Shown here: piece by piece, positions 1 to 50,769 of the stretch
Position numbering within the stretch: position 1 is the stretch's first letter
Layout: the number at the start of each line of letters is the position of its first letter
DNA from: Acidobacteriota bacterium
GTDB lineage: Bacteria; Acidobacteriota; Terriglobia; Terriglobales; Acidobacteriaceae
DNA length: 50,769 bases
Reading direction: 5' to 3'
Assembly (NCBI GenBank): GCA_003225495.1
Contig: QIAJ01000210.1
Location: 1-50,769, forward strand
Program-made: the position numbers and the translations under genes
The notes under the pieces: generated by a model
Databases searched by the model: none
Told to the model about the DNA's origin: nothing
The model's input: only the letters and a program-made list of their open reading frames with translations

Positions 1-83
1 CCAGGTCAGGATTGGATCGAGTAGGTACGATTCTGCAATCCCAGTGATTGTCGAATCGGATAAACTTGGGGAGGCTGCCCAGT

Positions 84-168
<85 letters not shown>

Positions 169-352
169 GTTTTTCCAGTTTCCAGCCTTCATGATTGCCG
201 ATTCCGCCCGTAGGGCGTTTCTCTTTTCGAACGTGGTCGCCGCCGATCTGCCGCAAATCTTGAACTCTCTTTACGGATTCCTTATGGACCTTGTGATGAA
301 CTGGCTCTAGTGCGGTTGCTACATCAACCGTCGCGGATGGAGCGCATTTGTC

Positions 353-568
353 ATGTTGGTTCTCGCTGTACGAATACTGGAAACGATATTTGTGGTGGGG
401 GCAGGTGGCTGCGTCCTGGTGCTGGTGCTGACGGCGATTGAAGACGTTCGCACGCTGTTCGGACTGGATGAGAAGGAATACGCGGAGGCTGATTCTGCCG
501 TTCGGCGTCCGATTACTGCGTCGGATTTCGCGGGAACTTCAGGTATGGCAGACGCACACCATCGATGA
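353..568 (+). CDS. small membrane protein, function unknown
   Basis: This 71-aa product has one hydrophobic segment (about residues 3-28) followed by a charged tail starting IEDVRTLFG. A purine-rich GGAG lies about ten bases before the ATG. Its last 56 bases overlap the 3' end of the convergent exported protein. The segment looks like a single-pass membrane anchor with a short cytoplasmic tail. I recognise no named family, and the low-complexity C-terminus inside the neighbouring gene means the end could be different. Confidence 0.5.
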   Translation: MLVLAVRILETIFVVGAGGCVLVLVLTAIEDVRTLFGLDEKEYAEADSAVRRPITASDFAGTSGMADAHHR

Positions 569-2051
569 GAACCTGGTCGGCGCGGATGTTCTCCGGCGCT
601 TCGAAGCCTTTTGCTCCGGCGTTGGTAACAAAATCGTCCTGATCGACGCCGTCACCGCTCACTCCCAAGCCTCCCACTAACACTCCATTCTTATAGAGCG
701 GCACACTTCCCGGGAAAAATATAACTCCATTCTGATTGATACCGGGAGGTTCACTTCCCTGAGTGCATGGATGCGTGACATCAAAAGTGTAGAGATTGAA
801 AAACGGGCCAGGTCCTGAACCGTCGATGCCGGGCGGGAAAAAGGGCTGGCTTCCGAATCCGATAGTCCGGTTGGTTACCGCTGTGCCAGCCGGAACCCCT
901 GGCAGGTCAGACGTTCCCGCAGCATTGCTGAAATAGATTACGTTGCGAGCCTTGGCTACGGCGACGTCGATACTAAAGACGGTTGCGTCAGCCATGCGGT
1001 GCAGACCGAGCACTGTGCCATCAAGGTCGGTGACCGCAATCGTCATTTTTGTACGGGAACTGGGAGGCAGTCGAATCACGGCACGCGTGATGTCAGCGGT
1101 GGCTACTGCCTGATTGATGATGCCCGCGATATCGGCTTGAGTCAGGCCGGAAGCTCCAGCGGTTGGGCCGGCCAGATCGCCTTCCGGCGGAAGCGTACCA
1201 GCGACTGGACCGATCGAGTACGCTCCGGCCGTTGTGCCGGGGCCGATGCCGTTCGGGGGAGTGGTCTGGTTTACGAATGGCAAGGAAATTCCGCCGATGA
1301 TCACGACTCCGGGCGGAGGAAGTTGCGATGGATCCGGCAGCAAGCCCGACTGAGAAGCTCCCGAGAAGGCCGCGAATTCGGATGCATCTGAGGAGGCTGT
1401 CACTACTCCTACTCCACCGACCACGTGACCGTTCTTGAAGAGCGGAACTCCTCCGGGATTCACGGCGGCCGGATCGCTGTCAGAGGTGTTCGCTTTGCCG
1501 GTGATGATGCCTAAGCCCAGACTCAGACCGTCAATCGAACGGGCAGGATCGACGTTTTTTCCGGGTAAGAAAGCGGCGTTCAGCTGACAGCCACGATTGG
1601 AATCTTCGATTCCGTAGAGATCGCCGTTGGGAGCGTTGGTGACTCCGGGCGGAAAGTGGATGCCACTAATGAAGCGGACCGTGCGTGTCGAAAGCGGCGC
1701 CTGATCGTTGCTGAAGAACGCCGCGGTGCGCGCTTGGGCGACGGCAAGTTCCTTACTGTCGACTGCGGCTCCGAAGTTACCCGTCGAGGTCGCCGGTGCT
1801 CCCGAGTTCTGAAATATCGCCAGGATCTTTCCTGCACGATCGGCTACCGCTACAACCATAGGAACGTTCAAGGATCGTGCAGCATTCTCGACAACGAGTT
1901 GTACTTCGGCGGCCGTCAGAGGAACGGGAGGCGGCGGAGGGTTGGCAGGCGTGTGAGCGACGCTCCCGCAGGAGACCGACAGGGTTGCAAACAGAAGAAC
2001 AAAGATCGAGGAGACAATCGAAGCGGATCGACGATACCGGTAGTGATTCAT
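513..2051 (-). CDS. exported protein with two GlcG/HbpS-like domains
   Basis: The 512-aa protein starts with a signal peptide that ends near Cys28 (SVSCGS); the -3 position of this possible lipobox is atypical. After a proline linker there are two related domains: residues about 45-240 (starting LTAAEVQ, with VAVADRAG) and about 300-505 (LTQADIA, with IAVTDLDG). Both resemble the GlcG/HbpS family (haem-degrading, DUF336), small domains that bind haem or other cofactors. Each copy ends with a glycine-rich PLYKNG/PLFKNG then VGGVGV/VGGLGV motif, which is typical of the family. Tandem fusion of the domain is less usual than single copies. Ligand and role are unknown; export to the periplasm or membrane surface is inferred. 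Confidence 0.8.
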   Translation of the reverse strand: MNHYRYRRSASIVSSIFVLLFATLSVSCGSVAHTPANPPPPPVPLTAAEVQLVVENAARSLNVPMVVAVADRAGKILAIFQNSGAPATSTGNFGAAVDSKELAVAQARTAAFFSNDQAPLSTRTVRFISGIHFPPGVTNAPNGDLYGIEDSNRGCQLNAAFLPGKNVDPARSIDGLSLGLGIITGKANTSDSDPAAVNPGGVPLFKNGHVVGGVGVVTASSDASEFAAFSGASQSGLLPDPSQLPPPGVVIIGGISLPFVNQTTPPNGIGPGTTAGAYSIGPVAGTLPPEGDLAGPTAGASGLTQADIAGIINQAVATADITRAVIRLPPSSRTKMTIAVTDLDGTVLGLHRMADATVFSIDVAVAKARNVIYFSNAAGTSDLPGVPAGTAVTNRTIGFGSQPFFPPGIDGSGPGPFFNLYTFDVTHPCTQGSEPPGINQNGVIFFPGSVPLYKNGVLVGGLGVSGDGVDQDDFVTNAGAKGFEAPENIRADQVLIDGVRLPYLKFPRNPTQ

Positions 2052-2278
2052 GCCACCTCGACCGGACGTGCGTCGTCCGCGAGGTGCTGCAAGAAATGTA
2101 GACGGTTCATGTCTAGCGGGAATGTTAATACGGCCGCGAAGAGAAACTACGGTGCCGATACTTTCGTGTAACCACAGTTGACACCCCGGAAGGCTCGTAA
2201 CGTTGACATTCCATTCCGCTATGAAACAATTTGCCTATCCTCCACGAAAAAATAATAGAAAGCCGGAAGGGGCCTGTC

Positions 2279-3085
2279 TTGAATCCGCTCAGACAATTTA
2301 TCGCCGCAGTACTGTGTCTCATGCTATCGCCGCTGCCTGCGCTGTGCGCGGGAAGCCAAACGGCGGGCCAGATCAGCGCTTTGATTCCATCGGCCACGCG
2401 CAACGCTCAGCCCGCAAAAGTGAAGGACGATCTTTCATGGAATGACCTGCTCAAAACCGAGCAAAAGGGCCGCCTGCGCGCTGGTTTGACCGATGGGTCA
2501 ATCCTCAGTCTGGGTTCGAACAGCGAATTGCGGGTTGTGCAGCATGACAGCGCGTCGCAGCAGACTTCGCTGGAGGTCGATTTCGGCAAGGTGCGGAGCA
2601 AGGTCGTCAAGATCACGCAGCCCAACGGCAAGTTTGAAATGAAGACGCCAAATGCGGTAATCGGTGTGATCGGCACGGATTTCTACGTAGGTTATGAAGC
2701 GAACAAGACGACCGTGATCTGCTACACGGGCAAAGTGTGGGTTAGTCCGCTGGGCGACGCAAAGGTCGTGAAGAATTCGAGCCAGAGTTCAGACAGTCAG
2801 ATTCAGGTCAATGCCGGGCAGATGGTCGTGATCAGTTCTGAGATACCTCCAGCGGGTTTTCAGCCGCAGTCCACGCCACCGGACGTGCAAAGGGCCAGCG
2901 CCGAAGATACTTCGGTCCCCGATGCCGTTCCGGCGATTCATCATGCACATCTGGTGCGCGACATTATTATCGGTGTTGGAGTTGCAGCGGCCGGCTGGGC
3001 AGTGGCGGTTACGCAACTGAACACGAGTACGCCCGCTCCCCGGCCGCCGAGCTGTCCTAATCCGCAGAACCCGAAGTGCGGATAG
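2279..3085 (+). CDS. FecR-domain secreted protein
   Basis: I start this at a TTG (2279) preceded by GGAAGG; an upstream TTG at 2231 is in frame but lacks a good site. The 268-aa product opens with a signal peptide (RQFIAAVLCLML, cut near ALCAG). Residues about 60-185 form a FecR-type domain: a tract of alternating charged and hydrophobic strands with LTDGSILSLGSNSELRV and a TPNAVIGVIGTDFYV motif, as in periplasmic FecR proteins. The C-terminus has a hydrophobic stretch (IIIGVGVAAAGWAVAV) and a proline-rich tail. It ends 24 bases before a CHASE2 cyclase. FecR genes next to CHASE2 cyclases recur in bacteria, so the two probably sense something at the envelope together; the ligand is unknown. 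Confidence 0.82.
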   Translation: MNPLRQFIAAVLCLMLSPLPALCAGSQTAGQISALIPSATRNAQPAKVKDDLSWNDLLKTEQKGRLRAGLTDGSILSLGSNSELRVVQHDSASQQTSLEVDFGKVRSKVVKITQPNGKFEMKTPNAVIGVIGTDFYVGYEANKTTVICYTGKVWVSPLGDAKVVKNSSQSSDSQIQVNAGQMVVISSEIPPAGFQPQSTPPDVQRASAEDTSVPDAVPAIHHAHLVRDIIIGVGVAAAGWAVAVTQLNTSTPAPRPPSCPNPQNPKCG

Positions 3086-3109
3086 GCAATTGCGCCGTCA
3101 GCTGGGATC

Positions 3110-5485
3110 ATGATGGTCATGACGCTGCGCGAGCAAAGGTGGTCCCGCTGGTCGCGATGGCTGGGGAAGTTCCCGGCGCGCCAGATTGATCTGGCACTAG
3201 CGTTACTGGTCACATTGACCGGGCTGATCCTGTTTGCGTTCGCTGGAATCGGCGGCAGCACTCGCGCCGGGTTTCTTTTCCTCCAAAATGTGGAGCAGCG
3301 CTCGCTGGACATGCGCTTTGCCGCGCGCGGAGAGCGTCCGCATGACGAGCGCATTGTCATTGTCGGGATCGACGAGAAAACGCTTCAGAACGTCGGAGCG
3401 TTTCCGCTTCCACGAACTTCTTACGCAACGTTAGTCCAGAAACTGAGCACTGGTGGCGCGGGTGTGATTGCCTTTGACGCCACTTTTCCTACTCCCGAAA
3501 ATAATTCTGCTGCGCAGGCTCTTGGGAAACTACAGCGCGAACTTGGTCCGTCTGCGCCGGCGGGAATTACGGCGAAGATCAAGCAATTCGAGTCGGCCGG
3601 AGATCACGATGCGATGTTTGCCGCGGCGTTACAACAGTCGGGAAGAGTCGTGCTCGGCCATCTTTTTCTCGACCGGGACCGCGCCCAGGCTTCCGATGCA
3701 AAACGGTCGGAGGAGTACTTCAACATCGTGTGGGCAAAAGCGTTTCCGCAAGTGTTGAAGGTCAAGTCGAAAGGACGGGACTTCGACTTGAGCCGCGCCT
3801 GGATCGACAACGGCGGAAATGCTTACCCCGGCGCGGAAGCCAATCTGGCGTTGCTCGCTGAAGCGGCGGCCTCGTACGGTTTCTTCAACACCACCCCGGA
3901 TGCGGACGGCACGTTGCGGCGCGCATTGCTGATGGTTCGCTATCAGGATCAGGATTTCTTTCCTTCGCTCGCGATGCAGACACTGCGGGAGTACGAAAAG
4001 ATTCCTGATCAGGAGATTGCCGCCTACATTTCAGAAAACGGCTTGGAGCGCATCCAGTTTGGCCGGCACAACTTTCGGCCCTGGCATGATGGCAGCGTCC
4101 TCATTAACTACACCGGGCCTTACCATACCTACCGCCACTATTCGATGTGGGACGTGCTCAATGGCGCCGTGCAGCCCGAGACGTTCAAAGACAAGATCGT
4201 GCTGGTCGGCGGGACCGCGCTCGGCATCGGCGATTTACGAAGCACGCCGTTTCAGAAGCAGGATGCGGGTTACATGGGTGTCGAGGTTCACGCCAACATC
4301 ATCGACAACCTCCTGCACAGCGACGAAAAGGGACGCAGCTTTCTCACGCGTGGCCTGTATGAGGAGATGATCGACACCGGAATCATCGTGCTGTTTGGGC
4401 TGGTCTTCGGATTCTGGTTCAGCCGGGTCAAGCCGCTCTACTCAACCATCTCTGTATTTGTGACTCTCGGTGTGTTCGCATGGTTCATCTATTTCAGCTT
4501 CGCGCGTTGGGGGCTGTGGCTGAGTTGCGTGATTCCTGCGGGCACGCTGGTCGTGAACTACGCAGTCATCACTAGTTTCCGCATGATCTTTGAAGAAGGC
4601 GAGAAACGAAAAATCCGCAAAACGTTCGGTCAGTATCTCTCGCCGGGCGTGATCGCGCTGATCGAAAAGGATCCGCAGAAATACATCCGTCCGGGCGGGG
4701 AGACGAAAGACCTCACCGTGATGTTCAGCGATATCCGCGGCTTTACGACGATGTCGGAGGGCCTGACGGCGGACGAGCTGGTGCTCCTGCTGAATGAATA
4801 TCTCGGTGAGATGACCGAGGTAATTTTTCACAACCTGGGCACACTGGACAAATATATCGGCGACGCCATCATGGCATTCTGGGGGTCGCCTTATCCTCAG
4901 GACGATCATGCGTATCGTGCCTGCATGTGCGCATTGCAGATGATCAAGGCACTGGACAAGCTCAACATCAAGTGGAAGGCGGAGGGCCGCAAGCAGATCG
5001 CAATCGGCGTTGGATTGAACACCGGTCCGGTCAACGTGGGCAATATGGGTTCCGCGAAGCGCCTGGCGTGGACTGTGATGGGCGACAACGTCAACCTCGC
5101 GTCCCGCCTGGAGGGAATCACCAAGGAATATCGCGGCCGCATCGTGATCAGCGAAGGGACGTATCGGCAAGTCGCCGACAAATTCGTCTGCCGTGATCTC
5201 GACAAGATTCGCGTCAAGGGCAAGAACCTGCCCGTTACGATCTACGAACTGCTGGACTTCGCCGAAAATAGAGATAAGTACGAGCCGCTGCTGTCTCGCT
5301 ACAACCACGCCATGGAAGCCTATCGCGCGCAGAACTGGCAGGAGGCGGCCAGCCGTCTGGGAGAAATGCTGACCCACTTTCCGGACGATGGCCCTACCCA
5401 GATTTTTATGGATCGGGTATTGGAGTTTATGCAGAACGCGCCTGAGGCGGATTGGGATGGAGTTTACGTGATGAAGACGAAATAG
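3110..5485 (+). CDS. CHASE2-domain class III adenylate cyclase
   Basis: A 791-aa membrane signalling enzyme. An N-terminal membrane helix (about 28-48) leads into a periplasmic CHASE2 sensor (about 60-415, with IVIVGIDEKTL, GVIAFDATFP and KIVLVGGTALG). Three membrane helices follow (about 420-490), then a class III nucleotidyl cyclase domain (about 530-720). Metal-binding Asp residues sit in FSDIRGFT and YIGDAIMAFWG. The Lys of DKYIGD and the Thr of WTVMGD fit adenylate rather than guanylate specificity. The transition-state Asn and Arg are in NLASRLEG. A short helical tail follows. It probably turns ATP into cAMP in response to a periplasmic cue. It is likely cotranscribed with the FecR gene just upstream. 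ATGs at 3113 or 3119 are alternative starts. Confidence 0.92.
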   Translation: MMVMTLREQRWSRWSRWLGKFPARQIDLALALLVTLTGLILFAFAGIGGSTRAGFLFLQNVEQRSLDMRFAARGERPHDERIVIVGIDEKTLQNVGAFPLPRTSYATLVQKLSTGGAGVIAFDATFPTPENNSAAQALGKLQRELGPSAPAGITAKIKQFESAGDHDAMFAAALQQSGRVVLGHLFLDRDRAQASDAKRSEEYFNIVWAKAFPQVLKVKSKGRDFDLSRAWIDNGGNAYPGAEANLALLAEAAASYGFFNTTPDADGTLRRALLMVRYQDQDFFPSLAMQTLREYEKIPDQEIAAYISENGLERIQFGRHNFRPWHDGSVLINYTGPYHTYRHYSMWDVLNGAVQPETFKDKIVLVGGTALGIGDLRSTPFQKQDAGYMGVEVHANIIDNLLHSDEKGRSFLTRGLYEEMIDTGIIVLFGLVFGFWFSRVKPLYSTISVFVTLGVFAWFIYFSFARWGLWLSCVIPAGTLVVNYAVITSFRMIFEEGEKRKIRKTFGQYLSPGVIALIEKDPQKYIRPGGETKDLTVMFSDIRGFTTMSEGLTADELVLLLNEYLGEMTEVIFHNLGTLDKYIGDAIMAFWGSPYPQDDHAYRACMCALQMIKALDKLNIKWKAEGRKQIAIGVGLNTGPVNVGNMGSAKRLAWTVMGDNVNLASRLEGITKEYRGRIVISEGTYRQVADKFVCRDLDKIRVKGKNLPVTIYELLDFAENRDKYEPLLSRYNHAMEAYRAQNWQEAASRLGEMLTHFPDDGPTQIFMDRVLEFMQNAPEADWDGVYVMKTK

Positions 5486-5822
5486 GGACGAGATGAAAAT
5501 CTCCGCAACTTGCTTGGTAAGTTGGTTGGTAACCTGCGGGTTGCAGGCGATGAAAGGCCTACAATTTTGATGCTTCCGTCGCACAACGATTCACTAGATA
5601 CTTTCTACTAACTGTCCTGTAGTACGTGTGCCTTTCTAACGAAAACCTACAATATTATTGTTATTGACAACAGTGGCGCGAGGGATAGACTGTCACCCTA
5701 CGACTGCAACGCTCGCTGTGCGGGAACTTCCCTGAATGCGCCAAACCCATTTGCGATGGGTTGCGGCCAAATTTGGTAGACAAGCAAGCAGGAACGACAC
5801 GTTCGATCGGGAAGGATTTTTA
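5486..5822 (+). other. 337-bp intergenic region with leader structures
   Basis: No gene is seen here. It holds a candidate promoter (5664-5691), a perfect 7-bp hairpin AACCCAT-ttgcg-ATGGGTT (5744-5762), a 10-bp palindrome CCAAATTTGG (5767-5776), and a ribosome-binding site GGAAGG close to the ATG at 5823. Weak short hairpins lie just after the cyclase stop but lack a U-run. I could not match the leader to a known riboswitch. Confidence 0.4.
5664..5691 (+). promoter_or_regulatory. candidate sigma70-type promoter
   Basis: A perfect TTGACA (5664-5669) is followed after 16 bases by TAGACT (5686-5691), which keeps the most important -10 positions. It would drive the GloVer-repeat gene with a leader of about 120 bases. 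Confidence 0.4.
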
Positions 5823-6950
5823 ATGACTTCAGCCGAAATGATTCGCTCTCACGGCAGTTTGCCCTCGCGCATTAGACTCGCGGCTCGGCTGTTATTTGCG
5901 TCCCGCGCGTTTGACGTGCTGGCGGTTCTCGCTGGGCTGCTGCTTCTCGCCGTTCAGCCCATGCCCGCTGGGACCTACACCATCCTCTATCCTTTCAGCG
6001 GTGGCAGTGACGGCGGCAAGCCTACATCCCGCCTGATCTTAGACGCTGCCGGAAGCTTGTACGGAACTACTGAGGGTGGCGGTTTAGGGTTCGGAACTGT
6101 ATTTGAGCTTTCGCCGAATGGTGCCGGAGGTTGGAATGAGACGGTCCTTTACAGCTTTGCAGGCGGAGTCGATGGATCCTCTCCGCAGCACGCTGGAGTC
6201 ATCTTTGACGGTGCCGGCAACCTTTATGGAACTACACGTTACGGTGGTTCTAAGAACCATGGGACGGTCTTCAAACTCACCCGCGCGGGTAACGTTTGGA
6301 CCAAGACCGTTCTCCACAGCTTTGGAGGCAGTAAGACCGAAGGATGCTATCCGGAAAGCGGGTTGATCATTGACAATCTCGGCAATCTCTACGGTACAAC
6401 CCACGCATGCGGAGGCACGAGAGGAACGGTTTTTGAGATGAGCCCCTCGGGTGGTGGCAACTGGACGGAGCGCATTATATATGGCGTGGCGACCAGCTTT
6501 GCCGGGTTAATCATGGATGCTGCGGGAAATATCTTTGGTACTTCAAGGGACAACAAACTATTCGAACTGTCCCCCAACGGCAGCGGTGGTTGGAACGCGA
6601 GTGTGATTCATGTCTTCACCGGAACTCCGTTTGATGGTGGCGATCCGGAGGGCAATCTGGTGTTTGACAATGCCGGAAATCTTTACGGAACCACAGTGCA
6701 CGGAGGCGCCAATGGCCGCGGAACAGTCTATAAGATGAGTCACGGTCCAAGCGGATGGAATGAGCAGCTTCTCTATTCGTTCCAGTGCTGCAGCACCACC
6801 CTGCATTCGCCTATCGGAGGCGTTGTCCTGGATGCGTCTGGCAACATCTACGGAACTGCGACCTTAGGGGCCTACTACGGGGGAATCTTTGAGTTGGTAG
6901 CTTCAAAATGTGCATACTTTCGATTTCAGCGGTTGGTATTCCCTTGCTAG
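5823..6950 (+). CDS. GloVer-repeat exported protein, frameshifted near its end
   Basis: The start at 5823 is preceded by GGAAGG; an in-frame upstream ATG at 5736 lacks such a site. The 375-aa open frame has a long N-region and a hydrophobic segment (about 25-50) as a signal or anchor. It then carries about seven copies of a roughly 45-residue repeat built on GLIxDxAGNLYGTT, GTVFELSPNG and VLYSF. This is the repeat of 'choice-of-anchor GloVer-containing' proteins, probably a beta-propeller-like surface protein of unknown role. The frame breaks near 6900. In another frame the repeat goes on (HTFDFSGWYSL, then DNAGNLYGT) to a stop at 7038. Span 5823-7038 is 1216 bases, one more than a multiple of three, so one extra base would explain it. 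Confidence 0.75.
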   Translation: MTSAEMIRSHGSLPSRIRLAARLLFASRAFDVLAVLAGLLLLAVQPMPAGTYTILYPFSGGSDGGKPTSRLILDAAGSLYGTTEGGGLGFGTVFELSPNGAGGWNETVLYSFAGGVDGSSPQHAGVIFDGAGNLYGTTRYGGSKNHGTVFKLTRAGNVWTKTVLHSFGGSKTEGCYPESGLIIDNLGNLYGTTHACGGTRGTVFEMSPSGGGNWTERIIYGVATSFAGLIMDAAGNIFGTSRDNKLFELSPNGSGGWNASVIHVFTGTPFDGGDPEGNLVFDNAGNLYGTTVHGGANGRGTVYKMSHGPSGWNEQLLYSFQCCSTTLHSPIGGVVLDASGNIYGTATLGAYYGGIFELVASKCAYFRFQRLVFPC

Positions 6951-7245
6951 CATGATTCGGGACAATGCAGGCAATCTCTATGGCACGGTATTGCTTAGCG
7001 GCAGGGGTCAGGGAGATGTGTTTGCGCTGATTCAGTAGCTCTACAGAGGTAATGAACTCCGGCGCCCTTTGCGGTTGCGAACTGCCGTTTAATAGAATTT
7101 GCTCACGGAAAACCGAGGAGTGACTTACCAAGAAAGAAATACAGCACCTTCCCTTGCGCTTGTCCTTAGTGACGAACCGTAGTCCCTTTCCGAGGTTTCC
7201 TTTGCACCTGCACCGTCGCTATGGTACGAAGGGAACTGACTCTCC

Positions 7246-9426
7246 TTGGGATGGTGCTCACGGGTGCAGACAGGCGGACGCTCGCTCTGGTGGTCCGTTT
7301 TGTGTCTGCCATGGTTCGGGATTTTTCTGCTGCTTGTTCTCGCCACTCCGATTTTCGCTCGTCAGGTTCCAGGCGGCCGTCGCCTTCCAGAACGTTCTCC
7401 GGCCAGCACCGCTTCGTTGCAAGGATTAATTCGCGATTCGCAGGGGCATGGGATTCCCGGCGTCCAACTTGATTTGCGGAATACGAGTAGCGGCCAACAC
7501 TACATTGTCGCTACAAATGCCGAAGGCATCTTCCGCCTGCGTGATGTCCGGCTGGGAACCTATGAGGTCAAGTTCACGCGGGAACACTTCGAGACGCAGA
7601 CGATTTCCGACTTCAAGGTGAGCGGCCCGATCGCCGTTCTCGAACTTGTGCTGCGTGAGTCGAGCGAAGTGGTTCGGGCTGCAACGTGTTCGTCCGGCGT
7701 GCCGGGAATGCCATGTGCTGCGCCTGGTAGTCCTGGTACGCCTTATCCCGGAATCGGTCGCCCACTTCCTCAAGAGGCGGCCACACAAATTTCGACGGAG
7801 CAAATTCCGCGCGCCTCCGCCAACTTCTCGCCCAACCCCGACCGCTGGGACATCGCCATGCCCGACTGGCGCCGCTACGAGATGCAGCCCGATGCGCCTT
7901 ACGTGAAAGGCCACTGGTACGATCCCTACAACCGCAACAAGCTCAAAGGGGATTATCCAATTTTCGGCCAGCGCTGGTTTTTCAATTTCACGGGGACGAG
8001 CGAAACCGGATTCGACGGCCGCCGCCTTCCCACCCCAAGCGGCCTCAGTTCCGATCCCGGCGACAGCGGCTTCTTCGGACGCGGCGAGCAGGCCTTTGTA
8101 TCCGAGAATCTGCGGCTGTCTTTCGACTTGTTCCGCGGCGACACCAGTTTCCGTCCTGTCGACTTTCGCGTCCGCATCACGCCGGAGATTAATCTCAATT
8201 TTCTGCAAACCCGCGAGCGCGGCCTCGTGAATATCGACACGCGCAAGGGAACAAACCGCTTCGACACGCATATCGGATTGCAGGAAGCATTCGTCGAAGC
8301 CAAGATTCACGACCTCAGTCCGAATTACGACTTCGTGTCAGTGCGCGCCGGAATCCAACAGTTCAGCAGCGACTTTCGCGGATTTATTTTTTCTGAGGAG
8401 CAGCCGGGGGTTCGTGTCTTTGGCAATCTGCGTTCCAACCGCTTTGCATATAACGTCGCGTGGTTTGATCTTTTAGAGAAAAATACTAATAGCGGTCTGA
8501 ACTCATTTCACAAACGCGGACAGCAGGTCTATGTCGCGAATTTGTACATCCAGGATTTCGTCGCCAAGGGCTACACCACCGAGTTCAGTTTCCACTACAA
8601 CCGGGACGACGCCAGCATCCACTACGACGACAACGGCTTTCTCGTGCGTCCAGCGCCGGTTGGTGCAGTGGTAAATGGCACGGTCCATCCGCACAACATA
8701 CGCGCCTACTATCTGGGATGGACGGGCAACGGCCACATCGGACGTATCAACGTCAGCAATGCCTTTTATCAAGCGTTGGGGCACGACGACTTCAATACGA
8801 TCGCGGGCCGGCGGGTCGATATCAATGCGCGGATGGGCGCGCTCGAAGTGTCGATCGATAAGGACTGGGCGCGTTTCCGCGCATCCTTCTTCTACGCCTC
8901 CGGTGATTCCAGCAATCGCTCGGGCGCCTCCCGCACGGACGGCACGGCACGCGGCTTCGATTCGATCGTGGATGATATGCACTTCGCCGGGAGTGAAAAC
9001 AGCTTCTGGGATCATGAAGGCATCCGCCTCACGGCGACTGGAGTAGGGCTGGTTTCGCCGATGAGCTTATTGCCTGATCTGCGGTCGAGTAAAGAAGAAG
9101 GTCAGGCGAACTTCGTTAACCCGGGAATTTATATTTTCAATCTCGGAGCGGACTTCGAAGTAACTCCAAAGCTGCGCGCCTTCCTCAACTCTAACTATCT
9201 GCGATTTGATCGTACGGAGCCGTTGGAATTGTTGCTATTTCAGCGGCCGATCCGCCACAGCATTGGGACGGACGTTGGCACGGGCTTCGAGTATCGCCCG
9301 CCTCTGAGTGAGAACATCGTGATCCGAGGCGGAGCATCGGCGTTGTTGCCCGGGCAAAGCTTGCAGGATATTTACAACGGCAGAGTTTTATTTTCGTTGT
9401 TCGCGAAAGTGAAGTTTCAGTTTTGA
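7246..9426 (+). CDS. outer-membrane beta-barrel protein with N-terminal carboxypeptidase-regulatory domain
   Basis: A 726-aa product starting at TTG, with AAGGG about 12 bases upstream. The exact start is uncertain, because the ATG at 7221 is in another frame. A signal peptide ([20 protein letters not shown]) is followed by a carboxypeptidase-regulatory-like Ig fold (about 58-140: [18 protein letters not shown], then [15 protein letters not shown]). The rest (about 190-726) is rich in amphipathic strands with aromatic girdles and ends in VKFQF, the terminal Phe expected for an outer-membrane barrel. It resembles alginate-export-type porins rather than TonB receptors, as no plug motif is visible. 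Its stop overlaps the start of the secreted multiheme cytochrome (TTGA), so the two are probably made together. A porin-cytochrome role is inferred. Confidence 0.75.
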
Positions 9427-12400
9427 AAAACTTGCGATCGGTATTGCCCAATTTCGGCAGCGCCCTGGGCGCAACAGCCATCCTCTGCTTCCTGTTCGCA
9501 ATCCGTACTCACAGTTCTGCGTCGGCGCAGACGAGCGAAGATGTTCTGCTCCTGCAATCCGAGACCGACGTCGACCGAAAATCTGCGGGCTGCCTGACCT
9601 GCCACACTTCGACCGACAGCCCTACCATGCATGCAACTGGCACGGTTCGGCTGGGCTGCACGGACTGTCATGGAGGCAACAGCGAAGCGCGTGAGGCCCC
9701 AGGGAGTTCGCCTGATTCGGCTAACTACCTGCAAACCAAGAGCCAAGCGCATGCGCAGCCACGGAATTCCAAGGACGCACGTTCTTCGGCGAACGCCGAA
9801 CGACCCTATACAAACTGGCTGCGCGAAAACTGGGACTACGTCCGCTTCGTCAATCCCGGCGACCTGCGGGTTGCGGAAAAGACCTGTGGCACGTCGGGCT
9901 GTCATGCCGCCGAAGTCCGTAAAGTTCAGACCAGCATGATGACGCACGGCGCCATGCTGTGGGGAGCGGCGCTCTACAACAATGGGGCGGTTCCATTTAA
10001 GACGCCGCAGTTCGGCGAGAGCTATGGTCCGGACGGCACCCCCCGGCGCATGATGACTTTTCCTCCTCCAACTGCGGAGGAGATCGCGAAGAAAGGCATC
10101 CTGCCGTATCTCGATCCGCTCGAACGGTGGGAAATTTCTCAGCCCGGAAATGTGTTGCGGGTGTTCGAGCGCGGAGGCAAATCAAAGCCTGAACTCGGCA
10201 ACCCCAGCCTCGAAGAGGATCCTGGCAAGCCTGAGATCAAGCTCAGCTCACGAGGCTTCGGCACCGAACTCCGCACGGACCCGGTGTTCCTGGGACTGCA
10301 AAAGACTCGTCTCCTCGATCCGCTGCTCTCTTTTCCTGGCACCAACGATCAGCCCGGCGATTACCGAGCCAGCGGATGCAGTGCCTGCCACGTCATCTAT
10401 GCGAACGATCGCTCGCCGCAACATTCGGGCGTATATGCAGTCCATGGGAATCAGGGGCGGACCGCCACTTCCGACCCGACCATTCCACACAACGAATCCG
10501 GCCACCCGATTCGACATCAGTTCACGCGCTCCATTCCATCGAGCCAGTGCATGGTGTGCCATATTCACCCGGGCACGAATATGGTTTCGACTTACTTCGG
10601 CTACACGTGGTGGGACAATGAGGTGGATGGCGAACACATGTGGCCCGCCCGACAACGCAATCCGAAAGCAGGCGAGCAGAGCGTGGTTCAGGCGCGGAAT
10701 CCAGAGGGAGCAGCTGTTCGCGGGCTCTGGTCCGATACCGCCTTTCTGGAAGAGACCGGATCGCCGGAATTTAACGAGAAGCTCCAACACACGCAGTTTG
10801 CCGATTTCCACAGCCACGGATGGATTTTCCGCGCGGTCTTTAAGCACGATCGCAAAGGGAACCTGGAGGATGCCGACGACAAAGTTGTTTCCTTCGATGA
10901 TCCCGACAAGATGAAGAAAGCAGTGCACCTGAAAGATATCCATCTCGAGAAGGGAATGCATTGTGTCGACTGCCACTTCGAACAGGATAGCCACGGAAAT
11001 GGGAAACTCTACGGCGAGACGCGCAATGCCATTGAGATTGACTGCGTGGATTGTCACGGCACCATTCAGCGACGGGCATCTCTTGTGACGTCCGGCACGG
11101 CGGCTCCCATGGGCGGCACGAATCTTGGCGGGCTTCGCACACCATGGCAGGAGCGTCGTTTCTACTGGAGGGACGACCGGTTATACCAGCGGTCGATGCT
11201 TGAAAAGGACAAGGAATGGGAGGTGGTTCAGGTTTGGGACACGATCACTCCCGGCAATGCGCGTTACAGCGAAAAGTCGCGGCTGGCGAAGACCATCCAG
11301 CAGGACGGCGAAACCTGGGGCAACGCGTCGCAGAGTGAATCGAAACTCGCTCATCAGAACAGCCGAATGACTTGCTACACCTGCCATTCATCCTGGGCTC
11401 CGACGTGTTATGGCTGTCATCTTTCGATGACTGCCAATCAGCGCACGCCGATGCTGCACAACGAAGGCCTGACGACGCGCAACTGGACTTCCTACAATTT
11501 CCAGGTGCTGCGCGATGATATCTATACGCTCGGCATCGATGGCACGGTGACAGGAAATCGCGTGGCGCCGGTGCGATCTGCGTGCGCAGTGGTGGTCAGT
11601 TCGCAAAATAACGATCGCGACTGGCTGTATTACCAGCAACAGACTGTTTCGGCCGAAGGCTTCAGTGGACAGGCATTCAGCACGTTTGTTCCCCACACGG
11701 TGCGAGGAAAAGAGACGAAAGGCTGCACCGACTGCCACGTCTCGCGTGCCAATGACAACAATGCCTGGATGGCACAACTGCTGCTCCAGGGGACAAATTT
11801 CATGAATTTCATGGGGCGCTATGTTTTCGTTGCGGCTGGCAGCGAGGGCTTCGAGGCGGTTGCGGTGACCGAACACGATGAGCCGCCGGCGGTGATTGGC
11901 AGCGACTTCCAGAAGATCGCTTACCCCGAGAACTACAGGAAGCACATTGAAGCTCACAGCGCACTAAGGGAATCTCATCAGCATGCGGGAGGTGAAGTTC
12001 TCGACCTGCAGGCGCGTGGCGAGTATCTCTACGCGGCAATGGGCAAGGGCGGACTGCGCATCTTCGACATCGCGAACAACGACAACAAAGATATCTCGGA
12101 GCGTATGGTGACGGCTCCGGTATCGCCACTTGGCCAGCGTTTCTTTCTGCCAACCAAATATGCAACCGCTGTCGCTACCCCGACCACACTTGGCGTGGAT
12201 CCATTGCGGACACATCGGAAAGAGAATGAAGAGCAGTCCGTCCACTTGATGTATGGATTTCTCTATGTGGCGGACAAATACGAAGGGCTGGTGATCGTCG
12301 GCAACCCTGACCTCAAAAGTAAGAGTCCTGGCGTGGGGACATTGCTGGATGGCAATCCAGCGAATAATTTTCTCAAGGGGGCGCTGGCGTTCAATCCTGG

Positions 12401-13172
12401 CGGCGTTTTGAACGGCGCTCGCCGCATTACGATCGCTGGAACGTACGCTTACATTCTCTGCGATCGCGGGCTGGTGGTGGTGGACCTCGATAATCCACTT
12501 CAGCCTAAGGTGACGGCAGAAATTGGGGCGCCGGCATTGAACGATCCGCGCGGAATCGCCCTCCAGTTTCGTTATGCTTTTGTGGTGGATCACGATGGAT
12601 TGAAAGTTCTGGATGTTACGCAGTTGGGGCAGCCGAAAGTGGTACCGGGTGCGGGGGTTCCTCTGGAAGATGCTCGCAACATTTATGTCGCCCGGACGTA
12701 TGCTTACGTCGCCAATGGCAAAAAAGGAGTGGCAATCGTGGATGTCGAGCGTCCGGAAGAGCCGCGGCTTGATCAAATGTTCAATGCTGGCGGCGAGATC
12801 AACGATGCCAATGATGTGAAACTGGGGATGGTCAGTTCAAGTTTGTTCGCTTACGTCGCAGATGGGGTCAACGGATTGAAAGTTGTTCAGCTGTTCTCTC
12901 CGCCTGATAACCCTGCGTTCGGCGGATTCAGTCCGCGACCCACGCCCAAGCTAATTGCGAGGTATCGCACGCATGGTCCAGCGCTGGCTCTGTCGAAGGG
13001 AATCGATCGCGACCGGGCTGTGGATGAAAGCGGAAACCAACTCGCGGTGTTTGGACGGCGTGGGGCCCGGCCCTTCAACCGTCAAGAGATGGAGCGGATG
13101 TACCTGCGGGATGGCGCGCTATTTACCGTGACTGAGGAGCCGCCTGTCGCGAAGCAGACCGCGCCACGGTAA
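9423..13172 (+). CDS. secreted multiheme c-type cytochrome with LVIVD repeats
   Basis: A 1249-aa protein with a signal peptide cut near SASAQ. Residues about 57-790 hold nine CXXCH sites (CLTCH, CTDCH, CSACH, CMVCH, CVDCH twice, CYTCH, CYGCH, CTDCH) plus one wider CGTSGCH (CX4CH), so up to ten covalent hemes. The C-terminal 400 residues carry LVIVD-type repeats ([51 protein letters not shown]), predicted to fold as a beta-propeller. The TTG start overlaps the barrel gene's stop. No clear lipobox is seen. Likely an outer-membrane-associated or extracellular electron carrier or multiheme enzyme working with the barrel. Substrate is unknown; a multiheme oxidoreductase is an alternative to a pure conduit. 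Confidence 0.85.
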
Positions 13173-13232
13173 CTCTCGAGCTTGAAATGAACGCGGAGAG
13201 TTGCGGGAGGCGACTACAGCCCGCAGGATGCG

Positions 13233-14591
13233 CTACCTGTCAAGAACTGGAACGCGGGCTTCACCGCGTAGTTGCTGAATGGTGAAGTCACCTTTGGTCG
13301 GTTTAGTTTTCGTCCAGTCATGATACTGATGACACTCGTAGCAGCGGCCTTCAGCGGCTTCTTTCGTGGAGCCCTGTGGACGATGGCACTGCTGGCAAGT
13401 CTGAATGCCCGGGAGAAGGACGTCTGTTGTCTCGCGGCTGTCGGGAGTGCGACTGTGGCAGCTAGTGCAGGTCATCATGCGATGCGGATGATGATCGAAA
13501 TCGGCATGTGATAGCCAGCGCGTTGTCATGTTCGACTTCGCGACCTCGGGCAGGGAATCATTGGTCGGCCGTAGTGTGTGGCACTGCTTGCACGTCTTGG
13601 CGTATAGAAGCCACTCTGCATCTTCAACGCGAAACTGAACCCACTCGGCCGCATTGCGCGCAGACCGCGCCTGCCGAACACGCTCCGGGATCTGCCGGTC
13701 AGGGGGATTCACTTCATGTACCGCGCCGGGATGGGTCGCGATGTACTCGCCGAACTTCTTCACCAGGAACGTATGAATCACTTCGGGCTTATCGTGTGGG
13801 ACCTGCTCATTGCCGAAGTGTGTATCGAATTGCAAGGTGTGACAGGCGGCACAGTGTTTCGCAAATTCCGGCGGAGGCATGTAGGCCTGTTCGTGGGGAC
13901 GGCGCGTGCTGATTTCGGTCAGGGAGGCGGGATGAAGTTCCGCAGCTTGATGAGGCGTGACATCTGCGGTCTTGGTCCCATGGCAGTCGTCGCAGATCAA
14001 CTGCATCCGCGTGTTGTTGGGCCCAATCAGGTTAGGTTGCAGGTGCAGGTAGTGATTGAGTCGAACCCCGCCGGGGTCGGTCTTTCCGGAACGTAGTGTT
14101 GAGAACTCTGGATGCTTCCGGTCAAAGCCGGCAATGGAACTAATGTAGTGCGGTTGTCCGTCGCGGGTGCGCAGGTCGGCGTGACATTGGGTACAAGCCC
14201 GGTCTGCCGTTGCTTGCAGCAGCATGGCGCCTTTGTGCTCGACGTGACACGACGCACATTCGGGAGTGAATGTCTGATTCACATGATGCACGGGGGCGTC
14301 ATGGCAGGTGAGGCAGGCTTTGTCGGTGACATGCGCGCTGAAAGATCCGGCTTGGGCGACGTGACAAAGTGCGCATTGCTGCGTGAATACGGCGTGCGCG
14401 TGGGAGAGCGGTCCCGCGGAATACACTTTCTGGCCGCCCTGCGCGCGCTGTAAGACGAACCAGCTCAGTGCAATCGCTGGAACTGCGATGGAGAGCCAAA
14501 ACCGCCATTGCCGGAACGGGTGCGCATGCGCGAAGTATTGCAGGTCAATGCGCTTGGCGAGTTTCTTGGTTGTGCGCGTCCGTCGCAGCAT
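13233..14591 (-). CDS. membrane-anchored periplasmic decaheme c-type cytochrome
   Basis: This 452-aa product has a cytoplasmic basic N-terminus, one membrane helix (about 30-47, FWLSIAVPAIALSWFVL) and a periplasmic part with exactly ten CXXCH sites: CALCH, CLTCH, CASCH, CTQCH, CDDCH, CAACH, CKQCH, CTSCH, CQQCH and CYECH. Many extra His residues can serve as distal ligands, as in cytochrome c3/c7-like families. It is the last gene of a - strand operon and starts 9 bases after the diheme b-type gene. The likely role is to take electrons from the membrane b hemes and pass them through the periplasm. Its C-terminus faces the convergent 1249-aa cytochrome gene across 60 bp. Confidence 0.88.
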   Translation of the reverse strand: MLRRTRTTKKLAKRIDLQYFAHAHPFRQWRFWLSIAVPAIALSWFVLQRAQGGQKVYSAGPLSHAHAVFTQQCALCHVAQAGSFSAHVTDKACLTCHDAPVHHVNQTFTPECASCHVEHKGAMLLQATADRACTQCHADLRTRDGQPHYISSIAGFDRKHPEFSTLRSGKTDPGGVRLNHYLHLQPNLIGPNNTRMQLICDDCHGTKTADVTPHQAAELHPASLTEISTRRPHEQAYMPPPEFAKHCAACHTLQFDTHFGNEQVPHDKPEVIHTFLVKKFGEYIATHPGAVHEVNPPDRQIPERVRQARSARNAAEWVQFRVEDAEWLLYAKTCKQCHTLRPTNDSLPEVAKSNMTTRWLSHADFDHHPHRMMTCTSCHSRTPDSRETTDVLLPGIQTCQQCHRPQGSTKEAAEGRCYECHQYHDWTKTKPTKGDFTIQQLRGEARVPVLDR

Positions 14592-14600
14592 CTTTGAATC

Positions 14601-15521
14601 TCAAAATCTCAAAGCAACTACAGCATGCACGGCTCCCAGAACTAACAACCCGTAGGACAGCGGGATGTGCACGAGCAGCCAGCCATGCAGAATCCTGTGC
14701 AGGCGGCTCTGTTTATCCAGCTGGCGCTTTTCTTCGCAAATGTTTTCCAGGTCGTCCAGGTTTGAATGCAGATCGGGAGGAAGGAGCACCCGAAACTGCT
14801 GGAACATTTTCTGCGCCTGACCTGACTGCCCGAGGCGTGCCGTATGTGCTCCGGCACGCTCAAGATAGGGGCGCATTTCCTGATCGAGAAAAGTGCGTAG
14901 CTGTACGCTAACCTGTTGGTTGGTCCGCAGGCCAGAAGCCACCGTCAGCCCGCCTTGTGTGCCTGCACTGGCAGATACGGCTCGCTGGCGTTCGCTGGCG
15001 CGCGATACTTCGCCTTCCAGAGCGGAGCACGTTTCTTCCACCAGTTGTCCGGCTTCTTCGGCCAGTTGTCCGCGGACGCGATCAATTTGTTCGTAAATCG
15101 TCTCCATCGGAAGCTGTGCGGTTTGGAAGCGGGGCATGAAGTGCTGCAGAGCAGCGCCGAGTATGCCGCTGATCCAGACGAAGCCGAACAGCCACATCAG
15201 CAAACGAGTCAGTGATCCACCGAAGTGGAAACCGCCATGAAAGAGAATCAGAGGGAAACTGAGTAGGCCGAGCCAGAGGTGACCGCGCATCCATGTTTGC
15301 GCACGGCCTATGCGCCAGATCGGAAATTTTTTGCGCAAGCCGAGCAATCCGGCGAACAGCATGCAGAGGAAGCCGGTAGTGCCGAAAGTCAATCCGATCC
15401 CGCTGCCTCCTCGTGGTCCCTGCGGTGAGTGCAATGCGTATGGGACATAGACCGCGGCGGCGACCGTGAGCGCCGCTGCGCTCCCGAGGAACCATTTGCG
15501 ATGCGTGTGATCGATGAGCAC
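14601..15521 (-). CDS. integral membrane diheme cytochrome b-like protein (two HX13H motifs)
   Basis: A 306-aa protein with about five membrane helices (about 10-30, 47-62, 79-98, 105-127, 280-303). Two helices each carry a pair of histidines exactly 13 residues apart: His81/His95 and His285/His299. This is the arrangement that holds two stacked b hemes in ferric reductase/NADPH oxidase-type proteins, though no flavin domain is present. A soluble segment of about 150 residues, partly coiled-coil in character, sits between helices 4 and 5 and is unusual. It lies 6 bases after the Fe-S/CNB gene and 9 before the decaheme gene. It probably carries electrons across the inner membrane. Heme binding is inferred from spacing only. 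Confidence 0.78.
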   Translation of the reverse strand: MLIDHTHRKWFLGSAAALTVAAAVYVPYALHSPQGPRGGSGIGLTFGTTGFLCMLFAGLLGLRKKFPIWRIGRAQTWMRGHLWLGLLSFPLILFHGGFHFGGSLTRLLMWLFGFVWISGILGAALQHFMPRFQTAQLPMETIYEQIDRVRGQLAEEAGQLVEETCSALEGEVSRASERQRAVSASAGTQGGLTVASGLRTNQQVSVQLRTFLDQEMRPYLERAGAHTARLGQSGQAQKMFQQFRVLLPPDLHSNLDDLENICEEKRQLDKQSRLHRILHGWLLVHIPLSYGLLVLGAVHAVVALRF

Positions 15522-15527
15522 GCGATC

Positions 15528-17654
15528 TCAACTCCCGTCCGTACGCGGTGCGGGTTGCGCGAGCATGCCGGCGAAGAATTCCGGCGGATTCACGCGATGC
15601 GCGGCGTCATGCGGACAGGCATACACGCAACTTGGCTCGGCGTGATCGTGACATAGATCGCAGGACGTCGCTTTCACGCGCACGCCGGCGATTGTTTGTC
15701 CGGGATGCGAGGGATCGTCTAGTTCGGCAGGGAAGGGATGCAGGTTGATATTTCCGTAAGGACAGTTGGTGGCGCACAGCCCACAACCGATGCACCAGTC
15801 TTCGATAATCACTTCCAGCGTGTTGCGGCGGCGGATGGATCCAACCGGACACCCGACCATGCAGAGCGGATCGCGACACTGACGGCAGGATGTCGCCACC
15901 AGATATTTATCGAAGCGTAGTCCTTCACGAACGAGGCGACTGACGCCTTCGTGCGCATCCGCACAGGCGCGAACGCATTGGTCGCAGCGTGTGCACTTTT
16001 CGAGGTCGAGGACGAGCAGGCTTTGAGCCTCCATCAGGCCCTGAGCAAGGAACTGATCGACGGGAACATTTTGTGTCTGAACGGTGTGGCGCAGGTTTTC
16101 TTTGATGCGTTCCTGGGCAATGGCTTCGAGCTTTTGGCGGACCTCGGGGAAGCGGTCGAGCATGAGTTGGAAATCTTCGCCCACGATACGGACGACTTCG
16201 ACATGGTCGAGAGCGGTGCAGGTCGCGGAGCGCGGACTGCCGCTCAGAAGAGCAATCTCGCCGAAGTAGCCGCCGCGGGCGAGGTAGGCGAGCACCAACT
16301 CGCCGCCCGGACGCTGCTCAGAGACTTTTACAAAGCCGATGCGGACGAGGTAAAAGCTGTCGGCAGGATCTCCCTGCCGACAGATTACCTGTCCGGGATT
16401 GAAACGCAGGAGTTCGACGCGATCACGCAGGTGGTCGATGAAATCCTGGGTGAGCGACTTGAAGACGGGAACGCTGCGCAAGTGCGAGTCGAGCGCGCGG
16501 GCGCGATAGTTACGCTCCAGTTGCGCGCGAAAAGTCTTGTTGCGCTGGAGAATGTCGAGAACATTTCTCAGCATCTCAAGCATTACGCAGTCAGTACGAG
16601 CGCGGACCGTAGCCGAGCGCGGGTAATAGCTCATGCAGGTCATTTCGCCAAACATGTCGCCAGGATTCAGTTCAGCGATAGGACTGTCGTAAGGCAAATC
16701 GACCGAAGCGTCGATGGGAATAAATGGCCGATCGGACTCTTCGCTGCGGCGGTCGCCCTCGCGGGGCGCGAGCAGGCTCTGCAGTTTACTAAAAAAGCCC
16801 TTGCTGCTGCCTTCGGTCTTGACGTGCGCGATGGGGCTGGCGAGAAAGACTTCGGCTTGACCTTCGAGGATGTAGAACGCCGTCGACCCGAATTCGCCTT
16901 CGCGGCACACAATTTCTCCTGCCTTGAAATGCCGCTTCTTCTGGAAAATTGGAAGGCCCAACAGTTCGGACGGATCGAGGACATCTCCCTCGCCGAGTTG
17001 TGTCCCGACGACTCGTTTGTTGGTGAGCGCTCCGGTAGGACAGGAGACCATGCATTCGCCGCAAGACACGCAGGACGACTCGCTCATCGGCAGGTTGTTG
17101 TCAAAAGCAATGCCAGCCTGGTACCCCTTGCCGCGGCGGGCCAGCACCCAGTTGTCGCGGATGTCATCGCAGCCGCGAATGCAGCGGTCGCAAAGGATAC
17201 AAGCTTCGTGATCGACAGCGATCACGGCGGATGAGTCGTCTTTTCCTCGCGGAGTGGTGCGGTGAGGGAAGCGCGACTCTTTGATTCCAGCCGCGCCGGC
17301 AAGGCGCTCCAGTTCGCAGTCTCCGGACTGCTGCTGGCGGGCGCATGGCGCGGGATGATCCGACATCAGGAGTTCGACCAGAGTATTGCGAGCCGCATGC
17401 ACCTGGTCGGTTGCGGTCTTCACCGTCATGCCGGATTCACATTGGCGAATGCAGGATGCCGCATAGACGCGCTGGCCGATATCCACCACGCAGACGCGAC
17501 ACACACCGACAGGATTTTCATTCTGCTGATGGCAGAGGGTTGGAATGGGGATGCCATTGACACGCGCGGCGTCGAAAATCGTAGTTCCCACCGGCACGGA
17601 GATGGGCCTGCCGTCGATGGTGAGCTGAATCTCGGCGGCGGGACGGGAACTCAT
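15528..17654 (-). CDS. NuoG-like Fe-S protein with two cyclic-nucleotide-binding domains and a DmsB-like ferredoxin end
   Basis: The ATG at 17652-17654 overlaps the stop of the NuoEF gene (ATGA), giving 708 aa. Domains in order: a [2Fe-2S] ferredoxin (Cys41, 52, 55, 68); a NuoG-type His-Cys motif (His100, Cys104, Cys113) whose third Cys is Gln107; two [4Fe-4S] sites (Cys152/155/158/162 and 195/198/201/205); CNB domain 1 (about 230-385, with a 50-residue insert) and CNB domain 2 (about 391-520); and a DmsB/HybA-like end with four CX2CX2-7CX3C-type sites (from Cys554, 590, 621, 665). Both CNB domains keep FGE and PRSAT of the phosphate-binding cassette (Glu337/Arg346, Glu466/Arg475). No signal peptide, so cytoplasmic. 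It likely relays electrons from NuoEF to the b-type protein. Control by cAMP or cGMP is inferred. Confidence 0.88.
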   Translation of the reverse strand: MSSRPAAEIQLTIDGRPISVPVGTTIFDAARVNGIPIPTLCHQQNENPVGVCRVCVVDIGQRVYAASCIRQCESGMTVKTATDQVHAARNTLVELLMSDHPAPCARQQQSGDCELERLAGAAGIKESRFPHRTTPRGKDDSSAVIAVDHEACILCDRCIRGCDDIRDNWVLARRGKGYQAGIAFDNNLPMSESSCVSCGECMVSCPTGALTNKRVVGTQLGEGDVLDPSELLGLPIFQKKRHFKAGEIVCREGEFGSTAFYILEGQAEVFLASPIAHVKTEGSSKGFFSKLQSLLAPREGDRRSEESDRPFIPIDASVDLPYDSPIAELNPGDMFGEMTCMSYYPRSATVRARTDCVMLEMLRNVLDILQRNKTFRAQLERNYRARALDSHLRSVPVFKSLTQDFIDHLRDRVELLRFNPGQVICRQGDPADSFYLVRIGFVKVSEQRPGGELVLAYLARGGYFGEIALLSGSPRSATCTALDHVEVVRIVGEDFQLMLDRFPEVRQKLEAIAQERIKENLRHTVQTQNVPVDQFLAQGLMEAQSLLVLDLEKCTRCDQCVRACADAHEGVSRLVREGLRFDKYLVATSCRQCRDPLCMVGCPVGSIRRRNTLEVIIEDWCIGCGLCATNCPYGNINLHPFPAELDDPSHPGQTIAGVRVKATSCDLCHDHAEPSCVYACPHDAAHRVNPPEFFAGMLAQPAPRTDGS

Positions 17655-19348
17655 GCTGTCCCTCGCGCTGAAAAGCAAACACCGGCGGCGCAGCGGCGGT
17701 GGTTCCGGTGGTCGTCCACGACCGCACGGAAATGTTTTAGCACCGACAAGATCGGAACAGGAACGACCTGACCGAGTCCGCAAATTGAAGTCAGCTTCAG
17801 TGCATGAGAAAGTTCGTCGAGCAATGGAAGATCAGAGGTTGAGGAGCGCCCTTCGGTCCAGCCCGACAGCATTTCGACTAATTTCTGCGACCCGACACGA
17901 CAGGGAACACATTTGCCGCAGGACTCGTTGCGGTAGAAACGCACCGCATTGAGTGCCATATCGAGCATGCAGCGGCCTTCGGCGCAGACGACGATGGCTC
18001 CCGAACCGACCATGGAACCAGCGGCGGCCACGGCGTTCCAGTCGAGCGGGAGATCAGCCATGGATGCGGGCAGGTATCCGGAGGAAGGACCAGAGGGCGC
18101 GTAAGCGAGAAGTTGGCGGCCTCCTGGGATCCCGCCGGCATATTCGAAAATCAGCGCGGAATATTTCGTGCCCATCGGCACTTCGTAGACGCCGGGACGA
18201 TTCACATCGCCGCTGATGCCCACGAACTTCATGCCGGACGCGCCGTTCGTGCCCTGAGATTTAAACCAATCCGCGCCCCGAGACAAGATCACGGTCGCGA
18301 ACGTAAAAGTCTCAACGTTGTTGATCGCCGTGGGCTGGTTCCACAGTCCGTTGGTGCCCGGGAAGGGCGGCTTGTTGCGGGGTTCAGCGCGTTTTCCTTC
18401 GATCGCTTCGAGCAGGGCGCTCTCTTCGCCGCAGATGTAGCCGCCGGGGCTTACAAAGATTTCCAGGTCGAATTCCAAGTCGCTGCCAAGAATTCGCGGA
18501 CCGAGAAGCCCGTCGCGATAGCACCGGTCGATTTCTGCCTGCAGGATTTCTTTTGGACGGTGGTATTCGTGGCGGATGTAAAGAATCCCGCGGCGAGCGC
18601 CCGTGACGAGGCCGGCCATAATCATGCCTTCGATCACGAGGTAGGGCACGTTCTCCATGATGAAGCGGTCTTTGATGGTGCCCGGTTCACTCTCATCGGC
18701 ATTGCAAACGATGTACTTTTCTTTGCCCGGTGCGTTGCGGACGATCTCCCATTTGCTGCCAGTCGGAAAGCCGGCGCCGCCCATGCCACGCAGGCCGGCC
18801 GCTTTGAGAGTGGCAACGACCCCGGACCAATCCGGAGTCTGGACGAACTGCCGCACGGCAGAATAGTTGGGCGAGCCGTTATACGGATCAGAAAGCACCG
18901 GCAGCGGTTTGTGGCTTGACTGTGCGGCGGGAAGTTCACGACCGGCCAAAACGTCGCGCACAAGTCCGAGTGTGCGTTGTTCGTCAATGTTGGTGTAAAT
19001 CTGATCATTAATCGAGAGCGCTGGAGCCTGATCGCATCGCCCGAGGCAGGAAACATTGCGGACAGCAACTTTCTCCGCGCCGCCTGCGCCGAATGCTTGT
19101 TCCAGGCCGTGCTTCAGGGCCGGTGCGCCCCGGAGATGACACGACATGTCCGCGCAGACTCGCACTTCAACTTGGGCGGGCGGCGCAAGATGAAAGTGAG
19201 GATAAAAGCTCGCGACCGCATGAATCTGGCTTAACGGGTCCTGAATCTTGGCTGCGAGTTCCTGCAAACGATCGGCGGGCAAATAGCCGAACTGATGCTG
19301 AATGGACCTGAGTTCGTCGATCAAGCGACAGGGTCCCCTTGATTCCAA
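17651..19348 (-). CDS. NuoE-NuoF fusion: NAD(P)H-oxidising FMN/Fe-S subunit
   Basis: A 565-aa fusion. Residues 1-125 are a NuoE-like thioredoxin-fold domain with [2Fe-2S] ligands Cys65, Cys70, Cys101 and Cys105. From about 150 it is NuoF-like: the NADH/FMN-binding GMGGAGFPTGSKW (188-200), CNADESEPGT (215-224), an ICGEESALLEAIEG segment, and a [4Fe-4S] site formed by Cys477, Cys480, Cys483 and Cys523. Such modules oxidise NADH in complex I, NAD-reducing hydrogenases and formate dehydrogenases. Here no hydrogenase or quinone-reducing partner follows; the next genes are Fe-S/CNB, b-type and decaheme proteins. It is first in the operon. The start is a TTG with only a weak upstream site, so it is uncertain. 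Confidence 0.9.
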   Translation of the reverse strand: MESRGPCRLIDELRSIQHQFGYLPADRLQELAAKIQDPLSQIHAVASFYPHFHLAPPAQVEVRVCADMSCHLRGAPALKHGLEQAFGAGGAEKVAVRNVSCLGRCDQAPALSINDQIYTNIDEQRTLGLVRDVLAGRELPAAQSSHKPLPVLSDPYNGSPNYSAVRQFVQTPDWSGVVATLKAAGLRGMGGAGFPTGSKWEIVRNAPGKEKYIVCNADESEPGTIKDRFIMENVPYLVIEGMIMAGLVTGARRGILYIRHEYHRPKEILQAEIDRCYRDGLLGPRILGSDLEFDLEIFVSPGGYICGEESALLEAIEGKRAEPRNKPPFPGTNGLWNQPTAINNVETFTFATVILSRGADWFKSQGTNGASGMKFVGISGDVNRPGVYEVPMGTKYSALIFEYAGGIPGGRQLLAYAPSGPSSGYLPASMADLPLDWNAVAAAGSMVGSGAIVVCAEGRCMLDMALNAVRFYRNESCGKCVPCRVGSQKLVEMLSGWTEGRSSTSDLPLLDELSHALKLTSICGLGQVVPVPILSVLKHFRAVVDDHRNHRRCAAGVCFSARGTA

Positions 19349-19549
19349 GATTCCAATAATGACGAGGTTACGAAGAATCTTAACGTCAACGGTTCTCGGT
19401 GGGGAATGGCGAACTTGGGGCCTGAAGACTCACGACAGTCGTTGTCCGTCAGTTTGGGAAGCGAACCATTCCGTCAATTGATTTCGCCCAGCGGAGTGGG
19501 TATAAGCAAAACTATCGCTCTAAAAATGCGCATAGTGGACGAGGGACGA

Positions 19550-20872
19550 ATGTCGTGGCGATGGACGGCGTGTCTCTCGCTCGCCTGCATTGGTTCGGCT
19601 TTCGCGCAGAAGACGGTGGTCGGCAAATACAACGGGCCGGGCGGATGCGCGTCCAGCAGTTGTCATGGAAGCATCCAGCCCAAGCAGATTACGGATGTTG
19701 CGCAAAACGAGTACAGCATCTGGGCGGGCCAGGATAAACATGCCCGCGCTTATCAGGTGCTGTCCAATGACGTTTCCGTTCGCATTGGCAAAATTCTTAA
19801 CCTCAAGTCACCGCCTGGCGAGAACCAGAAATGTCTCGCGTGCCATGCGCTTTCGGTGCCTCCGGAGATGCGCGCTCAGAGCTTCGATGTCAGCGACGGG
19901 GTCAGCTGCGAGCATTGCCACGGCCCAGCCGCAGGATGGCTCGGGGCGCACACGGTAAGAGAGTGGGAGACCCGCACGCCTGCGCAGAAAGATCAGCTTG
20001 GGATGCGCGATCTGCGAGACGTCGCCATCCGCAGCCACACTTGTCTACGTTGCCACCTTGGAACGGAAGAGCAGTCCGTCGATCACCAGATGATTGCGGC
20101 GGGACATCCTGATCTGACGTTCGAGCTGAATCTGTTCAGCGCGGTGATGCCGAAACATTGGAAGGATCCGAATGAGATTCCCTGGTTTGGAACGAAAGAG
20201 TGGGCGGTGGGGCAAGGGATGCAATTACGTGACAGCATGCAGCGGCTGGCGCGCCGCGCGCGCAGTTCGACGTGGCCGGAATATTCCGAGCTTGATTGCT
20301 TTGCTTGCCATCACAGTCTGACGGCTGCGAAAGACAGTTGGCGTCAAGATGTCGGGTATGCCGGACGCACGCCGGGTGTGCCTGCGTGGAATTCTTCGCG
20401 GTTCGCGGTGTTTCGCTACGCGGCCGCGGAAACGGATCCGGCGGCTTACGGCAAACTTGAGTCTGAGTTGGCGACTCTGAGTGGGCTAATTGGACAACTC
20501 AGTGGTGACCGGCAACAGATTGCGGCGTCCGCCGATCGCGCCGCCGAACTCGCACATTTTCTTACCGGCGCGTTGAACAATCGCAGCTACGATCAGGCAT
20601 TCACGTTGAGGGTGATGCGGAAGATTGCCGCTGATTCCAACGCGATCTCTCAGCAAGGACAGCGAGCCGCCGGGCAGGCTGCCATGTCGCTCGACTCGCT
20701 GTTCGGCGTTTACAAGCAGAATGCGAAGGATCTCGATGAGGCGCAGATAAAGGCAGCGATCGATGGACTCTTCCAGCAACTTGATGATCCGTCTGCTTAT
20801 AACGCTCCCCGGTTCTCCGCACAGATGCAGAAGTTAGCAGTGCTGTTGTCGGCGGAGAAGGGAAGCCGCTAA
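19550..20872 (+). CDS. multiheme c-type cytochrome, c554-like
   Basis: I start at 19550, where GAGGGA precedes the ATG and a signal peptide ([13 protein letters not shown]) follows at once; upstream in-frame starts (19406, 19526) would add an unlikely extension. The 440-aa product has four CXXCH sites (CLACH, CEHCH, CLRCH, CFACH) and a wider CASSSCH (CX4CH), so probably five hemes, in the style of cytochrome c554 family proteins. A helical C-terminal half lacks heme sites. It is transcribed away from the NuoEF operon across a 200-bp shared upstream region, and its stop lies 2 bases before a glycosidase gene. Likely a periplasmic electron carrier or multiheme enzyme linked to the neighbouring redox genes; substrate unknown. 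Confidence 0.85.
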
Positions 20873-20874
20873 CC

Positions 20875-23577
20875 ATGCCGGACGCGTCGGCTCCCCATTC
20901 TGGCAATTCTCCCTTAACCGCGGAACATCGGCGACTATCCGAGCCTTCTCACGAAATGGTAACGCCCTGGCGCAAGTGGGGACCATATGTCTGTGAGCGT
21001 TCGTGGGGAAGCGTGCGAGAGGACTACAGTCCAGACGGGTGTGCGTGGGAATTTCTCACCCATGACATGGCGCGCAGCAAGGCTTATCGCTGGGGCGAAG
21101 ATGGCATCGCCGGGATTTGCGACCGGTACCAGTTGTTGGTGTTCGCGCTGGCTCTTTGGAATGGCCGTGACCCGATCCTGAAAGAGCGCATGTTTGGACT
21201 CTCGGGCAATGAGGGTAACCACGGCGAGGACGTCAAGGAATATTGGTTCTATCTCGACAACACCCCGACGCATAGTTACATGCGGATGCTCTACAAGTAT
21301 CCGCAGCGGAAGTTTCCGTACGCGCAGTTGTTGGAGGAAAACCGGCGCCGATGGGGACAGGTCGGAGTGCCTGAATACGAATTGCTGGACACCGGAATTT
21401 TTGAAGACAACCACTACTTCGATGTCTTCGTCGAGTATGCGAAGGCGGGTCCGGAAGATATTTGCGTGCGGATCGAAGCCTTCAATCGCGGACCGGAAAC
21501 AGCTGATCTGCACCTGCTGCCGCACTTGTGGTTCCGTAACACGTGGGCTTGGACTGATCCTTCGGGCAGCGAGCCTCTGATTGCTCTTGAGGGCTCAGCC
21601 GGCCATATAACTTTGGTTGCCGATGATTTTCAGAAATCTGCACTTCACAATCTCCAGTTTCCTTATTCGCTGGGACGTCGATATCTCTATGTTCCTACCG
21701 GCGGTGAGCCGCTGTTTACAGACAATGAGAGTAACGCCGAGCGTCTCTACAGCGCGCCCAGTCGCAAGCGGTTTGTGAAAGATGCATTCCATCGACGAAT
21801 CGTAAAGGGCGAGGATTGCATCAATCCCGCGCGCACAGGAACCAAGGCTTGTGTTCATTACAAATATTCGATCCCGGCTGGAGAGTCTGCCGTTCTTCGT
21901 CTGCGACTGACGCCGGATAAGCTGGTGCGGCCGCTGGATGACGTCGAGAAAATTGTTGCGCAGAGAAAGATTGAGGCCGATCAGTTCTACGTGAGTATTC
22001 ATCCTCCCAAAGCGAGCGCAGAAGAAAAGGAAATTCAGCGCCAGGCACTAGCCGGGATGTTGTGGAGCAAGCAGATTTATTTGTGGGACGTGGATGTGTG
22101 GCTGGAGGGAGACAATCCCAAAATGCCGCCGCCGGAATCGCGAAAAAGAATGCGCAACATTCATTGGCGGCATGTGAATTCGATGCGCATTCTATCCATG
22201 CCCGACAAGTGGGAGTTCCCGTGGTTTGCCGCGTGGGACTTGGCATTTCAGTGCATCAGCCTGGCACTGGTTGACCCAGATTTTGCCAAAGAAAATTTGT
22301 GGGTGTTGCTGTTCGAGCAGTTCCAGCATCCGAACGGGCAAATTCCGGCGTATGAGTGGGAGTTTTCCGATTTGAATCCGCCGATGCACGCCTGGGCGTG
22401 CTGGCGTGTTTATCAGAATGAAAAGCAGCGCACCGGCAAGGGGGACACTGAGTTTCTTGAACGGTGTCTGCACAAGCTGCTCATGAACTTTGCCTGGTGG
22501 GTGAATCGGGTGGATAGCCAGGGCAATAACGTTTTCGAAGGTGGCTTTCTCGGCCTGGACAACATCGCAGTCGTCGATCGCGGCGAGCGGTTTCCAGGCG
22601 GCGCGATCCTGGAGCAGGCTGATGCGACGGGTTGGATGGGTTTTTTCTGTCTCTATCTGATGCGCATTGCGCTCGAACTCGCGAAGCAGAATCGTGTCTA
22701 TGAGGGCGTCGCCACTAAATTCTTCGAGCACTTTATCTATATCGGCGCGGCCATGAAGAAGATGGGCGGCCGCGAATATCAGTTATGGGACGACAAGGAG
22801 GGCTTTTTCTACGATGTCCTCCGCTATCCGAACGGTGAGTTTCACAAATTTCGTTTGAGATCGCTGGTCGGACTGATTCCGCTCTATGGAATTGAGGTGC
22901 TCGATCGCGAGGAACTGAAAGCCTATCCGAGTTTTTTGAGGGATGTGGAATGGTTCATCCAGAACAGGCCCGATCTGGTCGGGGATGCATGTTATGCGGT
23001 CGACGACGGTCGCAAGCGCTATGTGTTGTCGATCGCGGATCCGAATCAGTTCAAGCGGTTACTGGAGCGCATCGCGGATCCGGGAGAATTCCTGTCTTCG
23101 TATGGTATTCGTAGCTTGTCGAAATATCACAAGGACCATCCCTTCAAATTTGGAGATCGTACCCTCGGTTACGAACCCGGAGAAGCTGAAGTGAAACTCA
23201 AAGGAGGGAACTCAAACTGGCGCGGCCCCGTGTGGTTCCCGACTTCCTACCTGTTAATTCATTCGTTCCTGCGCTTCAGTGAAGCGCTCGGGCCACAATT
23301 TTCAGTCTCGGTGCCGGGAGGCCACGGGAAGCCGGTGACGCCCTCTGCGATCGCAGAAGAGGCTGCGAATCGCATGATCTCAATCTTCAAGCGCGGTCCT
23401 GACGGCAAGCGGCCGTGCTTCGGCGGGTATCGAAAATTTCAGGAGGATCCGCACTGGCGAGAGTTTCTGCTTTTCAACGAGTACTACCACGGAGACACTG
23501 GTCTGGGGCTGGGAGCCAGCCATCAGACGGGATGGACCGGCTTGGTGGCCAATCTGATTGACGAATGGCGGCGGTGA
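20875..23577 (+). CDS. MGH1/GH63-like glycoside hydrolase
   Basis: A 900-aa cytoplasmic-looking protein without a signal peptide. The N-terminal part (about 30-340) is a beta-rich domain with [18 protein letters not shown] and [20 protein letters not shown]. The C-terminal part is an (alpha/alpha)6 barrel with [34 protein letters not shown] and a late [14 protein letters not shown]. This is the long bacterial MGH1-type glycosidase layout related to GH63, whose members hydrolyse glucosides or mannosides, including compatible solutes. Acidic residues in the barrel (for example in [10 protein letters not shown]) are candidate catalytic groups. It starts 2 bases after the cytochrome gene. The nearby glk and zwf on the other strand suggest that released glucose enters central metabolism, but its true substrate is not shown. 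Confidence 0.85.
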
Positions 23578-23646
23578 CCTTTTCGCATGGAACAGCGCCT
23601 CGGTTGCACCTAAAGCACTGCGGCCATCACGACCTCAGTCGGCAGT

Positions 23647-24652
23647 TCAGGCTGTCTTCCTGGTCTTGAATGCCTTCTCAATCAACGTATACCGCGCCGC
23701 TCCGATCATCCCTGCGTCATCGTTCAAAACGATGCTCACCGGAATTTCTTTCATCAGCGGCACCAGCCGTCCTTTGTCGAGAAACGACTGCATGAAGATC
23801 GGATCTTTCATCTTCGAAACGTTCTTGGCGGCGACGCTTCCTCCGATGTAAATTCCCCCGGTGGACAAGAAATTCAAAGCCACGTTCCCGGTCTCGGCTC
23901 CATAAATGCTTACGAAGATCGACATCGTCTGGTCGCAAATGGGAGTTGTGCCCGCCGCAGCCAGTTTCGAGATCAGGGCTGGGGCGTCGGGCGTTCCGGC
24001 GATCTGATCTTTCAATGCCTGCGGCTCTTCGGCTCGCTTCGTATCTCTGAGAAAGTCGTAGATGTTCTTGATCCCCGGACCGGAGAGGAGGCGCTCGAAG
24101 CTGATACGTCCATACTTCTTTTGCAGATAACTCAGCAGCGCCATCTCCAGCTCGTTGCGGGGCGCAAAGTCGGAGTGGCCGCCTTCGCAGCCGAATGGGT
24201 GGTGCCGGTACCCGTCCCAATAGAGACCGGCAACGCCGAGTCCGGTGCGGGCGGAAATCACAGCGCGGTTTCCTTCCGCATCTTCGGAGCCTTCATTCAA
24301 AACTACGAAATCTTTGGAATCTAAACCGTCGATGCCGTAGGCATAGGCCTCGAGATCGTTGATCATTCCCACTGAGTCGAGTTTCAGCTGCTTCGCCAAG
24401 TCGCGGGAGTCGATGATCCAGGGGAGGTTGGAAATCTTGCTACGACCACGCCGCACCGGGCCAGCAACGCCAAAACAGGCGCGGTTCACCAGGATTCCTT
24501 CGGTCTGTATGAACGTCGTGATGATCTCCGTGAGGCCTGCGTGCTCCTGGCTCATGAACGATTTTTCAAACGACGAGTTGCAGCCGGCTGCCCTCGGTTT
24601 CAAATCCGGCCAGCCGGGTGCGGGTTGCGCCGATTTCTCCTGCAAGAATCAT
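23647..24652 (-). pseudogene. glk: glucokinase, interrupted by a one-base frameshift
   Basis: The true start is the ATG at 24650-24652, overlapping the zwf stop (ATGA). It encodes [20 protein letters not shown], a sugar-kinase phosphate-binding loop. After LQLVV the frame stops at 24566, and the protein resumes in another frame as EKSFMSQEHAGL and runs to 23647. Removing one T from a TTT run (24568-24570 as AAA on the + strand) joins them. The span of 1006 bases is one over a multiple of three, giving 334 aa, the normal size. Later motifs are intact (CFGVAGPV, NDLEAYAYGI, GCEGGHSDFAP, GGIYIGGSVA). It would phosphorylate glucose with ATP, feeding the dehydrogenase made from the gene upstream. 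Sequencing error is at least as likely as loss of function. Confidence 0.85.
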
Positions 24653-26184
24653 GGCTCTATTGTCCTCCAACGGCGGTGGTCGCGCTCCAAGAGTTCGTCG
24701 GCATCCTTGGGTCCCCAGGTGCCGGCGGCGTAGTTCGGAAATTTGCGGGGCGGCAGAGCGGTCCAAACATCGAGGATCGGATCGATCACGCTCCATCCGG
24801 CTTCGACCATGTCAGCGCGCTGAAACAGGGTCGGATCGCCGATCATGCAGTCGTAAAGCAGAACCTCGTATCCGGTGTGCGGGTCGGCACCGAAATATTT
24901 GGAATACTCGAAACTCATGTCCACCGATCCCACGCGCAAGACGGCGCCCGGGATCTTGGCGCCGAAGCTCAAGGAGATAGCCTCCACCGGCTGAATTCCA
25001 ATCACTAGAGTATTGGTGTGCAGCTTGTGGAATGCGGAGTTCCGAAACAGTTCAAATGGAGTGCTCTTGAACTGAATAACAATCTCGGTGTGGCGCTTGG
25101 CCATGCGCTTGGCGGTTCGCAGACAGAAGGGAACGCCCGCCCAGCGCCAGTTGTCGACGGTCAGCTTCATGCCGACGTAAGTTTCCGTACGCGAATTAGG
25201 GGAAACTCCGGCCTCACTGCGGTAGCTGGGTACATTCTCGCCACCTACGATGCCCTCGCCATACTGCCCGCGCACCGTGAGGTTAAGGACATCTTCGGAG
25301 TCCAGCGGCTGCACTGCGTGCAGTACTTTGGCTTGCTCGTTGCGGACCGCGTCCGCCTGAAATGACGGCGGCGACTCCATCGCGGTCAGGCTAAGCAGTT
25401 GCATCAGATGATTCGGAACCATGTCGCGGAGGGTGCCGGCAGTGTCGAAATATCCGCCGCGTTGTTCCACGCCGACGGTCTCGGCATTCGTGATCTGCAC
25501 GTGATCGATGTAACGCCGGTTCCAGATGGGTTCGAAGATGGCATTGTCGAAGCGGAACACCATGATGTTCTGGACGGTTTCCTTGCCCAGGTAGTGATCG
25601 ATGCGGTAGATCTGGCTTTCGTCGAGAACACTCTTGATTTCCCGGTTCAAAGCCTTGGCGGACTCGAGATTGTGTCCGAAGGGCTTTTCAATGATGACGC
25701 GGCGCCAGCGGCCGCCGTCCTGTTTCGACAGGCCAGCATTTCCCAACTGCTGGACGATCAGGCCGAAGAACTTGGGCGACGTAGCCAGATAAAACATGTA
25801 ATTGCCGGCCGTCTGCTGGTCTCGATCCAAATCGCCGAGCCTGGCAACGAGAGTGGAATACAAGTTCGGATCGGAAAATTCCCCTCGCAGGTAGAAGAGC
25901 CGGTCGGTGAACCACTGCCAGTGTTCGTTGTCGTGATCTTCAGCGGGAAGAAATCCCGTCACTTGGGTTCGAAACTGTTCGAGCGTGAGGTCGTCGACCG
26001 AAACGCCCAGGACGGCGAAGTCCTTGGGCAACAATTTCGCTTTTGCAAGGTTGAAAAGCGAGGGAATTAGCTTACGTTTCGTCAGGTCGCCGGCTGCGCC
26101 GAAGAGCACCATCACGCACGCGCCGGCAGCCCGCCCGGACTGATCGGATTCCTTTTGCAGGGTAGAAGTGTCCGCAATTGCCAT
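24649..26184 (-). CDS. zwf: glucose-6-phosphate 1-dehydrogenase
   Basis: I choose the ATG at 26182-26184 (511 aa, the usual family length); the open frame reaches back to 26274. The coenzyme-binding [16 protein letters not shown] lies near residue 28, the substrate-site RIDHYLGKE near 200, and conserved [11 protein letters not shown] and [12 protein letters not shown] follow. It oxidises glucose 6-phosphate to 6-phosphogluconolactone with NADP or NAD, the entry step of the oxidative pentose phosphate pathway. Its stop overlaps the glk start, so glucose phosphorylation and oxidation are coupled in one operon. The ribosome-binding site is weak. Confidence 0.95.
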
Positions 26185-26303
26185 GGGATAGTCGTTATTT
26201 GATTTCTCGAAGTCTATCGTAAATTCGTGCTCAGCATTGTGGACATGCGAAGCTACCCGGTGAATTGTCGGCAAATGTGCCGCCGTGCATTAGAATCGCG
26301 CTC

Positions 26304-27887
26304 ATGAAATTCTCAGATGGATTCTGCCGGCGCTGGCTCTTCGTGGTCCTATTGCCACTTTCATTCGGTGCGTACGTGGCTGAGGCACAGCAGACCACGA
26401 ATTCGATCGGCATATTCGAGTCGCATGGCGACGTTGGTGATAGCCCGAAAGAAGGTTCTGTCTCTTACGACGCCGCCAACCGCGAGTATCGCATCACCGG
26501 CGGCGGCGCTAACATGTGGGGCACATTGGACGCGTTTCATTTTGTCTCGAAGCGAATGTCAGGAAATTTCGCCATCACCGCCGATGTCCGCTTCATCGGC
26601 AAGGGCGTGGAAGAGCACCGCAAGGCGGTGTTAGTGGTGCGGCAAAGCTTAAATCCGAATGCCCCCTATGCCGACGTTGCTCTCCACGGAGACGGCCTGA
26701 CCGCGCTCCAGTTTCGGCCGATCCCAGGGGCTGAGACTTCTGAGGTGCGGTCGGACGTAAACGCGCCGGTACGAATTCGTCTCGAACGGCGGGGAGATCA
26801 GTTCCTGATGTCGGTGGGCAAGCCGGGGAAGCCGCTTGAGGCGTCCATTCCCGCCACGGTCGGCCTTGATGGGCCGGTGTATGTAGGTATCGGCGTGTGT
26901 TCGCACGATGCCCAGGTGCTGGAGACGGCAGTGTTTTCCAATGTGAGCATCGAAGAGTTGCCGTCGACCGAGCCACATCTGAATCCGGAAAATGTGCGTA
27001 GCAAGATTTCGATCTATGACACCGAAAGCAAGACCGTACAGGTCATTTATTCGGCTGACAAGTTATGGGAAGCGCCCAACTGGTCTCCGGACGGCAAGTA
27101 TCTGCTGGCGAATTCCGGCGGCGTGATCTACCGGTTCCCGTTCGATGCGAAGGGCGAGGCGCAGCCCGAAAAACTTGCGCTCGACAAGGCTTACGATTGC
27201 AACAACGACAAGGCGCTGTCGCCGGATGGCGAGCGGCTGGCATTCTCCGCTGAACATGCACCCGCGAGGGAATCACAGGTATATGTATCGAACGCGGATG
27301 GAACCAGTCCGCAGATGGTTACTGCGAATATCCCGAGCTACTTTCATGGATGGTCGCCGGATGGCCGGTGGCTTGCATTTGTCGGTGAGCGCGGCGGCAA
27401 TTTCGACATCTATCGCGTTTCTTCCATGGGCGGCCAAGAAGAAAGGTTGACTTCGAGCGCGGGCTTCGACGACGGCCCCGATTATTCTCCCGATGGAAAG
27501 TGGATCTACATCAACACCGATCGCTCCGGTGGATGGGACATCTGGCGATTTCCTGCTGAGGGCGCTGGCGCCAACGATGCCAAAGCCGAGCGCGTTACTG
27601 GCGACGCCGGAGAAGATTGGTTCCCGCATCCATCTCCTGATGGCAAGCGAATGGTATTTCTGACATTTCCTCCCGGGACGAAGGGCCATGACTTCAAGAC
27701 GGCTGTTCAGCTTCGAATGATTGCGATGCCTTCGAGCGACGCTCCTGCACGGCTTCCGAAATCCGACGATGAGAATGCGATTCCGATTCTCACGCAGTTT
27801 TTCGGCGGACAAGGATCGATCAACGTCAACTCCTGGTCGCCGGATTCCAGGAAGTTTGCATTTGTCAGCTATGAATTGTTGCCATAG
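26304..27887 (+). CDS. exported TolB-like beta-propeller protein
   Basis: A 527-aa protein with a signal peptide (WLFVVLLPLSFGAYVAEAQ). Residues about 25-215 form a jelly-roll-like domain (ITGGGANMWG, then VYVGIGVCSHD) similar to lectin-like laminarinase/DUF1349 folds. Residues about 225-527 carry WD40-like PD40 repeats of the TolB kind: NWSPDGKYLL, ALSPDGERLAF, GWSPDGRWLAF, DYSPDGKWIYI, HPSPDGKRMVF and SWSPDSRKFAF. Such proteins are common in Acidobacteriota, usually of unknown function; carbohydrate or peptide binding at the cell surface is a guess. It is divergent from zwf across about 120 bp. I start at the ATG directly before the signal peptide; an upstream in-frame start exists at 26265. 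Confidence 0.8.
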   Translation: MKFSDGFCRRWLFVVLLPLSFGAYVAEAQQTTNSIGIFESHGDVGDSPKEGSVSYDAANREYRITGGGANMWGTLDAFHFVSKRMSGNFAITADVRFIGKGVEEHRKAVLVVRQSLNPNAPYADVALHGDGLTALQFRPIPGAETSEVRSDVNAPVRIRLERRGDQFLMSVGKPGKPLEASIPATVGLDGPVYVGIGVCSHDAQVLETAVFSNVSIEELPSTEPHLNPENVRSKISIYDTESKTVQVIYSADKLWEAPNWSPDGKYLLANSGGVIYRFPFDAKGEAQPEKLALDKAYDCNNDKALSPDGERLAFSAEHAPARESQVYVSNADGTSPQMVTANIPSYFHGWSPDGRWLAFVGERGGNFDIYRVSSMGGQEERLTSSAGFDDGPDYSPDGKWIYINTDRSGGWDIWRFPAEGAGANDAKAERVTGDAGEDWFPHPSPDGKRMVFLTFPPGTKGHDFKTAVQLRMIAMPSSDAPARLPKSDDENAIPILTQFFGGQGSINVNSWSPDSRKFAFVSYELLP

Positions 27888-27975
27888 CGATGAGAAACAT
27901 TTGAGCGCGATTGTGATCCGCTCACAGCGCGCGTGTCTTTTGCCCGCGGCTCCGTCAGACGATACACTTGCAGAC

Positions 27976-28269
27976 ATGAATACGCAGCCACAGCCCAATA
28001 TTAAATTTTCAAACACACCGGACTACCGTGAGGCCTACGCGAACAGCGTGCAGATTCGCGTCAACGTTTGGGACTTCTTCCTCGTTTTTGGAACTATGCA
28101 ACAGAGCTCAGAGACACAAGTAGAGCTGCGCAATTTTCAGGGTGTCTATTTGAGCCCGCAGCAGGCAAAAGCGTTGATGACGCTACTGCAACAGAATGTC
28201 TCCAATTACGAGTCAGCTTTCGGACCGATTCAGCTTGATCCGCGCCAGCCTGGCGGACCCGTGCACTGA
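27976..28269 (+). CDS. DUF3467-family small protein
   Basis: A 97-aa protein. The open frame extends upstream to 27721, but similarity to a compact domain begins at the ATG at 27976. It contains NTPDYREAYANSVQIRVNVWDFFLVFG and ends with YLSPQQAKALMTLLQQNVSNYE, the pattern of DUF3467 proteins of about 100 residues. No signal peptide. Its function is unknown. It shares its stop with the start of the glycosyltransferase (TGATG), so the two are cotranslated. Confidence 0.75.
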   Translation: MNTQPQPNIKFSNTPDYREAYANSVQIRVNVWDFFLVFGTMQQSSETQVELRNFQGVYLSPQQAKALMTLLQQNVSNYESAFGPIQLDPRQPGGPVH

Positions 28270-29927
28270 TGGGGGCTGCTCGCTTCGGCGAAGAACACCA
28301 GCGGCAGATGGGTTCCGCATGGACGCAGGACCTGTTCCTGTTCGCGGCAATCTTTGTAGTATTAATGCTGCTCCATGCCCCGTTGCTTCGTCTGCCATAT
28401 TTCTGGGATGAAGCCGGCTATTACATTCCCGCGGCTCGCGATCTGTATCTGACGAGCGCGCTCATTCCACACTCCACTCCTTCGAATGCGCATCCGCCGC
28501 TGGTAATGGCCTGGCTGGCCGCGGCTTGGCGGGCTGCGGGATATTCCTCGCTGGTTACAAGAACCGCAATACTGCTGGTGGCTGCGTTCGCCCTGCTGGG
28601 AGTGTTTCGGCTCTCGCGATTCGCGGCTAACCTGCCGGTAGCGTGGGCGACGACTGCGCTGGTCGCGCTGTATCCCGTGTTCTTCACGCAGAGTTCTCTC
28701 GCACATCTGGATCTGGCTGCGGCGGGATTCACTTTCTGGGGGCTGCTGGCATATCTCGAAGATCGGCCGTGGAAGATGGCGCTTTGGTTCTCGCTGGGCG
28801 CGTTGGCGAAGGAGACTGCGATCCTGGCTCCGCTGGCGCTGTTTGGTTGGGAGTTGGTTGGCGACTGGCTGCCCAGGCGTTGGCATGAGTTAAGGCCGCC
28901 GTCTTTACGTCGCACACGGTCCTTCCCTCTGCTCCTTCCAGCCCTTCCTCTGGCTTGCTGGTACGGTTATCACTTCGCGAAAACGGGATTCCTGTTCGGC
29001 AATCCAGAATTTCTTCGTTACAACCTGACCGCTACCATCGATCGGTTTCGAATTCCTCTCGCGTTCGGTCTCAGACTCTGGCAGGCATTCGGATATTTCG
29101 GTTTGTATTTGCTCACTGTGGCGGGATTGCTGGCGATGCGGCGTCGTCCTTTGATGATGAATGGAGGCGCTCGGCCGCGAATACAGATCTGGATGCAACT
29201 GGCGTTTCTAGCCGTCCTCGTCGCGTACCTGGCATTCATGTCGGTGGTAGGGGGCGCAGTTCTCGCGCGCTATATGCTTCCGGTGGTTCCCCTGGTGGTT
29301 CTTGTCATGGTCTCGACACTCTGGCGGCGCGTACGGTATTGGCGGCTGGTAATTGTGTTAGTCGCGATCGCATTTGTGGCGGCGCTGTTCACGAATCCGC
29401 CATACGGATTCTCGATGGAAGATAACTTCGCCTACCGCGATTATGTCATGATGCACGCCGAAGCCGGTCGCTTTCTGGCTCTGCGATATCCACGGGCTCG
29501 AGTGCTGACTGCCTGGCCGGCGTCGGACGAACTCTCTCGGCCCTGGCTCGGCTACGTGTCACGAGCCTTTCCAGTCGTGCGCATTGAGGACTTCACGGCG
29601 GGTCAAATTGCGATTGCCGCGAATACAAGCAGCCAGTTCGACGTTGCCCTGGCATTCTCGACCAAGTATCAGCCGTCGCGTCCGCTGCTGGAAAACTGGG
29701 CGCTGTGGCAATTACTCAAAGAAAAATATTTCGGCTATCACCGGGATCTAGCGCCGGAAGAGATTGCTGCGCGACTCGGCGGAATCGTCGTCTTTCAGAA
29801 AAGGAGCGATGGCCAATGGGTGGCGGTGATTTCGGTGGAGAGGGAAGAAGACGCCTCCGCGCATTTAACAGTTCCTGAAGGGGCTCCTGCGGAAACCACG
29901 AACGACATCGCTAAAGCGATACCCTGA
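28269..29927 (+). CDS. GT-C type membrane glycosyltransferase (PMT/ArnT-like)
   Basis: A 552-aa polytopic protein with about ten membrane helices in the first 400 residues and a soluble C-terminal domain. Soon after the first helix comes FWDEAGYYIPAARDL, with the acidic residues expected in the first loop of lipid-sugar-dependent GT-C enzymes. LAHLDLAAAGFTFWG and GALAKETAIL are further family motifs. It would transfer a sugar from a polyprenyl-phosphate donor to a protein or lipid on the periplasmic side; donor and acceptor are not evident. The ATG overlaps the DUF3467 stop. Confidence 0.8.
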   Translation: MGAARFGEEHQRQMGSAWTQDLFLFAAIFVVLMLLHAPLLRLPYFWDEAGYYIPAARDLYLTSALIPHSTPSNAHPPLVMAWLAAAWRAAGYSSLVTRTAILLVAAFALLGVFRLSRFAANLPVAWATTALVALYPVFFTQSSLAHLDLAAAGFTFWGLLAYLEDRPWKMALWFSLGALAKETAILAPLALFGWELVGDWLPRRWHELRPPSLRRTRSFPLLLPALPLACWYGYHFAKTGFLFGNPEFLRYNLTATIDRFRIPLAFGLRLWQAFGYFGLYLLTVAGLLAMRRRPLMMNGGARPRIQIWMQLAFLAVLVAYLAFMSVVGGAVLARYMLPVVPLVVLVMVSTLWRRVRYWRLVIVLVAIAFVAALFTNPPYGFSMEDNFAYRDYVMMHAEAGRFLALRYPRARVLTAWPASDELSRPWLGYVSRAFPVVRIEDFTAGQIAIAANTSSQFDVALAFSTKYQPSRPLLENWALWQLLKEKYFGYHRDLAPEEIAARLGGIVVFQKRSDGQWVAVISVEREEDASAHLTVPEGAPAETTNDIAKAIP

Positions 29928-29952
29928 TACGGAAGCTGATCAATAGAACTGT

Positions 29953-31083
29953 TCAAAGAGCCATCAGATGGCAGGAGTGCGTCTTCACCACGACCCACAC
30001 GTTTTTCCCGGGCGCCAATTGCAACGCTTCCCGCGCAGCCAGCGTCAGGTGCACTTCGAACGGGGTGCCATTGCAATCGACGAATGTAGAGATGATGACG
30101 TCCCGTTGTTTGAGGCGGCTAATGATTCCAGGGATGACGTTGCGTGCGCTCAGTCCATGCGGGATCTCGGTGGACAACAGCAGATCGCCGGCGCGAATGC
30201 CGACGCGCAGCTTCGATCCGATCTCGGTTCGCACCAGCGGAGTCTCCAGTTCAACCGGGCCCGCTCCCAGACGGCATGTCATCGTGCCACGCGCTTCGTG
30301 CAGCCATGTAACCGTTGCGTCAAAGATATTCTCCAATCCCAGGAGTTGGGCAACTGTCTCCATTCGCGGCGCGCTCATGACTTCGTGCGGAGGTCCCTGG
30401 GCGATGATCCGGCCGGCTTCCATCACGATGACCTGCTCGCCCAACCCAAAGACCTCTTCCGTGCTGTGTGTGACGTAGAGGACGGGAACACGATGCGACT
30501 CGTTCCATTGGCGGAGGTCGTCGAGAATATGCGACTTTGTTGGACGATCCAGCGCTGCCAGCGGCTCATCGAGCAACAGGGCACGCGGTTCGGTTACGAG
30601 GGTGCGCGCCAGGGCTACACGCTGGCGTTCACCTCCTGAAATTTGTACAGGACGCCGGTCGTGAAGGTGTTCGATGCGAAATGTGCGCAGCATGTCGTGG
30701 CTGCGTGTTTGCCGCTCGGCAGTGGAGAGCGCCTGCAGACCGAAGGCAACGTTTTCCTGCGCTGTCAGGTGAGGGAAGAGCGCGAGATCCTGGATGACAT
30801 AGCCGATATGGCGTCTCCACGCCGGTACATTGAGTTGCCTGTTTGAATCGAACAGATCTCCACCGACTGCAATGTGTCCTTTGTCGGGGCTGCTCAATCC
30901 AGCGATGCAATCGAGGACGGTTGTCTTTCCAGCGCCCGAGGAGCCGAACAGGATTGTGAATCCGGGTTTCACTCGGAAGTGAACGTCCAAGTCGAAGGAG
31001 TGCTCTGGATTGATGAATCGTTTTGAAAGGCGAACTTCGAGATCGGAATTTCCCGCACCGGCGTTTGCCGGTGTCACCTCCAC
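29953..31083 (-). CDS. modC: molybdate ABC transporter ATP-binding protein
   Basis: A 376-aa ABC ATPase: Walker A GSSGAGKTT (about residue 50), the signature ISGGERQRVALAR and Walker B ALLLDEPLAALD. The C-terminal third (about 250-376) matches a TOBE-type molybdate-binding domain, which separates ModC from general sugar-type ATPases. It starts at GTG, 10 bases inside the end of modB. It powers molybdate uptake, which the molybdenum hydroxylase genes just upstream would need. No modA is seen in the window. Confidence 0.88.
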   Translation of the reverse strand: MEVTPANAGAGNSDLEVRLSKRFINPEHSFDLDVHFRVKPGFTILFGSSGAGKTTVLDCIAGLSSPDKGHIAVGGDLFDSNRQLNVPAWRRHIGYVIQDLALFPHLTAQENVAFGLQALSTAERQTRSHDMLRTFRIEHLHDRRPVQISGGERQRVALARTLVTEPRALLLDEPLAALDRPTKSHILDDLRQWNESHRVPVLYVTHSTEEVFGLGEQVIVMEAGRIIAQGPPHEVMSAPRMETVAQLLGLENIFDATVTWLHEARGTMTCRLGAGPVELETPLVRTEIGSKLRVGIRAGDLLLSTEIPHGLSARNVIPGIISRLKQRDVIISTFVDCNGTPFEVHLTLAAREALQLAPGKNVWVVVKTHSCHLMAL

Positions 31084-31748
31084 GGAGCCACCGTCAAGGC
31101 GCGCCGGTTCATTCCATACACCAGCGACAACACCACGAAAGAAATGATCAGCAGCAAGAACGCAGTGTGATTGGCGGCAGAGTAATTTCCGGCCTGCACC
31201 TGGTCGTAAATCTCGATGGAGATTGTACGTGTCACTCCGGGAATATTGCCGCCGACCATCAGCACGACGCCGAACTCTCCCAGCGTGTGTGCGAAGCTCA
31301 ACGCAAATCCTGTGACCAGCCCGGCTTTTGACAGCGGTAGCACAACCCGCCGGAAGGTATGAATCGGCGATTGACCGAGAGAGGCGGATGCAGCCAGCAA
31401 TTTCGAATCGACCGCGGTGAATGAAGCCGCGAACGGCTGAACTGCAAATGGCAGGCTATAGAGCACACTGCCGATCATTAATCCCTCGAAGGTAAAAGCC
31501 AGCGTGTGTCCGGTGAGCGACTCCCACCAGCGTCCGATAGGGCTGCGCGATCCGAGTGCCATCAGGACATAGAAGCCGAGCACCGTGGGCGGCAAAACGA
31601 TCGGAAGCGCGATCACCGCCTCAACCAGAAATTTCCAGCGCCAGCGCGAATAGGTGAGCCAGTAAGCGATCGGAATGCCAACCGCAATCAGCAGTGCCGA
31701 GACTACGACCGCCAGGCGCACGGTGAGCCAGAAAGCCTGCCAGTTCAT
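31074..31748 (-). CDS. modB: molybdate ABC transporter permease
   Basis: A 224-aa inner-membrane protein with about five helices and the EAA-type loop that contacts the ATPase (ASASLGQSPIHTFRRVVLP). LPIVLPPTVLGFYVL and HTLGEFGVVLMVGG are typical of ModB. It follows the molybdenum hydroxylase gene by 66 bases and overlaps modC, consistent with one transcript. The partner binding protein ModA is absent here, so it is either encoded elsewhere or lost. Confidence 0.88.
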   Translation of the reverse strand: MNWQAFWLTVRLAVVVSALLIAVGIPIAYWLTYSRWRWKFLVEAVIALPIVLPPTVLGFYVLMALGSRSPIGRWWESLTGHTLAFTFEGLMIGSVLYSLPFAVQPFAASFTAVDSKLLAASASLGQSPIHTFRRVVLPLSKAGLVTGFALSFAHTLGEFGVVLMVGGNIPGVTRTISIEIYDQVQAGNYSAANHTAFLLLIISFVVLSLVYGMNRRALTVAPWR

Positions 31749-31814
31749 CTCAACGCGTCTCCGTCGGAAGGCTGAAACCGCTAAATGGTGAGCACCCAGT
31801 GCTAACCGAAGTCG

Positions 31815-34055
31815 TTAGACGAGCTTGGTCTTCGATAGTGGCAACTCACGTACGCGCTTGCCGGTCGCCGCAAAAACCGCGTTATACAGCGCGGGCGCAA
31901 ATGGTGGCACGCCGGGCTCTCCAACGCCTGCGGGAGGAGCATCACTGTCAACGATAGTGACGGTGATCTGCCGCGGCGCCCGGTTCATGCGTGTTATCGG
32001 ATAGCTATCGAAATTGCTTTGATCGATTGCGCCATTGGTCGCGGTGATCTCGCTGAAGAGTGCCAGGCTCGTGCCGAATACCGCCGCGCCTTCGAACTGG
32101 TTGCGAACGTTGTCTGGGCTAACCACTGTGCCCGCATCGACAGCCGTCCACACCCCTGGAATGTGCACCTGACCCTTGTTATCGACCTCGACCTCCACGA
32201 CAGTTGCGACGTAAGTCAGGAAGCTGCGATGGGCGGCGATTCCTAATCCTCGACCCTTGCCGAGAGTTCGCTTGCCCCAGCCGGATTTCTCGGCGGCTAT
32301 CTCGACCACGCGGCGAAGACGTGCAGTGTCGAATGGATACAGCTTTGCCTCTTCGGCATCATCGCCTTTGGCATCCAGCTTGATGATCCGTTCCGGCCCG
32401 ATCAGGCCAAGCAAAAACTCGACCGAATCTTTGTGCGCTGACTTTGCGAGCTCATCCGCGAACGACTGAATCGCAAACGCGTGATAAATGTTGGCGACGC
32501 TCCGCAGCCAGCCGATGCGAACGTGATAATCGGCGGGACCATTCTCTGCGCGGTGATTGGGAATATCGAAAGGCAGATTGTTCCATCCCAGGCCCATCTC
32601 GTCGTCGCCATAGGTCGCGGTGGCCTCGAACGTGGAATTAATAGGAGGGAACACGCTCCGTTGCAACCATGCAGTCGGTTTGCCGTCGGCTCCAAGGGCG
32701 GCCTTCATGTACATCGCGGCGACGGAGTGGTAGAAGTCGAAGCGAATATCGTCTTCCCGAGTCCAAACGACCTTCACTGGTTTCCCGAGTTGCTTGGAAA
32801 GAATTGCAGCTTCCGCAACCTGGTCTGGCTTGGATTTGCGTCCAAAGCCGCCGCCCAGAAGCGTCACGTGGCAAGTTACATCTTCTTTCTTGATACCGAG
32901 AGCGGTTGCCACGGTGTCCTGTACTGCCTGCGGGTTTTGAGTCGGCGCCCAGGCAATCACTTTTCCGTCGCGAAATTCGGCGACCGCCACCGGCGGTTCC
33001 ATGGAAGCATGCGCCAAATGAGGCGCATAGTATTCCGCCTCGATGATCTTGCCGCCCTTCTTGAATGCGGCGTCGACATCACCGATGTTTCGCACGACTT
33101 TGCCAGGTTTCTGCGACGTTGCTTCGAGCGACTTGCGGTAGGCGGCCGAGTTGTACGATGAATGGGAACTGCTGTCCCAGTCGATCTTCAGGCTTTTGCG
33201 TCCCTTGAATGCGGCCCAGGTATTGTCGGCGATCACCGCCACGCCGCCGAGCGGCTGAAACATGTGCGGAGGTTTCACGGTGTCGAGGGTTAACGTTTGC
33301 TTGACGCCTGGAATCTGGAGTGCGGCTTTGTCGTCGTAGGATTTGATCTTCTGTCCAAGAACCGGCGGATGCTCGATCGAGGCAAAGACCATGCCGGGCA
33401 TAGTGGCGTCCATTCCGAAGACTGCCTTGCCCGTGACCATGTCGGGAAGATCGAACAGGGCATTGCTTTCCTTCCCGATATAGCGCCATTGCGACCGCGA
33501 CTTCAACTTGAGTTCGTCCGTTTTCGGAACCGGCAGCTTTGCGGCCGCAGCGGCCAGCTCGCCGTAGCCCAGTTTGCGGTTGCTGGCTCTATGCACCACA
33601 AAGTGCAGCTCGGTCGTGCAGTCGCTCGGGGACACTTTCCACTGCGCGGCGGCAGCGCTGATCAGCATGGCGCGTCCGGAGCCGCCGACCTGACGCATCA
33701 GGTCAAACGAACTGCGGACGGAGTGCGACCCATCTGTATCTTGATCGCCATATTTCGGGTCGCCGATCGCCTGATCAATCTTGACCTTGGACCAATCGGC
33801 GTCGAGCTCATCGGCGACTACCAGAGGCAAGGCAGTGCGGCTCCCGCATCCCATCTCAGAGCGGTGCGCGACGATGGTTACGGTGCCGTCTGCTGCAATC
33901 GCCATCCACAAGCCGGGATCGAGTGCGGCTGGAGCAGTCGGTTCATCTTCGGCGTGCAGTAATCTTGGCGCGTAACGTGCACCCAGAATTAATACGCCAC
34001 CGGCAAGCGCGCCCTGCACAAATCGGCGACGCGAAACATTTTCGATGACGCTCAT
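31815..34055 (-). CDS. molybdopterin-binding subunit of a xanthine dehydrogenase-family oxidoreductase (IorB-like)
   Basis: The ATG at 34053-34055 overlaps the stop of the small subunit (ATGA), giving 746 aa. An N-terminal Tat-type signal ([18 protein letters not shown]) suggests folded export. The body has the aldehyde oxidase/xanthine dehydrogenase fold, with molybdopterin-contacting [11 protein letters not shown] and the active-site Glu in [14 protein letters not shown]. The layout matches isoquinoline 1-oxidoreductase beta-type subunits, which hydroxylate N-heterocycles or oxidise aldehydes. Electrons would pass to the [2Fe-2S] subunit. Substrate cannot be told from sequence. It is probably cotranscribed with modBC. 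Confidence 0.88.
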
Positions 34056-34501
34056 GCGCCCTCCTTCGCAGCCTGGTGGATGGCCGCTCGAATCCGTGGG
34101 TACGTGCCGCACCTGCAAAGATTGCCGGACATCACGACATCAATATCCTGGTCGGTGGGATTCTTGTTGTTATTGAGCATCGCGATCGCCTGCATGATCT
34201 GACCGGTCTGGCAGTATCCGCATTGCGGGACTTTGATCTCCATCCAGGCTTTCTGCACGGGATGCATGGGCGCGATGCCTTCGATCGTCGTGATCTCGGC
34301 GCCGCCAACATCTTTCATCGCCGTGGTGCAGGAGCGGATAGCCTCGCCGTTCTGATGCACCGTGCATGCGCCGCACAACGACATCCCGCAGCCAAACTTC
34401 GTGCCCGTGAGCCCCGCCACGTCACGCAGGTACCACAACAGCGGCATGTCGGGATCGCCTTCAAATGTCTTTTCTTGACCGTTTACCTTCAGGCGAATCA
34501 T
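34052..34501 (-). CDS. [2Fe-2S] subunit of the molybdenum hydroxylase (IorA-like)
   Basis: I start at the ATG at 34499-34501, preceded by a strong GGAGGGG; an upstream start would add 14 residues. The 149-aa protein carries a plant-type [2Fe-2S] site ([11 protein letters not shown], then SC) and a second, helical [2Fe-2S] site (CGYCQTGQ and CRCGTYPRI). It relays electrons from the molybdenum cofactor to an outside acceptor. No signal peptide, so it probably travels with the Tat-exported large subunit. It is the first gene of the operon and divergent from ubiD. Confidence 0.92.
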
Positions 34502-34623
34502 TTCCCCTCCAGCTTCGAGAGCTATGCTGAAATTGATTTCCATATCCTAGTCGCAGAGCGGGAAATGTGGAAGGGCAGCTTGTGAGTCAGACAAGAGAGT
34601 CCGATCCGATTAGTGCCCCGGCA

Positions 34624-34629
34624 TATAAT
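34624..34629 (+). promoter_or_regulatory. candidate -10 element for ubiD
   Basis: A perfect TATAAT lies 23 bases before the ubiD TTG start. No good -35 is seen at the usual distance. The ribosome site AGGAGG (34642-34647) follows at once, so the leader would be short. Confidence 0.4.
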
Positions 34630-34652
34630 CGTCTGTCATTTCAGGAGGAATT

Positions 34653-36224
34653 TTGGCCTACGACGATCTGCGGGACTGGATCAAGGCACTCGATCGTGCC
34701 GGCGAACTCAAACGTATCCACACGGAAGCAGACCCGATCCTTGAAATCACCGAAATCGCCGATCGCGTCTCGAAGAGTCGCGACAAGCACGGAAATATCG
34801 GCGGAAAGGCTCTGCTGTTTGAAAACGTAAAGGGCTACGCGGGCGCGAAACTGCTCATCAATCAGTTTGGTTCGGCCAAGCGCATGCGGATGGCGCTGGA
34901 GGTGGACTCACTCGACAAGATTGCAGACCGTATCCGCGCTTTCATGGACGTGAAGTCTCCCCAGGGTTTTCTCGACAAGGTAAAGATGTTGCCGATGCTC
35001 GCCGAGATGGGCAAATTTTTTCCAAAGACAGTTCCGACCGGACCGTGCAAGGAAGTCATCAAGCGAGACAACTTTTCGCTGCTCGATTTCCCCATCCTGC
35101 AATGCTGGCCGAAAGATGCTGGCCGATTTATCACGCTGCCCTGTGTGATCACGCGGGATCCAAAGACGGCAAAGCGGAACGTCGGCATGTATCGCATGCA
35201 GATTTACGACGGCAAATCTACCGGCATGCACTGGCAGCGCCAAAAAGTTGCGGCGGAGCATTACCGCGAACGCCTTCGCCAGTCCATGTCACCCCAAGGC
35301 GGATCTGCCCGCGCAGCGGTCGATATTATGGCCCGCTCTTCAGGAGGCTCGGTGCTGGCGGAGGGAGACCGTCCGGCAGGCCGAATGGATGTTGCGGTGG
35401 CGATCGGTACTGAGCCTGCGCTGACTTTTTCCGCAATCGTCCCAGCCCCGCCCGATGTCGAAGAGTTCATCATTGCCGGATTCCTGCGCCAGAAACCGGT
35501 CGAGCTGGTGAAATGTGAAACCATCGACCTGGAAGTTCCCGCCGACGCAGAGATAATTCTCGAAGGCTACGTGAACCTCGACGAACTCCGCACCGAAGGC
35601 CCCTTCGGCGATCACACCGGCTTCTACTCGCTCGAAGATGAGTACCCCGTGTTTCACGTGACCTGCGTTACGCACCGTAACGATCCCATCTACGCAACGA
35701 CCGTCGTCGGCAAGCCGCCGCAAGAGGACGCATGGATGGGCAAAGCAGTCGAGCGTATTTTCCTGCCGCTGATGAAGCTGACGATTCCAGAGTTGGTCGA
35801 CGTCAATCTTCCCATTGAAGGTGTGTTCCACAACCTGATGATCGTCTCCATCCGCAAGTCCTATCCTGGACAGGCGCGCAAGGTGATGAACGCCATCTGG
35901 TCGCTGGGGCAGGCGATGTTCACCAAGTGCATCGTCGTTGTGGATGAAGACATTGATGTGCATGACCTGGCGGACGTGACTCTGAAAGCGCTGAATAACA
36001 TCGATCCCGAGCGCGACATCCAGTTCACGCTGGGTCCGGTCGATTCGCTCGACCACGCTGCGCGGCTCGCGAATTACGGCTCAAAGATGGGGATTGACGC
36101 TACGCGCAAGTGGTCGACTGAAGGCTTTAGTCGGCCCTGGCCCGACGAAATCGTGATGGATGCGAAGACGCGAGCGCTGGTGGATGGCAAGTGGAAGGCG
36201 CTGGCCAAGGAGTTGGGGGAGTAG
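34653..36224 (+). CDS. ubiD: UbiD-family prenylated-FMN decarboxylase
   Basis: The TTG start is set by AGGAGG at 34642-34647, with 5-base spacing. The 523-aa product shows the UbiD fold: LRDWIKALDRAGELKRI at the N-terminus, NVGMYRMQIYDGKSTGMHWQ in the cofactor-binding part, and the acidic ELRTEGPFGDHTGFYS segment that carries active-site residues. It would decarboxylate an aromatic or alpha,beta-unsaturated acid using prenylated FMN, for example in ubiquinone or menaquinone synthesis or aromatic breakdown. No ubiX is in the window. It is divergent from the molybdenum hydroxylase. Confidence 0.9.
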   Translation: MAYDDLRDWIKALDRAGELKRIHTEADPILEITEIADRVSKSRDKHGNIGGKALLFENVKGYAGAKLLINQFGSAKRMRMALEVDSLDKIADRIRAFMDVKSPQGFLDKVKMLPMLAEMGKFFPKTVPTGPCKEVIKRDNFSLLDFPILQCWPKDAGRFITLPCVITRDPKTAKRNVGMYRMQIYDGKSTGMHWQRQKVAAEHYRERLRQSMSPQGGSARAAVDIMARSSGGSVLAEGDRPAGRMDVAVAIGTEPALTFSAIVPAPPDVEEFIIAGFLRQKPVELVKCETIDLEVPADAEIILEGYVNLDELRTEGPFGDHTGFYSLEDEYPVFHVTCVTHRNDPIYATTVVGKPPQEDAWMGKAVERIFLPLMKLTIPELVDVNLPIEGVFHNLMIVSIRKSYPGQARKVMNAIWSLGQAMFTKCIVVVDEDIDVHDLADVTLKALNNIDPERDIQFTLGPVDSLDHAARLANYGSKMGIDATRKWSTEGFSRPWPDEIVMDAKTRALVDGKWKALAKELGE

Positions 36225-36392
36225 AAGAGGGTAGTGGGTCAGTTTCCGAGTTGCCGACTATCAAGTTGTCTGGTTCCAAAACATTGTCCGGTTCTGGACG
36301 GTTGAAACATATATCGGACAATAGGCAAGGCTCAGCAGCCCGGAGAACACAACGAAATCATGCCGTTAGCTTAAACGAAGATTGGAAATGAA

Positions 36393-36426
36393 AGTGCCCT
36401 CCAAATTGGGGGGAGGACTCTTTTTG
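36393..36426 (+). terminator. possible rho-independent terminator
   Basis: AGT-gc-CCTCC pairs with GGAGG-ACT (two-base bulge) and is followed by CTTTTTG. It lies about 170 bases after ubiD and before the ADOP permease, so it could end ubiD transcription. Confidence 0.35.
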
Positions 36427-36483
36427 TTTCCACGTTACTGTTGGATGAAAGAGATCGCCAAATTCCGAGGCCGGTGAGGACAA

Positions 36484-38922
36484 ATGATAGCTTCATTGAT
36501 TCAAGATCTTCGCTACGCGCTCCGGCAATTGCGTATGAATCCGGGATTCGCCGCGATCGCGGTGCTCACGCTCGCCCTCGGAAGCGGGGCTACAACAGTC
36601 ATTTTCACAGTTGTTAGCGGTCTGCTGTTGAAGCCGCTGCAGTATCCGCAGCCTGAGAGTCTGGTCACGCTACACGTCCAAGCCGAGAAGCGAGGAGACA
36701 GGTGGGGGTTTTCATACCCCGACTTCCTCGATTGCCAGCGCGAGTGCCGCGCATTCGAGGGAGTCGCGGCGTGGACCTATGGCGGCGGAACCGTCAGTGC
36801 GCCAGGTGAAGCAGAGTATGTCGATGGACGTCTGATTTCTTCCGACCTGTTTTCCGTACTGCGCGTTCCCCTCGTGCAGGGGCGCTCGTTTCTGGCAACG
36901 GATGATCGCGTTGGTGGGCCGCCGGTGGCCATTATCAGCACGCGCCTTTGGCAGCGCCGCTATGGCGCGAACCCGGAAGCGGTTGGCATGTCACTTACCT
37001 ATGAGGGAAAGACCTACACAGTGGTAGGAGTTGCGCCGCCCGGTCTTCAATTAGACGGCGATGCGGACGTGTTCACTCCGCTCGGTCAGCGGACCGAACC
37101 CCGGATGCGTTGGCGCGCTGCGCACTTCATTCATGTCGACGCACGCCTGCGTTCTGGCGTAACTCTCTCCGAGGCACAAGCAGAATTGAAAGTGATGAGC
37201 GCTCAACTGGCGAAGCAATATCCGGACTCAAACTTGGGCATCATACTGGTGCCACACTCGCTTCAGAGCGAACTAGTCCAGGACGTAAGGCCCACTCTGT
37301 GGCTGCTCCTGAGTGCAGTGAGCGTTGTCCTGGTGATTGCGTGCGTCAATGTGGCAAGCCTCCTGCTAACGCGTGTCGTCTCGCGTGCGCACGAATTTGC
37401 ATTGCGTCTGGCCTTAGGCGCCCCGAGTGGACGTCTATTTCGCCAGTGTTTGATCGAGAGCAGCGTGCTCGGCCTTTGTGGTGGCTCGCTCGGACTCCTG
37501 CTGGCGATCCTTGGCACCGGTGCTTTCGTGAGCTTCTGGCCTGACCGGCTCCCTCGCGCCGACGAGGTGCATGTCGATTGGCGCGTGCTGCTCTTTGCCA
37601 TCACGCTTTCGATCTTGACGGCACTGATTTTCGGATTGATACCCGCACTGCGAGCGAACCGGAGTGCAATCGAGCAGGCCCTCCGATCTCGCTCTCGCAG
37701 CATTACCGGAAGTGCCCGCAGGCCATTGAGCGCCTTTGTGGTATCCCAGATCGCGTTGGCGCTTGTGCTGCTGAGTGCCGCAGGAGTCATGGGGCGTACG
37801 CTGCTGCGCTTTGCCTCACTCAATCCGGGAATTGACATTCGGAACACGCTGGCGGCACGCGTAGCCTTGTCCCCGGCAGTTCTTTCAAATCCTGCCCAGG
37901 TACGGGTGTCATGGCAGGAACTGATGGATAGCATGCGGCGCGTTTCCGCCGTTCAATCGGTTGCGCTGACCGATATCGTTCCGATGCGTGAAGGCCAGAA
38001 TGTTCTTGGGTACCGTGCTACCGCTACGCCTCCGCCGCCGAATCAAGAGGCGGAAGCACTGGCCTCCGCAGTTACTCCGGACTACTTGCAGGTCATGCGC
38101 CTTCCGCTGATTCGCGGCCGATTCTTCGATGACAACGACAAACTCGGCACTCCGCAGGTGGTCGTCATCGATGAGAACTTGGCGCATCACGCCTTCGCTG
38201 AAGAAGATCCCGTTGGCAAGGTCCTCTGGATTCCGGGTTTCGGCGACCGGCCAGTTCAGGTGATAGGCGTCGTTGGTCACGTCCGGCACTGGGGCCTCGC
38301 GGCCGACGATCTCTCGACCGTTCAGGATCAGTGTTACTACCCGCTTGCCCAGGTCCCTGATCATTTGGTTCGATTTTTCTCTTCCGTCCTTTCAGTCGTG
38401 GTCCGGACCAATGTTCATCCTCTGAACACGGTCGACGCGTTGCAGAGACAGGCGCGTGGGGTGGCCGCCGATCAGACTCTTTATGAAGTGCGTACGATGG
38501 AGCAACTGGTCAGCGCCTCGCTCGCCAGACAAAAATTTTTGCTTCTCCTGTTTGCGATCTTTGCCGGACTCGCTCTCCTGCTCTCTTGCGTCGGGATCTA
38601 CAGCGTAATAGCCTACCTGACGAGCCAGCGAGTGCCAGAGTTCGGCGTGAGGATTGCGCTCGGCGCACACTCTTCTGACATCATCAGACTCGTTCTTCGC
38701 GAGAGCCTGGCAATTATCCTGGTTGGAGTCGGAATTGGCCTGCTCGCTTCTATTGGTAATGAGCGCGTTCTGCAGCGTTTAGTGCCAGGTGTGCACGCGG
38801 CGCAGGGACTCATTCTTGCAGTCGTGCTGCCCGCACTGATTCTCCCTGCTCTATTCGCCTGCTACATTCCTGCACGCCGCGCTGCCCAGGTCGATCCGGC
38901 GGTATCGCTGCGGTACGAGTAA
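36484..38922 (+). CDS. ADOP-type duplicated orphan ABC permease (MacB/FtsX family)
   Basis: An 812-aa protein with the acidobacterial duplicated orphan permease layout: an opening DLRYALRQLRMNPGFAAIAVLTLALG, a first periplasmic MacB-like core domain, three membrane helices with an FtsX domain (about 265-405), then a second helix, core domain and FtsX domain ending VDPAVSLRYE. No ATPase gene is adjacent, which is why the family is called orphan. Related MacB permeases move substrates or transmit force across the inner membrane. The role here is unknown. The family is abundant in Acidobacteriota and is one of the best taxonomic hints in the window. Confidence 0.9.
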   Translation: MIASLIQDLRYALRQLRMNPGFAAIAVLTLALGSGATTVIFTVVSGLLLKPLQYPQPESLVTLHVQAEKRGDRWGFSYPDFLDCQRECRAFEGVAAWTYGGGTVSAPGEAEYVDGRLISSDLFSVLRVPLVQGRSFLATDDRVGGPPVAIISTRLWQRRYGANPEAVGMSLTYEGKTYTVVGVAPPGLQLDGDADVFTPLGQRTEPRMRWRAAHFIHVDARLRSGVTLSEAQAELKVMSAQLAKQYPDSNLGIILVPHSLQSELVQDVRPTLWLLLSAVSVVLVIACVNVASLLLTRVVSRAHEFALRLALGAPSGRLFRQCLIESSVLGLCGGSLGLLLAILGTGAFVSFWPDRLPRADEVHVDWRVLLFAITLSILTALIFGLIPALRANRSAIEQALRSRSRSITGSARRPLSAFVVSQIALALVLLSAAGVMGRTLLRFASLNPGIDIRNTLAARVALSPAVLSNPAQVRVSWQELMDSMRRVSAVQSVALTDIVPMREGQNVLGYRATATPPPPNQEAEALASAVTPDYLQVMRLPLIRGRFFDDNDKLGTPQVVVIDENLAHHAFAEEDPVGKVLWIPGFGDRPVQVIGVVGHVRHWGLAADDLSTVQDQCYYPLAQVPDHLVRFFSSVLSVVVRTNVHPLNTVDALQRQARGVAADQTLYEVRTMEQLVSASLARQKFLLLLFAIFAGLALLLSCVGIYSVIAYLTSQRVPEFGVRIALGAHSSDIIRLVLRESLAIILVGVGIGLLASIGNERVLQRLVPGVHAAQGLILAVVLPALILPALFACYIPARRAAQVDPAVSLRYE

Positions 38923-39212
38923 ATAGGCATTCACCTTCAAATCACGCGATCGCTCGCCATTACGCGGCAGGTCAACAGAGTCGCGAATCACGAACTACGT
39001 TTGGGAGCGAGAGCATGTACACCCCCTCATCTTTCACATGCCACGAATCGTTCGAGACTTAGAGACGCAGTTTTTGTGTCACGGGCTACTCGGAAACGTG
39101 CCACCTTGAGTCTGCTCCCAACTTGTGTTCTCATTATCCGTATAGGCGGTCCCCGTGGACCGTTCTGCGCGCCTCAACTCCAACCCTCAACTTCATTATC
39201 GAGGAGAAAATT

Positions 39213-39686
39213 ATGAGCAAAGTCCATTACATTCCGAAGGGCTACAATACGATTACTCCCTACCTCGTCGTCAAGGACGCTGCCCGAGCGATTGAGTATT
39301 ACAAGAATGTTTTTGGCGCGACCGTAGTCGTGCGTATGGATGGCCCCGATGGAAAGGTCGGCCATGCGGAGTTGCAGATCGGCGACTCGCGCTTCATGCT
39401 CGCGGATGAAAATCCAAAAATGGGCCAGGGTCACATCAGCGCGACCAGCGTCGGTGGGTCTCCCGTAAGTCTGTACGTGTACGTTCCCGATTGCGACAAG
39501 ATTATCGAAAAGGCCGTGGCGGAAAAATCCAAAATTCTGAAGCCGGTGCAGGACCAGTTCTACGGCGATCGTTCCGGTTTCATTCAGGATCCCTTTGGAC
39601 ATCTGTGGGGCATCGCCACTCATAAGGAAGACGTTTCACCGCAAGAGATGGAAGAGCGGATGAAAAAGTTGATGCCCGCCGCCTGA
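39213..39686 (+). CDS. VOC-family (glyoxalase/bleomycin-resistance fold) protein
   Basis: The start at 39213 follows GAGGAGA. The 157-aa product has two beta-alpha-beta-beta-beta units: ITPYLVVKDAARAIEYYKNVFGA, then VGHAELQIGDSRFMLADE, and later SLYVYVPDCDKIIEKAV, ending DPFGHLWGIATHKEDVS. This is the PhnB-like branch of the vicinal oxygen chelate superfamily, often small metal-binding enzymes or binding proteins of unknown substrate. It is followed by a strong terminator, so it is probably a single-gene unit. Confidence 0.85.
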   Translation: MSKVHYIPKGYNTITPYLVVKDAARAIEYYKNVFGATVVVRMDGPDGKVGHAELQIGDSRFMLADENPKMGQGHISATSVGGSPVSLYVYVPDCDKIIEKAVAEKSKILKPVQDQFYGDRSGFIQDPFGHLWGIATHKEDVSPQEMEERMKKLMPAA

Positions 39687-39704
39687 AACCCGATTTAACT
39701 ACTC

Positions 39705-39748
39705 GGCCGCTCTGGTTAAAAGCCGGAGCGGCCATTTATCTGATTTTT
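39705..39748 (+). terminator. rho-independent terminator after the VOC gene
   Basis: An 11-bp GC-rich stem with one wobble (39705-39715 with 39723-39733), a 7-base loop, and a T-run at 39744-39748. It lies 19 bases after the VOC stop and before the peroxiredoxin gene. Confidence 0.7.
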
Positions 39749-39783
39749 CAGAACCTTTACAGAAGGAAAGGAAATCTTCAAAC

Positions 39784-40251
39784 ATGCTTTCTGCCGGCAA
39801 TCCATTTCCCAATTTCGCGCTCCCGAACCAGGATGGCAAAATCACGAAACTCAGCGACTACGCAGGACGCTGGCTGGTTGTTTACTTCTATCCGAAGGAT
39901 GACACGCCTGGCTGCACCCTCCAGGGCAAGGGGTTTACGGCTTCCAAGGCCGATTTTGACTCGGCCGGAATCGCAGTCGTCGGCGTGAGTGCGGATGACG
40001 CGGCTTCGCACAAGAATTTCTGCAACAAATTCGCATTCACCATCGATCTGCTTGCCGACACCGATTCCCAGCTGATGAAGTCTCTCGGTCTCGGCCAATC
40101 GGAATGGAAAGGGATGAAATTCTGGGAGCGCACCAGTTTTGTGGTTGACCCGAACGGCATCGTTCGCAAGGTGTATGAGAAAGTCAATCCCGAGGGGCAC
40201 GACAGAGTCGTTCTCGACGACATCAAGAGTATGAAGGCGAAGGCCGCGTGA
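39784..40251 (+). CDS. bcp: thiol peroxidase of the BCP/PrxQ group
   Basis: A 155-aa thioredoxin-fold peroxidase. The peroxidatic Cys44 sits in FYPKDDTPGCT. The usual resolving Cys five residues later is Lys49, but Cys80 (HKNFCNKF) is 36 residues away, the spacing of alpha3-type PrxQ proteins. It reduces hydrogen peroxide and organic peroxides in the cytoplasm with thioredoxin. The upstream AGGAAAGG is a good ribosome site. It stands alone between two hairpins. Confidence 0.9.
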   Translation: MLSAGNPFPNFALPNQDGKITKLSDYAGRWLVVYFYPKDDTPGCTLQGKGFTASKADFDSAGIAVVGVSADDAASHKNFCNKFAFTIDLLADTDSQLMKSLGLGQSEWKGMKFWERTSFVVDPNGIVRKVYEKVNPEGHDRVVLDDIKSMKAKAA

Positions 40252-40304
40252 TTGCCTGCACCGCATTGAGTCTCGACAGCACTGCCGTAGAGACTCGGCT
40301 TACC

Positions 40305-40349
40305 GCGTCTCCTGTCGGCAGCGGCAAGATCCAATCCGGCAGGAGACGC
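40305..40349. terminator. strong hairpin between convergent genes
   Basis: Arms GCGTCTCCTGTCGG (40305-40318) and CCGGCAGGAGACGC (40336-40349) pair over 14 bp with one wobble and a 17-base loop. It sits between the convergent bcp and FAD oxidoreductase genes. No clear U-run follows on either strand, so it may act as a two-way attenuator or an mRNA 3' end stabiliser. Confidence 0.45.
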
Positions 40350-40358
40350 GAAGCGTCG

Positions 40359-41543
40359 TTACGAATAATTGCTTAAAGGTGCGCGTCTGCTTGGCAGTCG
40401 CATGCTTCCGTTGAGTCCTGACAGCATCAGGCTGGGAATAGCTCGCAACAGCCGGGAGCGCAGATCGCGATAGCTTTGCATGCCAGCGAACAAGTCGCTC
40501 ATCAGGCCGCGAATACTCTCGCTCTGCTCGGTAAGCGCCACCATCCGCTCCAGAATGCTCTCTCCGAAAATCTGACCGGTATAGAAACGCTGGGATACGC
40601 GCGCCGCCAGCTTCAGTTCAGAAATAACTTCCTCGCCCAGCTGTACTCGATATTGTGTGGGATCTCCAGCCAGCAGCGCTCCCGCACACAGTTCCGCGGA
40701 GCGAAGTGCGTAATACAAGCCTTCTCCGGTAATGGGATCGACGAGTCCCGCGCTGTCGCCGATCATCGTCCAACCATCGCCGCAGACTTCCATTTCCTCC
40801 AGCGTCTGAGAGCGAAAGGCGGGAAGAATGTGGGAATAGAAGCGCGCGCCTTCCAGATTGAAATGATTCTCACCAAGCCACAGTTCCAGCCGTCGGCGCA
40901 GTTCGGCGGTAGTGGTTTCTCCCATCTTCGCCGCGATTCCCGCGGATAAGTGATCCGGGCGCGGAAAGACCCAGATGTAGCCGGTGATTTCCTTCAGAAA
41001 TTGAATTTGCACCAGCGAGCTCTGGCCGGGGATGAAGTATCCCGCCGTGACCATCAGATCGTCGGGAGAAATTGCAGACAGGAATTGAGCGCGAAACGGA
41101 TTGCGTGCGCCCGCCGCCAGCACCAGATGTCCGGCTCGATACTCACCGTAGGTAGTTGTAAGCTGCCAGGCTCCGTTCTCGCCGGCGACTTTGGTGACAC
41201 GCTCTTTCCGCAGTTGCGCTCCCGATCGACGCGCGCGTTCCAGCAATAAGCCATTCAGCTCTAAGCGTGAAAAGATTGCGAGCGGATGACGCAATTCGAA
41301 GCGAGCGCTGCGTCCGGAAGGGCTTCGCAGCTCACATTGACGGATGAAGTTGGAATCGGTGCGTGCTTCGCTGAGAAATGGATATTGCGCCAGCGCTTTG
41401 TGCGTAAGCCCGCCGCCGCAGGGCTTTTCCCATGCGAGCTTCTCGTCGAAGAGCAGGACTTTTTTCCCGCTCGCAGCCAGCAATTCGCCTGCGAGTGCTC
41501 CCGCAGGACCTCCTCCAACGATAGCGATAGGGAAGTGGATCAT
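40359..41543 (-). CDS. FAD-dependent oxidoreductase, geranylgeranyl reductase-like
   Basis: A 394-aa flavoprotein. The N-terminal Rossmann motif IAIVGGGPAGALAGELL binds FAD. WEKPCGGGLTHKAL follows, and GDSAGLVDPITGEGLYYALRSAEL is the second FAD motif shared by geranylgeranyl reductases and related hydroxylases of the PHBH superfamily. No signal peptide. It could reduce isoprenoid chains of lipids or quinones, or oxidise a small ring compound. Context gives no further clue: it stands alone on the - strand. Confidence 0.85.
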   Translation of the reverse strand: MIHFPIAIVGGGPAGALAGELLAASGKKVLLFDEKLAWEKPCGGGLTHKALAQYPFLSEARTDSNFIRQCELRSPSGRSARFELRHPLAIFSRLELNGLLLERARRSGAQLRKERVTKVAGENGAWQLTTTYGEYRAGHLVLAAGARNPFRAQFLSAISPDDLMVTAGYFIPGQSSLVQIQFLKEITGYIWVFPRPDHLSAGIAAKMGETTTAELRRRLELWLGENHFNLEGARFYSHILPAFRSQTLEEMEVCGDGWTMIGDSAGLVDPITGEGLYYALRSAELCAGALLAGDPTQYRVQLGEEVISELKLAARVSQRFYTGQIFGESILERMVALTEQSESIRGLMSDLFAGMQSYRDLRSRLLRAIPSLMLSGLNGSMRLPSRRAPLSNYS

Positions 41544-41645
41544 TCCGATAGGACGAGCAAAGGGAAGACTCCAAAAACTGCAAACTGTTCTACAGAACTA
41601 TCCCAGCGGAGGCCAGATGGATACTTCGTGACATCAGCCGGCTTT

Positions 41646-41927
41646 CTACTGCGGAGTCGAAGCCATCATCAGACCCTGGTAGACGAACAATCCAGCAATA
41701 ACCAGGATCATCACCCCGGAGAGCGCGCCCAGAACTTTTAGAATGGGAGTGATCTTGTTTACCTTGGCGAGGATTTCGACTTGGTCTTTTTCCATTTGCG
41801 ATTCGGTATCGTTCAGAAAAATGGAATCGTCCTCGTGCATGGTGAGAGTGCTTTTGGAAATCAGAAGGACAACGAGGATCGTCGTAAGAACACCCCACGA
41901 GATCAGCAGCCCGACCATTGGAGTCAT
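41646..41927 (-). CDS. small two-helix membrane protein, function unknown
   Basis: A 93-aa protein with hydrophobic helices at about 4-24 and 63-87, separated by an acidic loop (MHEDDSIFLNDTESQMEKDQ). GAGGTGG precedes the ATG, a good ribosome site. The product resembles small holin-like or MotA-like hairpins only in topology. I recognise no family. Confidence 0.65.
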   Translation of the reverse strand: MTPMVGLLISWGVLTTILVVLLISKSTLTMHEDDSIFLNDTESQMEKDQVEILAKVNKITPILKVLGALSGVMILVIAGLFVYQGLMMASTPQ

Positions 41928-42151
41928 ACGCCACCTCGGAGCTGAGATGGAACCGATACCCGAATATGCCGTCGCGCCAAGCCGAATTCCACTCTGTCGC
42001 GAATTCCGGGCACAGGCCCTTGTTGCCCTGCATTATAGACCCGTTTGGCAAGTGCTAGCGACCATCGGCGGCATGGTGGCATCCAATTGAGTGGTGCCGA
42101 TCCCGATGACCCTAGTCCTAAAGTTCATTTCGGGAAGGGACAGCAGTTTGT

Positions 42152-42157
42152 TATAAT
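42152..42157 (+). promoter_or_regulatory. -10 element for erpA
   Basis: A perfect TATAAT lies 24 bases before the erpA ribosome-site/start region. The -35 is weak. The predicted leader is under 20 bases, with AAAGGAGA as ribosome site. Confidence 0.45.
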
Positions 42158-42181
42158 CAAGCTTTCAAAGGAGATATCCAG

Positions 42182-42547
42182 ATGGCCACAACCACCATTC
42201 CCGAGGTAAAACCGAAGACTGCCCCGGTTACCCTGACCCCGAGCGCGGTTTCCAAAGTGAAGGAAATTATGGCCTCGCAGAACCCGGTTCCGGCGGGCTT
42301 ACGGCTGTCTGTCCAGGGTGGCGGATGCTCGGGATTCCAGTACTCCATGGCCTTTGAGAACGGCGCCGGCATGATGGACAAGGTTTTCGAAATGGACGGC
42401 CTGAAGGTTTATGTGGATGCCACGTCCCTGATGTACTTGGCGGGCGCAAACGTGGACTACGTTGAGACTCTCGAAGGCGCCGGTTTCAAGTTTGAGAATC
42501 CGAACGTCAAGAGCACTTGCGGTTGCGGAAGTTCATTCCAGGCGTAG
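42182..42547 (+). CDS. erpA: A-type iron-sulfur carrier protein
   Basis: A 121-aa HesB/IscA-family protein with the three cluster-binding Cys residues: GGGCSGFQY (about residue 50) and STCGCGSSF near the C-terminus. ALTP-like entry (VTLTPSAVSKVKEIM) is typical. It receives and delivers Fe-S clusters to client proteins; the many Fe-S proteins of this window are natural clients. I prefer ErpA over IscA because there is no isc operon around it. AAAGGAGA is a strong ribosome site. Confidence 0.9.
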   Translation: MATTTIPEVKPKTAPVTLTPSAVSKVKEIMASQNPVPAGLRLSVQGGGCSGFQYSMAFENGAGMMDKVFEMDGLKVYVDATSLMYLAGANVDYVETLEGAGFKFENPNVKSTCGCGSSFQA

Positions 42548-42569
42548 ATTTTTGTAAGGCCAAGAAATT

Positions 42570-42599
42570 AAAAGCCCTGCTCCTTGAGCAGGGCTTTTT
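42570..42599 (+). terminator. rho-independent terminator after erpA
   Basis: AAAGCCCTGCTC pairs with GAGCAGGGCTTT over a 3-base loop, with a T-run following. It also separates erpA from the end of the convergent pilus operon. Confidence 0.85.
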
Positions 42600-42623
42600 G
42601 GCGTACACGTCGTTTCGGATTAC

Positions 42624-43577
42624 TTATTCCTCAGGAGGTTCCTGGCCCGGAGGCTGCGGTCCTGGCGCTGGCTGCGGGGGCCGAACGCCCTGGCCGCCTG
42701 GCCCGGCGTTTGGCGGTGCTCCTGGCGCACCCCCTGGAGCTATGCCGAGACCAGCATTTAGGTTTGGCTGTGCGGGGCCGTTTAACAGGCCTCCTCGGTC
42801 GCCGGTGGGGTCGTAGATGAAGAGCCAGTCGTTGTAGTGGTTCTTCCGGTTGAATTCGCGGATGGTGGTGGATTTACTGTTGCTCACCACGCCGAGAATC
42901 GGTCCGCCGCCGAAAACCTGGCCACCAGGACCCCCACCTGAATCATTCGATGACGATGCTGACTTCGCATCGACCTGGGTCTCGGAATTCGTGGCGTCGC
43001 CGGTCGTGGGGGGAGTCGACGTTCCTGCGTTCTGTGAATCAGGTAGGCCGGTTACTTGCGGCGTATTGGCGCCACCCGGCCCTGCTTGGCGAACTCCTCC
43101 ACCCGGTGCTCCTACCATATTTGGCTGGTTTTGTCCGAACGCCCCGCCTGCTTGCGCTCCTTGCCCAGGTAGTTGCCCCACGCCCTGTCCGATTCCCCCC
43201 AGTCCCAAGCTGCTTAGCGCTGGATCGCCGAGATGTATGAGCTTGAAGTCTTTGCCGGTGATCGGATCCTGGTAGCGCTTTCGGAGGAACCGCATCTGGT
43301 TGGTATTTTCCAATTCCTCGATGCGTGCTGGATAGCGGCCGAATTTCTTGTAGTACTTCCGGATGGCGCGGGAATAACCCACGGCGCGGTGAATCATCTC
43401 TTCTTCGCGATCGCGCCGGATCTGGTGCATGATCTCAGGCAACACGGCGAGAGCGGCTACCGTCAGAAGCGTGATGAACAACATGAGCGAAATCAGGATG
43501 TAGCCGCGGGAACGCACATTCAGCCCGCCGGTTTTGAGATTTCGAAATTTCGCATCAGGTCGCATAGCGCCGTACAT
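42624..43577 (-). CDS. GspG/type IV pseudopilin-like protein with Gly/Pro-rich tail
   Basis: A 317-aa product. A short basic leader ends in SRG, and then comes YILISLMLFITLLTVAALAVLP, the hydrophobic helix of a type IV pilin. The usual Glu at mature position 5 is Ser here. A GspG-like head follows (EEMIHRAVGYSRAIRKYYKKFGRYP, DPITGKDFKL). Residues about 135-240 and 280-317 are long Gly/Pro/Gln-rich tracts of low complexity around a short conserved block (HYNDWLFIYDP). It is the last gene of the operon and would form part of a pilus or pseudopilus. The two low-complexity inserts make it far longer than standard GspG. Confidence 0.72.
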   Translation of the reverse strand: MYGAMRPDAKFRNLKTGGLNVRSRGYILISLMLFITLLTVAALAVLPEIMHQIRRDREEEMIHRAVGYSRAIRKYYKKFGRYPARIEELENTNQMRFLRKRYQDPITGKDFKLIHLGDPALSSLGLGGIGQGVGQLPGQGAQAGGAFGQNQPNMVGAPGGGVRQAGPGGANTPQVTGLPDSQNAGTSTPPTTGDATNSETQVDAKSASSSNDSGGGPGGQVFGGGPILGVVSNSKSTTIREFNRKNHYNDWLFIYDPTGDRGGLLNGPAQPNLNAGLGIAPGGAPGAPPNAGPGGQGVRPPQPAPGPQPPGQEPPEE

Positions 43578-43581
43578 CCGA

Positions 43582-44163
43582 TCAGCCTTGCGTCAGCGGA
43601 ATACTCTGTCGGTTATTGTTCAGCACATCCTCAATGTCCACGGCGGCGGGAGAGATGTGCAGAACGCGGTAGCGGCGGTTAACGATGTCGCCTTCGACCG
43701 CAACGAAGATGTCCTCACCCTGTGAGAGAAAGACTTTCTTGGGCTCGCCGGGCTTGTTGGCAAAGCCGAAAAATTTCAGGTTGATGGGCGGCGGCGGTTG
43801 CACAACTGGTTGAGTGAAGACTGGACGCTTGTCGGTGGTGCCGTTGTGTCCCGCGATCACTACCGGTGCCGACCCGGCGACAAAGATGTTCCGTGCATTT
43901 CCTGCATACTTGATCTGCTCGCTCTGGCGAAGCAGGTCGAGATCGAGAGTGGGGTCTAGCCGCGGCTCGGAAGTCTTTATGATCTTTCCGGACGCCGTGC
44001 GGCGAATAGATGTCTTCGTGGCGTTCGTGGAAGCACTTGGAGGCGGAACCGGGGCGGGCGGCGTGGCCGACGGCCAGAACATGCTGGTCATGGTGATGGC
44101 CGCGATCACGCCGAGGACGACCAGCGCGATCACTTCCTTCCGGTTTTCGACTCCCAGTTTCAC
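43582..44163 (-). CDS. PilP/GspC-like pilus assembly protein
   Basis: A 193-aa protein with an N-terminal membrane helix (about 12-30), a Pro/Ser/Thr linker and a small beta domain at the end (INLKFFGFANKPGEPKKVFLSQGEDIFVAVEGD) that looks like the homology region of PilP and GspC. Such proteins link the inner-membrane PilMNO platform to the outer-membrane secretin. It lies directly after pilO and 4 bases before the pseudopilin gene. The secretin itself is not in the window. Confidence 0.75.
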   Translation of the reverse strand: MKLGVENRKEVIALVVLGVIAAITMTSMFWPSATPPAPVPPPSASTNATKTSIRRTASGKIIKTSEPRLDPTLDLDLLRQSEQIKYAGNARNIFVAGSAPVVIAGHNGTTDKRPVFTQPVVQPPPPINLKFFGFANKPGEPKKVFLSQGEDIFVAVEGDIVNRRYRVLHISPAAVDIEDVLNNNRQSIPLTQG

Positions 44164-44703
44164 TTAAGCACCAGACCGTAAAAAGCTATGCATTTTGACG
44201 TCGAGCTTGACCGGACCATTGCTCTCGCCCGCGAGACTGATGCTGTCCACGGTGAAGAACTGCTTCGACCGCTCGAGGGCATTGATGAAGCGAATCAGTT
44301 GCAGGTAGTCCCCGGAAAAATTGCCTTCGATTTCCACCGGGGCAACTCCGGCGTCGGTCGGGTCTTCCTGCTTGTATTTGGCCTGCATGATTCGCACGCC
44401 GTTTGCGGTCGCAAGCTTTCCGAGTTCCGCGGTAAGGTCGGAATCGCGCGCCGCAAACCGGTCTTTATAGAACTGGTTGATCTGCCCTTTGGCGACCACG
44501 ATTTTCTTATCTACGCCCTTCAAAGGCTCCACTTCGCGGGTTTTCTTGCTCAACTCCGCGGAGAGCTGGCTCATGCTGATGCGCCGAGATTCCGCCGACC
44601 CGACCAGCGGCGAGAACAAAACTCCTACTGCCACCAAGTCGGCGATGACCATGGCCGCGATTGCGATCTGCAGTTTTCGGCGCGACCCTTGTAGCTCAGG
44701 CAT
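44164..44703 (-). CDS. pilO: pilus assembly protein PilO
   Basis: I use the ATG at 44701-44703 (179 aa), one base after the pilN stop; the open frame extends upstream. A single N-terminal membrane helix (about 13-35) is followed by a coiled coil (SQLSAELSKKTREVEPLKG) and a ferredoxin-like domain with PVEIEGNFSGDYLQLIRFINALERS, typical of PilO. It pairs with PilN in the periplasm to form the alignment complex of type IV pili. Confidence 0.85.
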   Translation of the reverse strand: MPELQGSRRKLQIAIAAMVIADLVAVGVLFSPLVGSAESRRISMSQLSAELSKKTREVEPLKGVDKKIVVAKGQINQFYKDRFAARDSDLTAELGKLATANGVRIMQAKYKQEDPTDAGVAPVEIEGNFSGDYLQLIRFINALERSKQFFTVDSISLAGESNGPVKLDVKMHSFLRSGA

Positions 44704-44704
44704 T

Positions 44705-45289
44705 TTACTTTCCACTCCTGTTGGCATCGGGAACATACACAGCGGTGATCGTGGCTGATACGCCCGTTCCACCGTTCATGTCAGCCGCGCTCTCGGATGC
44801 GAGTTGTGCCCCTTGAAAGTGCGTGGAACCCTCCATGCGATGAACCAGTTCGATTGCGCTGGCCCGGTTGTCGCCGGCGACTTTCATTTCCAGTTCTAAC
44901 TGGTTCTGGTCGCTCAATTCCGGCTTGAGCGACACCACGTGCAAACTGGCCGGCATCACGCGTTCCAGATCTTCGAACACGCGCGTCCACGAAAACGCTT
45001 TACGCTGAATCAGCCCGTTCAAGAATTGTGACTGGTCCCGCGTGCTGCGATTAATGTCCATGGCGAGGAACTTCTCTGCGTCTGCCCGTTCGCGGTCTCT
45101 CTCGTCGATTTGCTGTTCCAGGTGCCGGATACTCTGCCGATCCCGACCTGCTTTCACCCATCCATGCACCGCTAGACCGATGAGCACGAGTGTGAGAAGG
45201 CCCAGCAGTCCAACTCCGAGTCCCCAGCGGGCCCAGAATTCCTTGGCGTCTTCGTAGGGCCGGGTCGCGAGATTGATGTCAACGCGCAT
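44705..45289 (-). CDS. pilN: pilus assembly protein PilN
   Basis: A 194-aa protein that begins MRVDINLATRPYED, the short cytoplasmic INLA-type peptide that PilN uses to bind PilM. A membrane helix (about 24-45), a coiled coil (IRHLEQQIDERDRERADAEK) and a periplasmic domain with a PilN-type FEDLERVMPASLHVVSL follow. It lies 8 bases after pilM. Confidence 0.87.
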   Translation of the reverse strand: MRVDINLATRPYEDAKEFWARWGLGVGLLGLLTLVLIGLAVHGWVKAGRDRQSIRHLEQQIDERDRERADAEKFLAMDINRSTRDQSQFLNGLIQRKAFSWTRVFEDLERVMPASLHVVSLKPELSDQNQLELEMKVAGDNRASAIELVHRMEGSTHFQGAQLASESAADMNGGTGVSATITAVYVPDANRSGK

Positions 45290-45297
45290 GATTATGG

Positions 45298-46194
45298 TTA
45301 AGCGATCAGCGCCCCTACGACTCCCGCCATCCGCCAGCGGGGCGCCGATCCGTTCGTCGATCCGATCTGCGAGGCCGCGACTAGTTCCGCAACCGTCGCG
45401 CCTGTCTGCGCCTTCAAAGCTGGCGCAGCTCCGACAGTCTCGGGCAGCCCCGCGACGTAGATGCGGTCAATGTTCAGGTTGTAGGTGTCCTGGAAAAACA
45501 CTACCGAGGGATAAACCTCCTCAGCCAGTTGTTCGCCGCTGATGGTGATCCCGCGGACGTTTTCCAGGGTGCGAAACAACAGCACTTGTTCCTGATCGAG
45601 AATCGCGATTCCGATCGTGCGGGCGTCGACCTTCACGACCAGAGTCGGCTTCTCGGCGTCGGCCGCGCCTAGAGCCGCAAGCATCGAAGGCATTACTACG
45701 CCCGGGTTGTAGCCCGCGTCGCGAAACGCGGACTCGTACTCCTCCAGGACACTCTTCAAAACTACCGCCGCCATTGCACGCAATCCAGTGCCGCCGGTCT
45801 GCGCGTGATAAGAGATGCGGGCATCATCCAGGTTGAAGGGAAGAGACTTCTTCAGTCGGAAGCGGACGACCGCCTCGGCTTCCTCAGGCTTGGACGGAAG
45901 CGTCTCAAAATCCAGCAGCACCACGCGAACCGCGGTGTCCGGCAGAATCGCAATCACATCGCGCGAACGTCCGCTGATTCCGCCCAGAGCGCCTTCAATA
46001 GCCCGGCGGATCGCCGAGCCGTCGCGCAAGTTGGACTCAATCAGATCGGGCACCACCATACCCGGAGCAAGTTCCTGCGCCGAGCACATCTCGACCATGC
46101 GGCCGGCGTCGGCCGATCGCCCGGCGAGAACGCGGTCGGCGGCGATTTCGCACGCCAGCGCCGGACGGGCACCGAATTTGGTTGAACCACTCAT
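45298..46194 (-). CDS. pilM: pilus assembly protein PilM (actin-like)
   Basis: A 298-aa cytoplasmic protein with an actin/FtsA-like fold: RDVIAILPDTAVRVVLLDF, LPSKPEEAEAVVRFRLKKSLPF, and VVKVDARTIGIAIL. It would bind the PilN N-terminus and link it to the ATPase. Its ATG overlaps the stop of hicB (ATGA), so its translation is tied to the toxin-antitoxin genes upstream. The C-terminus ends soon after a predicted motif and is shorter than standard PilM (about 350 aa). Confidence 0.82.
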   Translation of the reverse strand: MSGSTKFGARPALACEIAADRVLAGRSADAGRMVEMCSAQELAPGMVVPDLIESNLRDGSAIRRAIEGALGGISGRSRDVIAILPDTAVRVVLLDFETLPSKPEEAEAVVRFRLKKSLPFNLDDARISYHAQTGGTGLRAMAAVVLKSVLEEYESAFRDAGYNPGVVMPSMLAALGAADAEKPTLVVKVDARTIGIAILDQEQVLLFRTLENVRGITISGEQLAEEVYPSVVFFQDTYNLNIDRIYVAGLPETVGAAPALKAQTGATVAELVAASQIGSTNGSAPRWRMAGVVGALIA

Positions 46195-46406
46195 GGTTGT
46201 GAAACCGAAATCACCTCTGCCTCGGCGCTGGGTTCGGGAATCGGAAGCTTGTCTTCCTTCAAACCGTCAAGATGGAATTCGATCGCCTCCTGAATTAGCG
46301 AGCGAACTTCTTCTCGTGTAGAGCCTGTCGTTACCACTCCCGGCAAGTCGGGGACGTAAGCCGCCCATCCGGAGCGAGATTTCTCGTAAATGACGACGTA
46401 TTTCAC
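46191..46406 (-). CDS. hicB: HicB-family antitoxin
   Basis: A 71-aa partial-RNase-H-fold protein: MKYVVIYEKSRSGWAAYVPDLPGVVTTG, then EEVRSLIQEAIEFHLDGL, the compact HicB without a separate DNA-binding domain. It starts at GTG, overlapping the true end of hicA (GTGA), and its stop overlaps pilM (ATGA). HicB binds and neutralises the HicA mRNA interferase. Without an HTH or RHH domain, self-regulation of this operon by HicB is less likely. Confidence 0.88.
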   Translation of the reverse strand: MKYVVIYEKSRSGWAAYVPDLPGVVTTGSTREEVRSLIQEAIEFHLDGLKEDKLPIPEPSAEAEVISVSQP

Positions 46407-46589
46407 TGTTTGAGCCCGGCCTGTTTTAAACGCTGTTTAATGTTCCGATGGAAGGTCATCGTTGGGATGTCCCGGTAAAGTCACGCGTCCCGTCTTGATC
46501 GCGTGCTTATATTGGCGATGGCTCCCGCGGGTATTTTTCAGATACCAACCGTCCCGCTCCAGTACCTTAATGATATCCCGTACCTTCAT
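46403..46589 (-). pseudogene. hicA: HicA-family toxin with a broken C-terminus (frameshifts)
   Basis: The start at 46587-46589 gives MKVRDIIKVLERDGWYL and RGSHRQYKH with the catalytic His (SHR) of HicA mRNA interferases. The frame then stops after DDLPSEH (46437). Adding one A after GAA and one T in the TTT run restores SETLNSVLKQAGLKQ, the classic HicA ending, followed by a stop overlapping the hicB GTG. The span of 187 bases plus two is 63 codons. Its gene order (hicA, hicB) is normal. Two one-base losses at homopolymers suggest read error; if real, the toxin would lack its last helix. Confidence 0.8.
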
Positions 46590-46655
46590 GACGAGGACAG
46601 TTACCTCGGAGGGTGCCGGACATGGACCTCTGGCCAACCTGGATCGTAACCAGCC

Positions 46656-48335
46656 TCAGCGGAACGTCTCGATAAACGTTACCTTGTTGATCTCCTTGAG
46701 CGTGGTTGCCCCTGCCCGGACCTTGTCGAGCGCTGATTCGCGCAGGAACCGCATACCTTCTTCGCGGGCGCCGCGGCGGATCTCCGAGGTCGGCTTTTTG
46801 GCGAGAATCATCTCGCGGATACGGTCGGTCAAATCGAGAAGCTCATGGATTGCCGTACGGCCCTTAAAGCCGGTACCCGCGCACTCAATACAGCCCTGTC
46901 CCTCATAAAGCGGGACCTGCCCCCATTGCTGAGGGTCGAGCCCGCTGGCTTCGAGAACGTCCGCGGGATAGTGCACAGCAGTACGGCAGGAATCACAAAT
47001 CAGCCGTACCAGTCGTTGCGCCAGAATGCAGTTCAGCGCCGAGACGAAGTTATAAGGCTCCACGCCCATGTTGAGGAAGCGGCCAAGCACGTCCACGACG
47101 TTGTTGGCGTGAACGGTCGTGAAAACCAGGTGGCCCGTGAGCGCCGACTGGATGGCGATCTGTGCAGTCTCGTTATCGCGGATTTCGCCCACCATGATCT
47201 TGTCCGGATCGTGACGCAGAATTGACCGCAGGCCGCGGGCAAACGTCAGGCCTTTTTTCTCGTTGACCGGGATCTGCGTGATGCCGCGCAACTGATATTC
47301 GACCGGGTCCTCGATGGTGATGATCTTGTCCTCATCGCTCTTGATCTCGTTAACCGCGGCGTAAAGCGTGGTCGTTTTGCCGCTCCCCGTCGGACCTGTC
47401 ACGAGTACCATGCCGTACGGTTCCTTGATGTAGCGGCGGAACCGCCGCAGATCAAGTTCATCGAAGCCGACGACGTCGAGCGTCAGCTTCTTGAACTTCT
47501 CACTCATCGATTCTTTATCGAGCACGCGAAGCACAGCGTCTTCGCCATGGATCGACGGCATGATTGCAACGCGGAAATCGATGGCGCGCCCGTTGTACTT
47601 CACGCGAAAACGCCCGTCCTGCGGAACGCGGCGCTCGGAAATATCGAGCTCGCTCATGACCTTGATACGGGAAATGATGGTCGAGTGATGCTCTTTGCCG
47701 ATCGGCGGCATCGCTAACGTCAGCACGCCATCAATGCGGAACTTGATTCCCACGGAGCTGTCGCCGGTCTCGATGTGAATATCGCTTGCCCTGCGTTGCA
47801 GCGCGGTGAAGATCGTGGTGTCCACGAGCCGGATGATCGGGCTCATGTCGCCCGTCGCCGTTGACAGCTTGTCGATCGAGATGGTCTCGTCGTTGCCCGC
47901 TTCGTCTTCGCGGATCACGTCCAGCGTGAAGCCTTCGCTGGCATCTTCCAGAACGCGCTTCGACTGCTCCGTCTTCTTGAGAATTTCGGAGATCTGTTTG
48001 AGAGTTGAAACCTTGGTGACAATACGCTTGCCAAGCAGCAGGCTGATCTCGTCGATCATCATCAACTGGCTGGGATCGGCGATCGCAATGGCCAGTCGTC
48101 CATCTGCTGTTTCTTCCAGTGGAACGAAGTTATACCGGAACATCAAGTGAACCGGGATCTTCTCGAACAGATCATGGTGCAACTGAAAGTCACTCAGATC
48201 GACGAACTCGCAGCGGTACCGCCGGGCAATATCCCGCGCCCGTTCGAGTTCATCGCCAGCGGTTGCCGCCGGTTCCGGCGTCAGCCGTCCGCCGTTTGCG
48301 CCGCCGTTCACCACGATTGTTTTTTTCTCAGCCAT
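46656..48335 (-). CDS. pilB: PilB/GspE-type assembly ATPase
   Basis: I use the ATG at 48333-48335 (559 aa). An N-terminal MshEN-like domain (about 30-165) precedes the ATPase. Walker A is GPTGSGKTTT, with Asp boxes around VGEIRD and TTVHANN, and Walker B in the IMVGEIRD region. A tetracysteine zinc motif (CDSC and CIEC) is typical of GspE/PilB rather than PilT. It drives pilus extension or type II secretion by ATP hydrolysis in the cytoplasm. The adjacent pilC and pilMNO genes favour a pilus. Confidence 0.92.
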   Translation of the reverse strand: MAEKKTIVVNGGANGGRLTPEPAATAGDELERARDIARRYRCEFVDLSDFQLHHDLFEKIPVHLMFRYNFVPLEETADGRLAIAIADPSQLMMIDEISLLLGKRIVTKVSTLKQISEILKKTEQSKRVLEDASEGFTLDVIREDEAGNDETISIDKLSTATGDMSPIIRLVDTTIFTALQRRASDIHIETGDSSVGIKFRIDGVLTLAMPPIGKEHHSTIISRIKVMSELDISERRVPQDGRFRVKYNGRAIDFRVAIMPSIHGEDAVLRVLDKESMSEKFKKLTLDVVGFDELDLRRFRRYIKEPYGMVLVTGPTGSGKTTTLYAAVNEIKSDEDKIITIEDPVEYQLRGITQIPVNEKKGLTFARGLRSILRHDPDKIMVGEIRDNETAQIAIQSALTGHLVFTTVHANNVVDVLGRFLNMGVEPYNFVSALNCILAQRLVRLICDSCRTAVHYPADVLEASGLDPQQWGQVPLYEGQGCIECAGTGFKGRTAIHELLDLTDRIREMILAKKPTSEIRRGAREEGMRFLRESALDKVRAGATTLKEINKVTFIETFR

Positions 48336-48385
48336 TCCTATTACCAGTTTACTTCCAAAAGTCATTTCAAAACCGCCTGGAGCCT

Positions 48386-49591
48386 TTAGTGCACACCAGC
48401 TCCCAGCGTGAAGATCGGCAGATACAGAGAAATCAATATGCCACCCACAAATACCGCCATCACTATAAGAATCATAGGCTCAATCAGGGCCATCGCGGCG
48501 CCCAGAGCCGTCTGAACGTCTTCTTCGTAGAACTCGGCCACCGAACCCAGCATGGCCGGCAAAGCTCCCGTGGATTCACCGACCTCGAGCATCTCCACCG
48601 CCAGGTCAGGGAAAATTTTCTCTGTTTCCAGGCTTTTGGCCAGGCTCTGACCTTCTTTGACACGCTCAGTGGCGTTCAGGATCCCGTTCAGAATCTGCCG
48701 GCTGGACATCGACGCCCCTGCCGTCTGCATTGCCGGCACCAGCGGCAGCCCACCTTGCAAGAGAGTGGACAGGATTCGAGAAAAATTGGCGACCTGATAC
48801 TTCAACCGGATTTCGCCTAGCAAGGGCAGTGACAACAGGAACCGGTCAAACTGCTCTGCTCCGCGATCGCTCTGCTTCCAGCGCCAAAATAATGGGATTG
48901 CGATCACCAGCACCAGCGCGATCGCCCACGCATATTTCTGAGCATTCAGGCCCACTGCCAGCATGAAGACGGTGATGGTTGGCAGCTGCGCTCCCAGGTT
49001 GTTGAAGAGATCGGCAAACTTGGGCACGACGTAGGTGACGAGAAAAATCATCATCACCGTGACCACGGAAATCAGCAGGACTGGATAAACCAGCGAAACC
49101 GCCAATTTCTTCCGGAAAGTCTGCACCAGGCGCTGGTACGAGATGTAGCGGCTCAGCACCTCTTCCATATTGCCGCTTTTCTCTCCAGCCAGCAGGGTCG
49201 TGGTGTAAATCTTCGGAAAGACCCGCTGAGCCGCGAAGGCATCCGACAGCAATTCGCCGCCTTTGACCCGTTCGCGGACGTTTTCCAGCAGCTGCAACAG
49301 GAACTTGTCCCGCTGCCGCTTGATAAGCAGGTCAAGCGAGGTCAAAATTGGCAACCCGGCCTTCATCAGGGTCAAAAACTGCTGATTGAAGATCAGGAAA
49401 GTAGCAGGCTTCAGCCGGCTGCGCCGCATCGGCATGCCGCCCGAACTGAGCAGACTGCGGGGCTTCACCCAATAAACCAGGTATCCCTGCTGGGTGAAGC
49501 GATCGTGGACTTCGGCTTCAGAATAGCCGTGTTCCACATGTTGCTTCAGGTGCCCCTGTTCGTCGGCGACTTTGACCAGGAATTCAGCCAT
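48386..49591 (-). CDS. pilC: PilC/GspF-type inner-membrane platform protein
   Basis: A 401-aa protein with two repeated GspF domains: FNQQFLTLMKAGLPILTSLDLL with a membrane pair near residue 170-200, and NFSRILSTLLQGGLPLVPAMQTA with the last helix near 375-395. Its duplicated MLxVGExxG/LLAGEKSG blocks are both present. It forms the rotor on which PilB acts. The first 60 residues are a small N-terminal domain (SEAEVHDRFTQQGY). It lies about 50 bases before pilB. Confidence 0.9.
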   Translation of the reverse strand: MAEFLVKVADEQGHLKQHVEHGYSEAEVHDRFTQQGYLVYWVKPRSLLSSGGMPMRRSRLKPATFLIFNQQFLTLMKAGLPILTSLDLLIKRQRDKFLLQLLENVRERVKGGELLSDAFAAQRVFPKIYTTTLLAGEKSGNMEEVLSRYISYQRLVQTFRKKLAVSLVYPVLLISVVTVMMIFLVTYVVPKFADLFNNLGAQLPTITVFMLAVGLNAQKYAWAIALVLVIAIPLFWRWKQSDRGAEQFDRFLLSLPLLGEIRLKYQVANFSRILSTLLQGGLPLVPAMQTAGASMSSRQILNGILNATERVKEGQSLAKSLETEKIFPDLAVEMLEVGESTGALPAMLGSVAEFYEEDVQTALGAAMALIEPMILIVMAVFVGGILISLYLPIFTLGAGVH

Positions 49592-49645
49592 GATGACGAT
49601 CTACATCTGGTCCTTAACGCAAGTGTAACACCCGATTTCGCAAGC

Positions 49646-49684
49646 AGTTACCGTACCGCACAGGTACGTGGTACGCAAGTAACT
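49646..49684. repeat. nested inverted repeat between lolA and pilC
   Basis: AGTTAC-CGTACC (49646-49657) faces GGTACG-caa-GTAACT (49670-49684). An inner GTACC-gcaca-GGTAC offers an alternative fold, and another GTACC follows just after. It sits in the 107-bp gap between two - strand genes. No U-run; it may be an mRNA stability hairpin. Confidence 0.35.
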
Positions 49685-49698
49685 GTGGCGTACCGGGC

Positions 49699-50382
49699 CT
49701 ACTGCCCAAGTTCGCCTTCGATGGTTTCGACTCCGGCCGGCGGGCTGAACTGGAAGAGGTGATCGTTCACCGGAAGATCCTCTTTCATGGCCGCAAACTG
49801 AAACTCGGTGGTGGCTCCATCCACTTCAGTAAATACGATGCGCGCTATCCTGTCTGACGGGGTTATCTCCACCAGAACTTCGCTCACTCGATCCGCCATA
49901 GCCTTCGGTACTCCTCGCAAAATGGTATTGGAGCGATCCGTCGGAATCCGATCTGGTGCTTTTGACAATCCCTGCAACTCATTCTCAAGCTTGGTCTTGC
50001 CAAGCAGGAAAGCGATTGGGGACCGCAAGTCGTCGAGCTTTCGAAAATCCGTTTTCCGCAGTTGCCGCTCCGCCGGAAGGTAAAACCAGACAACCCTCCC
50101 GTCGCTCACAAAGAGCTTCTCCCTTGGAGAACGGTATTCCCAGCGCATCTTGCGCGGCTTTTTGAGCCAGAGGGTGCCAGACTCTGTCCGTTCGGCACCG
50201 GCTCCCCTGTAAACCTCGGTAAAGTCTGTTTGAAGGCTGCGCAGGTGGTTGTAATGCTCGTCCACGGCGCGGGCCATTTGGCGGACGTCCTGTGCCTGGA
50301 CGCTAAGGGGAATTGAGGCGACGAGGGAAGCAACGAAGATAACTCGCTGAAGCCTAAGATTGATTCTTTTAATCATGGACAC
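49699..50382 (-). CDS. lolA: LolA-like outer-membrane lipoprotein carrier
   Basis: A 227-aa protein with a signal peptide (VIFVASLVASIPLSVQAQ). The LolA fold is shown by HYNHLRSLQTDFTEVY, SGTLWLKKPRKMRWEYRSP, LFVSDGRVVWFYLPAERQL and a late FTEVDGATTEFQF. It ferries lipoproteins from the inner-membrane LolCDE complex to the outer membrane. The start is GTG (50380-50382), or the ATG two codons later at 50376. Confidence 0.88.
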   Translation of the reverse strand: MSMIKRINLRLQRVIFVASLVASIPLSVQAQDVRQMARAVDEHYNHLRSLQTDFTEVYRGAGAERTESGTLWLKKPRKMRWEYRSPREKLFVSDGRVVWFYLPAERQLRKTDFRKLDDLRSPIAFLLGKTKLENELQGLSKAPDRIPTDRSNTILRGVPKAMADRVSEVLVEITPSDRIARIVFTEVDGATTEFQFAAMKEDLPVNDHLFQFSPPAGVETIEGELGQ

Positions 50383-50513
50383 TTCATTTTAGATGCTGCC
50401 ACGGACTGCGCCGCTCTGTGGTGGAGACGCGCCCTGCCGCGTTCCCACTGAATAATTAACAATTATGGTGGCGTGCGAACCGCGGGGCATGCCCCGTCTT
50501 ACGCGGAACTTGT

Positions 50514-50769
50514 TCAAGGGTCACTTCGGTAGACCGCGAACTGGTTTGGAGAGTCAATTCGTTGCAGCCACCGGCACCCGCGTAGTCGCTCCTCCAGCAA
50601 GGGATTGTGATACAGCAGGTACGCCTGTCGAGGATCTTGGTGAAGTGATCTTTGAAGATTGGCCAGCAGCTGCGTCAATCCCGCCTCCGGCAGGGGATTG
50701 AATAAATACAACAGCAACGGTCCTTCCGGCAGATGGAAGTCTCGAGCATCCCCGCATACCGCTTCAAGT
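50514..50769 (-). CDS. class I SAM-dependent methyltransferase, C-terminal part (cut by the window edge)
   Basis: The open frame runs off the window end. Visible are EAVCGDARDFHLP, GPLLLYLFNPLPE and AYLLYHNPLLEERLR. The GDA...F and LYLFNPL strands fit motifs II and III of a Rossmann-fold methyltransferase; the SAM-binding glycine motif lies outside. Substrate unknown. Confidence 0.6.
   Translation of the reverse strand, partial: LEAVCGDARDFHLPEGPLLLYLFNPLPEAGLTQLLANLQRSLHQDPRQAYLLYHNPLLEERLRGCRWLQRIDSPNQFAVYRSDP

Follow-up and report, generated by a model that had tools for sequence, protein, structure and literature searches.

A candidate NADH-fed multiheme cytochrome conduit with CNB domains in Acidobacteriota and Planctomycetota

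A gene cluster in the genome of a soil acidobacterium fairly probably specifies an NADH:multiheme-cytochrome c oxidoreductase of the inner membrane that is coupled to a porin-cytochrome pair in the outer membrane, and this system is probably tuned by a second messenger. The cluster lies in a window of 50,769 bp, i.e. the whole stretch of DNA that was analyzed, which is one entire contig (G000:C204) of a 4.5 Mb genome in 261 contigs. The closest relatives of this genome are Terriglobia/Acidobacteriaceae genomes from metagenomes.

Four genes, designated P1 to P4, form a tight operon on the minus strand (13233-19348). P1 (17651..19348, -) encodes a NuoE-NuoF fusion, an NADH dehydrogenase module (FMN, 2Fe-2S and N3-type 4Fe-4S) according to its Pfam domains and PDB relatives, and P2 (15528..17654, -) encodes a HoxU/NuoG-N-like Fe-S domain, two CNB domains and a C-terminal ferredoxin domain (Pfam and alignment). 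P3 (14601..15521, -) is a predicted five-TM b-type cytochrome with two HX13H pairs, assigned from its invariant His residues, AF2 model and weak family matches, and P4 (13233..14591, -) is an N-anchored periplasmic decaheme cytochrome c with 10 CXXCH motifs (Pfam Cytochrome_C7). Because the ATG of P2 overlaps the stop codon of P1 as ATGA, these two genes are translationally coupled, and the real start of P2 lies at approximately 17654, not at 17783. The intergenic gaps are 6 nt between P2 and P3 and 9 nt between P3 and P4. On the plus strand, P6 (7246..9426, +), a putative outer-membrane beta-barrel with an N-terminal carboxypeptidase-regulatory-like domain (Pfam CarboxypepD_reg), and P5 (9423..13172, +), a multiheme cytochrome with C-terminal LVIVD repeats (heme motifs and Pfam), overlap each other (TTGA), and both converge on P4. 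P7 (19406..20872, +), a c554-type multiheme cytochrome (Pfam Cytochrome_C554), is divergent from P1. All seven genes were located where the initial annotation had placed them, and their domains and heme motifs agree with the types that it had assigned. A gene for a CHASE2-adenylate/guanylate cyclase, a candidate messenger source (3110..5485, +; Pfam CHASE2 1.8e-61, Guanylate_cyc 9e-28), is located just outside positions 7246-20872 and was absent from that annotation.

In the proposed scheme, NADH would reduce the FMN of P1, and the Fe-S clusters in P1 and P2 would relay the electrons to the heme on the cytoplasmic side of P3. From there they would reach the periplasmic heme of P3 and the decaheme P4, and P7 and/or P5 with P6 would deliver them to an acceptor in the periplasm or outside the cell. 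The proteins would presumably act as a complex, and such a complex would likely serve to unload electrons from NADH whenever flow through the normal chain is restricted.

The initial annotation had proposed a search for the four-gene order in other genomes. We searched for P2 and obtained 77 loci, 61 of which had room on both sides; the order P1-P2-P3-P4 was kept in 56 of these 61, which excludes a chance arrangement. A one-off arrangement in the window is likewise ruled out by the 77 related loci. The exceptions include two types. Two loci in Acidobacteriota (L062, L075) and one in Planctomycetota (L073) encode a short P2 that consists of CNB, CNB and ferredoxin domains, with no NuoEF, and these clusters comprise only the CNB, Fe-S, b and decaheme parts. 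In two Planctomycetota loci (L055, L057), NuoEF and P2 stand alone, and the b and decaheme genes are found elsewhere in the same two genomes. These exceptions suggest that NuoEF is a detachable input.

The domains 2Fe-2S_thioredx, Complex1_51K, SLBB and NADH_4Fe-4S were all detected in P1 above the Pfam cut-offs, and its best PDB relatives are HydB and Nqo1. P1 retains GAGFPTG, NADESEPG, GEESAL and ESCGKC, which we take to be the FMN/NADH motifs of NuoF, and has GMGGAG in place of what is presumably GRGGAG in NuoF. It stops after the NADH_4Fe-4S domain, and the additional ferredoxin domain that bifurcating HydB has at its C-terminus is missing. In P2, the HoxU/NuoG-N-like N-terminus (Fer2) is followed by the two CNB domains and then by a ferredoxin domain with four 4Fe-4S motifs. 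Its N5 motif reads HxxxCxxQxxxxxC, whereas the NuoG ligand set is HxxxCxxCxxxxxC, and the middle Cys is also absent from the other 18 aligned P2 sequences. This loss suggests that the corresponding Fe-S cluster is altered or absent, and P2 may therefore be one Fe-S cluster short.

NuoEF and HoxU-like domains are common to complex I, hydrogenases and formate dehydrogenase, and in L055 and L057 NuoEF and P2 have no adjacent cytochromes. P1-P2 could on these grounds be an accessory NADH input of complex I or of a hydrogenase or formate dehydrogenase, with the cytochromes as incidental neighbors, a reading that we consider extremely improbable. It is opposed by the order of P1-P4 in the loci described above and by the content of the window's genome, which carries a complete complex I (nuo operon) with its own NuoE/F/G (L121), and, separately, a second NuoF/HoxU pair accompanied by what appears to be a formate dehydrogenase (L122). 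The complete nuo operon also rules out P1 as the missing NuoEF of complex I; association with another complex had been named in the initial annotation as a result that would count against its proposal.

P3 contains exactly two HX13H pairs (H81/H95 and H285/H299), as had been claimed, and these are invariant in 52 sequences. P3 itself reached E 0.02 and had no Pfam match at standard thresholds, but members of its family gave weak matches to DUF4405 (29/52 members, best 4e-5), Ni_hydr_CYTB (13/52, best 2e-6) and Ferric_reduct (7/52, best 5e-4), all of which are b-type cytochrome families. DUF4405 proteins have been shown to bind heme b (PMC11334425). The AF2 model of P3 (pLDDT 84) contains helices long enough to span the membrane; the third and the last of these carry the His pairs, and a long helical loop precedes the last one. 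A fold search of this model against the PDB gave no significant match (best b561, E 0.37), and the P3 profile found no useful relatives among PDB sequences. From the positively charged residues in the segment that joins helices 2 and 3, this side of the protein and the long loop are predicted to face the cytoplasm. Together, the His pairs and the weak family matches point to heme binding by P3, presumably with one heme on each side of the membrane.

We further analyzed the genes that accompany this cytochrome b family. A whole-genome search with the P3 profile gave matches in 63 of 396 Acidobacteriota and 60 of 246 Planctomycetota genomes, and we annotated 85 P3-family loci, 72 of which were flanked on either side by 3.5 kb or more of sequence (neither phylum sample is corrected for phylogeny). 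A multiheme gene was present within 4.5 kb of the cytochrome b in 72/72 of these loci, which come from both phyla. The input module nearby varied: it was NuoF in 9 loci and an FAD/NAD(P) domain in 32, the latter counted with an FAD profile that can also match unrelated FAD proteins, and neither was nearby in 31. Pfam confirmed thioredoxin-reductase-like Pyr_redox domains in eight proteins. These domains were fused to CNB-ferredoxin (L088, L089), found in separate Fe-S-FAD proteins (L095, L099, L101), combined with FHA and 2Fe-2S (L092) or joined in one chain with FHA, multiheme and ferredoxin parts (FHA-octaheme-FeS-FAD; L096, L097). Some fusions include the cytochrome b, namely, CNB-FeS-cyt b (L095) and FeS-FAD-cyt b (L151), and FHA domains are also found on the multiheme proteins of L089, L090 and L095. 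The strongest evidence for NAD(P)H as the cytosolic partner comes from this interchange of non-homologous pyridine-nucleotide modules next to the same cytochromes. The NAD(P)H input that had been claimed is accordingly supported by the FAD/NAD(P) replacements, but NuoEF is not universal (L062, L073, L075), and judging from gene content it is one of several inputs.

The initial annotation had also stated that an NADH module replaces a quinol oxidase, and had regarded a constant quinone pool partner as evidence against its proposal. Within the window, we identified no quinone-reactive partner inside the operon or adjoining it. However, an ImcH-like candidate, with N-terminal membrane helices followed by a NapC-type multiheme domain and cut by the contig end, is encoded elsewhere in the genome (G000:C178:5535-6871), unlinked to the cluster, as is an NrfD-type protein. 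The statement that an NADH module replaces a quinol oxidase is therefore too strong, since quinol could feed the same outer conduit. P3-P4 might also exchange electrons with the quinone pool in the manner of CbcL, with NADH as one entry and with P5/P6 shared with the unlinked ImcH-like quinol oxidase. P3 weakly resembles the cytochrome b561/ferric-reductase families, some of which are quinone-reactive, and some clusters have no NAD(P)H module nearby. We nevertheless regard this dual input as somewhat unlikely, because no quinone-reactive gene was identified in or beside the operon and because cytosolic NAD(P)H modules have been fused or placed adjacent to these cytochromes repeatedly and independently.

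On the periplasmic side, the N-anchor that had been claimed for P4 was evident as a hydrophobic N-terminus in 70 homologs (median Kyte-Doolittle value over 17 residues, 2.09). P5 contains nine CXXCH motifs and one CX4CH motif, and P7 contains four CXXCH and one CX4CH. P7, the claimed c554-like flank, was found in 65 of the 77 loci, mostly directly divergent, and P5/P6 were adjacent in fewer loci. For the purpose of detoxification or redox balancing, NADH electrons might be delivered to P7, the nearest and more widespread neighbor, or to some other enzyme of the periplasm, and not to the outside, with P5/P6 serving a different substrate. The presence of the cluster in an isolate of Granulicella, an aerobic genus, would be in line with such a periplasmic route.

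The genomic distribution of P5 and P6 makes this route rather unlikely in our view. P5 was found in 42 of 396 Acidobacteriota genomes, 41 of which also carry the P3 family (Fisher p 1.9e-38 for co-occurrence across the 396 genomes, uncorrected for phylogeny). P6 was found in 41 of the 396, exactly those that have both P5 and the P3 family, and was located directly upstream of P5 on the same strand in 40 of these 41 genomes. The cytochrome b was on the same contig as P5/P6 in 25 of the 41, and within 12 kb in 22. Moreover, 13 of 14 genomes that lack P5 at the core locus carry a P5 with 62-69% identity elsewhere. In Planctomycetota, two loci (L145, L152) join P3, P4, the c554-like gene (P7), P5 (56-58%) and P6 (46-51%). 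This co-occurrence rules out P5/P6 as incidental neighbors and, as far as gene content can tell, the flanking pair belongs to the system, which supports the outer-membrane partner that had been claimed. The claimed barrel and multiheme/LVIVD pair was thus found as P6 and P5, and the barrel nature of P6 is putative. The C-terminal Phe of P6 is invariant in 21 homologs, and such a residue is the usual signature of outer-membrane barrels. Its AF2 model has approximately 16-18 long strands at low confidence (pLDDT 55), P6 had no barrel match in Pfam or the PDB by sequence and no MtrB-type family match, and PDB sequence searches with P4, P5 and P6 gave no useful relatives. We infer that P6 is an outer-membrane barrel, and it is at most a candidate for an MtrB-like sheath able to hold a multiheme cytochrome.

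We compared the cluster with known electron-transfer systems. Complex I, HoxEFU, HydABC and NAD-dependent formate dehydrogenase share the NuoE, NuoF and NuoG-N/HoxU-type domains and a similar cofactor order, whereas the cluster encodes no membrane arm, hydrogenase or formate dehydrogenase. In addition, P2 has lost an N5 ligand, its chain extends further with CNB and ferredoxin domains, and P3 follows in the operon. The proton-pumping membrane arm of complex I is not encoded with the cluster, and the complete nuo operon is located elsewhere. Although HydB is the best PDB match, P1 ends before the C-terminal 2x[4Fe-4S] domain that is typical, together with a second substrate site, of bifurcating HydB/BfuB-type enzymes. 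NOX/ferric reductases and DUF4405/b561 proteins share with the cluster the transfer, here a proposed one, of NAD(P)H electrons across a membrane through two stacked hemes b, held by His pairs on two helices; in contrast to these proteins, electrons here would continue into a decaheme c chain, and the flavoprotein and the Fe-S wire are separate subunits. The inner-membrane crossing that had been claimed, from a diheme-type cytochrome b to a decaheme, is supported by comparison. Rnf is an ion pump that uses ferredoxin, its subunits are unrelated to those of the cluster, and Methanosarcina has no outer membrane. For cytosolic carriers that feed a membrane multiheme cytochrome, Methanosarcina Rnf-MmcA (PMC6703419) offers a precedent.

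Among envelope conduits, MtrCAB, Pcc and the Verrucomicrobia porin-MHC clusters (PMC5615132), the last being the nearest reported idea, share with the present system a barrel gene beside a multiheme gene (the P6 barrel being putative), an inner-membrane electron source and a proposed extracellular transfer. They differ in that P6 has no detectable MtrB-type family match, P5 is a multiheme-LVIVD protein and a b/decaheme module fed by NADH would take the place of a quinol oxidase as the source. CbcL (PMC6295460) resembles P3-P4 in its diheme-b and multiheme-c architecture feeding an envelope conduit, but P3 and P4 are separate proteins, and the known CbcL/MtoC and ImcH proteins, which are quinol oxidases or quinone reductases, have neither a CNB module nor a cytosolic NADH module (PMC6295460). 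CbcL/MtoC have also been implicated in both directions of transfer (PMC6295460), and the cofactors of the present cluster would in principle permit either direction, so that electrons from outside or from the periplasm might enter and reduce NAD+. Such reverse use appears very unlikely: inward transfer to NAD+ would be opposed by the inside-negative potential and would need a very low-potential donor, and the cluster has no coupling subunit. By analogy, our best reading is that the cluster would work outward, as if a NOX/ferric reductase in the inner membrane were connected to a porin-cytochrome conduit in the outer one.

We also considered the possibility that a cyclic nucleotide acts on this system. 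Both CNB domains of P2 keep a phosphate-binding cassette with its Glu and Arg (FGE...R-S-A-T), FGEMTCMSYYPRSAT and FGEIALLSGSPRSAT. The conserved cassette pattern, F-G-E...R-[ST]-A-[TS], was present in 46 of 62 relatives, and in 19 aligned P2 sequences the CNB1 cassette was nearly invariant, with its Glu and Arg fully invariant. Compared with its aligned homologs, the P2 of the window is 14 residues shorter in CNB1, where the VSGTFLELN segment is missing, and this weakens the cyclic-nucleotide claim for this particular strain. The CHASE2 cyclase ortholog adjoins P6 in the window and in L002, L009 and L056, adjoins P4 in L011, L013, L015, L019, L047 and L060 and lies approximately 5.5-6.7 kb from P7 in L005, L006 and L059. 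Only two class III cyclases were detectable in the window's genome. That the cyclase stays linked in three different arrangements points to a functional tie and not simply to common ancestry. With two CNB domains between the Fe-S domains of P2 and a linked CHASE2 cyclase, a cyclic nucleotide probably tunes electron flow or assembly; gating in this sense is suggested by the intact binding motifs and the linked cyclase, and the CNB domains may also be structural.

The exchanges described above might reflect a class of second-messenger- or phosphosignal-gated transmembrane NAD(P)H:multiheme-cytochrome oxidoreductases in which the electron wire itself is regulated, a proposal that we offer tentatively and at somewhat less than even confidence. 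Its core would be the cytochrome b and the multiheme protein, wired to P5/P6. Both the NAD(P)H module (NuoEF or FAD) and the signal domain would be exchangeable, the latter being CNB when carried by the Fe-S subunit and FHA when carried by the multiheme or FAD subunit. There is a real chance that messenger-gated electron wires form a class of their own. The parts of the present gene set have been exchanged and inherited together across two bacterial phyla. To our knowledge, the described Gram-negative routes for outward electrons start at the quinone pool and carry no signal-binding domains, and a search of 5.4 million open papers gave no published description of the present system. A route starting at NADH would bypass the quinone pool and could provide soil Acidobacteriota and Planctomycetota with a non-pumping valve for excess reductant, with minerals or humic matter as possible electron sinks. 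If the CNB domains act on the wire, a messenger would here switch an electron-transfer chain directly, which is rarely seen. The cultured isolate Granulicella aggregans M8UP14 (L058) carries the cluster, and the system is therefore open to testing.

FHA domains, which we take to be phosphosignal domains, were found at two loci within one-chain fusion proteins (L096, 7900–11328; L097, 8003–11257), in which FHA, a transmembrane segment, c-heme motifs, 4Fe-4S and FAD/NAD(P) domains are combined in a single polypeptide. These proteins contain seven c-heme motifs, together with one CXXCH located within the ferredoxin motif, and are adjoined by a CNB–FeS–cytochrome b fusion. As predicted from its sequence, the one-chain protein is apparently a regulated transmembrane NAD(P)H:cytochrome oxidoreductase. 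Two homologs of the decaheme cytochrome P4 (L089, 7660–9984; L090, 3955–6342) likewise contain two FHA domains each at the C-terminal end, and in L089 these domains are placed after the second transmembrane helix. The presence of the FHA domains suggests that the cytochrome is under phosphosignal control at both loci.

A related cytochrome b is encoded beside proteins with 20–53 heme motifs at L098–L101, L171–L172, L195, L197, L198 and L205. These loci often have an Fe-S–FAD protein and no CNB domains; the loci with such giant multiheme cytochromes are a sister class.

The CHASE2-adenylate cyclase gene (3110–5485, + strand) is linked to the cluster, and this linkage was kept in each of three different arrangements; only one other class III cyclase was detected in the genome. 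Between the cyclase and P6, the putative outer-membrane β-barrel, lies a 404-aa GSLYGTT-type repeat protein (5736–6950, + strand), for which a Pfam scan returned no family above the cut-off.

We aligned the Fe-S protein P2 (15528–17654, – strand) with its homologs, including those of Planctomycetota (alignment A3, 19 sequences), and found that the NuoG N5 His-Cys3 cluster motif has lost its middle Cys in all 19. In the window P2, 14 residues of CNB1 (a VSGTFLELNxxAVV-like segment) are absent in frame compared with aligned homologs, which may reflect a strain difference or an assembly error.

In the window's own genome, a partial protein (L217 on contig C178, 5535–6871), whose gene is interrupted by the contig end, resembles ImcH, the inner-membrane quinol oxidase cytochrome, in that N-terminal membrane helices are followed by a NapC-type heme domain.
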